Assembly (NCBI RefSeq): GCF_000685155.1
Contig: NZ_JMIY01000001.1
Coordinates: 169,579 to 203,641, forward strand
Direction: 5' to 3'
Length of the DNA: 34,063 nucleotides
Source: Candidatus Methanoperedens nitratireducens
GTDB taxonomy: Archaea > Halobacteriota > Methanosarcinia > Methanosarcinales > Methanoperedenaceae
Shown here: positions 1 through 34,063 of the stretch, piece by piece
How positions within the stretch are numbered: position 1 is the first letter of the stretch
Layout of the letters: each line of letters opens with the position of its first letter
Translations under genes and position numbers: made by a program
The notes under the pieces: generated by a model
What the model was told of the DNA's origin: nothing
What the model saw: the letters and a program-made list of their open reading frames with translations, nothing else
Database searches by the model: none

Positions 1-95
1 ATCGCTTAGCACAAATATGATTCAGGATACTATTCGGAACTACGACCGATCGGAAGTACTGTTGTTGGCACAAGGTATATATATTATAAGAATCT
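1..95. other. Leader-distal flank of the CRISPR array
   Basis: This is non-coding sequence beyond the oldest end of the array, with no further repeat in it. It becomes A+T-rich just before the array (TATATATATTATAAG at about 76-90). Bases 2-16 resemble the junction between the last repeat and the leader at the other end of the array, with six bases missing, so a leader or array relic is possible. The window starts here, so whether another array lies further left cannot be seen. Confidence 0.5.
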
Positions 96-3000
96 GTTTC
101 AATCCTTGTTTTGTTGGATGTCGCTCTTGAATACTACCCCTTTCCTCGTTCGCTTTAGAACATCTGGTTTCAATCCTTGTTTTGTTGGATGTCGCTCTTG
201 AATAGCGTAACGAGCAAATCGAGCAGGGTAGATAGTGCCGTTTCAATCCTTGTTTTGTTGGATGTCGCTCTTGAATTATAGATAGAACCGAGATCAAAAA
301 TAAGGAAACCAGTTTCAATCCTTGTTTTGTTGGATGTCGCTCTTGAATATTACTGTTGCATTCTTATCTTTCTGAAGCGCCAGGTTTCAATCCTTGTTTT
401 GTTGGATGTCGCTCTTGAATTGTAGTTTATGCATCTTTTGGGGTTCATGCCTCCTGCGTTTCAATCCTTGTTTTGTTGGATGTCGCTCTTGAATAAATAT
501 ACTTCTGCCATTTATATCACCGACTATCTAGTTTCAATCCTTGTTTTGTTGGATGTCGCTCTTGAATCCTGGCCATTCCTGCGGACTCGTTTTTCCCCAA
601 CCAGTTTCAATCCTTGTTTTGTTGGATGTCGCTCTTGAATTGATATGATTCTACTCTTTTCATTTTCTAACATTGAGTTTCAATCCTTGTTTTGTTGGAT
701 GTCGCTCTTGAATTTTATCGAGCAAATGAGCGAACTGTATCCTGATTCGTTTCAATCCTTGTTTTGTTGGATGTCGCTCTTGAATCCATAGCGGAACGGC
801 TAACGCTGCCGTGAAGTATATGTTTCAATCCTTGTTTTGTTGGATGTCGCTCTTGAATCATACCAGGCATGCCTTTACAACCATCCATACACACAAACAA
901 ATTTCGTTTCAATCCTTGTTTTGTTGGATGTCGCTCTTGAATCGGGTTTCCGTGACACTTATTTATATTTATTCATGAGTTTCAATCCTTGTTTTGTTGG
1001 ATGTCGCTCTTGAATCCTGGGAGTGGGGAAAAAACACTAAGACACGTCATTCCGTTTCAATCCTTGTTTTGTTGGATGTCGCTCTTGAATTATGCAGCTT
1101 GGTATTGTTCACCCTCCAAACATTTTGTTTCAATCCTTGTTTTGTTGGATGTCGCTCTTGAATTGCAGTATTGAACAGTGAGTGGAGAAATGTATCTTTA
1201 TGTTTCAATCCTTGTTTTGTTGGATGTCGCTCTTGAATTCCACGCGTGAGGTCATCGCGGCAGGTACCTCGTGTTTCAATCCTTGTTTTGTTGGATGTCG
1301 CTCTTGAATAGATGGATAAGGAGGTTTTAAAAGATGGATAACGAATGTTTCAATCCTTGTTTTGTTGGATGTCGCTCTTGAATAAGCATCCCGTGCTGCG
1401 CAAGGCGGTTGAGCTCGTGTTTCAATCCTTGTTTTGTTGGATGTCGCTCTTGAATTGGATCACCTGCGTATGATGTATGATAGCACTCCCGTTTCAATCC
1501 TTGTTTTGTTGGATGTCGCTCTTGAATGCACATCACATGCCAGGAGTGCGTGAGGGATCTCAGTTTCAATCCTTGTTTTGTTGGATGTCGCTCTTGAATT
1601 CTAGAACCTCAGACATTTAAACGCCAGCCAACAACCTGAGTTTCAATCCTTGTTTTGTTGGATGTCGCTCTTGAATTGGTGCTCATATGTCTTTTCGTGT
1701 GAAATTTGACAGTTTCAATCCTTGTTTTGTTGGATGTCGCTCTTGAATTTGTATAAGGTCTACCTGTTTTTCGACCGATACAGGTTTCAATCCTTGTTTT
1801 GTTGGATGTCGCTCTTGAATTATGGTGCTCATATGTCTTTTCGTGTGAAATTTGATGGTTTCAATCCTTGTTTTGTTGGATGTCGCTCTTGAATAATCCC
1901 ACAGGTTACATACATGCAATAGTATATATATGTTTCAATCCTTGTTTTGTTGGATGTCGCTCTTGAATGCTATGGGAGGTAATGCGGGCTTACCCGCATC
2001 CTTGTTTCAATCCTTGTTTTGTTGGATGTCGCTCTTGAATTCTCCTTTTTCTACAAGTTCTTCCGCCTGTCTTTTGTTTCAATCCTTGTTTTGTTGGATG
2101 TCGCTCTTGAATGCCTCTGCCCTATAGCTTGCAAGCGTCTTGCCGTTGCGTTTCAATCCTTGTTTTGTTGGATGTCGCTCTTGAATTATGGGGAGTGATC
2201 CGACAAGGAAACTTCCATCGAGTTTCAATCCTTGTTTTGTTGGATGTCGCTCTTGAATGTCGCAACGCCCCCGGGGCTACCTTAGCGTATCAGCTTGTTT
2301 CAATCCTTGTTTTGTTGGATGTCGCTCTTGAATAAGGAAAGTCGTTGAGCTGCAGCACAGACTCAGCATGAGTTTCAATCCTTGTTTTGTTGGATGTCGC
2401 TCTTGAATGGCACCGGGGCCGTTGCGACAGCGCAGTAAGACAGCCGTGTTTCAATCCTTGTTTTGTTGGATGTCGCTCTTGAATTAAAAGGTAATTTCCT
2501 GGTAGGATCCCTTACAAGTTTCAATCCTTGTTTTGTTGGATGTCGCTCTTGAATCCAAGAACCGGATCTGCCAAGAACAAGATCTCTAGGTTTCAATCCT
2601 TGTTTTGTTGGATGTCGCTCTTGAATCAACGCATAACGAAACACCTATTATTATCAGGCCCTGTTTCAATCCTTGTTTTGTTGGATGTCGCTCTTGAATG
2701 GTATAACGGCAGATGGAAACTGGAGAATCATAAGTTTCAATCCTTGTTTTGTTGGATGTCGCTCTTGAATTCAGATGCTACATGCGACCTGAAGCCAAAG
2801 AAACTTGGTTTCAATCCTTGTTTTGTTGGATGTCGCTCTTGAATATATGGAAAATCAAGAACCAGAAAACCAGGAAACAGTGTTTCAATCCTTGTTTTGT
2901 TGGATGTCGCTCTTGAATTCATTGAGACTACGATTGCACTATGTCCAAACTGCCCGTTTCAATCCTTGTTTTGTTGGATGTCGCTCTTGAATGCGATACT

Positions 3001-4313
3001 ATAGGAGATTCAGGGCTCAGGGTCTTTAGTTTCAATCCTTGTTTTGTTGGATGTCGCTCTTGAATTAAACGACTTGCGATATTTGTACCACCAGGACAGA
3101 CGGGTTTCAATCCTTGTTTTGTTGGATGTCGCTCTTGAATAGTAGTATCGACAACCCCGGACTTCTCAGCTTTTTCGTTTCAATCCTTGTTTTGTTGGAT
3201 GTCGCTCTTGAATGCGATAGCCTGAAGGATGGTGATATAGACAATATTATGTTTCAATCCTTGTTTTGTTGGATGTCGCTCTTGAATACGCTCCCACAGT
3301 CCTGACATCGTTTATCCCATTTCTGTTTCAATCCTTGTTTTGTTGGATGTCGCTCTTGAATCTTCTCTCTCTGTCTGTAAGAAGCTTCTTTTTTAGTTTC
3401 AATCCTTGTTTTGTTGGATGTCGCTCTTGAATGCGAATGTTGCTATTACGTTAGGGGTAGTGGCTCCAGTTTCAATCCTTGTTTTGTTGGATGTCGCTCT
3501 TGAATCTTTCGGTTCAGGATGTTAGGAATGATTTAGCTATGTTTCAATCCTTGTTTTGTTGGATGTCGCTCTTGAATAATTCGTACTTCGCATAAGGAAC
3601 AGGACTCCCAGACTCCCGAGTTTCAATCCTTGTTTTGTTGGATGTCGCTCTTGAATCTTAAAACGTTATCGAATAAGCCCATGTTAGCACCCTGTTTCAA
3701 TCCTTGTTTTGTTGGATGTCGCTCTTGAATTCAAAAAAAACAGTCCAGACAGATCTATCTAAACAGTTTCAATCCTTGTTTTGTTGGATGTCGCTCTTGA
3801 ATAGGCTGTAATCTTCCCGGTCGGTCTGCTGTGCCTCGGTTTCAATCCTTGTTTTGTTGGATGTCGCTCTTGAATACCATTCAAAAAAGGTTTCGTCTGT
3901 ATGCTACCCAGTTTCAATCCTTGTTTTGTTGGATGTCGCTCTTGAATACTAAACCGTAAATCTAAACGGTCGCCTGTATTTCTGTTTCAATCCTTGTTTT
4001 GTTGGATGTCGCTCTTGAATTCAAAAAGATGGAAGAGGCGCAAAAGGCAGAGAAGGAGTTTCAATCCTTGTTTTGTTGGATGTCGCTCTTGAATGCTGCT
4101 TTTTCTCTTCTAGCTATATCCCTTGCTTTATGTTTCAATCCTTGTTTTGTTGGATGTCGCTCTTGAATCATACGGGTTTTATGCGTAGAAGGATTATAGA
4201 GGGGTGTTTCAATCCTTGTTTTGTTGGATGTCGCTCTTGAATGTGCAGATAGACAGCCAGGTAAGTATTCAGATCAGTTTCAATCCTTGTTTTGTTGGAT
4301 GTCGCTCTTGAAT
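96..4313 (-). CRISPR. Type I-B CRISPR array, 58 repeats and 57 spacers
   Basis: I count 58 copies of a 37-bp repeat starting GTTTCAATCC and ending CTCTTGAAT on the + strand. No mismatch was seen, including in the terminal copies at 96-132 and 4277-4313. Read on the minus strand each repeat ends in ATTGAAAC, the usual 8-nt crRNA 5' handle of type I-B, so transcription and spacer order run from 4313 towards 96. Newest spacers should therefore be near 4313, next to cas4. Spacers are mostly 33-39 nt; outliers are 859-905 (47 nt), 3578-3619 (42 nt) and 1600-1639 (40 nt). The repeat can form a short stem (ATCC/GGAT) just before the presumed Cas6 cut. Spacers 1677-1711 and 1821-1857 share 33 identical bases. 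Short apparent ORFs inside the array are translations of the repeat and are not genes. Confidence 0.98.
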
Positions 4314-4421
4314 AGCACAAATTTTCGCCTATTCAGGGCAAAATAGGCATTATTATACCTTAATTTTTGCGGTTAAAATTCTTACTGCAAAATTATTGAT
4401 TGGTTTATAAGGATAAGAAAA
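4314..4421 (-). promoter_or_regulatory. CRISPR leader with TATA box and repeat-proximal hairpin
   Basis: This A+T-rich 108-bp stretch lies between the cas4 stop codon and the first-transcribed repeat. On the minus strand it carries CCTTATAAACC (TTATAAA core at 4404-4410), a good archaeal TATA box that would start transcription near 4380. A second AGGTATAATA at 4351-4360 is weaker. A perfect 7-bp inverted repeat (GCCTATT at 4327-4333, AATAGGC at 4342-4348, 8-nt loop) lies 13 nt from the repeat, where leader signals for Cas1-Cas2 integration are expected. Leader identity is inferred from repeat polarity and position. Confidence 0.75.
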
Positions 4422-5027
4422 TCACATGCAGATGTTGCTGTAACAGCAATCCAGACATTTATTCTTATTCTTGGTCTTACCTGGATAAAAGCCTTTGTCA
4501 ATGATATCAAGGATCTCATTTATGATCTCGATTCCTCTCTTGAGGTCTTTTTCTGTAAAATTAACCTCTTCAATTCGGTTATTGCTTCTTGTAAAGCATA
4601 TAAACCCTTTTTTAACATTGATATTATAGTTCTCTTGTATCATTATAGCATGCAGGACAAGCTGGAATTTATAGGTCTGATAAATCTTATCCTTGAATTC
4701 TGCGAACTTGTATTCAAAAGGTGCTGCCGTCCCATCATCAAGGAAAAGAACCTCATCCACTATACCTTTAATATGGTTCTTTTTCGATGCGATGAACACA
4801 TTCAGCTCTTTTCTCACAACACCTAACTTCTTCCTCAGGTATTCGGGGTTTGTTATCCGCTTCTGCTCATGTACCTCCCTCCCTTTAAGTACCTTAAAGC
4901 GTGATTCCTCATGCTGCGGGATATCAAGGCAGTGCATAAAATAGATAAAGCGCGGGCAGAAGAGGTACTCAAGCACATCGGAAATATTGATTATCGTATC
5001 CCCGCCTGTCATGGTATCAATACTCAA
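4422..5027 (-). CDS. cas4: CRISPR-associated exonuclease Cas4
   Basis: Cas4 is a RecB-like Fe-S nuclease that trims prespacers and helps select PAM-bearing ends for Cas1-Cas2. The 201-residue protein shows the family pattern: C24 in YLFCPRF, H53 in GREVHE, D91 in GIVDEV, E105 and K107 in FEYK, and a C-terminal Cys cluster (C191, C194, C195, C200) that with C24 can hold a 4Fe-4S cluster. The frame opens with TTG, overlapping the cas2 stop as TTGA. An ATG at 5012 (MTGGDT...) is equally possible and would leave an 11-nt gap; neither has a clear ribosome binding site. It is the last cas gene before the leader, completing a cas1-cas2-cas4 adaptation block. Confidence 0.95.
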   Translation of the reverse strand: MSIDTMTGGDTIINISDVLEYLFCPRFIYFMHCLDIPQHEESRFKVLKGREVHEQKRITNPEYLRKKLGVVRKELNVFIASKKNHIKGIVDEVLFLDDGTAAPFEYKFAEFKDKIYQTYKFQLVLHAIMIQENYNINVKKGFICFTRSNNRIEEVNFTEKDLKRGIEIINEILDIIDKGFYPGKTKNKNKCLDCCYSNICM

Positions 5028-5317
5028 AAGAATTTAGTCAGTACTTCATCGCTAACAAGCTCTTTATCAAAAGCCTGGCCGAGTAGCTTTACCTTCCTGA
5101 AAGACTCATCATCCATAGGGAAAACATATACCGAGTCAACATCAGGATCAATGATCTCTTCGCATTCCAGAGCCAGGGAATCCCTCTCATTCGCATTGAG
5201 CGTACCAAGAAAAACGCTCTTCTGCACGCGGTATAACCCTTTATCAAGGCATATGCGGGCGACCTTACTGCGCGCGCTGTTCTCTACAATATCATAAACT
5301 ACCCATACCATTGTCAT
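5024..5317 (-). CDS. cas2: CRISPR-associated protein Cas2
   Basis: Cas2 is the structural dimer of the Cas1-Cas2 spacer integrase. The 97-residue product has the ferredoxin-like start MTMVWVVYDI with the conserved Asp at D9, followed by ARSKVARICLDKGLYRVQKSVFLG, typical of the family. I chose the ATG at 5317 because AGGAGGG lies 6-7 nt upstream (5324-5330). The open frame runs back to 5362, but that would put an unrelated 15-residue extension before the canonical N terminus. The ribosome binding site overlaps the cas1 stop codon, which indicates translational coupling. Confidence 0.95.
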   Translation of the reverse strand: MTMVWVVYDIVENSARSKVARICLDKGLYRVQKSVFLGTLNANERDSLALECEEIIDPDVDSVYVFPMDDESFRKVKLLGQAFDKELVSDEVLTKFF

Positions 5318-5328
5318 TTTATTCCCTC

Positions 5329-6297
5329 CTATTTTATCAGACCATTGGCTATGCTGTGGCATTCCATCTGGATTGTGTTCCTGATCTTGATATTGCGCCC
5401 TCTGTATTCGATCTCTCTATCAAGGGTCTCATTGACCGCTTTGATCAGCACTGCCTTGCCGTCTTTATTCAGGTACAATCCGCCCGGGATCTTATCGAAC
5501 AGGCCATCATGAACCTGTTTTTTCGAAAAGAGGTTAACAACAGTCCTGTCGATATGTATCCTGAATATCTCTATAAGATCGAACACAAAGGATTTCTTGT
5601 TATAATTGTCGGTATGCAGGAAGCCCATGTAAGGATCAAGCCCTGCAATTATGCACGCTTTCTCAACCTGGGAATACAGGATACCATAGCCGTAGTTGAG
5701 AAGACAGTTGAAGGCATCCTGCGCAGGATTGCGGCTTCGGCCGCTGAACTTCCAGGCATCGGGCATGATGTTGCTCAATGCCTCAAAATACGTAAGGGAT
5801 GCCATACCCTCTGTTCCCATGATCGAGCCGCGCTTCCCATCAAGTGAGCCTCTCATGCTCATCAGGTCATCCTTTAATTGCTCAAGCTTCGAAATATACG
5901 GTGTCAGCATATCATAGGCATCAGGACGGTTCTTTTTCAGGTCTTTTAAGAGAACCGTCTGGTTCTCAAGCTTCTGCACGATCCAGCCGCGCGCCATATT
6001 GAATCCCACAATTGAGGCCCCGGCCTCCAGTTGCCGGCGCCGGATAAGTGTTGTGCTCCCCAGCTTTGAATGCCATACCCTCCCGTACGGGTTACCGTTA
6101 AAATCAAGAAAAACTATGTCGATATTGTTCTCAACCGCGAACTCGATGGCATCTGTAGTGATGGTCGCGGATGTGGTGATAAGTATGCTGTCCACTTTGT
6201 CAGCCGAGACCTCAAGGTTCTTATCATCGTTCTTTACAAGGAAACAGTTCTTTTCCTTCTTGAGATACGCGCCGCGCGTGTTTATTACAAGCTGCAT
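5329..6297 (-). CDS. cas1: CRISPR-associated endonuclease/integrase Cas1
   Basis: Cas1 is the metal-dependent integrase that inserts new spacers at the leader end. The 322-residue protein has a beta-rich N-terminal domain (about 1-85) and an alpha-helical catalytic domain. Likely metal ligands are E163 (GTEGMAS), H228 (GFLHTD) and E243 or D240 (FDLIEIFR). Length and motif spacing are normal for the family. The ATG lies one base after the hepT stop, so cas1 is expressed as part of the same operon as the HepT/MntA pair. It is followed 11 nt later by cas2. Confidence 0.97.
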   Translation of the reverse strand: MQLVINTRGAYLKKEKNCFLVKNDDKNLEVSADKVDSILITTSATITTDAIEFAVENNIDIVFLDFNGNPYGRVWHSKLGSTTLIRRRQLEAGASIVGFNMARGWIVQKLENQTVLLKDLKKNRPDAYDMLTPYISKLEQLKDDLMSMRGSLDGKRGSIMGTEGMASLTYFEALSNIMPDAWKFSGRSRNPAQDAFNCLLNYGYGILYSQVEKACIIAGLDPYMGFLHTDNYNKKSFVFDLIEIFRIHIDRTVVNLFSKKQVHDGLFDKIPGGLYLNKDGKAVLIKAVNETLDREIEYRGRNIKIRNTIQMECHSIANGLIK

Positions 6298-6298
6298 G

Positions 6299-6682
6299 TC
6301 AATACTCTGCTATTTTTACAATGATCCCTTTTAGCTCATCGATTCTTGATAGCGCTTCGTTTATGATATCCATATCGAGGTGGTTATACCTGTGGACAAT
6401 GAAATTCCGCACACCGTTCATCTGCCGTAAAAAATCCGCCTCGCTTGTTGAGAGAATCCCCTCACGGGTGATTCTCTCAATGTTTGTTGCGTCATCCTCG
6501 ACCTTGAGTCCCATATCCCTTATTTTCATGGCTATTATGTCCATCGAGATCTCGATAGCTACCTCAAGTGCATACAGCAAAGCGCGCTCAGTTACTTCAT
6601 CCTCTATCCTGTGGGTTAAAATGAACTCCTCTTCTCTGATGAATCTCTCAAACTTTGAGAGGTATCTGTCTTTTTGAGTCAA
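6299..6682 (-). CDS. hepT: HepT-like HEPN toxin (probable RNase)
   Basis: This 127-residue, mostly alpha-helical HEPN protein carries R92-NFIV-H97-R-Y99, an exact match to the RX4HXY motif of HepT toxins. Arg and His form the RNase site, and the Tyr is the residue that MntA antitoxins AMPylate in characterised pairs. The start is TTG at 6682, supported by AAGGAGG at 6690-6696 and a 7-nt spacer. Its first 35 nt overlap the 3' end of mntA, the usual coupling of this pair. The stop lies one base before the cas1 ATG, so the toxin is locked into the CRISPR operon. Family assignment is firm; a link to CRISPR immunity is inferred only from position. Confidence 0.9.
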   Translation of the reverse strand: MTQKDRYLSKFERFIREEEFILTHRIEDEVTERALLYALEVAIEISMDIIAMKIRDMGLKVEDDATNIERITREGILSTSEADFLRQMNGVRNFIVHRYNHLDMDIINEALSRIDELKGIIVKIAEY

Positions 6683-7109
6683 GCCACTTCCTCCTTGTTT
6701 TTTCCATCTCTGATACTGTGCAAAAACTGTTGTTCATAATCCTGTGCCTCATATCCTCCCATTTTTTTCTGAAACCATACAGATAATAAGAAATCTGGGG
6801 TTCATTACCGAAGATTATCATATATTTCTCGATAACGCCCATCTTAACGTAGAGCGGCAGATCTTCAAATATTTTTACATCATACCTGCCGCCGACTTTT
6901 GTTAATATCCGGGTTAAAACTTTGCGTGTTTTAGGCTTGATGATGCAGATATCTATATCTGAGCGCTCATCAGCAGTACTCCTGGCATATGAACCGTAGA
7001 GTAAAATGCCTTCAACCTCACCGCTTATAAACTCAAATTCCTTCTTCAGTCTGGCAATGAGGGCATCAGGAGATAACTTATCTTTCGCTGGAGCTTTTTT
7101 CTCGCTCAT
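6648..7109 (-). CDS. mntA: MntA-like minimal nucleotidyltransferase antitoxin
   Basis: This 153-residue minimal nucleotidyltransferase has the canonical GSX10DXD motif: G39-S40, then D51-I-D53, with a probable third acidic residue near D77. In characterised HepT/MntA modules MntA neutralises the HEPN toxin by adding AMP to the Tyr of RX4HXY, and that Tyr is present in the neighbouring HepT. I prefer the ATG at 7109 (MSEKKAP...), which forms an ATGA overlap with the cas6 stop. An in-frame GTG at 7121 would add four residues. The C-terminal tail overlaps the start of hepT. The tight coupling on both sides makes this part of the cas operon. Confidence 0.9.
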   Translation of the reverse strand: MSEKKAPAKDKLSPDALIARLKKEFEFISGEVEGILLYGSYARSTADERSDIDICIIKPKTRKVLTRILTKVGGRYDVKIFEDLPLYVKMGVIEKYMIIFGNEPQISYYLYGFRKKWEDMRHRIMNNSFCTVSEMEKTRRKWLDSKRQIPLKV

Positions 7110-7765
7110 GGCTGGCTGCACCCCCTCACAGCGCCGAAACCTCTTGAAACTGATTTCCCTATGCCGAGGTTATCAGGTATCAGGAAGTTGGCGCAGAATC
7201 CTCCTGTGAAGGTCATCATGTTCACATCCTTAAGCCTGTTTTTCCTGATCCTGACCCGGAGATCGCATTTTATCGTACCAGGCACCTGGTAGTCCAGGGA
7301 TTTTGACATGGAGAGCAGGTTCCCGATAAGCGTTTTTCTCAGGAATTCATTTCTCTCATCGCTGCGCAGCCCGTAGTACCTCATATAGTTCTCCTGGTTC
7401 AGCGCCAGCCACGGGGTAGCGAACTCGTACGAATATATCATGTCAGCCAGCCCGAATTCCTGGTTCCTGACAGAAATTCCCTTCTCAACGATCTCATACA
7501 TATCCTCGCCAAGTTTTATTTCATCATATTTATCATAGATCTCTTTTAGAACCCCGGCGCCGTCATTGATGCCGATCACCATTGGCGCGCCGTCTATCAT
7601 CTTGTACTGCACCAGCGGATAACGGTAGATGAGCTTATCGGCGCTGTGCTGGTGGAGCAGGGAGTACTCGTTGAATTTTGTGGCGAAGAAGCCGCGTAAC
7701 TCTGAGGCGGAGGCGCGGATCGGGCGGGAGGAGGCGAGGGTGAGGGTGAAGGTTTTCAGGAGCAT
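7106..7765 (-). CDS. cas6: CRISPR pre-crRNA endonuclease Cas6 (intact copy)
   Basis: Cas6 cleaves the repeat RNA to leave the 8-nt ATTGAAAC handle and may stay with the crRNA. The 219-residue protein has the RAMP fold signature, including the C-terminal glycine-rich loop G201-I-G203...G209-F-G211. H38 and H40 in LLHQHS are candidate catalytic residues. The ATG follows the stop of a truncated upstream cas6 copy by 6 nt, and the gene ends in an ATGA overlap with mntA. Its first 182 nt are duplicated upstream at 8013-8194. The start of the gene is noticeably G+C-rich compared with cas3, cas5, cas7 and cas8b. Confidence 0.95.
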   Translation of the reverse strand: MLLKTFTLTLASSRPIRASASELRGFFATKFNEYSLLHQHSADKLIYRYPLVQYKMIDGAPMVIGINDGAGVLKEIYDKYDEIKLGEDMYEIVEKGISVRNQEFGLADMIYSYEFATPWLALNQENYMRYYGLRSDERNEFLRKTLIGNLLSMSKSLDYQVPGTIKCDLRVRIRKNRLKDVNMMTFTGGFCANFLIPDNLGIGKSVSRGFGAVRGCSQP

Positions 7766-8012
7766 ATCTTTTCACATTTTGAAGCACTTTGGTCTGTTGC
7801 AGCATCCGGCGCCGGGGTTGCGACCCCAGACCCCGGTGAGGCGCCGCTCTTGAGCGGGGTTTTCTATAAGTCGATGGCTGCATGAAAATCTTTTTAGAAT
7901 GCTCGGCGCCACGATAGGGAACTGATGCAGTTTCGGTTTATCGAAAATATAAACCGCAGATGAACGCAGATGAACGCAGATTGGTCGGGTTTTCATGCTC
8001 TCCAAGATGCCC
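7766..8012. other. Unique sequence between the two cas6 copies
   Basis: This segment separates the duplicated 182-bp blocks and matches no Cas6 coding sequence. It contains a G+C-rich dyad (GGCGCC arms with GGGGT/ACCCC inside, about 7807-7846), a small perfect hairpin CCGCTC-TT-GAGCGG just after it, and an interspersed repeat at 7951-7982. The minus-strand frame of the truncated copy stays open across it. Confidence 0.6.
7951..7982 (+). repeat. Interspersed repeat AACCGCAGAT/GAACGCAGAT
   Basis: The sequence has AAACCGCAGA followed by two tandem TGAACGCAGA units and TT. The same end motifs occur in inverted orientation at 14309-14410, where they bracket about 80 bp containing two hairpins. 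Short repeats with this consensus resemble REP/MITE-like elements. The two copies flank the interference gene block in opposite orientation. Confidence 0.6.
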
Positions 8013-8194
8013 GGCGCGCCGTCTATCATCCTGTACTGCGCCAGCGGATAGCGGTGGATGAACCTATCGGCGCTGTGCTGGTGGAGCAGGGAGTACTCGT
8101 TGAATTTTGTGGCGAAGAAGCCGCGTAAAAGCGAAGCCGAGGCGCGGATCGGGTGGGAGGAGGCGAGGGTGAAGGTGAAAATTTGAAGATTCAT
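8013..8194. repeat. Direct repeat unit, partner of 7584-7765
   Basis: The two blocks have the same length (182 bp) and both run from GGCGCGCCGTCTATCAT to the cas6 start codon. They differ at scattered positions and most near the start codon; a central run covering GTGGAGCAGGGAGTACTCGT and its flanks is identical. The divergence shows the duplication is not brand new. Confidence 0.85.
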
Positions 8195-10422
8195 ATTATT
8201 AAACTTGAAACCTGAGTATCTTCTGTAAATTGGGCTCCAATTACACTATCGTATTTCATATCACAAAAGGTAATGTCGCCGTGTTGCTCTTTATGCTTCT
8301 GAATATACCAATAGGGCATTTTTACTTCGTACAATCTGCGCTGTGAAGGGGATGAATTCAATACTTCATCTTTATAAATCAATGGAATTACAGGAACCTG
8401 AAGATATTCAATTTTTCTTGTTGTATCATTTTTATCTTCTCGATTCGGATTATCAAAAATTCCCATGAGTCTTTTTTGTGTTACAGTATATTGCTTACTC
8501 GCATCAACAAAATATTGCGATTTTTCAATTTCAATTCCTGAATAAACATCCTCAACAATTTTAATAAGGTCATTTTCTGTTAATTTTTCTGGGGAAATTT
8601 TGAAAATTTCAAAAGATCGTTCTAATAATTTGCTATCTTCAGGGTCATAAATATTTTTCGATATATCAGATGCTTTGAATATTGATATCCAACTATCTGA
8701 TTTCTCTCGTTTTCGATTAACTCTTCCGGCCCTCTGAACGATTGCATCAGGCGGTGCACACTCACAAAACATCGTATCAAAATCAATATCGAGAGAAACT
8801 TCTACAACTTGAGTAGCAATCAAAAGTTTTTGATTGTCAATATATTTCTCTTTTTCTTTCCTATCTCTTAAGATGAATTTAGAATGATAACACATCGGAT
8901 TTAAATATTCTAATTTTTTGTAAAGCTCCTGACATTTTGCCACATTGTTAACCACAACTAGTGTTTTTGTGCCTCTATTAACTGAATTTTCAATTTCTGA
9001 AATTGCATCATCAATATTTTTATCAATTATTTTATAACTATTTCTGCATGAATTCAATAAAGTTTCATCTCGTATTATATTAACATTTGGAAGGGTTTTT
9101 GAAAACAAGTTAATCAAATACTCTGGCAGAGTTGCGCTCATAAGCATGAAACGCGTTCCTAATTTCGAAAAGTGTTTAATTGATTCGATAATAAGTCCTA
9201 ATGTCCATGAGTCGTATGAATGAATCTCATCGATTATTATTACGCTGTTGGCTGCATTTGCTTCTATCAATGCCCATTTCCCTGAATTAAACCCTGATGT
9301 TAATAACTGATCAATTGTAGCAACAGTTGCTGGTTTAATAAAAGACTTATCAAAAAGGACGTTTCTTACATTCTCAGGATTATCTTCTTCGTCTTGAAAC
9401 ATGAAAGAAGCCGTGGAGTGTGTAAGCCCTACATTTCCTTTGCCAAAATAATCTTCTAATCTCGTAAAAATACTGTTTGCAGTAACCATTGTAGGCAAAA
9501 GATAGATAAGTTTTCCTCCACCCATATTTTGTAAATTATTTAATGCCCATAATAGAGATGCTTCTGTTTTTCCGCTTCCGGTTGGCGCAATCGCAATGAC
9601 ATTACATAAGGTACGACCGCATTCTTCTTGGAATGGTCTAAGGCCATTAAATTTTATTTTTTTCTCTACGCATCGTTTTTCAATCTCTTTAAATAAGTCA
9701 TCAGCATGCGTTTTTAAGGAGTAATTAACATCTATTCCGGCTGATCCATGCCAATCAGCGTAATGGAGGATTGCTTTTAATAGTAAATAGGTGATTCGAA
9801 TTGCCTGTGGGTTTTTATAATCTTCACATATTTTAGTAAAAGCACCATCGTAGCTGATTAATTTAGTAACTTCAACATAAGGGTTACAATTGAGAATCGA
9901 TATTTTTGGAAATGAAAAACCTTCTTTTTCAAAAATTTTTTCAGCCTGTATTATTGCAAGTTTTATTCCTTCATCACAATAATTAGGTTTTTCACTAACA
10001 CCTTCCCTTGAAAATGATTGTAAAATAGGATCTATTTTTTTGTGATGCCCTAAAATTGCTAGAGCCTCAATCGGTAATTTACCAATCAACTGTCCTTCTT
10101 GTTTAAATAAAGCTAAACCACCTAATAAAGCAAAAGGAAAAGATACTAGTTCATGTCTGTAATTTTCCCGTTTATTAAATCGTTCACCTTTTCGCTTTGC
10201 TTGCATCATCCTCTGAAAAGGTTCAATATTTTTACCAATATCATGTAGCACAACCGTTAAAAGTGAGCTTTTTAAAAAACGTTCCTCGCTGAATCCAAAC
10301 TCTTTACATACTCTCTGAATTAGACTCTTTTTAGCTATTACGGTCTCTTTCCAAGCTTTATACGCTGCATTAATGTGAACGTCATATAGTTGATCTGGTT
10401 TAGCCCAAAAAGTAGTGTTCAT
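8191..10422 (-). CDS. cas3: CRISPR-associated helicase/nuclease Cas3
   Basis: Cas3 is recruited by the Cascade R-loop and unwinds and degrades target DNA. The 743-residue protein has an N-terminal HD nuclease domain (H60-D61 in VVLHDIGKN, H90, H126-H127) followed by a superfamily 2 helicase. The helicase shows Walker A APTGSGKT, the DEIH box in IIIDEIHSYD, SATLP, and motif VI QRAGRVNR near the C-terminal third. The HD and helicase domains are fused in one chain and no motif looks broken. The ATG forms ATGA with the cas5 stop, and the gene ends in ATGA with the truncated cas6. It is A+T-rich. Confidence 0.97.
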   Translation of the reverse strand: MNTTFWAKPDQLYDVHINAAYKAWKETVIAKKSLIQRVCKEFGFSEERFLKSSLLTVVLHDIGKNIEPFQRMMQAKRKGERFNKRENYRHELVSFPFALLGGLALFKQEGQLIGKLPIEALAILGHHKKIDPILQSFSREGVSEKPNYCDEGIKLAIIQAEKIFEKEGFSFPKISILNCNPYVEVTKLISYDGAFTKICEDYKNPQAIRITYLLLKAILHYADWHGSAGIDVNYSLKTHADDLFKEIEKRCVEKKIKFNGLRPFQEECGRTLCNVIAIAPTGSGKTEASLLWALNNLQNMGGGKLIYLLPTMVTANSIFTRLEDYFGKGNVGLTHSTASFMFQDEEDNPENVRNVLFDKSFIKPATVATIDQLLTSGFNSGKWALIEANAANSVIIIDEIHSYDSWTLGLIIESIKHFSKLGTRFMLMSATLPEYLINLFSKTLPNVNIIRDETLLNSCRNSYKIIDKNIDDAISEIENSVNRGTKTLVVVNNVAKCQELYKKLEYLNPMCYHSKFILRDRKEKEKYIDNQKLLIATQVVEVSLDIDFDTMFCECAPPDAIVQRAGRVNRKREKSDSWISIFKASDISKNIYDPEDSKLLERSFEIFKISPEKLTENDLIKIVEDVYSGIEIEKSQYFVDASKQYTVTQKRLMGIFDNPNREDKNDTTRKIEYLQVPVIPLIYKDEVLNSSPSQRRLYEVKMPYWYIQKHKEQHGDITFCDMKYDSVIGAQFTEDTQVSSLII

Positions 10423-11159
10423 TGGAGGACAACCTTTTTGCCATCTATGATATAACCCTCAATTGATTTTTCAACAACTATGGGCGTGCTAACAAAAGTA
10501 AATGACTTTCGCTCAATAACTCTCCTTTCATCTCCTTTAAACTCAAATCTTGTTGGTAGAAGAAATACTTGTGGAGTATAGATTGTTTGAGTTATAGGAA
10601 TTAAACTAAAATCAACATCGGGCTTATAGGATTTTGAAACATCTTCAGGTAAAATCGTATACTCAAATTGATTAAGTTTCTCTGCTTGTAATGTTATAAT
10701 GTTAGAGATTGTATAAATCTTGAGAAGATCATCACTATTTCCTGCTGTTAAAGCATAAACCGGTGAGAGCATTGCATTTCTCAATTCTTCAAGAGGGTCG
10801 AGATTGTTAGAGGCGAAATATATTATAAAATCATTATAGCAAAGATATTCACGAATCAAAATACTATAATGTCTGCGGTTTTTTATATCCTCACTTGTAT
10901 AATTTTTTTCCTTACCAGTTAGCTTCCTGTAATTCCAGAGATCTTTCATCATGCCTTTATGTTTACCGTAAATACTAACTAAAATTTCATTTTTATCGGT
11001 ATATTTATGTGCATTTTCTAAGTTCAATCCTAAAGCTGCACCTATCATGCCGATAATTGTTGTTTTTGGTGGTAAAGGTAATGTTTGATGGAAAGTATGT
11101 GTCTCAGGTACACGGAAAGAGGCGGTAATTGCAATCCCTTTAATTGAAAAAAGGAACAT
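10419..11159 (-). CDS. cas5: CRISPR-associated protein Cas5 (type I-B)
   Basis: Cas5 is the RAMP subunit that caps the crRNA 5' handle in Cascade. The 246-residue protein starts with the typical beta strand MFLFSIKGIAITASFR, followed by the conserved LPLPPKTTIIGMIGAALG segment of the Cas5 N-terminal domain. It starts 9 nt after the cas7 stop, with AGGATAGG as a ribosome binding site, and ends in an ATGA overlap with cas3. Since a dedicated cas6 is present, Cas5 is expected to be structural and not the processing nuclease. Confidence 0.93.
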   Translation of the reverse strand: MFLFSIKGIAITASFRVPETHTFHQTLPLPPKTTIIGMIGAALGLNLENAHKYTDKNEILVSIYGKHKGMMKDLWNYRKLTGKEKNYTSEDIKNRRHYSILIREYLCYNDFIIYFASNNLDPLEELRNAMLSPVYALTAGNSDDLLKIYTISNIITLQAEKLNQFEYTILPEDVSKSYKPDVDFSLIPITQTIYTPQVFLLPTRFEFKGDERRVIERKSFTFVSTPIVVEKSIEGYIIDGKKVVLQ

Positions 11160-11168
11160 ACCTATCCT

Positions 11169-12053
11169 CTATACATAATGTTGATCTATCCATTTAGCTA
11201 TTTCATCAAAAGCATCTCCGATAGACTTTGAATTTTCTATATCGCCTATAAAGAAGCCTTTTCGTACCCCAATTACCGAAGATACTATTTCTGAATTGTA
11301 ATCTTTTAAAGTTTCTTTTATCATATCAACATTGAGTTTTTTCCCTTCAACCTGAACACTTTCGAGAAAGATCGGATTCTTGGTTTTAAGAATGGCAGCC
11401 GCAATAAATTTTGGAGAAATATCTGCAAGAAATCGAGTTTGTCTGCCAGATGCCCATAGATTTTTTACTGCTGAAAGTAGGTCTTTTACTCTTGCAGCTT
11501 TTTCTTTATTATCTAAGTCTTTTTCAAATCCATCGCCTGAGCCGACTCTATCAAGTTCGATAAGAATCGTACCTCTGTAAAGACCGGAATGAATTTCAGT
11601 CTCAAATATGTTTGGGTCGCCGCCAGATTTTACACCCATATAATTTGTACCAAAATCAAGATCACCCTGATAAGAATTAAGAGCTATTAAAGGAGACACT
11701 CGAACAACAGAAGTGCGTTTAGTAGCTTTTCCTTTAGTTTTTCCTTCTGCTCCTTCGGTTCCCATATATCCAAACAAATCATCATCAATATACTTATCAG
11801 GTTCTTGTTTAGTCGTAGCTGCTCCTTTTGATATTGATGCAGCAATCCCTTCTGAGAGCGGTCTTCCTAATACTTCCAGTTGATTTCTCAGTGCTCTACG
11901 GACAGCCTGAGAAGAAACATACGGGAATTGTTCTACACCAACTGAAATTTTTTTAATGCTTGATATATTATCTGTTTCTTTATCCGATCCATTTAACGAG
12001 GCAAATGACACCGGCGTTAAATATGTCAATGTCAATGCTTTTGCATTTTTCAT
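11169..12053 (-). CDS. cas7: Cascade backbone Cas7 (Cst2/DevR family)
   Basis: Cas7 polymerises along the crRNA to form the Cascade backbone. The 294-residue protein has the Cst2/DevR-like layout: N-terminal LTLTYLTPVSFASLNGSDKE, the VEQFPYVSSQAVRRALRNQ helix, then a long insertion with DDLFGYMG and TSVVRVSPL, and GRQTRFLADISPKF towards the C terminus. This family is the hallmark of subtype I-B loci of the Tneap kind. The ATG overlaps the cas8b stop as ATGA, and AAGGAGG lies 7-8 nt upstream inside the cas8b coding end. Confidence 0.94.
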   Translation of the reverse strand: MKNAKALTLTYLTPVSFASLNGSDKETDNISSIKKISVGVEQFPYVSSQAVRRALRNQLEVLGRPLSEGIAASISKGAATTKQEPDKYIDDDLFGYMGTEGAEGKTKGKATKRTSVVRVSPLIALNSYQGDLDFGTNYMGVKSGGDPNIFETEIHSGLYRGTILIELDRVGSGDGFEKDLDNKEKAARVKDLLSAVKNLWASGRQTRFLADISPKFIAAAILKTKNPIFLESVQVEGKKLNVDMIKETLKDYNSEIVSSVIGVRKGFFIGDIENSKSIGDAFDEIAKWIDQHYV

Positions 12054-13774
12054 TGTTTTTCCTCCTTGATTTTAATATTAGTATCCGTATTTTGTTCTTT
12101 TCTATTCTCAGCATTGAAAGTATTTAATGCAGCAATCATGCAAAATTGCTTAAATTCAGCAAAATTATCTCCAATAGCCTGTCCTTTATTGTATAAGTCA
12201 GCAGTTACTAATGCTCCATGTTTTATCTGAATTCTATTAATTTCATTAAGAAAATCTTCTTGTTTTCTTGTTTTCCTCAATCTGAAAAGATCTCCTTTGC
12301 CTTTCTTTCCGCTTGGGCCAACACTTTTTCCAATTGTCTTCCCCAAACTAACCGCTGTATCAATTATTTCTTGATTCATTTTGCCTCCATCTTCATTTAA
12401 TATTTTTTCATATAATATAACAAAATCATTTAATTGTCTAATATATTGGATTTTTGATTTATTAATCCTATAAACGTGTTGTTCTACAAGTTCTACGATA
12501 CTTTGCTTTCGTAAAATCCTTTCACATATTCTATTTCTTACAATGGTTTTACTTTCGTTCTTTGGTTGATCAAACTCGATTAAAAGAGTCATTGTGTCGT
12601 TTATACTGATCTTATTTCTTTCAAGGCGATCTAGTAATCTGAATAAATAAACTGAATCCTGAAAAGGCCAGATCATTTTTCCCATTTGTGTATCACCGAG
12701 AGCTTCAGTATACATTACAAAAAATTCAATGGGAGCTTTACAAAGTGTAATATCAAAAAGTTTTTCATAATCAAGTTCGTAATCCTCATCTGTTGAACCT
12801 TTAGAGGTTTTTCTAATCATAACAATTCGGTACAGTGAATACAAAAAAGCAAATAATTGCTCAAATGGTTTCTGAAAATAGCCGCCAAGATTATGCTTGA
12901 AATTTCGAAGTAAATTTTGATCTTCAATTTTAATAGCTCGTAAACTACTAAATATATCATTCATTTTTTCTAAGCTGGATGAATACGGAAAATATATATG
13001 GTAACTGTCATTACTTATCGTATAGAAGCCATTAACAGGTACAAATTTTCCAATAAAATCACATTTCCAGCAGACTTTCTCAGGTCTACCACCGGCTGAG
13101 TTGAATGATAATGCCCCCGAAGAACCAGAAATCATTGGAAAAACTGTACCACCAATCTCACTTAATGAATGTGAATAATCCCCACAAATAAAACATTTTC
13201 CTTTGGGTTTTCCTTTTTTAAAATTTATTTCAACTTTAGGTTGTATTGCATTTGGTCCATCTATAAGTAAACTTGAAGACCCAATTTTTAGGTTATTCTC
13301 AACAAGAAATTTATCAAGTCGCTCTTGTAGATGTGCATAATCAATTGGAAGAATTTCCTTTTTTATTTTCTTTCCAGATTCAATTACCTCTTTTTTCTCA
13401 TATTTTACTTCATCTTTAGTATACCTCGGAGCTTTATTAAAAATCAAACCAGCGATTCCCATCGATTTTACTTTTGGAAATCGAACAAATTTATCCGCTT
13501 TCGAATCATAATAAAATCCAGCGTTCTCCCTTTTTTGTTTATCTGTTGAAGTGTTGTAGTATTGAGATAGCAGAGACTTGTAGGTTTTGTGAAAAAATTT
13601 ATCTAAATTAGATTCAGTTCCTTTGAATAAAACCCCATTATCATTCAATTCTATTTCAACTCCCATTTCTTCGGGATTTTCATCATTAGCAATCCGATAT
13701 AATCCCAATAGTCCCGAATCCATCCAGAAATGATTTAGTTTAGGAAAATTAACTTCTATAAAACCTTCATTCAT
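12050..13774 (-). CDS. cas8b: Cascade large subunit Cas8b (Cst1, CXXC-CXXC type)
   Basis: This is the first gene of the operon, a 574-residue large subunit expected to recognise the PAM and anchor Cas3. The Cst1 family mark is present: C194-FI-C197 and C235-WK-C238, a likely zinc site. The N terminus (FPKLNHFWMDSGLLGLYRI) matches the start seen in Cst1 proteins. The C terminus is Lys/Glu-rich (NRKEQNTDTNIKIKEEKQ). The gene is A+T-rich with many Lys, Asn and Ile codons, unlike the cas6-mntA stretch. The ATG at 13774 has GAGGCG upstream as a weak ribosome binding site. Confidence 0.92.
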   Translation of the reverse strand: MNEGFIEVNFPKLNHFWMDSGLLGLYRIANDENPEEMGVEIELNDNGVLFKGTESNLDKFFHKTYKSLLSQYYNTSTDKQKRENAGFYYDSKADKFVRFPKVKSMGIAGLIFNKAPRYTKDEVKYEKKEVIESGKKIKKEILPIDYAHLQERLDKFLVENNLKIGSSSLLIDGPNAIQPKVEINFKKGKPKGKCFICGDYSHSLSEIGGTVFPMISGSSGALSFNSAGGRPEKVCWKCDFIGKFVPVNGFYTISNDSYHIYFPYSSSLEKMNDIFSSLRAIKIEDQNLLRNFKHNLGGYFQKPFEQLFAFLYSLYRIVMIRKTSKGSTDEDYELDYEKLFDITLCKAPIEFFVMYTEALGDTQMGKMIWPFQDSVYLFRLLDRLERNKISINDTMTLLIEFDQPKNESKTIVRNRICERILRKQSIVELVEQHVYRINKSKIQYIRQLNDFVILYEKILNEDGGKMNQEIIDTAVSLGKTIGKSVGPSGKKGKGDLFRLRKTRKQEDFLNEINRIQIKHGALVTADLYNKGQAIGDNFAEFKQFCMIAALNTFNAENRKEQNTDTNIKIKEEKQ

Positions 13775-14067
13775 TTTTACATCGCCTCAATCATCTGATT
13801 CCTCATCCCGTCTCATCCTCAATTCCTCCTCTGCACTTGCGCCCCGCCCGCTCCTCACTTCTCGCCTTCCCGCCCCTGCAGCGGGCTTTACACCATCCGT
13901 TCCGATGCCGTGAACCAATCTACCATCACCATTATAATAATCAATATACAGCTCATTTTTTCTAAATCACTCTTATCCTTATATATCTTTTGAGAGCAAT
14001 GTGAAAGTATTTTTACCACAGAGTTGGCTATGAACTGGTTCATAGATGAAAATGAAAAAGACGATTG
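13775..14067 (-). promoter_or_regulatory. cas operon upstream region with probable TATA box
   Basis: No convincing gene lies in this stretch. Read on the minus strand it has AAAAGATATATAAGG (13977-13991), a good BRE/TATA arrangement that would place the transcription start near 13955 and leave a leader of roughly 180 nt before cas8b. The leader contains a C-rich part with a small hairpin (CCCGC 13869-13873, GCGGG 13881-13885). A long untranslated leader is unusual in a window where many genes appear nearly leaderless, so attenuation or a small RNA is possible. A 72-codon minus-strand frame at 13888-14106 has low-complexity content and was not accepted. Confidence 0.5.
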
Positions 14068-14148
14068 TATAAACAACGAACTCAAAACGAACTTAAACGA
14101 ACTCATAAGCCCGAGTTCGTATCGGGTTCGTCCAGTTCGTTGTTTATA
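14068..14148. repeat. Nested palindrome upstream of the cas operon
   Basis: The outer arms are a perfect 15-bp inverted repeat (TATAAACAACGAACT at 14068-14082, its complement at 14134-14148). An inner 8-bp pair (ACGAACTC 14097-14104, GAGTTCGT 14113-14120) sits around an 8-nt loop. The left half holds three tandem units of about 10 bp containing CGAACT; the right half holds three units containing GTTCG in reverse. It lies 80-160 bp upstream of the predicted cas TATA box. It could be a regulator binding array, a cruciform-forming site or a mobile-element end. Confidence 0.8.
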
Positions 14149-14169
14149 TTAGCTGAGCCGCATCCGAGT

Positions 14170-14526
14170 CTAAGATGCAATATAATTGAACTTTTCATAC
14201 CAGGATGAATACCCGAATTTTATTCCTTCCATTAACTCTTCATTATTCATTATTTCGATAGTCTCAATTATCGCTTCCAGATCATCCTTCTTCACCACCA
14301 TTGCAATTAATCTGCGTTCATCCGCATCCTGATTACCCTTCGGGAATCCACGTATGCATGCAGGCATACGTGTCTGCGCCCTTCCGAGGCGTGACTCGGA
14401 ATCTGCGGTTCCTTTCTCTAAGTCGAAGAAATCATAAGTTTTTATATAACATCTACCCTGAAATAGTACCTGATGGTTAAAATTAGCTTCACCATACATG
14501 CCGGAGATATGCTGAACGAAATACAT
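14170..14526 (-). pseudogene. Probable relic of a small antitoxin-like gene, interrupted by a repeat element
   Basis: The last 45 or so codons (MVVKKDDLEAIIETIEIM... ending YIAS) look like the C-terminal half of a Phd/YefM-like antitoxin, which often has a DLEA-x-ETLEIL-x-x-ELM segment. The middle of the frame is not protein-like: it translates the interspersed element at 14309-14410. The upstream part (MYFVQHISGMYGEANFNHQ...) may be unrelated. I read this as a broken gene; no partner toxin is visible. The family assignment is a weak resemblance only. Confidence 0.35.
14309..14410 (-). repeat. MITE/REP-like interspersed element with two hairpins
   Basis: The ends are AATCTGCGTTCATCCGCAT (14309-14327) and ATCTGCGGTT (14401-14410), the inverted form of the repeat at 7951-7982. 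Between them lie two perfect hairpins: ACGTATGC/GCATACGT (14350-14357 and 14364-14371) and TTCCGAG/CTCGGAA (14382-14388 and 14395-14401). No coding capacity of its own is visible, so it would depend on a transposase elsewhere if mobile. Confidence 0.6.
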
Positions 14527-14540
14527 GGAGGCTGGAATCT

Positions 14541-15446
14541 CTGAATCAAGAGCATCATAACACCCCGGCCTCCGGAAAAAAAATCAATTTTTTCATCACC
14601 TCAAGTCTTTTCCCTTCGGTCTCTGTCACAGGCGATGCATGTGCCCTCATGTGCAAGCACTGCGGTGGAAAACTGCTTGAGCGCTTGATCCCTGCTACAA
14701 CATGCCAGGAGCTTGAGAGGAAAGCCCTGCTGCTTCACAGGCAGGGAGCAAAAGGCATACTCCTGACAGGCGGCTGTGATAGGTATGGAGCAGTGCCAAT
14801 AGACCGCTTTATTCCTGCAATAAGGGCAATTAAAGAAAAAACGGATCTTATCCTCATCGCACATACAGGTTTCATATCTTATAAAGAAGCGAAGGCGCTA
14901 AAAGGCTCAGGGCTTGACGGCATAGGCTTTGATGTTATTGGCGACGTGTCCACCGCCAGGGAGGTCTATGGTCTTGAGGTCTCTGAGAAAGAGTATATAG
15001 AGAGCCTGAGAGCCATAGAGGACTCAGGTATCATGGTATTCCCCCATGTATGCGTGGGCTTGCATTTCGGGGATTTGAGAGGGGAATTTCACGCCCTTGA
15101 GCTGATAAGAGAAATAAAGCCAGAGACAATTATAATAACAGGCTTGATGCCTGTTGCAGGAACACCTATGGCGCATATCAAGCCAGAACCCTCTGATTTT
15201 GAGAAGGTCATAAAGAGGGCTATTGAGATGTTCCAGGAAATCCCTATCGTGCTCGGGTGCGCCCATTCAAGCGGAAAGGACAGGGAAGAGATTGAAAAGA
15301 TAGCGCTCAAGAGTGGAGTGAGCGGTATAGCGGCTCCGACTATGAAGATCACTGGATTTGCACATGAGAGTGGATACGAAATACATTATTACGGTACATG
15401 CTGCGGACTTGTTCCGTGTGAAAAGACAAGAATCCTTATATCTTGA
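14541..15446 (+). CDS. Radical SAM protein, biotin-synthase-like (possible LipS2-type lipoyl synthase subunit)
   Basis: The product is a radical SAM TIM-barrel protein of the COG1856-like group. The 4Fe-4S motif CALMCKHC (CX3CX2C) lies at 14640-14663 and is followed by GGKLLERL, a signature of the group. The first ATG (14649) falls inside this motif and would delete its first Cys, so the gene must start upstream. The frame is open back to 14487 with no ATG, GTG or TTG. A CTG at 14541 has GGAGG 9 nt upstream (14527-14531) and is my best guess, giving 301 residues. A lost or displaced start is the alternative. Archaeal lipoyl synthases LipS1/LipS2 are biotin-synthase-like radical SAM proteins, and a GcvH-like lipoyl carrier lies nearby, so a lipoate role is plausible but inferred. 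Confidence 0.8.
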   Translation: MNQEHHNTPASGKKINFFITSSLFPSVSVTGDACALMCKHCGGKLLERLIPATTCQELERKALLLHRQGAKGILLTGGCDRYGAVPIDRFIPAIRAIKEKTDLILIAHTGFISYKEAKALKGSGLDGIGFDVIGDVSTAREVYGLEVSEKEYIESLRAIEDSGIMVFPHVCVGLHFGDLRGEFHALELIREIKPETIIITGLMPVAGTPMAHIKPEPSDFEKVIKRAIEMFQEIPIVLGCAHSSGKDREEIEKIALKSGVSGIAAPTMKITGFAHESGYEIHYYGTCCGLVPCEKTRILIS

Positions 15447-15463
15447 AAGCGAAATAAGCCAAT

Positions 15464-16228
15464 ATGAAAATCAGTTTCTCATCCCTCGCTCTCGTAAACA
15501 ATCCTTTTGACTGGACCTATGATCTTGAGGAGCTTGGTTTCACAGGCTGGGAGGTCGTAAGTGAAGGCAAGCAGCAGTTAAACGATGAGACCCTATCAAA
15601 ACTAAAAAATGTTATTGAGACGACAAACCTTGTCCTCACGCTTCATCTCCCGTTCTCTGATCTAAATCTTGCCAGCCTGAATCACCCCATCTGGAAAGAG
15701 ACAGTCAGGCAAATGAGCAGATGCCTTGAGAGGGCATCTGAGTTTGTTGAGCTCGCTGTCGTTCATCCAGGGCATTTATCACCCCTTGGCACCCAGATTC
15801 CTGAGATGGCATGGCGGCAGAATATTGAAGGTTTGCAGATAATATGTGATACTGCCGATGATCACAGTATCAAAGTCGGGGTTGAGAATATGGTGAACAT
15901 GCCGTTTATTCTTGGTAAACAGCCAGGCGAAATCTCAGGGATTATCGAGTCCCTGGAGCGGGAGAATGCAGGGATGACGCTTGATATAGGGCATGCCAAC
16001 ACAAACGGGATGGTTGATCAATTCCTGGAAGATCTGAGCAAGGTCATCCACATACACCTTCATGATAATAAGGGGAGAAGCGATGAGCATCTTGAACTTG
16101 GCAAGGGTAACATAGACTGGAGAAAAGTCATCATGAGACTGAAAGGATATAAAGGGAGAGTCGTGATCGAGGCAAGAACTGTCAGGGAGGGGGCGGCAAG
16201 TTTAAAGTACCTTGATAATATTGTTTAA
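15464..16228 (+). CDS. Sugar phosphate isomerase/epimerase-like TIM-barrel protein
   Basis: This 254-residue protein belongs to the xylose isomerase-like/AP endonuclease 2 superfamily. Visible metal-binding features of the fold are HLPF near residue 61, VVHPGH, VGVENM, TLDIGHAN, HIHLHDN, and a C-terminal VVIEAR strand. Such proteins use a divalent metal for isomerase, epimerase or endonuclease chemistry; the substrate cannot be told from sequence. The start codon follows the radical SAM stop by 17 nt. TTATATC about 28 nt upstream could serve as a TATA box for a nearly leaderless transcript. Confidence 0.85.
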   Translation: MKISFSSLALVNNPFDWTYDLEELGFTGWEVVSEGKQQLNDETLSKLKNVIETTNLVLTLHLPFSDLNLASLNHPIWKETVRQMSRCLERASEFVELAVVHPGHLSPLGTQIPEMAWRQNIEGLQIICDTADDHSIKVGVENMVNMPFILGKQPGEISGIIESLERENAGMTLDIGHANTNGMVDQFLEDLSKVIHIHLHDNKGRSDEHLELGKGNIDWRKVIMRLKGYKGRVVIEARTVREGAASLKYLDNIV

Positions 16229-16268
16229 TATATAGCTGCTCTCATACAGAAAATAGAGGAAGTAAAGG

Positions 16269-16658
16269 ATGAAGATCGCAAAAGATACATTATTATTTAT
16301 ACTCGGGGTAAGCAAATCCTCTGCACCTCTTGAGTTTGCAGGTATGCTTGCGGCCATAGGTGATATTATAACCGAGGTGGTACTCGTCCCCGGCACAGAA
16401 TCAAGTGATGAGAGCGCTGTGATGAAGTTATTTATGCTTCCCAATATACCCACAATCGGAACAGTGCACAGCCATCCCACATCCAACCGAAACCCTTCAA
16501 GGGATGATCTTGAGCTCTTTAGACGAAAAGGCAAGTATCATATTATCGTGGGTGCGCCTTATGATATGTATAGCTGGACATGCTATAACAATAAAGGAGA
16601 GCCAATCAATCTCGAAGTAGTTGATTATGAGTTCAAAGAAGAGGATGAAAACTGGTAA
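16269..16658 (+). CDS. JAMM/MPN metalloprotease (Mov34/PAD-1 family)
   Basis: This compact 129-residue JAMM protein has the complete zinc isopeptidase motif: E22 in PLEFAG, then H67-S-H69-P-X6-S77-X2-D80. Archaeal JAMM proteins of this size remove SAMP-type ubiquitin-like proteins from targets or process their precursors. A ubiquitin-like protein with residues beyond its Gly-Gly lies about 2 kb downstream (18734-18952), making it a candidate substrate. GAGGAAG precedes the ATG at proper spacing. The stop codon directly abuts that of the convergent gcvH-like gene with no base between. Confidence 0.92.
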   Translation: MKIAKDTLLFILGVSKSSAPLEFAGMLAAIGDIITEVVLVPGTESSDESAVMKLFMLPNIPTIGTVHSHPTSNRNPSRDDLELFRRKGKYHIIVGAPYDMYSWTCYNNKGEPINLEVVDYEFKEEDENW

Positions 16659-17087
16659 TTATTTTTTCTTGCGGGTTTCGATCTCCTTCTTAAGCCATGG
16701 TCCAATATCATTTCCGTGAATGAGAGTTTTAAGGTCATCCTTTAGATTATCTGGCTTAACTTTGATTAACCAGCCCTCTCCATAAGGATCTTCTGAGATT
16801 ATGCCCAGATTATCCTCAACATCCTCATTGACCTCTATAACCGTCCCGCCAACAGGCATAAGAAGTCCACCCACCCATTTTGCAGATTCCAATGAGCCAA
16901 AGGCCTCCCCGCTCTCAAATTCATCGTCCTCCATAGGAAGGTCTATGTATTCTATACTACCCGCAGCTTTTGCACCAAATGCATCCAGGCCAACAGTTAC
17001 AGTCCCGTCATCCTCAATCCTTGACCATGTGTGGTCTTTGGTATAGTACAGCTCTTCCGGAAGGTTATATCCCTCTATCTCGACCAT
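16659..17087 (-). CDS. gcvH: GcvH-like lipoyl carrier protein
   Basis: The 142-residue protein has the glycine cleavage H protein fold: LPEELYYTKDHTW near the N terminus, VTVGLDAFGAKAAGSI, EAFGSLESAKW with the lipoyl Lys at K70, then LLMPVGGTVIEVNE and the ISEDPYGEGWLIKVKP segment. The ATG at 17087 is supported by GGTGAGG upstream; an in-frame GTG at 17099 lies inside that ribosome binding site. No other glycine cleavage gene is in the window. Proximity to the radical SAM gene suggests a lipoate-related pairing, although they are convergent and not in one operon. Confidence 0.93.
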   Translation of the reverse strand: MVEIEGYNLPEELYYTKDHTWSRIEDDGTVTVGLDAFGAKAAGSIEYIDLPMEDDEFESGEAFGSLESAKWVGGLLMPVGGTVIEVNEDVEDNLGIISEDPYGEGWLIKVKPDNLKDDLKTLIHGNDIGPWLKKEIETRKKK

Positions 17088-17227
17088 ATTTTTCCTCACC
17101 TTTATTTACTCTATAACTATGCACCAATAAATCAATCACATACATTAAAGTATATTAAGTTTTTCCGCTTAAGCCGCTCAAGCAAAAAGACCGCACATTT
17201 ATTTTAATTGAAGCATATCTGGTTACG

Positions 17228-18013
17228 ATGAAAAGGATTCTTCTAACCAATGATGACGGCGTATACTCAACAGGTATCAGGGCTGCTTATAAGAGTGTGA
17301 GCGATCTTGGAGATGTAACAGTAGTTGCACCTTCAGTACAAAAAAGCGGTGTAGGGCGCGGAATTTCAATTTTTGAACCTCTGCGCATATCACTTGCCAA
17401 CATGGATGGTATAAGAGCATACGCAGTGGGAGGAACACCCACCGATGCTGTCATTCTGGGGATATTCGCGGTAATGAAAAAGATGCCAGATCTTGTCCTG
17501 TCAGGTTTCAATGTTGGAGAGAACGTAAGTACAGATACTGTTACCACAAGCGGTACCATAGGGGCTGCACTTGAGGCAGCAAGTTATGGTATCCCTGCGC
17601 TTGCTGCATCCATACAGGTTCTGGATGAGGGTGAAAAATTCGATGACCCGCGCAACTATACTTACAATTTTGATACAGGAATTAAAATTGTGAACCGTAT
17701 AGCCAGAAACGTGATCAAGCACGGGCTTCCCCCTGGCGTGGATCTGCTTAATATCAATATACCAAGACATGCGACTGTAGATACAGAGATTGAGATCACA
17801 AGGCTGGCAAGAAAGATATTCGTAACAGACGTTGAAGAGCGCCATGACCCAAGAGGCAGGCCTTATTACTGGATAAGCGGGGAACTGATACGGGATGCAG
17901 AGGAGGGCACTGATGTCAGGGCTGTCATGAAAAAAGGACACATATCAATCACGCCTCTCTCGCTTGATTCGACTGCTCGGGTTGACTTTAAGGAGATCAA
18001 TGCTCTATTGTGA
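17228..18013 (+). CDS. surE: 5'/3'-nucleotidase SurE
   Basis: SurE is a metal-dependent nucleoside monophosphate phosphatase. The 261-residue protein begins MKRILLTNDDG with the metal-binding D9-D10 pair. It continues with VVAPSVQKSGVGR (catalytic-site Ser), GTPTDAV, LSGFNVGEN (metal-ligand Asn) and SGTIGAALEA, all hallmark segments. Length is normal. It is transcribed divergently from gcvH across about 140 bp; TTTATTTTAA near 17198-17207 is a possible TATA box giving a short leader. Confidence 0.96.
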   Translation: MKRILLTNDDGVYSTGIRAAYKSVSDLGDVTVVAPSVQKSGVGRGISIFEPLRISLANMDGIRAYAVGGTPTDAVILGIFAVMKKMPDLVLSGFNVGENVSTDTVTTSGTIGAALEAASYGIPALAASIQVLDEGEKFDDPRNYTYNFDTGIKIVNRIARNVIKHGLPPGVDLLNINIPRHATVDTEIEITRLARKIFVTDVEERHDPRGRPYYWISGELIRDAEEGTDVRAVMKKGHISITPLSLDSTARVDFKEINALL

Positions 18014-18066
18014 GAAGGGATAGAATAATTTAATAGCTCCAAGATGTATAACAAACCTGAGAGAAT

Positions 18067-18525
18067 ATGATCTTAAACTTTCAGCTTACTACCGTGGAAT
18101 CCAAGGTATATTCCAGTTCTGAAGATATCAGAAAATATAAGAATATTAATATAAATTATGATATCAATCTTAAAAATCCCTCTGTAATGGCCCAGGGCAC
18201 TCCTTTTGGAGAAAAAACTGTACTCAGGGTGGAGTATTCCTTCGCGATCAACTACCTCAGCCCGAATATCGGTCATATAAGGTTTGAGGGATTATCAGAT
18301 TACTATAGTGAAGAGAACCTGAGGGAATTGAAGGAAAAGTGGGATGATGGAAAAGCACCAGGCGACATCCAGAATGAGATCGCAAATAACATGGTAGCAA
18401 ATCTGGCGCCTCTGGCCTTATTGATCTCAAAAGCACTCGGGCTTCCCCCATCTATGCCGGTTCCTGTAATCAATTTCCAGCATATGCAGAAGAAAAAAGA
18501 AGAGCCGACCTATTACCATGGTTGA
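18067..18525 (+). CDS. SecB-like protein
   Basis: This 152-residue protein resembles archaeal SecB-fold proteins: N-terminal beta strands (NFQLTTVESKVY, NININYDINL), a central TVLRVEYSFAINYLSPNIGHIRFEG hairpin, and a C-terminal helical part NEIANNMVANLAPLALLISKALGLPPSMPVPVI. SecB-like proteins act as export or antitoxin-linked chaperones; no toxin or secretion gene is adjacent, so the client is unknown. The ATG has GAGAGAAT just upstream. It follows surE by about 50 bp and may share its transcript. Confidence 0.6.
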   Translation: MILNFQLTTVESKVYSSSEDIRKYKNININYDINLKNPSVMAQGTPFGEKTVLRVEYSFAINYLSPNIGHIRFEGLSDYYSEENLRELKEKWDDGKAPGDIQNEIANNMVANLAPLALLISKALGLPPSMPVPVINFQHMQKKKEEPTYYHG

Positions 18526-18582
18526 CCCTGATAGCACTCATGTTATTAAATGAATCCGAACCAAGAGGATGAGAGGTAAATT

Positions 18583-18720
18583 ATGTCAAAGCTTAAAAAG
18601 CGAGATATGGAGAGAAAAGGCGAGAAAAAGCAGAAAATACTGGAGAACAAGTTAATAGAGGAGAATCTTGAAGATTTAACAAAAGCCAGGGTAAAGTTAG
18701 AAGAGCTATCCGGAGAGTAG
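18583..18720 (+). CDS. Small charged coiled-coil protein, function unknown
   Basis: The 45-residue product (MSKLKKRDMERKGEKK... ending LEELSGE) is almost entirely Lys, Glu, Arg and Leu and should form one amphipathic helix. GAGAGG precedes the ATG at 18583 with good spacing, and the stop is 13 nt before the GTG of the ubiquitin-like gene, so the two are likely cotranscribed. No family was recognised. Confidence 0.6.
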   Translation: MSKLKKRDMERKGEKKQKILENKLIEENLEDLTKARVKLEELSGE

Positions 18721-18733
18721 AGGAAAAATAGAG

Positions 18734-18952
18734 GTGAAGATAAAAGTAAAAATCCTATCAGGCGGAATTAAAGAGCAGATAATGGAAGTCTCAGGAGACT
18801 CAACATACGAGGAACTACTTGAGTTACTACGTATCAATCCTGAGGTGGTGGTCGTACTCCATAATGGCGATCCTGTCCCCCTTGATGATAAAATAACCCC
18901 CGGTGATATAGAGATCCTGAGGGTTGTGACGGGAGGAAATAGATATCTTTAA
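18734..18952 (+). CDS. Ubiquitin-like MoaD/ThiS/SAMP family protein with residues after Gly-Gly
   Basis: This 72-residue beta-grasp protein starts with GTG. It has the MoaD/ThiS pattern: MKIKVKILSGG strand, TYEELLELLRINPEVVVVLHNGDPVP, then ITPGDIEILRVVTGG. Such proteins carry sulfur as a C-terminal thiocarboxylate for tRNA thiolation or molybdopterin, or modify proteins as SAMPs; activation needs a free terminal Gly-Gly. Here G67-G68 is followed by N-R-Y-L and the stop, so a protease must remove four residues if the protein works this way. The JAMM protease at 16269-16658 and the TtuA-like thiolase at 26338-27231 are logical partners. Confidence 0.85.
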   Translation: MKIKVKILSGGIKEQIMEVSGDSTYEELLELLRINPEVVVVLHNGDPVPLDDKITPGDIEILRVVTGGNRYL

Positions 18953-18975
18953 GTGCTTATAATGACCCGGAGTAG

Positions 18976-19138
18976 ATGGAGACGGTAATCCCCGAAGAGG
19001 GTGCCATTGATTTAAATGAACAAAAAATCTGAGATTAATCAAAAAAGACCCGCACTGATAAACGAGGCAAAAAAAGTATTCGATGAGCTTGAGTCCTGGG
19101 TGATTGAAGAATACTTCGTACCATACCAGGCCTCTTAA
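18976..19138 (+). pseudogene. Small gene apparently split by a +1 frameshift in an A6 run
   Basis: A frame opens at ATG 18976 (METVIPEEGAIDLNEQKI) and stops at 19032. A second opens at ATG 19016 and runs on as ...NEAKKVFDELESWVIEEY to 19138. Between them is CAAAAAATC with six A residues at 19022-19027. Removing one A joins both into a smooth 53-residue protein with no awkward junction. Either this is a sequencing or assembly error, a real mutation, or slippage; or the 40-residue downstream frame is itself a gene. No family was recognised. It sits between the ubiquitin-like and zinc-finger genes. Confidence 0.5.
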
Positions 19139-19165
19139 TTCTTGATTTTCTCTGTGGAGAGAAGC

Positions 19166-19321
19166 ATGGAAGTAATGGGAGTTTGCAGTATCTGCGGACG
19201 TTCAGGGAAGCTGTATACATGCAGGTTGTGCGGAAGACTTGTGTGTTCTCGATGTCTTACCGGTGAGGGTGTATGCATCCATTGCTCACGTGGCAGATAT
19301 TATTCAGCCCCCAGGACATAG
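19166..19321 (+). CDS. Small treble-clef/HIT-like zinc finger protein
   Basis: This 51-residue protein has four Cys pairs in CSIC, CRLC, CSRC and CIHC spacing, enough for two cross-braced zinc sites resembling HIT or B-box fingers. GGAGAGAAGC precedes the ATG. Its last 22 nt overlap the 3' end of the convergent DHH-family gene. The role is unknown; small proteins of this kind often mediate protein or RNA contacts. Its place after the ubiquitin-like gene suggests a shared transcript. Confidence 0.7.
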   Translation: MEVMGVCSICGRSGKLYTCRLCGRLVCSRCLTGEGVCIHCSRGRYYSAPRT

Positions 19322-20304
19322 AAATATTGTGAAGATATAGAGTCGCTAATAGATTTTAGAAGGAGTTGTTTTGCTTTTTCAACATTTGCAACAACGCCAA
19401 ATACACCAAGAGGTATTGATATACTGGCATGGAAAGGACCGCCTGTCACTTCACCCCATTCTCCGAATGCTTTTCTAAGTACGTTCTTCATATTAAGTTC
19501 AAGGTTCTTGGATTCAGCGTAGATATGAATACTTGTTGTATTGACGGCTAACACAAGAGCAGTTGAGATCCCCTCAATATCCAGCATGTATTTACAGACT
19601 TTGGGAATGGTGCCGGAGTCCTTCACATAACCTACTGTGGTAAATAGAGAGGCTCCTTTTATTGTCTTATTGTTGATTGCTCTTGATAGGTCTTCAAAGG
19701 TCTCAAGCCTGGCAGAAGGATGCTCAAGGCTGCCCAGCAGCTCCATATCCACATATCTATGGATAAACCAGTAGGATTCAAGATCAGGCAGTGTTAGATT
19801 TGTTATCAGGGCCCTGGTTTTATCCCTGATCGCAAAAAAAAGAAGGGTTGCCAGCCTATTGTCGATTGCCACACCGAGTTTCTTTAGATATTCTATCATT
19901 ATGCTTGATGTGGTTCCTGTAGTCCTGATATCCTGATAAGCGCAGCGTATCCCTTCTTTATCGCCAAGGGTATGTCCTATCACTATTGTAGGATTGAGTT
20001 TTTCTTCTATAAGCTCAGTAGGCAGCAGATCAACGAGGGCTATCCCATCCTGGGATTGAGAGAGTGCCGGTATATTTATTATGTCATCCCCGAGAACATT
20101 GGTAAGGGTTTTGTTCTGTATCGTCCCTGTGTAGTATATACTGGCATCCATATTGTAATGCTCTACGATTCGCTTAAGTGCAAGTGAGCTTGCAAGTGAA
20201 TCCGAATCCGGGTTTTTTCTGGTATAGATTGTAAGCCTCTCGCCAGGTTTAGATAACAGTTTTTTAAAAGATCGTCGCTTCCAGAGAGTAAAACTCTTAA
20301 ACAT
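19300..20304 (-). CDS. DHH/DHHA1-family phosphoesterase-like protein, probably inactive
   Basis: This 334-residue protein has the architecture of DHH-DHHA1 phosphoesterases (RecJ, nanoRNase, pAp-phosphatase group). Motif I is kept as NPDSDS (D33, D35) and motif II as ALVDLLP (D92). The DHH motif itself reads I-G110-H111-T112, losing the Asp and second His. The DHHA1 glycine motif is GGPFHAS instead of GGGH. Metal binding is therefore probably impaired. It follows priL directly in the PCNA operon, which suggests a replication- or repair-linked structural role such as archaeal RecJ-like partners of GINS have; this is inference. Its 3' end overlaps the convergent zinc-finger gene. Confidence 0.8.
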   Translation of the reverse strand: MFKSFTLWKRRSFKKLLSKPGERLTIYTRKNPDSDSLASSLALKRIVEHYNMDASIYYTGTIQNKTLTNVLGDDIINIPALSQSQDGIALVDLLPTELIEEKLNPTIVIGHTLGDKEGIRCAYQDIRTTGTTSSIMIEYLKKLGVAIDNRLATLLFFAIRDKTRALITNLTLPDLESYWFIHRYVDMELLGSLEHPSARLETFEDLSRAINNKTIKGASLFTTVGYVKDSGTIPKVCKYMLDIEGISTALVLAVNTTSIHIYAESKNLELNMKNVLRKAFGEWGEVTGGPFHASISIPLGVFGVVANVEKAKQLLLKSISDSISSQYFYVLGAE

Positions 20305-21372
20305 TTATTGTCTATATCGATATTCTTCTGGATATATGTTTTGCAATTTATCCTGATTATCCGCAGTTTTTTCCTTTCTCAATATCCATGCCTTTTTCCT
20401 GTAGTAACCTAGCGGATGTGCGATCCGATCGCACAGCGGCTCCCTGCCAGAGCAATTCCCGTAGGTTATCATAGTAGAACAGGAAGGCGATTTATATGTT
20501 GTTCCGGTTGAGCCGTGGATATGCATTACCTGATACCTTGTGCGCTCCTCATCAAAATCAGGCGAGACCCTGAACAGCTCGATAATCCCTTCCACATCCA
20601 TCCCGATATTAAGAAGAAATGATGTAAGTGCGAAACGCATCGGATGCGAGAGGTTTACCCCTGCCCGTGTGTTTGAGATAGCATGGACGATGCATGGAGG
20701 AAAACAGTCAGGCATTATCTCATGGAATTCTTCGGTGCTGAACTCAGATCTACGTGCATTCAAACTATCGCGTACTTCCACAATATAACTGTTAAGAGAA
20801 GTGCAAATCTCACCTGGCACTTCAAGAGGCAGGCTTGATTCGATCCTCTTTCTGATAGCTTCCTGGATGATAGTGCAGAATTCTTCTTTTGTTAGATGCA
20901 CCCAGCCGCGGTTCATTTTTCTGTTTACAAGCTTCCATTTAGGATCACGTACTGCAAGGCGTATATAATCTGTAAAATGGATGACAAAAGAGCGCTCATC
21001 AATCACACAGGAGATACCAAGATCATCAGCAAGTTCTTTCAGTGAATCATGTGTAAGGTTTTTTGCCATACGGTATGCAGCCTCTGCTTCAGCAAGGGCA
21101 TATCTGCGTGTAAGATAGCCATCATTGATGCACGAGACAAGTATCCTGGCAACAGGGTACGACAGCAGTTCCTTCTCAGCGCCGATCCTGTCAGAAACCT
21201 CATGTTTGAGAATTCCCTCACCGAGAGCCTGGAGAATGCGCTCCTTTCCCCTGTCTCTTACCTGCTCGAATACCTTTTCATAAAAAAGTTCATCAAGTCC
21301 AAAATCAAGGGACTCTACATATTTTAAAGCGCCAGAAACAAATGGAAAGCGAGCAAAATCGAAAACATCCAT
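20305..21372 (-). CDS. priL: DNA primase large subunit PriL
   Basis: PriL binds the catalytic PriS subunit and helps start and measure primers. The 355-residue protein has the N-terminal helical domain (PFVSGALKYVESLDFGLDELF) and the C-terminal Fe-S domain. Likely cluster ligands are C227 (FPPCIVHAI), C298, C307 and C314, with HPLGYYRKK at the end, as in the eukaryal/archaeal family. It starts 2 nt after the PCNA stop and its stop abuts the DHH-family gene, so the three form one operon. No PriS is in the window. Confidence 0.95.
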   Translation of the reverse strand: MDVFDFARFPFVSGALKYVESLDFGLDELFYEKVFEQVRDRGKERILQALGEGILKHEVSDRIGAEKELLSYPVARILVSCINDGYLTRRYALAEAEAAYRMAKNLTHDSLKELADDLGISCVIDERSFVIHFTDYIRLAVRDPKWKLVNRKMNRGWVHLTKEEFCTIIQEAIRKRIESSLPLEVPGEICTSLNSYIVEVRDSLNARRSEFSTEEFHEIMPDCFPPCIVHAISNTRAGVNLSHPMRFALTSFLLNIGMDVEGIIELFRVSPDFDEERTRYQVMHIHGSTGTTYKSPSCSTMITYGNCSGREPLCDRIAHPLGYYRKKAWILRKEKTADNQDKLQNIYPEEYRYRQ

Positions 21373-21374
21373 GC

Positions 21375-22112
21375 CTATTCGGATTCGACCCTTGGAGCCA
21401 GCATATAACTGACCTCACCATGGCCCTGCGCTATCTTGAACCTAGCTTTTAGGGGGTAATCCTTTCCAAGATCGATTGTGACTTCCTCAGCTTTTCCTGC
21501 TATTTTAGCGATATCCGTAAGGTAATCAAGCGAGAATAACGATTTTGCTTCCCCTGCCTGAAGATCTATCAACTGGTCTTTTGTCATCTCAAGTCGAACT
21601 TTATCAGTATCGCCCTCTGCCTCCATAAAGAAGATATTTCCTTTTACCCCCATGGACATATAATCGCTTACCTTTTCAGCAGCTTTTACTGCCCGTCTTA
21701 GATCCTCTCCTCTGATAACAATATGTGCAGGCAGATCAAGAGCAGGGATTTTTGGTTCTTTTCTAATAGAAGAAGGATCAAGCAGGGACATTGTATAAGA
21801 GAGTCCGCGCATCCGAACAATGAGTTTATGGGCAGTCTCATCAAGATCAAGTTCGATATTATCACTCTTATCAGCCATTTCCATTATACTGTTCAATTTT
21901 GTAAGATCGATCCCGAGTTCTCCTTCGGTCGCCTCATATGAATCGAAAGCATCTTTTGCAAGATCAAGACTCACCATTGCGACATTAGCAGGATCGACAG
22001 CTCTAACAGTTATACCGTCTGTGGTAAGTTTGAACCTGGCCTCATCTACCAGTGTAGATATCGACTCAATTGCATCTTTTAGTTTCTCTGCGCCAATTAC
22101 TGCCTTAAACAT
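21375..22112 (-). CDS. pcn: DNA polymerase sliding clamp PCNA
   Basis: PCNA is the trimeric replication clamp. I take the ATG at 22112 (MFKAVIG...), giving 245 residues, because this matches the conserved PCNA N terminus and has GAGGCTG upstream. An in-frame start at 22142 would add ten residues that look like promoter sequence. Family segments include VDPANVAMVSLDL, the LGIDLTKLNSIM strand, SYTMSLLDPSSIRKEPKIP in the interdomain connector region, and GHGEVSYMLAPRVESE at the C terminus. A TATA-like TATAATATATA lies just upstream. It heads an operon with priL. Confidence 0.96.
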   Translation of the reverse strand: MFKAVIGAEKLKDAIESISTLVDEARFKLTTDGITVRAVDPANVAMVSLDLAKDAFDSYEATEGELGIDLTKLNSIMEMADKSDNIELDLDETAHKLIVRMRGLSYTMSLLDPSSIRKEPKIPALDLPAHIVIRGEDLRRAVKAAEKVSDYMSMGVKGNIFFMEAEGDTDKVRLEMTKDQLIDLQAGEAKSLFSLDYLTDIAKIAGKAEEVTIDLGKDYPLKARFKIAQGHGEVSYMLAPRVESE

Positions 22113-22142
22113 TTTCAGCCTCGAGTATATATTATAATCCAT

Positions 22143-22335
22143 GATATTAATAATTTATCTTATCGGGTCAGGGGATAGGAAGTACAGCAGGATTCACCGC
22201 TTATGTGCTCTGTTATACGGAAAGTATATTAAACACACTTGCGTTTAAGTATATGCTTCTTTCTCAAGGAACAGGTGATTGAGGTTGCATCTGAGATAGC
22301 GGTGCGGGAAGTTAAAATTAAAGAAAGGTAATAAA
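22143..22335. promoter_or_regulatory. Divergent promoter region between pcn and the OB-fold gene
   Basis: This A+T-rich region carries candidate TATA elements for both directions: TTATTAATA on the minus strand near 22145-22152 for pcn, and AGTATATTAAAC or AGTATATGC on the plus strand near 22219-22256. The plus-strand elements are arranged as an imperfect inverted repeat (TTAAAC...GTTTAA) around ACACTTGC, a possible shared regulator site. AAAGGT precedes the OB-fold gene's ATG. Confidence 0.45.
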
Positions 22336-22881
22336 ATGGAAACAACTGCTACAAATACAAATGTAGAGGACTTAACAGAAGATTCAAAAAATGTTAATGC
22401 TACTCTTAAAGTGGTCGAGATTGGAGAGACAAAGGAAATAAAATCAAGATTTGGAGAAAAACATGTATGCGAGGTGAAAGTTGCTGATCGCACAGGATCT
22501 GTTTTACTTTCCTTATGGGATGACCAGATCGGGAAAATAGCAGTAGGGGATGTAATATCAATCCAGAATGGTTATATTTCAGTTGTCAGAAACTCAATGA
22601 GATTAAACATAGGAAAATACGGAAAGATACTATTATCTGAAGAGACGCTTGATGAAGTTAATACAGAAAATAACATCTCAGATAAGCATGTTGAACAGCC
22701 CGAGCGACCCAGGCGCAGCGGCGGATTCAGAAGTGGCGGAGGGTATGGCGGCGGTCAGCGCAGTAGTGGGTATGGCAGTGGTGGGTATGGCGGCGGAGGC
22801 GGCGGTGGCCGTGGCGGATACGGCGGAGGCGGCCGCGGAGGCTCGCGAGGAGATAAAAGAGGCGGTAGGGGGAGAAGGTAA
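22336..22881 (+). CDS. OB-fold single-stranded nucleic acid binding protein with Gly/Arg-rich tail
   Basis: The 181-residue protein has one OB fold (about residues 22-105: NATLKVVEIGETKEIKS, VCEVKVADRTGSVLLSLW, VGDVISIQNGYIS) like archaeal RPA or SOSS-B single OB-fold SSBs. It is followed by a tail of Gly, Arg, Ser and Tyr with RGG and GYGGG units (about 127-181). Bacterial SSBs end in an acidic tip and RPAs usually lack such a tail; this basic, low-complexity tail resembles eukaryal RGG RNA-binding proteins. It suggests RNA binding or condensate formation, which is inference. It is divergent to PCNA. Confidence 0.85.
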   Translation: METTATNTNVEDLTEDSKNVNATLKVVEIGETKEIKSRFGEKHVCEVKVADRTGSVLLSLWDDQIGKIAVGDVISIQNGYISVVRNSMRLNIGKYGKILLSEETLDEVNTENNISDKHVEQPERPRRSGGFRSGGGYGGGQRSSGYGSGGYGGGGGGGRGGYGGGGRGGSRGDKRGGRGRR

Positions 22882-22943
22882 CCTACCTTCTATTTTCTTT
22901 TTTATTAATATTTTTATAGTTGGGGGTATTATATAGTAATTTG

Positions 22944-23810
22944 ATGAGCAAGCGTATTCCTGATATATTTCTCAACACCACAAATAGAGGATTTCGAGTT
23001 CTTCTTGCTATCGAGAACAAGATGAGGTTCTATGAATGGGTACCGATAGAAGAGATTGCTGGTTTTACAGATTATGATATAAAAGAGATCGAATTTATCC
23101 TCTCTAATCTGGCAAAAAATAAGCTCATACACAGGAACATCGGGGCTTATGAAGGATACAGAATATATTTTGAAGCCTACGATCTGCTGGCTCTTAATGC
23201 GTTAGTGAAACGCGGCTCCATTAATGCGATAGGGGACCTTATCGGAGTAGGGAAGGAATCACGGGTCTACGAGGTTACAGGCGGCATCACTGACAGGCAT
23301 GCTATCATAAAATTCCACAGGGAAGGAATAGCGAGTTTCAAACATATAAGAATGAAAAGAGAATATGTCGAGGAGCGAAAGCATCTCTCCTGGCTGTATA
23401 TAGCGCGGCTTGCTGCAAAAAGAGAATATGATGCCCTAAAAATACTTTACCCCGCGGTCAGTGTTCCTGAGCCTGTTGATCACAACAGGCATGCCGTCGT
23501 GATGTCTTTTGTAAGAGGGCAGGAGCTTGCCCATACCAGGATAGATGAACCCGGTTGGTATCTGGATGAGATATTGGGCCAGATAAAAAAGGCATATCGA
23601 CTCGGGATAATCCATGCAGATCTAAGCGAGTTTAATGTATTCATCAATCCCGAAGGATGTGAGATTATAGATTGGCCACAGTGCGTTACCCCGGAGCATG
23701 AAAACGCAAAGGAATTACTTTATAGAGATGTTGAGAATATTTTAAGTTTTTTTAAGAGAAAATACAGGATAAAGAGAGATATCCAGGAAGTAATAAACAA
23801 TATAATATAA
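22944..23810 (+). CDS. rio2: RIO2 family serine/threonine kinase
   Basis: RIO2 acts in small ribosomal subunit maturation. The 288-residue protein (start ATG at 22944, MSKRIPD) has the N-terminal winged helix followed by a RIO kinase domain. The kinase shows the nucleotide loop GVGKESRVYEV, catalytic Lys in AIIKFHR, the catalytic loop HADLSEFNVFI, and the metal-binding Asp in IIDWPQ. An upstream TTG in frame would add eight residues derived from promoter-like sequence TATTATATAG, so I rejected it. It ends 3 nt before the DUF460 gene. Confidence 0.95.
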   Translation: MSKRIPDIFLNTTNRGFRVLLAIENKMRFYEWVPIEEIAGFTDYDIKEIEFILSNLAKNKLIHRNIGAYEGYRIYFEAYDLLALNALVKRGSINAIGDLIGVGKESRVYEVTGGITDRHAIIKFHREGIASFKHIRMKREYVEERKHLSWLYIARLAAKREYDALKILYPAVSVPEPVDHNRHAVVMSFVRGQELAHTRIDEPGWYLDEILGQIKKAYRLGIIHADLSEFNVFINPEGCEIIDWPQCVTPEHENAKELLYRDVENILSFFKRKYRIKRDIQEVINNII

Positions 23811-23813
23811 CAT

Positions 23814-25787
23814 ATGCATGAAAAAACAATCTTTGGTATAGATATCGCAAAAGGGTCTGTGCGATCAAAAGAGAGGCCAGGATATGCGATTGCAATACTG
23901 AGAAACGGCCAGGTTGAGCATCACAGGATGATAAGCCTGCATAAGTTCCTGCGTATGGCATGGAAAGAAAAACCCAGGTTTATCGCTATTGATAATATCT
24001 ACGAGCTGGCATCTGATAAACATGATCTGGTCTCTTTTCTCCAGAAATTGCCGCATAACACGAAACTCGTTCAGGTAACAGGAGGCAAGGTTCTGGAGCC
24101 GCTTGTAAAACTCGCAAAACAGCATGGTCTCTCCTTTGACAGGTTCGATCCAGGTGCCGAGGCTCTGGCCTGTGCACGGCTTGCGGAAATGGGTGTAGGC
24201 CATGAGGTCCTGGCATTCGAGGATAAAACAATAATTAAGGTAAGTAGAGCCAGATCGCCTGGAAAGGGCGGATGGAGCCAGAATAGATACAGACGTAAGG
24301 TGCATGGCCATGTCAGGCAGAAAGCAAGGGAAATAGAGGATTATCTGAATGATCAATCCAGGCTCAAGGGATTCACATATACGCAAAATGTGATAGAGAG
24401 GTTTGGAGGGTATTCAAGATCTGAGTTCTTTGTTGATGCGCCGCGCAGCATGTTTCATATCAGCTCAGGTAAATACGGTGATGTGCAGGTAAGTGTTAAA
24501 AATATAGAACGTGATGCTCTGGCTTTTAGGCCTCTTAAGATAAGAAAAAGAGACCATATTATCGTGGGAATCGACCCTGGCACGACCACAGCAATAGCAG
24601 TACTGACCCTAGATGGTGAGCTCAGGATGCTTCACAGTTCAAGGACGATATCTGTTCCAGATGTTATAGAAATGATTGCAGAGGAGGGAAGGCCTCTTAT
24701 TATTGCAAGCGATGTGTTCCCTACCCCGAATACAGTTGATAAGATCCGCCGTGCGTTCAATGCTGTACTTGGCTCACCTGATGATATTATCACCACAGAG
24801 GATAAGATCGAATTTGCAAAACCATATGGTTATTCAAACAACCATGAGCGCGATGCCATAGCTGCTGCTGCATCAGTGTATCGTAAGAACAAGAATAAGT
24901 TCGAACAGATAAAGAAAAAGATACCGCATGGAGTGGATGCTGATGAGGCGATTGCACAGGTTGTAAGAGGAAGATCTGTAGATGCTGTAATATCAGCACT
25001 GACAAAAAAAGAGATTAAAGAACCTGAGATCGAAGCAGTTCGAGAAAAAACAGATGATGAGACTCTTCATTTGAGGGAATTGCTCAGAAGATACGTGGAA
25101 AGTATAGAGGAGATGAAGAACTACCAGGATGAGCTGAAAAAGGAACTTGGTTTAAAGGAGAATAAGATCAGGGAACTTGAAGAACGTATCAACAGACAGA
25201 GAAATCAGGTCTATAAGCAGCTTAAAAAAGAGAAAGAAATAGGTATTCGCGATAAGGAGATTGCACGCTTACGCAGCAGGGTTTCAGAGAACAACAAACG
25301 GATCTCATTCTTGAATGAGAGGATAAATAAGCTCAAGACAGTCAGGCGGCTTGAAATGAGCGGAAGGGTACTCCCTGTAAAAATAGTCCAGGCTTTTACA
25401 AAAGACAGTATCCTCAGGACATGTGAGCAGTTCGGGATAAAAAAAGATGATATTGTACTCCTCAGGGATGCAAGCGGAGGAGGGAGTACTACTGCTAAGA
25501 TGCTCTCAAACCTGGGTGTCAGAGCTGTGATCATCTGCAATGAGATGTCCCATGCCGCAGAGGAAGAGCTGTTTAATCTCAATGTGCCTGTCCTGAAGGC
25601 AAAGGACGTAAATATCCAGTTTGATTCTACTGAAGAGCTTGCTGTAATCAACCCTGAGGACATTGAACGTGCGGTTAATGAGTGGAATAAGGAATCAGAG
25701 AAGAGAAGGGTGGCTGCAAAAGAGGAGTGGCTTGAATCGCTTGTGGATAGATACAGAAGTGAGAGGCGGCGCGCTACGAAAGGATAA
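23814..25787 (+). CDS. DUF460 (COG2433) protein, RNase H-like fold with coiled coil
   Basis: This 657-residue archaeal protein of unknown function has an N-terminal RNase H-like region (FGIDIAKGS, FIAIDNIYEL) and a second RNase H/RuvC-like domain around residue 250 (IIVGIDPGTTTAIAVLTLDG, then the NNHERDAIAAAASVY helix carrying an acidic residue). A coiled coil of about 120 residues follows (LRELLRRYVESIEEMKN... to ERINKLK), then a C-terminal alpha/beta domain. A nucleic-acid role is plausible. It is coupled to rio2. Confidence 0.88.
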   Translation: MHEKTIFGIDIAKGSVRSKERPGYAIAILRNGQVEHHRMISLHKFLRMAWKEKPRFIAIDNIYELASDKHDLVSFLQKLPHNTKLVQVTGGKVLEPLVKLAKQHGLSFDRFDPGAEALACARLAEMGVGHEVLAFEDKTIIKVSRARSPGKGGWSQNRYRRKVHGHVRQKAREIEDYLNDQSRLKGFTYTQNVIERFGGYSRSEFFVDAPRSMFHISSGKYGDVQVSVKNIERDALAFRPLKIRKRDHIIVGIDPGTTTAIAVLTLDGELRMLHSSRTISVPDVIEMIAEEGRPLIIASDVFPTPNTVDKIRRAFNAVLGSPDDIITTEDKIEFAKPYGYSNNHERDAIAAAASVYRKNKNKFEQIKKKIPHGVDADEAIAQVVRGRSVDAVISALTKKEIKEPEIEAVREKTDDETLHLRELLRRYVESIEEMKNYQDELKKELGLKENKIRELEERINRQRNQVYKQLKKEKEIGIRDKEIARLRSRVSENNKRISFLNERINKLKTVRRLEMSGRVLPVKIVQAFTKDSILRTCEQFGIKKDDIVLLRDASGGGSTTAKMLSNLGVRAVIICNEMSHAAEEELFNLNVPVLKAKDVNIQFDSTEELAVINPEDIERAVNEWNKESEKRRVAAKEEWLESLVDRYRSERRRATKG

Positions 25788-25860
25788 GCTCATAAGGTTT
25801 ATATGGTATTAGATAAGAGAATATAACAGGAGTGCTTATTCCAGGAAAGGAGGTTAATTA
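25788..25860 (+). promoter_or_regulatory. Promoter and ribosome binding site of the Pro-rich protein gene
   Basis: GGTTTATATGG (TATA core 25798-25805) is a clear archaeal promoter element shortly after the DUF460 stop. AAAGGAGG at 25846-25853 is one of the strongest ribosome binding sites in the window and sets the start at ATG 25861. The predicted leader is about 30 nt. Confidence 0.6.
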
Positions 25861-26277
25861 ATGAATGATAATACTATTAATGGTAATCCTGAACCACCAA
25901 CCCCGGAGCCTACACCAACCCCAATGCCTCCGCCTATACCGACACCAATACCAACCCCGGGCCCTCCACCCATACCAACCCCGTCACCTACAGGACCTAC
26001 GGCACCTGCATTCATACCAACACCTGCACCAGCCCCGACTGCCAACCTGACTTTTATTGTAACTGATAACGTAACCAATTTACCCATTCAGGGTGCCACT
26101 GTCTCAGTGGAGAATGTTAAAATCAATACAGACAGGACTGGAACAGCGGTATTCACTAACATAGCCCGCAGGTCTCATAAATATACCGTAAGCAAGGCAG
26201 GATACAGGCAGGTTTCAGGCGTCGTTAATGTGACCGGTGATATAACAGTGCCAGTTAAGTTAGTGCCTGGAAAATAA
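25861..26277 (+). CDS. Pro-rich protein with C-terminal carboxypeptidase-regulatory-like domain
   Basis: The 138-residue product has a Pro/Thr-rich low-complexity segment (about residues 9-60, repeats of TPTP, PPIPTP) followed by a beta-sandwich domain of the CarboxypepD_reg/PEGA-like type (LTFIVTDNVTNLPIQGATVSVEN, TDRTGTAVFTNI, KYTVSKAGY). Such domains usually stand outside the cell, but no signal peptide or membrane anchor is present. It may be cytosolic, or its true partner may supply targeting. Function unknown. Confidence 0.75.
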   Translation: MNDNTINGNPEPPTPEPTPTPMPPPIPTPIPTPGPPPIPTPSPTGPTAPAFIPTPAPAPTANLTFIVTDNVTNLPIQGATVSVENVKINTDRTGTAVFTNIARRSHKYTVSKAGYRQVSGVVNVTGDITVPVKLVPGK

Positions 26278-26337
26278 TTCTAATTTGAAGCTTACGGCAT
26301 ATTCATATATTACTACAGATAAACATAGGCGCTTTAG

Positions 26338-27231
26338 ATGAAATGCCACAGATGCAGCAAAAGTGCTGTCATACACCAGAGGTACTCAAACGCCCACCTG
26401 TGCAGGACGCACTTTATCGATGACGTAGAACGAAAGATCAAACGCGATATCCGTAAGTTCAAAATGGTAGAAAGGGGCGATAGGATAGCAGTCGCGCTCA
26501 GCGGAGGAAAGGACAGTATCGTTCTCCTGTATGTGCTGCATAAGGTATTTCAGGACAGGAGGGATATTGAGCTTCTGGCTATAACAATCGATGAGGGTAT
26601 CCGTGGATATCGGGAACACACCCTCAAACACGCAGTGGATATCACTGGTAAGCTCGGGATTCCCCATACCATAAGGTCATTTGATGAAGGGTTCAGGGCT
26701 ACACTTGATGATCTTACTGATAAAAAAGAATATGCTGCATGCACGTTGTGCGGTGTGCTCAGGAAAAATCTCTTAAATAAAGCTGCAAGGGAGCTTGGTG
26801 CTGATAAACTTGCTATAGGGCACAACCTCGATGACGAGGCCCAGACCATTCTTATGAATTACCTGCGCGGAGATATGGATAGATTAAAGCGAATGCTGCC
26901 TGGCATCGCTCAGCCCGGCCTGGTAATGAGAATAAAACCGCTTAGAAGCATACCTGAGAAAGAGGTAGCACTATATGCGTTATTAAATAACCTGCCTGTG
27001 AGTATGGATGAGTGTCCATACGCCGGGGAAGCGCTTCGGAACGAGATACGCGAGATCATCAATAACTATGAGGTAAATCACCCGGGGACAAAATACTCAT
27101 TACTTGGTGGATTTGATTCTATCTCTGAAGCACTGCGCATGAAGCCTAACACACGGATCGTGCAGTGTAATAGATGCGGTGAACCTAGCAGTGAGGATGT
27201 ATGCAAGACGTGCAGGCTGCTTAACAACTAA
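26338..27231 (+). CDS. tRNA 2-thiolation enzyme, TtuA/Ncs6 family
   Basis: This 297-residue PP-loop ATPase adenylates tRNA uridine and inserts sulfur delivered by a ubiquitin-like carrier. The N-terminal zinc finger has C3, C6, C22 and H25; the PP-loop is SGGKDS (55-60). C135, C138 (CTLC) and C226 are the expected 4Fe-4S ligands of TtuA; the C-terminal zinc finger has C277, C280, C289 and C292. Both zinc fingers and the cluster site are complete. No ribosome binding site is seen and TTCATATATTAC upstream could give a short leader. The ubiquitin-like protein at 18734-18952 is a candidate sulfur donor. Confidence 0.93.
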   Translation: MKCHRCSKSAVIHQRYSNAHLCRTHFIDDVERKIKRDIRKFKMVERGDRIAVALSGGKDSIVLLYVLHKVFQDRRDIELLAITIDEGIRGYREHTLKHAVDITGKLGIPHTIRSFDEGFRATLDDLTDKKEYAACTLCGVLRKNLLNKAARELGADKLAIGHNLDDEAQTILMNYLRGDMDRLKRMLPGIAQPGLVMRIKPLRSIPEKEVALYALLNNLPVSMDECPYAGEALRNEIREIINNYEVNHPGTKYSLLGGFDSISEALRMKPNTRIVQCNRCGEPSSEDVCKTCRLLNN

Positions 27232-27268
27232 TATCTCGAATAAAGTGTTTTGTGATATTTTGTAGACT

Positions 27269-29290
27269 CTACGGTGAGCTATTTGAAAGTTCCCTGGCAA
27301 CAGGCAGGAGCACATGGACAGTCGTTCCTTTTCCAACTTCACTTTCAATCCAGATCCTGCCCCCAAAGGCATCAACAATGTTCTTTGCAATATACAATCC
27401 AAGACCAGCGCCTCCATACCTTCTTGCTGCAGATGCATCGACCTGATAGAAACGCATGAACAGTTTTGGTATGATCTCCTCTGGAATACCTATACCGTTA
27501 TCTGATACTGTGAGATGGACGTTCTCTTCCTCATTCCATGCTCTTATTGAGATTCTTCCACCCATTTGTGTGAATTTTATCGAATTATCAAGCAGGTTAT
27601 TAACTACTTCTATAACCCTATCCCTCTCCCCCCTGATCCTGGATATCACGGGTATGACCTTCTCAAAAGTAATCTTTTTTTTGTCCATCATGCTCTTGAA
27701 ATCACTGACGCATACACTGACCACTTCGTCAAGGTCTACAGGTTCAAAATAAAACTCGACTTTATGGGCCTGCAGCCTGCTGATGAACAGAATGGAATCT
27801 ATCAACCTGGTCAATCTATCCGTGTTCCTGAGAATAGCTTCAAGACCCCTTTTCTGTTCATTTGAGAGAGCCCCCAGTTTCTCATCATACAACAGTTCAG
27901 CATATCCTTTTATCGGGATAAGGGGTGTTTTTATCTCATGTGAGACATTTGAGATGAACTCATCCTTCATCTTATCGAGCGTTTGCAGCTCCTCGTAGGC
28001 TTTTTGCAATTTTTGATAGTTCTCTCTCGATTCCTTGTATAGCCTGGCATTTTCTACAGCTATGCCTATAGCGTTCCCGATTGAGAATAATAGATCAAGG
28101 TCATCCTGTGTGAATATCCGCTTTTTCTTTGTCCCGAGGGCAAGTGCGCCCACTACCTTACCTTTTGACATGAGGGGAGTCCCGATAAACGAGACTAGTT
28201 TTTCTTTTGTTACATAGGGAAGTAGAGGAGGGCTTGGGTACTGGGAGATATCCATAGCTATCACTTTTTTTGATTGAGCCGCAATACCCGGTATTCCTTC
28301 ACCCATCTTTCTTATAATTGCTTTCTCTTTGAATTCAGGAGAAAGCCCCCTGAAGGCCTCCAGATGCAGGACGTCCCCATCGAGGGAATACAGCGTACCT
28401 GCCTCCGTACCTGTCACCTCGAGTACCTTTGATAAAGCCACATTGAATATCTCCTCAAGATACAATGATCTGCTCACCACATTCTCAATAGCGTAAAGGG
28501 TATCAAGCATTTTATCATGGCGTTCTAATTCGCTGAATAGATATGCATTATCAATGGCTGATGTCGCCTGGTAGGCAAAGGAAGTGAGCAGGTTGATCTC
28601 CTTTTCCTCAAAATGATGAGGCTGGGTCAAATAAATCCCCAGTGCTCCACGCATCTTGCTCTTTAAACTGAGTGGAAGGGCCAGAACTGAGCGGATCTCT
28701 CTTCCATCTTTTAATGTGATCCGGGATTTTTTCTCCCGCAGGTCGTACACGGAATCTGCCCTCCCTTCTTTTATTACCTTGAGCAGTAGATCCTTAAAGT
28801 ACTCATTTTCAGTATCCAGTCCTTCAGACGCCCTGATGACTGTCCTGTCATCCTCAAGTAGCATAATGGCGCAGCCAGCCGCATCTGTGAGATTTTTAAC
28901 AATATCCAGAATAACTGAAAGCATCTTATTAAGATCAAGTCCTGCGGTCAGGGCTTCCCCGGCCTTGTAAAAAGCATTCCTGATCCTCTCATCGGTCTGC
29001 TGCAGCATCTCGAAGTAGTTCTGGCATACAAGCCCGAACCTGATACTCAATTCCATAAGCAGGTTGGAGGATTTCATCACTATATCATGAACCCTGGCTG
29101 GTGGAACGGCTTTGAGTATATCCTCAAGGGACTGAGTATGGATGCTCATTATATCTTCAATACCTATTTTTGCCTCGAAGCACTCTTTACCGAGTTTGTA
29201 GGCTTCGTACAGTGCCTCTTCCTCTCTGTGTTCAAAGAGATATTTCCTTAATAATACTGGATATGTGGATTTAACTTCTTCAAGATCCAT
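27269..29290 (-). CDS. Histidine kinase with RsbU-N-like, two GAF and HisKA-HATPase domains
   Basis: The 673-residue soluble sensor kinase starts with a region resembling the RsbU N-terminal domain (about 1-75). Two GAF domains follow (about 115-250 and 270-415), then a short coiled coil, HisKA with the phospho-acceptor His in SNVSHEIKTPL (H451), and a HATPase with NNLLDNSIKF, DNGIGIP and GGAGLGLYIAK. No membrane segment is present, so it senses an internal cue. I chose ATG 29290; an in-frame GTG at 29317 would overlap the rsbT-like gene and add nine residues. No response regulator is in the window. Confidence 0.9.
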   Translation of the reverse strand: MDLEEVKSTYPVLLRKYLFEHREEEALYEAYKLGKECFEAKIGIEDIMSIHTQSLEDILKAVPPARVHDIVMKSSNLLMELSIRFGLVCQNYFEMLQQTDERIRNAFYKAGEALTAGLDLNKMLSVILDIVKNLTDAAGCAIMLLEDDRTVIRASEGLDTENEYFKDLLLKVIKEGRADSVYDLREKKSRITLKDGREIRSVLALPLSLKSKMRGALGIYLTQPHHFEEKEINLLTSFAYQATSAIDNAYLFSELERHDKMLDTLYAIENVVSRSLYLEEIFNVALSKVLEVTGTEAGTLYSLDGDVLHLEAFRGLSPEFKEKAIIRKMGEGIPGIAAQSKKVIAMDISQYPSPPLLPYVTKEKLVSFIGTPLMSKGKVVGALALGTKKKRIFTQDDLDLLFSIGNAIGIAVENARLYKESRENYQKLQKAYEELQTLDKMKDEFISNVSHEIKTPLIPIKGYAELLYDEKLGALSNEQKRGLEAILRNTDRLTRLIDSILFISRLQAHKVEFYFEPVDLDEVVSVCVSDFKSMMDKKKITFEKVIPVISRIRGERDRVIEVVNNLLDNSIKFTQMGGRISIRAWNEEENVHLTVSDNGIGIPEEIIPKLFMRFYQVDASAARRYGGAGLGLYIAKNIVDAFGGRIWIESEVGKGTTVHVLLPVARELSNSSP

Positions 29291-29304
29291 TGTACCTGTT
29301 ATTG

Positions 29305-29709
29305 TTATTTTAACCACTTTCTGATGATCACGGTAGTACCCTTACCTGCGCCTGAGGTTATCTGAAACTCATCCATAAGCCGCTTGGTCCCCAAGAGACC
29401 AATCCCAAATCCTCCTACAGTGCTGTAGCCACCCTGCAGAGCTAGCTCCAGGTTCTCTATCCCCGGCCCCTCATCCCTGCATATTATCTCTATTCCTTTT
29501 TTATCATTCTCAACCGTCCTGATCGTGACAATCCCCCCGCCTCCATGGACAACAGTATTCCGGGCAAGCTCTGAGATAGCAGTAGTGATCCTGCACTGAT
29601 CCACCACTCCAAAACCTAATCTGGCTGCTATATTCCTGCCGAAACGTCTCACTGAGATTATATCGTTATCATCTCTTATAGAAAGGGTATCCTCACTCAT
29701 AGGCCGCAT
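29305..29709 (-). CDS. RsbT-like anti-sigma-type serine kinase (HATPase_c_2)
   Basis: The 134-residue protein is a stand-alone GHKL ATPase of the RsbT/RsbW type. It has the N box ISELARNTVVHGG, the G1 motif DEGPGIEN and the G2 motif GFGIGLLGTKRLMDEF. In bacteria such kinases phosphorylate STAS-domain partners; archaea lack sigma factors of that class, so its target here must differ. The downstream kinase carries an RsbU-N-like domain, which is known as the RsbT-binding module, so the two products may interact. ATG 29709 or 29700 are both possible starts. Confidence 0.88.
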   Translation of the reverse strand: MRPMSEDTLSIRDDNDIISVRRFGRNIAARLGFGVVDQCRITTAISELARNTVVHGGGGIVTIRTVENDKKGIEIICRDEGPGIENLELALQGGYSTVGGFGIGLLGTKRLMDEFQITSGAGKGTTVIIRKWLK

Positions 29710-29719
29710 CTAACTCATC

Positions 29720-29809
29720 TCAGTCATCTTTTTTACCCGACGTTTTTTCGCCTGCATTATCCTCAGTAAGACCGCTGGGTTCTTCTATAGGCTCTTCTTT
29801 TTCTGGCAT
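29720..29809 (-). CDS. Small acidic ORF upstream of the rsbT-like gene
   Basis: This 29-codon frame (MPEKEEPIEEPSGLTEDN... ending KKDD) starts with ATG and has GAGAGG 7 nt upstream. Its stop lies 10 nt before the RsbT-like start. It is Glu/Pro-rich and probably disordered. It may be a short leader peptide or a small partner protein. Evidence is the ribosome binding site and spacing only. Confidence 0.35.
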   Translation of the reverse strand: MPEKEEPIEEPSGLTEDNAGEKTSGKKDD

Positions 29810-29937
29810 CTAAATTCCTCTCATATTTCCTTATTCAATATGTTCATAACTTAATACTTCCTGAGAAGAATTCAAAATATAAGCAATACTCACAGTCGGA
29901 AAATATGGAAATTAAAAAAGAAAAGAAATTGGAGTTA

Positions 29938-30642
29938 TTACTTTGTTTCCTTTTCCAATTTCTCTGCACTTCGTTTTTCTTTGTGCTCCAGGGTATCCAG
30001 CCACCTGGGCATTCTATCCCTCAGAGCGAAACCAAGACCTACGCCGACGCCTATGGCTATAGCTATTGCAATTCCCCATGCCAGAGCGGTTGCGAACACG
30101 TAGATGATACTTGTATCAATCCTGAGCTGGTCAAGAGCGAGGATGACCACTACGAAATACAGGAATATCTTCACTGCCGCGGAAAAGACGCCGATATATG
30201 CCACGTCTGAAGCTTCTCCTGTTCTTCTCATCAAATCGCCGATGAAATCAGCCAGGATGAACCCAACAACCAGTATGGCAATACCTGCGGCGAGACTTGG
30301 GAGATACAACACCACAGATCGCATGAAGTCAGACAGCATTTCAATTCGTAAAACATCAACAGCTGCCATGATACCGATTAGATATATGAACCATCTCACT
30401 ATTACATCGAACAAAAAGACTATTGAAATTCCAGATGCTTCTATTGTCTTTCCCAGGCTTGTTCTTCTCAGTGCATCATCAAGGCCTACCCTATCCAGTA
30501 TGCCGCTTACTATTTTGCCCAGCGCTCTTCCCAGAAGCCATGCAATAAGCAGTATAATTATTGCAGCAACAATCCGAATTAATATGTTTGCAAGATTGCC
30601 AATAAATTCTCCGGTCAAAACGCCGTCAACTACTTGAACCAT
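29938..30642 (-). CDS. Membrane protein with conserved TM-helix repeats (MscS-related type)
   Basis: The 234-residue protein has five or so hydrophobic helices. They fall in repeated units in which a helix ends in a small amphipathic segment (LLGRALGKIVSGILDRVGLDDALRR; FILADFIGDLMRRTGEASD; GFALRDRM), the pattern of the TM_helix family linked to mechanosensitive channels. The typical MscS beta domain is absent. The C terminus is a charged cytoplasmic tail (EHKEKRSAEKLEKETK). GGAGG precedes the ATG, and TATATTTAAG at 30681-30690 reads as a TATA box on the minus strand. Confidence 0.8.
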   Translation of the reverse strand: MVQVVDGVLTGEFIGNLANILIRIVAAIIILLIAWLLGRALGKIVSGILDRVGLDDALRRTSLGKTIEASGISIVFLFDVIVRWFIYLIGIMAAVDVLRIEMLSDFMRSVVLYLPSLAAGIAILVVGFILADFIGDLMRRTGEASDVAYIGVFSAAVKIFLYFVVVILALDQLRIDTSIIYVFATALAWGIAIAIAIGVGVGLGFALRDRMPRWLDTLEHKEKRSAEKLEKETK

Positions 30643-30816
30643 AAATAAACCTCCATCTTATCAAAGTATTTGTTATATCTTATATTTAAGTCTTGTTGCC
30701 ATCCAAGGTACTGTTAACGAGACCATCAAATTAACTTTAAAATTACACCTGATTTGACCCTGTCATATTATTTTATGTAGAGTTTTGCGGTTTACTATAA
30801 GTAGCTGAATTGGTAA

Positions 30817-31623
30817 TCAACTTCTAAACTTAAAATTTTTATAAATTATTGTGATTAGAAGTAAGGTTATAGAGGTTAATACGATCGCCCCTCCGGGGGC
30901 TAAGTTGAAGTAGAAGGAAATAATTAAGCCCAGCACTACCGAAAATATTGCAAATATCATTGAAGATAACATTGTTCCCCGAAAGCTTCTGGAAATTTGA
31001 AGGCTGGTAGCAACAGGGACTGCAAGCAGAGAAGAGACCAGCAGGACACCGACTATTTTTAATGATATGACTACGGTTACTGCGGTTAATACAATAAGCA
31101 GAGTATTTAATTTTTCTACAGGAATCCCGCTTGCTCTTGCAGTTGTCTCATCAAAAGTGATATAAAAAAGTTCTTTATAAAAGATATATACTGTTCCTAA
31201 AGTCAATATGCCTAATCCAAGTATAATTGTTAAATCTGTCTCATTCACAGTCAGTATGCTTCCAAATAAGTAACTGAATAAATCTACATTAAAGCCCCTT
31301 GCAAGGCTTAAGATAACAACAGCCACTGCCAGTCCTGCAGAAAAGAATATAGCTATTGCCAGATCACCATAAATTCTCGCTCTCCTCAGGTAGTTTATGC
31401 CAAGAGCGCTCAATACTGAGAATATCAGGGCTGATACAACAGGATAGACCCCAAAAAACAGGCCAAGTGCTATTCCCCCCAGGGAAATATGTGCCAGCCC
31501 ATCACCGATCATCGAGAGTCTTTTTAATACTATAAAAGTGCCTATTGCTGAGCAGATGATTGCTATCATGATACCTGCAACCAGCGCCCGCTGCATAAAG
31601 CCATATTGGAATGCTTCCAACAT
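30817..31623 (-). CDS. znuB: Metal ABC transporter permease (ZnuB family)
   Basis: The 268-residue integral membrane protein has about eight hydrophobic helices and the family segments FQYGFMQRALVAG, FIVLKRLSMIGDGLAHISLGGIALG and ETTARASGIPVEKLN. It forms the channel of a zinc or manganese importer. The ATG follows the ATPase stop by one base. It is last in the four-gene metal operon. Confidence 0.93.
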   Translation of the reverse strand: MLEAFQYGFMQRALVAGIMIAIICSAIGTFIVLKRLSMIGDGLAHISLGGIALGLFFGVYPVVSALIFSVLSALGINYLRRARIYGDLAIAIFFSAGLAVAVVILSLARGFNVDLFSYLFGSILTVNETDLTIILGLGILTLGTVYIFYKELFYITFDETTARASGIPVEKLNTLLIVLTAVTVVISLKIVGVLLVSSLLAVPVATSLQISRSFRGTMLSSMIFAIFSVVLGLIISFYFNLAPGGAIVLTSITLLLITIIYKNFKFRS

Positions 31624-31624
31624 G

Positions 31625-32365
31625 CTACTCTCTATGCAAGTGATGCACGAATCTCATATCCCCGGCAGGAATTCCAGTAAAAAATTCCTCAGGATGGCAT
31701 TCCGGGAATAACCTCCTGTTGATGCAGGCAAGCTTTCCGACGCGGGAGGCTATATTACTGATATCGTGGGTTGAAAGCACTAATGTAATTTTTTTCTCTT
31801 TATGTAATATCTCCAGGAAATCGTAGAACTCTCTCTGTACAACTATATCTACGCCGACCGTGGGCTCGTCCAGAATTAATAATTCTGGCTGGCTTGATAG
31901 CGCCCTTGCTATGAATACCCGCTGCTGCTGGCCGCCTGAGAGTTCACCAATCATCCTGTTCCTATACTCTCCCATATCCACTATTTCCAGTGCCTCATCA
32001 ATCGCCTGCATATCATCTTTCCCAAGTTTTTTGAATAGGCCTTTTTTGGAGAACCTGCCCATGGATACAACTTCAAACACACTTATCGGGAAATTTGCAT
32101 CAAAACTCAAAGCATGCTGCGGTATATATCCTATTCTGTACCAATCCTTAAAATTATGGATATCCCTGCCAAATAACTTTATCGTACCGCTTGTTGGTCT
32201 TATCAGCCCAAGTATTATTTTCAGCAGTGTGGTCTTACCTGCGCCATTAGGGCCTATAACTCCTAAAAATTGCCCCCTTTCTATTACCAGATTAATATTC
32301 TCAAGAATGTGCGCATTACCTCGTTCAAGATTTATATTCATCAGCTCAATAATTTTTTCATCCAT
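31625..32365 (-). CDS. znuC: Metal ABC transporter ATPase (ZnuC family)
   Basis: The 246-residue ATPase has Walker A GPNGAGKTT, the Q-loop in YIPQHALSF, signature LSGGQQQRV, Walker B LLILDEPTVGVD and the switch His in LSTHD. I start it at ATG 32365 because GGAGGTGGAGA lies directly upstream; the frame extends to 32383 but that would bury the ribosome binding site. It overlaps the end of the binding-protein gene by 8 nt, so its ribosome binding site lies within znuA. Confidence 0.94.
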   Translation of the reverse strand: MDEKIIELMNINLERGNAHILENINLVIERGQFLGVIGPNGAGKTTLLKIILGLIRPTSGTIKLFGRDIHNFKDWYRIGYIPQHALSFDANFPISVFEVVSMGRFSKKGLFKKLGKDDMQAIDEALEIVDMGEYRNRMIGELSGGQQQRVFIARALSSQPELLILDEPTVGVDIVVQREFYDFLEILHKEKKITLVLSTHDISNIASRVGKLACINRRLFPECHPEEFFTGIPAGDMRFVHHLHRE

Positions 32366-33248
32366 TCTCCACCTCCAGTGCAATCTTAAGATTCCTAAGA
32401 TTCTCCCGCATTAAGGTAAAGTAGTTCTCCCCCTGCTTTATTTGAGCTTCAGAAAGCACCTCTATCGGATTAAGCACGAGTACCTGCGCTCCTACTTCTT
32501 TTGCAATAACTTCAGATAGCCTTGGGCTTGTTAAAGTTTCAAAGAAAATGTATTTCACCTCATACTCTCTTGCAAGCCTGACAATCTCGGCAATTTTTGC
32601 AGGGCTGGGCTCCATCTCTGGAGAAATTCCTGCAATTGCGATTTGCGTCAGATTATATCTTCTGGCAAAATAACTGAATGCGTCATGTGAGGCTATGAAC
32701 ACCCTCTTTTTTGCATGGGCCAATTCTGTTGATATCTCCTTATCCAGTGAATCCAGTTCCTGCTTGAGCATTCGGGCATTAGCGCTGTAATAATCGCTAT
32801 TCTGCGGATCTGCCTTAATAAAGGCCTTCTCTATATTATCTACCTGCTGCTTTGCCAGAACCGGATCAAGCCAGATATGCGGATCAGGCACCCCATTTTC
32901 AATTAATTGAATTCCTTCGCTTGAATCTACAATAATCAAATTCCCAGGTTCAATCCTTTTTTTTATCTCATCAACAAATGGTTCAAGGCCTGCCCCATTA
33001 TAGACAAATATCTGAGCAGCCCCTACCTTGATAATATCCTGCGGGCCAGGTTCCCAGTCATGCGGCTCAACACCGGCCGGAACAAGGGTTGAGATCTCGG
33101 CCTTCTCACCCCCTATGCGTTTGGAGAATTCATAGAGAGGGTAAAAAGTAGTAATGACCTTGATTTTATCGCTCGGTTCTGGCTGCTCAATGCATCCTGG
33201 AGCAAGAAATGCGATTAAGGTCAGAATGATCACTGTTTTTTTTATCAT
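32358..33248 (-). CDS. znuA: Metal-binding lipoprotein of the ABC importer (ZnuA-like)
   Basis: This 296-residue cluster A-I binding protein has an N-terminal hydrophobic signal with lipobox-like APGC (C19), so it should be anchored outside the membrane. Likely metal ligands are H63 (EPHDWEP), H124 (DPHIWLDP), H188 (ASHDAF) and E237 (FFETLTSP). A His at the third position is the zinc-type pattern; manganese proteins usually have Glu there. There is no His-rich loop. The ATG directly follows the regulator's stop (TAGATG). Confidence 0.92.
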   Translation of the reverse strand: MIKKTVIILTLIAFLAPGCIEQPEPSDKIKVITTFYPLYEFSKRIGGEKAEISTLVPAGVEPHDWEPGPQDIIKVGAAQIFVYNGAGLEPFVDEIKKRIEPGNLIIVDSSEGIQLIENGVPDPHIWLDPVLAKQQVDNIEKAFIKADPQNSDYYSANARMLKQELDSLDKEISTELAHAKKRVFIASHDAFSYFARRYNLTQIAIAGISPEMEPSPAKIAEIVRLAREYEVKYIFFETLTSPRLSEVIAKEVGAQVLVLNPIEVLSEAQIKQGENYFTLMRENLRNLKIALEVENG

Positions 33249-33689
33249 CTACTCCTCCCCGGGACAGCAACAGCATGTATCACTGCTTATATCTATACCG
33301 CAGGGACTTCTCTCTGGATGTCCGAGTTTTTTACACGTATTATCCACAACCATCTTTGGCACAAAATACTCGAATCTACCTGCAGCTTCACATGCGCTGT
33401 CTATATCCATGCCGACATCGACCAGCAGGCAGACTATTAGCCCGTGGCGGCGGTTTAGAAAATTAGCGTATTCTTTTCCTCTGTATGTCAGTGTACAGCC
33501 ATAGTACGGTGTGTAGGTAATAAGATCGGTTTTTGATAATTCCGCTATGATCTTGGTGGCTGTAGATGGATCAACATTAAATTTGCTGGCTATTTCTGTT
33601 GTTTTGACACCTGCTCTGCTAGCAAAAAATTTTATATATTCTGCTTTTTTAGGGGATAGCTCCAGACCATCTATGTCCTTCATGCTCAT
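33249..33689 (-). CDS. DtxR/MntR-family metal-dependent repressor with Cys-rich tail
   Basis: The 146-residue protein has an N-terminal winged helix (SPKKAEYIKFFASR, TTEIASKFNVDPSTATKIIAEL) and the DtxR dimerisation/metal domain (RRHGLIVCLLVDVGMDIDSACEAAGRFEYFV... GHPERSPCG). The SH3-like FeoA domain is absent. The C terminus ends DTCCCCPGEE (C139-C142), an added cysteine cluster not usual in MntR. It heads the metal ABC operon and probably represses it when metal is sufficient. The Zn-type binding protein downstream and the Cys tail suggest the sensed metal may not be Mn or Fe; that is inference. Confidence 0.88.
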   Translation of the reverse strand: MSMKDIDGLELSPKKAEYIKFFASRAGVKTTEIASKFNVDPSTATKIIAELSKTDLITYTPYYGCTLTYRGKEYANFLNRRHGLIVCLLVDVGMDIDSACEAAGRFEYFVPKMVVDNTCKKLGHPERSPCGIDISSDTCCCCPGEE

Positions 33690-33735
33690 ATGGTTTGGAG
33701 TTACTCCAAATTATACCTTTGGGTATATACACTGT
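33690..33735 (-). promoter_or_regulatory. Promoter and palindromic operator of the metal operon
   Basis: A perfect palindrome TTTGGAG-TTA-CTCCAAA occupies 33694-33710, just 4 bp before the regulator's start codon. On the minus strand GTATATACCC at 33721-33730 is a TATA box whose start site would fall near 33700, inside the palindrome. An operator over the start site is a standard repression layout, here most simply autoregulation by the DtxR-like protein. Confidence 0.7.
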
Positions 33736-33792
33736 CCAATTTTAGAAAACTATTAATAGATTTAAAAATAAATATGGTTTGATGGTTATGGT

Positions 33793-34063
33793 ATGGAAAT
33801 AAATACTATGGTTGAAATTAAGAATAAATCCGTTTGTACATGTTTTGATTTAGATATTAAAGAAGCAATTATAAAAGAATATTTTAAAGATGTTTTAAAA
33901 AAGGTTCCGAACTCACTGAGTGGTGATGATTTTTCAAGCGTTTTAGTCAAGTATTTAAAAAAATTACAAAACAAAAAACTAGAAGATTTAGATGTGCTAA
34001 CTAAGAGCCTATCCGAAAAGTCCTGCTGCTCTGAATGTTATCCAAGCACATGCAAAATGAATT
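33793..34063 (+). CDS. Partial small protein with Cys-rich C-terminal part, function unknown
   Basis: The frame starts at ATG 33793 and is still open at the window edge after 90 codons. The visible protein is helical and Lys-rich (IKEAIIKEYFKDVLKKV, VLVKYLKKLQNKKLEDLD), with Cys at CTC near residue 20 and a cluster CCSECYPSTC at about 78-87. It is divergent to the DtxR-like regulator, whose own tail is also Cys-rich. TTTAAAAATAAATA at 33759-33772 is a likely TATA box. No family was recognised. Confidence 0.65.
   Translation, partial: MEINTMVEIKNKSVCTCFDLDIKEAIIKEYFKDVLKKVPNSLSGDDFSSVLVKYLKKLQNKKLEDLDVLTKSLSEKSCCSECYPSTCKMN

Follow-up and report, generated by a model that had tools for sequence, protein, structure and literature searches.

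The CRISPR locus, its array and a pair of near-identical spacers

The window, which is the whole stretch of 34,063 nucleotides analysed here, lies on contig C1 (169579-203641) of the 3.2 Mb, 10-contig genome of Candidatus Methanoperedens nitratireducens and carries, on the minus strand and in this order, cas8b, cas7, cas5, cas3, a Cas6b fragment, cas6b, a nucleotidyltransferase gene, a HepT-like gene, cas1, cas2, cas4, a leader and a CRISPR array (Table 1). The predicted gene content, with Cas3, Cas5b, Cas7 (Cst2), Cas8b and Cas6b together, identifies the locus as a type I-B CRISPR-Cas system of the Tneap/Cst branch, and the adaptation genes cas1, cas2 and cas4 adjoin the array as they do in type I-B. 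The nearest relatives of its Cas1 are found in Candidatus Methanoperedens and related bins, with a top identity of 89%. Two genes with the composition of a HEPN/MNT toxin-antitoxin pair lie within the cas operon between cas1 and cas6 (6299-7121), one coding for a HepT-like ribonuclease (PF01934) and the other for a nucleotidyltransferase (PF01909). Tandem Cas6b starts are present at 7106-8194, where the full cas6b (7106-7765) is accompanied by a fragment of 140 aa (7772-8194) whose only match is to the beginning of the Cas6b N domain; the arrangement looks as it would after a duplication followed by loss of the frame. The same genome also has a second CRISPR system (L204; C1:498000-517999), which belongs with another Cas1 family (TIGR03641) and holds 74 spacers, parsed in two stretches.

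Table 1. Position and assignment of the CRISPR-Cas features in the window (positions count from the first base of the window).
Feature	Position	Strand	Assignment and remarks
CRISPR array	97..4313	-	58 identical 37-nt repeats, 57 spacers of 33-47 nt
Older spacer, 36th from leader	1677..1711	-	35 nt, TG + shared 33 nt
Unrelated spacer between the pair, 35th	1749..1783	-	
Newer spacer, 34th from leader	1821..1857	-	37 nt, CA + shared 33 nt + TA
Leader	4314..4443	-	Overlaps cas4 end; sets polarity; aligned with nine related loci
cas4	4422..5027	-	TIGR00372, E 6e-45
cas2	5024..5362	-	TIGR01573, E 7.7e-15
cas1	5329..6297	-	TIGR00287, E 5.6e-95; PADLOC Cas1b, E 5.2e-142
cas6 (Cas6b)	7106..7765	-	Pfam Cas6b N and C domains; PADLOC Cas6
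cas3	8191..10422	-	TIGR01587; PADLOC Cas3b, E 1.5e-222
cas5 (I-B)	10419..11159	-	TIGR01895, E 7.7e-17, below its cut-off; PADLOC Cas5b
cas7 (Cst2/DevR, I-B)	11169..12053	-	TIGR02585, E 4.8e-67
cas8b	12050..13774	-	PADLOC Cas8b, E 5.3e-37; weak in Pfam; none in NCBIfam

The repeat reads ATTCAAGAGCGACATCCAACAAAACAAGGATTGAAAC in the crRNA sense, and no copy of it was found elsewhere in the genome at up to three mismatches. Two of the spacers share an identical block of 33 nt. Read in the crRNA direction, one has TG and the other CA at positions 1-2, and at the far end one extends 2 nt further than the other. The coordinates, the 33-base common block and the TG and CA starts given in the first-pass annotation proved exact on recount, as did its statement that the leader-side spacer is two bases longer at the far end (37 against 35 nt); its heading, according to which the two differ only at seed positions 1-2, was right about TG/CA and passed over the 2-nt difference in length, which its own text reported. 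In all other pairings of the 57 spacers, on either strand, matches reach at most 10 nt, and a chance origin of the 33-nt match is impossible because only about 6e-16 such matches are expected. In two of the three open reading frames the change from one spacer to the other consists of a third-position and a first-position transition (codons read by eye), a pattern expected of ordinary drift in a gene.

A further resemblance within the array concerns spacers 28 and 26 (2259-2296 and 2409-2447), which have GTCGCAACG in common in opposite orientation. Both resemble overlapping, opposite-strand stretches of a single site in a related genome (L285, near 247-302; 29/39 positions for spacer 26 and 22/38 for spacer 28), so the two may come from one element family.

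As all 58 repeats are identical within the array, its polarity was taken from related loci. On the cas4 side, the 130 nt ahead of the first repeat can be aligned with the corresponding region of nine related loci. Moreover, none of 36 related arrays (the array of the window included) has a mutated copy among its first three repeats, whereas 12 of the 30 with a complete far end have one among the last three. The conserved leader on the cas4 side and the far-end decay of the repeats therefore place the leader to the right of the array in window coordinates, which makes 1821-1857 the newer spacer and bears out the polarity and order that had been proposed from the sequence; the reverse polarity is ruled out by the same two lines of evidence. 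The differing bases thus adjoin the side on which the type I PAM lies. At the other end, a run of N (L003, 14480-14579) stands directly before base 1 of the window, so that the far end of the array borders an assembly gap, beyond which older parts of the array are possible.

Repeated capture in related arrays

The survey of near-duplicate spacers drew on related archaeal and bacterial arrays, taken from loci that encode either a relative of the window's Cas1 or a member of another Cas1 family in the same phylum; spacers were compared within each array. Ten of the 170 arrays parsed were removed as redundant (more than half of their spacers in common), leaving 160 arrays with 6,540 spacers after the exclusion of spacers longer than 48 nt (77 of 6,617); the short loci L001-L033 and L114-L143 did not enter the final survey. 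Across successive parses the seed word was 14, 12 and 11, the overlap 20 and then 25, and the mismatches allowed up to 8 and then 6. Seventeen haloarchaeal arrays were turned round after a first look at the results, by the rule, which we take to hold, that the haloarchaeal crRNA handle ends in TTGAAGC, and four further arrays were left unoriented.

Exact register at the crRNA 5' end was found in 101 of 105 same-strand near-duplicate pairs (97 of 105 if the 17 haloarchaeal arrays are not turned, in which case L244, L256, L260 and L282 become pairs with an equal far end). Only four same-strand pairs were shifted, and four more pairs lay on opposite strands. The first-pass annotation had regarded the equal register of the window pair as notable on the grounds that slipped acquisition would shift it; the survey does not support that argument, slipping being the exception. 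The in-register pairs comprise 65 that are fully identical, 18 that are identical in the overlap and unequal in length, and 18 with 1-6 mismatches, the window pair among them. An equal start at the crRNA 5' end with a variable far end is thus seen both in the window pair and in the survey; it is the normal signature of repeated capture and does not indicate escape. Targets were captured again unchanged (the 18 length-variant pairs) just as often as in altered form (18 pairs). Re-captures also cluster in time, the members of length-variant pairs lying a median of 3.5 spacers apart and those of mismatched pairs 8.5, compared with about 20 if placement were random; the members of the window pair are 2 spacers apart.

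Two other features of the surveyed loci are recorded here. Spacers 59 and 92 of L071 have the same 33 nt on opposite strands with a one-base shift, as would arise if a capture was flipped or if the target has a PAM on either side. In L079 (Ca. Ethanoperedens), the spacer listed first (near 364) matches the start of cas1 in its own locus at 30 of 36 positions and the start of the L080 cas1 at 32 of 36, and so represents a spacer against a cas1 gene.

Origin of the two spacer versions

The target was sought in several collections, and no protospacer with a PAM was found for either spacer in the viral contigs, genome contigs, phages, plasmids or family genomes searched. At up to three mismatches, the shared 33-mer had no further occurrence in its own genome, which also excludes a copy in the second CRISPR system there, and it was absent from 33 other genomes of the family. 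Exact 18- to 22-mers of the shared block and three frame-degenerate peptide patterns derived from it gave no match in the viral contigs, nor did one exact 22-mer in the genome contigs; the cores of the spacer between the pair (an exact 20-mer) and of the newest spacer were likewise without a match in the viral contigs. Searching the whole array against phages returned weak matches to phages of other organisms (E of at least 0.4 among the matches listed), and against plasmids only two Runella plasmids (70-72% identity in 7-13 pieces), which were taken as matches to the repeats. All 57 spacers compared with 34 family genomes gave, outside their own array, short matches only (best E 0.006).

We consider it likely that one protospacer was captured twice, independently and next to the same PAM, from a mobile element that existed in two sequence variants. 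The 33-nt identity, the equal start and the lengths of 35 and 37 nt speak for independent acquisition and not duplication, as the first-pass annotation had held, and its further claim that the target existed in two versions is in keeping with what the spacers suggest, namely two target variants that would have shared a PAM. Mechanistically, the cut made by Cas4-Cas1-Cas2 would be exact on the PAM-proximal side and ragged on the far side, so that repeated captures would have the same start and unequal lengths. The two captures would have been separated by one other acquisition, and the two PAM-proximal bases would differ because the element changed, or a sister lineage was met, between them.

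How the two versions came about can be read in more than one way. One target or infecting population may have held both of them, as paralogous sites or co-circulating lineages, and been sampled twice with no escape involved, which we regard as a tenable if tentative account. The survey offers the picture of lineage divergence that such an origin presupposes: the mismatches fall in one codon phase in L069 (positions 5, 23, 29 and 35) and in L221 (positions 20, 29 and 35), and these pairs show that targets often simply diverge.

A stronger form of the two-capture explanation is that positions 1-2 of the target mutated under pressure from the older spacer, that the mutant escaped and that it was then captured a second time. 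The order of the spacers is the right one for such a sequence of events, and both differing bases lie inside the type I seed, given as positions 1-5, 7 and 8 in the available part of PMC5071653. Two adjacent changes, however, exceed what escape needs, and escape is unneeded for re-capture since the 18 length-variant re-captures had no change at all. Overall, we judge this course of events possible but less likely than not.

The distribution of mismatches in the 18 changed pairs bears on the same question. Positions 1-8 hold 16 of the 45 mismatches (expected 10.1, p = 0.03), and 11 of the 18 pairs have a mismatch there (p = 0.095); leaving out the window pair reduces these to 14 of 43 mismatches (expected 9.6, p = 0.07) and 10 of 17 pairs (p = 0.15), a weak preference for the seed. 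More favourable to escape are two narrower ranges, both picked after the data had been seen: with the window pair included, positions 1-3 contain 11 of 45 mismatches (expected 3.8, p = 0.0008; neighbouring mismatches depend on each other), and 10 of the 18 pairs are mismatched in positions 1-5 (p = 0.014). Counted by pairs, positions 1-3 are affected in 7 of 18 (p = 0.04), or in 6 of 17 without the window pair (p = 0.09). One of the pairs counted, in L174 (mismatch at position 10), may be an array duplication. In a first look at 45 loci with 1,612 spacers, the pairs with few differences had seemed strongly seed-biased, an impression that weakened with the wider parse and with a second round. 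For the latter a seed prediction had been fixed beforehand, and its two usable pairs gave 0 of 2 mismatches in the seed, a result contrary to the prediction in a sample too small to refute it; the prediction had specified new phyla, whereas the second round stayed in the same phylum and consisted mostly of the other Cas1 family (haloarchaea and others), joined by nine loci from that of the window. Seed enrichment among the changed pairs is thus suggestive at most. Only the pair in L282 resembles that of the window in being mismatched at both positions 1 and 2; most other in-register pairs, unlike it, have their mismatches elsewhere or none.

A broader proposition is that near-duplicate spacers form a usable fossil record of immune escape, in which the bases that change when a protospacer is soon captured again cluster at the PAM-adjacent positions 1-3. 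We think this improbable. If it were true, the clustering in positions 1-3 would mean either that escape mutations concentrate there or that acquisition rewrites that end, and the window pair would be one clear case.

A spacer-repeat unit could also have been duplicated inside the array and one of the copies then mutated. Duplications do occur, as is clear from the 65 fully identical survey pairs and the blocks repeated at one spacing in L074 and L099, but in the present case two substitutions would be required at one end and a 2-nt change in length at the other while 33 central bases and all 58 repeats stayed unmutated, and we hold this origin to be very unlikely. Much the same improbability attaches to an error at the spacer end, by which one target was taken up twice and the first bases of one spacer were altered during trimming or integration: pairs that differ only at or near a terminal base do occur (L103 at position 1, L102 at position 2, and L079 and L240 at the last base of the shorter spacer), but most re-captures are without such a change, and we know of no integration step that rewrites two bases at the PAM end. 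An assembly artefact, in which the consensus blends strain variants of the array, is the least credible, for although the assembly is in 10 contigs and the window starts directly after the run of N, both spacers are well inside one contig stretch with 58 repeats in clean order and differing neighbours.

Two captures from two variants of one element therefore stand as our preferred reading; the pair is genuine, but taken alone it does not demonstrate that an invader mutated to escape. It provides a clean natural example, from an uncultured archaeon that oxidises methane, of the same target being captured repeatedly, and both the order and the polarity are settled. At 36 changed or length-variant in-register pairs per 160 arrays, such cases are frequent enough to be collected across thousands of arrays, and the collected pairs would allow traces of seed escape to be tested for without knowing any virus.

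Comparison with known systems

Escape followed by primed acquisition has already been described for the type I-C system of Legionella pneumophila and the element LME-1 (PMC5071653), a direct precedent for the escape reading of the window pair. As in the window, the Legionella spacer pairs lie in one array and are directed against overlapping target sequence; according to the available part of that article, their older spacer is mismatched in the PAM or seed and the newer one is perfect (PMC5071653). The two cases differ in that the Legionella target has been identified and, for the spacers of another strain (Lens), transformation was used to test whether targeting was lost, whereas the window pair belongs to a type I-B system and consists of spacers alone (PMC5071653).

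The type I-F system of Pectobacterium atrosepticum offers a second comparison. There, acquisition is precise at the PAM end and variable at the PAM-distal end, and interference stimulates capture (PMC5059440). That work, as far as the accessible portion of the article describes it, used experimental plasmids and no natural target variants, unlike the window pair (PMC5059440). The pattern of equal starts and ragged ends that runs through our survey agrees with this type I-F experiment (PMC5059440).

What the first reader, a model, noticed from the sequence alone, without database searches (positions are those of the whole stretch)
6299..7109. HepT/MntA toxin-antitoxin pair translationally built into a type I-B cas operon
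mntA starts inside the cas6 stop codon (ATGA), overlaps hepT by 35 nt, and hepT ends one base before cas1. Both signature motifs are complete (GSX10DXD; RX4HXY with the Tyr that is AMPylated). HEPN/MNT pairs are known near defence genes, but this exact insertion between the processing gene and the adaptation genes means any loss of operon expression removes the antitoxin together with Cas6 and Cas1. It could guard the CRISPR locus, or act as an abortive back-up when Cascade fails.
Basis: partly seen in the sequence, partly recalled or inferred. Interest (0 to 1): 0.8.

Follow-up and report, generated by a model that had tools for sequence, protein, structure and literature searches.

The report
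Toxin-antitoxin pair inside CRISPR-Cas operon
A methane-oxidising archaeon (Candidatus Methanoperedens) carries an apparently intact HepT/MntA toxin-antitoxin pair between its CRISPR processing and spacer-capture genes; relatives have the same pair, its wreckage or a different toxin-antitoxin at that joint, so the joint seems to be a favoured docking place for such modules, with an unproven role in keeping the immune locus.

Summary
In a Methanoperedens type I-B operon (cas8b-cas7-cas5-cas3-cas6-mntA-hepT-cas1-cas2-cas4-array), mntA starts in the cas6 stop (ATGA), overlaps hepT by 35 nt, and hepT ends one base before cas1. Catalytic residues of both proteins are complete and conserved. The HepT model matches S. 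oneidensis HepT (TM 0.8-0.9).

The order is inherited, not accidental. Of 18 readable Methanoperedens loci, 8 keep the pair between cas6 and cas1 (one seen only as a hepT tail at a contig end), 3 carry wreckage, 7 lack it. dN/dS is 0.05-0.26. The pair stays although the effector module differs, and in most relatives a promoter-like element separates it from cas6, so it belongs to the cas1-cas2-cas4 block. Other modules use the same joint: AbiE in one relative, type III effectors in others. The pair's sister clade includes members at the same joint in Methanophagales. Six broken hepT copies lost the catalytic motif; no intact hepT has a broken antitoxin.

Best reading: an ordinary type VII toxin-antitoxin captured at the effector/adaptation joint, probably stabilising the locus. 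"Removed with the operon" is only partly right: toxin goes with antitoxin. HEPN-MNT beside CRISPR was already known (type I-D); this is a new variant.

The parts
6648..7109 (-). mntA, adenylyltransferase antitoxin, 153 aa; GS-X10-DXD motif; ATG inside the cas6 stop
6299..6682 (-). hepT, HEPN RNase toxin, 127 aa; TTG start; R92-X4-H97-X-Y99
6690..6695 (-). AGGAGG ribosome-binding site for hepT inside mntA; it and the TTG start are conserved in all 7 in-operon orthologues with a readable start
   Evidence: by inspection
7106..7765 (-). cas6b, full length (both Cas6b domains)
5329..6297 (-). cas1 (type I-B), one base after hepT
5024..5362 (-). cas2 (the Cas2 domain begins at residue 18 of this ORF, so the true start is probably about 5317)
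4422..5027 (-). cas4
96..4313 (-). CRISPR array, 58 identical 37-nt repeats; ATTGAAAC handle on the minus strand; region 4314-4421 next to cas4 is the likely leader
7772..8194 (-). ORF beginning with about 64 residues of Cas6 N-terminus, ATGA-coupled to cas3, then unrelated sequence: a truncated second cas6
7768..8012 (.). dispersed non-coding repeat elements (39 further partial hits in the genome), also found at the cas3-cas6 joint of relatives
8191..10422 (-). cas3
10419..11159 (-). cas5b
11169..12053 (-). cas7b (Cst2/DevR)
12050..13774 (-). cas8b

Best explanation
A genuine type VII (HepT/MntA) toxin-antitoxin pair was captured between cas6 and cas1 of the Methanoperedens type I-B locus and is carried as the leading gene pair of the cas1-cas2-cas4 adaptation block. 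Step 1 (inferred from motif, fold and family): MntA transfers AMP to Tyr99 beside the HepT active site and silences a HEPN RNase. Step 2 (inferred from sequence): antitoxin is encoded first, while the toxin is read from a TTG start inside the mntA end. Step 3 (shown by comparison): the pair travels with the cas6/adaptation block, not with one effector type, and sits where effector, type III and toxin-antitoxin modules are swapped. Step 4 (inferred): its main effect is to make loss or replacement of the block costly, because cells that lose it would be left with toxin or its effects; defence by dormancy under infection may be a second effect. Identity and step 1: about 0.9. Step 4 as main role: about 0.4.
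For: Motifs and family. Profile match to S. oneidensis HepT (6m6u, 5yep, 7bxo) and A. flos-aquae HEPN (7ae9), with R, H and Y aligned in the S. oneidensis alignments. HepT model pLDDT 93 and TM 0.8-0.9 to the S. oneidensis structures. Same order in 8 of 18 Methanoperedens loci, wreckage in 3. Purifying selection (dN/dS hepT 0.05-0.14, mntA 0.10-0.26, close to cas6 at 0.08-0.16). Pair kept with two effector versions of I-B. AbiE in the same slot in G046, type III modules in G092 and G036. Sister-clade members between cas3 and cas4/cas1 in Methanophagales. Detoxified hepT copies with the catalytic motif removed suggest real toxicity. S. oneidensis HepT/MntA stabilises plasmids in E. coli (PMC4621449).
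Against: No experiment on these proteins. Seven loci never show the pair, and three destroyed the toxin yet kept CRISPR-Cas, so it is dispensable. HepT that is already AMPylated may stay inactive after gene loss, which weakens post-segregational killing; no de-AMPylating enzyme is known (PMC7641770). Both proteins fall below NCBIfam's equivalog cut-offs. The MntA model was too poor to use.
Confidence: 0.5

Rival explanations
1. Infection-response module: the pair acts as a dormancy switch tied to adaptation. When infection drains ATP or blocks synthesis, MntA can no longer modify new HepT, tRNAs or other RNAs are cut, and growth stops while Cas1-Cas2-Cas4 acquire spacers or the cell dies before virus release.
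For: Directly upstream of cas1 in every in-operon Methanoperedens copy (or of cas4-cas1-cas2 in Methanophagales), so probably expressed together with adaptation genes. An ATP-sensor role was proposed for the HEPN-MNT pair next to a type I-D system (reported in PMC11676413). Dormancy 'to buy time' for adaptation was proposed in general (PMC3506569).
Against: No test of virus response here; many homologues of the same clade stand alone beside housekeeping genes; the pair is missing from nearly half of the loci that still have cas1-cas2-cas4.
Confidence: 0.25
2. Neutral or selfish passenger: toxin-antitoxin pairs are frequent in these genomes, and the effector/adaptation joint is simply a recombination-prone place with repeats and partial cas6 copies, so pairs land there and are hard to remove without serving CRISPR.
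For: 135 HepT-like matches in 31 genomes of the genus; dispersed repeats and cas6 fragments at the joint; many stand-alone relatives of the pair; repeated detoxification and loss.
Against: 15 of the 135 HepT-like matches, plus 5 AbiE loci, fall in this one operon, which is about 0.4% of a genome (counts are not phylogenetically independent). Conserved junctions and dN/dS as low as in cas6 over genus-wide divergence.
Confidence: 0.25
3. Domesticated regulator: MntA modifies another protein (for example a Cas protein), and HepT serves as its partner rather than as a toxin.
For: G017 keeps an intact mntA before cas1 after most of hepT was deleted; mntA2 persists beside motif-less hepT2 in G020, G029 and G030.
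Against: HepT in the window keeps every catalytic residue and evolves as slowly as cas6; orphan antitoxins are expected after detoxification.
Confidence: 0.05

Closest known systems
HepT/MntA (SO_3166/SO_3165) of Shewanella oneidensis, type VII toxin-antitoxin
   Same: GS-X10-DXD antitoxin upstream of an RX4HXY HEPN toxin; same fold; Tyr99 aligns with the AMPylated Tyr104
   Different: About 18% identity; overlapping cistrons with a TTG toxin start, embedded in a cas operon
HEPN-MNT of Aphanizomenon flos-aquae beside a type I-D CRISPR-Cas system
   Same: HEPN/MNT pair next to CRISPR-Cas; the HEPN cuts tRNA 3' ends and is di-AMPylated (as reported in PMC11676413)
   Different: Archaeal type I-B, placed exactly between cas6 and cas1 in the same direction, and conserved across part of a genus
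CreTA, RNA toxin-antitoxin guards of type I CRISPR-Cas (PMC12737573, PMC9458426, PMC10097628)
   Same: Toxin-antitoxin inside a type I locus; proposed to make loss of the locus costly
   Different: CreA needs Cas6 and Cascade to repress an RNA toxin; here both partners are proteins and, by the known mechanism, need no Cas protein; no ectopic repeat closer than 14 mismatches was found in the window
AbiEi/AbiEii type IV toxin-antitoxin
   Same: Occupies the same cas6-cas1 slot in G046 and the cas3-cas6 slot in several Methanoperedens
   Different: Unrelated toxin-antitoxin family; not found in this window's operon
CARF-HEPN ancillary nucleases (Csm6/Csx1)
   Same: HEPN RNase encoded with CRISPR-Cas
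   Different: Those are activated by cyclic oligoadenylate through a CARF domain; this HepT has no CARF domain and a dedicated antitoxin

Membership tests
Type VII HepT/MntA toxin-antitoxin (class I HEPN/MNT) | PF01909 antitoxin gene next to a PF01934 toxin gene | tested here: met
   both above Pfam cut-offs
Type VII HepT/MntA toxin-antitoxin (class I HEPN/MNT) | MntA GS-X10-DXD and HepT RX4HXY motifs | tested here: met
   key residues invariant in 14-15 homologues
Type VII HepT/MntA toxin-antitoxin (class I HEPN/MNT) | NCBIfam equivalog score (NF047751, NF047752) | tested here: not met
   54.5 and 34.5 bits against cut-offs of 60; near miss for HepT. This is a database score threshold, not a functional feature of the family
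Type VII HepT/MntA toxin-antitoxin (class I HEPN/MNT) | HepT fold | tested here: met
   TM-score 0.8-0.9 to 6m6u, 5yep, 7bxo
Type VII HepT/MntA toxin-antitoxin (class I HEPN/MNT) | HepT toxic; MntA AMPylates Tyr | not testable with these tools
   needs bench work
Type I-B CRISPR-Cas | cas8b, cas7b, cas5b, cas3, cas6b, cas1-cas2-cas4 and array | tested here: met
CreTA-like CRISPR guard | Antitoxin depends on Cas6/Cascade through a crRNA-like RNA from an ectopic repeat | tested here: inconclusive
   best match outside the array has 14 of 37 mismatches; a strongly degenerate repeat could be missed. The MntA mechanism needs no Cas protein
Addiction module of the locus | Loss of the locus is selected against | tested here: inconclusive
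   pair absent or broken in 10 of 18 loci that keep CRISPR-Cas; the rate of locus loss was not measured

The most novel reading that the evidence does not exclude
The joint between effector and adaptation genes of archaeal type I loci is a recurrent docking site for protein toxin-antitoxin modules of several unrelated families, which act as interchangeable guards of the adaptation block, a protein counterpart of CreTA. Cells repeatedly disarm them by excising the toxin's active site.
Probability: 0.3. Interest if true: 0.75.

Novelty: new variant of a known kind. Interest (0 to 1): 0.55.

Why it matters
It turns a long-discussed idea, that immune genes and suicide or dormancy genes are coupled, into a testable natural series: related loci with the pair, without it, with the toxin disarmed, or with another toxin-antitoxin in the same slot. 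If toxin-antitoxin pairs slow the loss or replacement of CRISPR adaptation genes, this would help explain why costly CRISPR loci persist.

Tried and rejected
Single-sequence PDB searches found nothing; profiles were needed for HepT, and the MntA profile reached only a generic nucleotidyltransferase. The MntA structure model had pLDDT 60 and was not used. A recurring 'unknown 201-aa ORF' between cas6 and mntA in G014, and after cas3 elsewhere, has no Pfam match and overlaps dispersed repeats; it is probably translated repeat, not a gene. CreTA-like ectopic repeat: none found. Viral contigs encode no relative of this HepT at the sensitivity used. Enrichment of detoxified hepT in the cas locus over stand-alone copies (6 of 18 against 2 of 60, Fisher p 0.0015; against my generous estimate of 11 of 122 read by eye, p 0.01) was considered and not claimed: the stand-alone sample was taken by score, and three of the six broken in-locus copies would not be found by the search used for stand-alone ones. 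Exact co-divergence of the pair with Cas1 is not shown: G022 groups with loci lacking the pair in the Cas1 tree but with pair-bearing ones in the pair tree, which suggests recombination at this joint; the Cas6 tree was poorly resolved.

Full report
WHAT IS THERE. All coordinates in the finding are right. On the minus strand the operon runs cas8b (13774-12050), cas7 (12053-11169), cas5 (11159-10419), cas3 (10422-8191), a truncated second cas6 (ORF 8194-7772), cas6b (7765-7106), mntA (7109-6648), hepT (6682-6299), cas1 (6297-5329), cas2 (5362-5024), cas4 (5027-4422), then an array of 58 identical 37-nt repeats. The mntA ATG lies in the cas6 stop (ATGA), hepT overlaps mntA by 35 nt, and one base separates the hepT stop from the cas1 ATG. 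MntA passes Pfam NTP_transf_2 and HepT passes Pfam HepT-like. MntA G39, S40, D51, D53 and a third carboxylate D77, and HepT R92, H97 and Y99, are invariant in 15 and 14 homologues. A profile of the HepT clade finds the S. oneidensis HepT structures and the A. flos-aquae HEPN. The HepT model (pLDDT 93) superposes on the former with TM 0.8-0.9. By the profile alignment, Tyr99 corresponds to the Tyr104 that is AMPylated in S. oneidensis.

CONSERVATION IN THE GENUS. Contig titles of close relatives identify the genus as Candidatus Methanoperedens. Eighteen genomes of the genus have a readable cas6-cas1 interval. The pair lies between cas6 and cas1 in G000 (the window), G002, G004, G014, G019, G022 and G030; G028 shows the hepT tail, with its catalytic motif, before cas1 at a contig end. 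G003, G017 and G020 carry wreckage. G005, G009, G012, G015, G016, G025 and G029 show none; in several of these cas6 and cas1 still overlap. Both genes are under purifying selection (dN/dS: hepT 0.05-0.14, mntA 0.10-0.26, cas6 0.08-0.16, cas1 0.03-0.07; many dS values are near saturation). The window genome has eight HepT-like genes, and the 31 genomes searched in the genus have 135 matches, of which 15 lie in this one operon. Sister loci are not independent, so this is a description and not a test.

WHICH BLOCK DOES IT BELONG TO. In G014, G022, G004, G019, G002, G017 and G003 the cas6-mntA gap holds a shared TATA-like element (consensus near AACTTTAATAATATATACCAAAGTT). G020, which has lost the pair, keeps the same element directly before cas1, and G046 has a similar stretch before AbiEi. 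hepT abuts cas1 in every in-operon copy read. In the window and G030 there is almost no cas6-mntA gap, and an exact search for two TATA-type octamers on the operon strand found none. The pair occurs with two different effector versions of type I-B: that of the window and G002, and the Hmari-like one of G014, G022, G030, G004 and G019. It is therefore tied to the cas6/adaptation block and not to one Cascade.

A DOCKING SITE. In the same cas6-cas1 slot G046 has AbiEi-AbiEii, G092 has a complete type III-C module (Cmr1, Cmr6, Cas10c, Cmr4, Cmr5, Cmr3), G099 has a similarly placed stretch of the same size that was not typed, and G036 has a III-F-like module. Between cas3 and cas6 a second, different HEPN/MNT pair occurs in eight Methanoperedens genomes, AbiE in five plus G033, and a third HEPN/MNT type in G040. 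Fourteen of the eighteen Methanoperedens loci have at least one toxin-antitoxin at one of the two joints. The eleven Methanosarcinaceae loci read with the same queries have none. The sister clade of this pair (tree) includes Methanophagales-type archaea: LH_S14 with cas8b-cas7-cas5-cas3-mntA-hepT-(cas1 C-terminal fragment)-cas2-array, and AUK217 with mntA-hepT-cas4-cas1-cas2-array. That is the same joint in another I-B lineage with another Cas1 and another repeat. Other relatives of the pair stand alone beside housekeeping genes. Elsewhere in the phylum, G189 has cas1-cas2-hepT-mntA, and G112 and G126 have mntA-hepT before a type I operon.

DISARMED TOXINS. G017 keeps mntA but only the first and last few codons of hepT. 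G003 has a frameshifted mntA and a hepT that has lost the R-X4-H stretch. G020 keeps only the last six codons of hepT. In the second pair, hepT2 lost its catalytic motif by internal in-frame deletion in G029 and G030 and by truncation in G020, with mntA2 intact in all three. Four loci have a broken toxin with an intact antitoxin; none has the reverse. This is the direction expected if HepT is toxic and MntA protects. For comparison, 58 of 60 stand-alone HepT-like genes sampled in the genus keep the motif, but the sampling was biased towards high scores.

HOW IT MOST LIKELY WORKS. Shown by sequence and comparison: an intact pair in a conserved position, maintained by selection and repeatedly lost or disarmed. 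Inferred from the family: MntA AMPylates HepT on Tyr99 and silences an RNase. Inferred: the pair makes loss or replacement of the adaptation block costly. The experimental precedent is that S. oneidensis HepT/MntA stabilises a plasmid in E. coli (PMC4621449). A weak point is that modified toxin may stay modified after gene loss, and no de-AMPylating enzyme is known (PMC7641770). A dormancy role during infection or adaptation (PMC3506569; the ATP-sensor proposal reported in PMC11676413) and a neutral passenger remain open.

WHAT IS KNOWN AND WHAT IS NEW. HEPN/MNT pairs are a known type VII system, and one is known beside a type I-D CRISPR locus. Toxin-antitoxin guards of type I loci are known as RNA (CreTA). 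The papers found with the terms searched showed no description of a protein pair between cas6 and cas1 kept across a genus, nor of exchange of toxin-antitoxin types in that slot; only titles, abstracts and selected passages were read, and most subscription papers are not in the library. The finding is filed as a new variant of a known kind.

Noticed in passing
window 7768-8196: A truncated second cas6 (about 64 N-terminal residues, 92% identical over 167 nt to the resident cas6), ATGA-coupled to cas3 and followed by dispersed repeats. Similar cas6 fragments follow cas3 in G009, G014, G022 and G030, as if effector cassettes were exchanged by joining at cas6.
   Followed up: partly
window 1677-1712 and 1823-1858: Two nearly identical spacers (differing only near the end) two repeat units apart in the array.
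   Followed up: no
window 7785-8004; 40 hits in the own genome: Two dispersed repeat elements, one containing AACCGCAGATGAACGCAGATGAACGCAGAT. They recur at cas3-cas6 joints of several species and close to at least one stand-alone hepT (G000:C7:474240).
   Followed up: partly
L100 6651-14220, L104 4622-12084, L107 9435-13638: Type III effector modules (III-C in G092, III-F-like in G036, an untyped stretch of similar size in G099) inserted between cas6 and cas1 of type I-B loci.
   Followed up: partly
L094 3235-6414 (G005): cas8b is split by about 1.4 kb holding an opposite-strand ORF, probably a transposon insertion.
   Followed up: no
L042 6211-7767 (G004): An RRXRR-HNH (IscB-like) gene sits inside the cas operon beside the second HEPN/MNT pair.
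   Followed up: no
L160 7505-9750; L162 13291-14171; L164 13294-14189: Other HEPN/MNT pairs next to cas genes in more distant archaea: cas1-cas2-hepT-mntA in G189, and mntA-hepT ahead of a type I operon in G112 and G126.
   Followed up: partly
G000:C1:507891-508727: A second cas1 in the same genome, so a further CRISPR-Cas locus probably exists.
   Followed up: no
window 25896-25990: Imperfect short direct repeats (ACCAACCCCGG type) within ORF 25861-26277.
   Followed up: no
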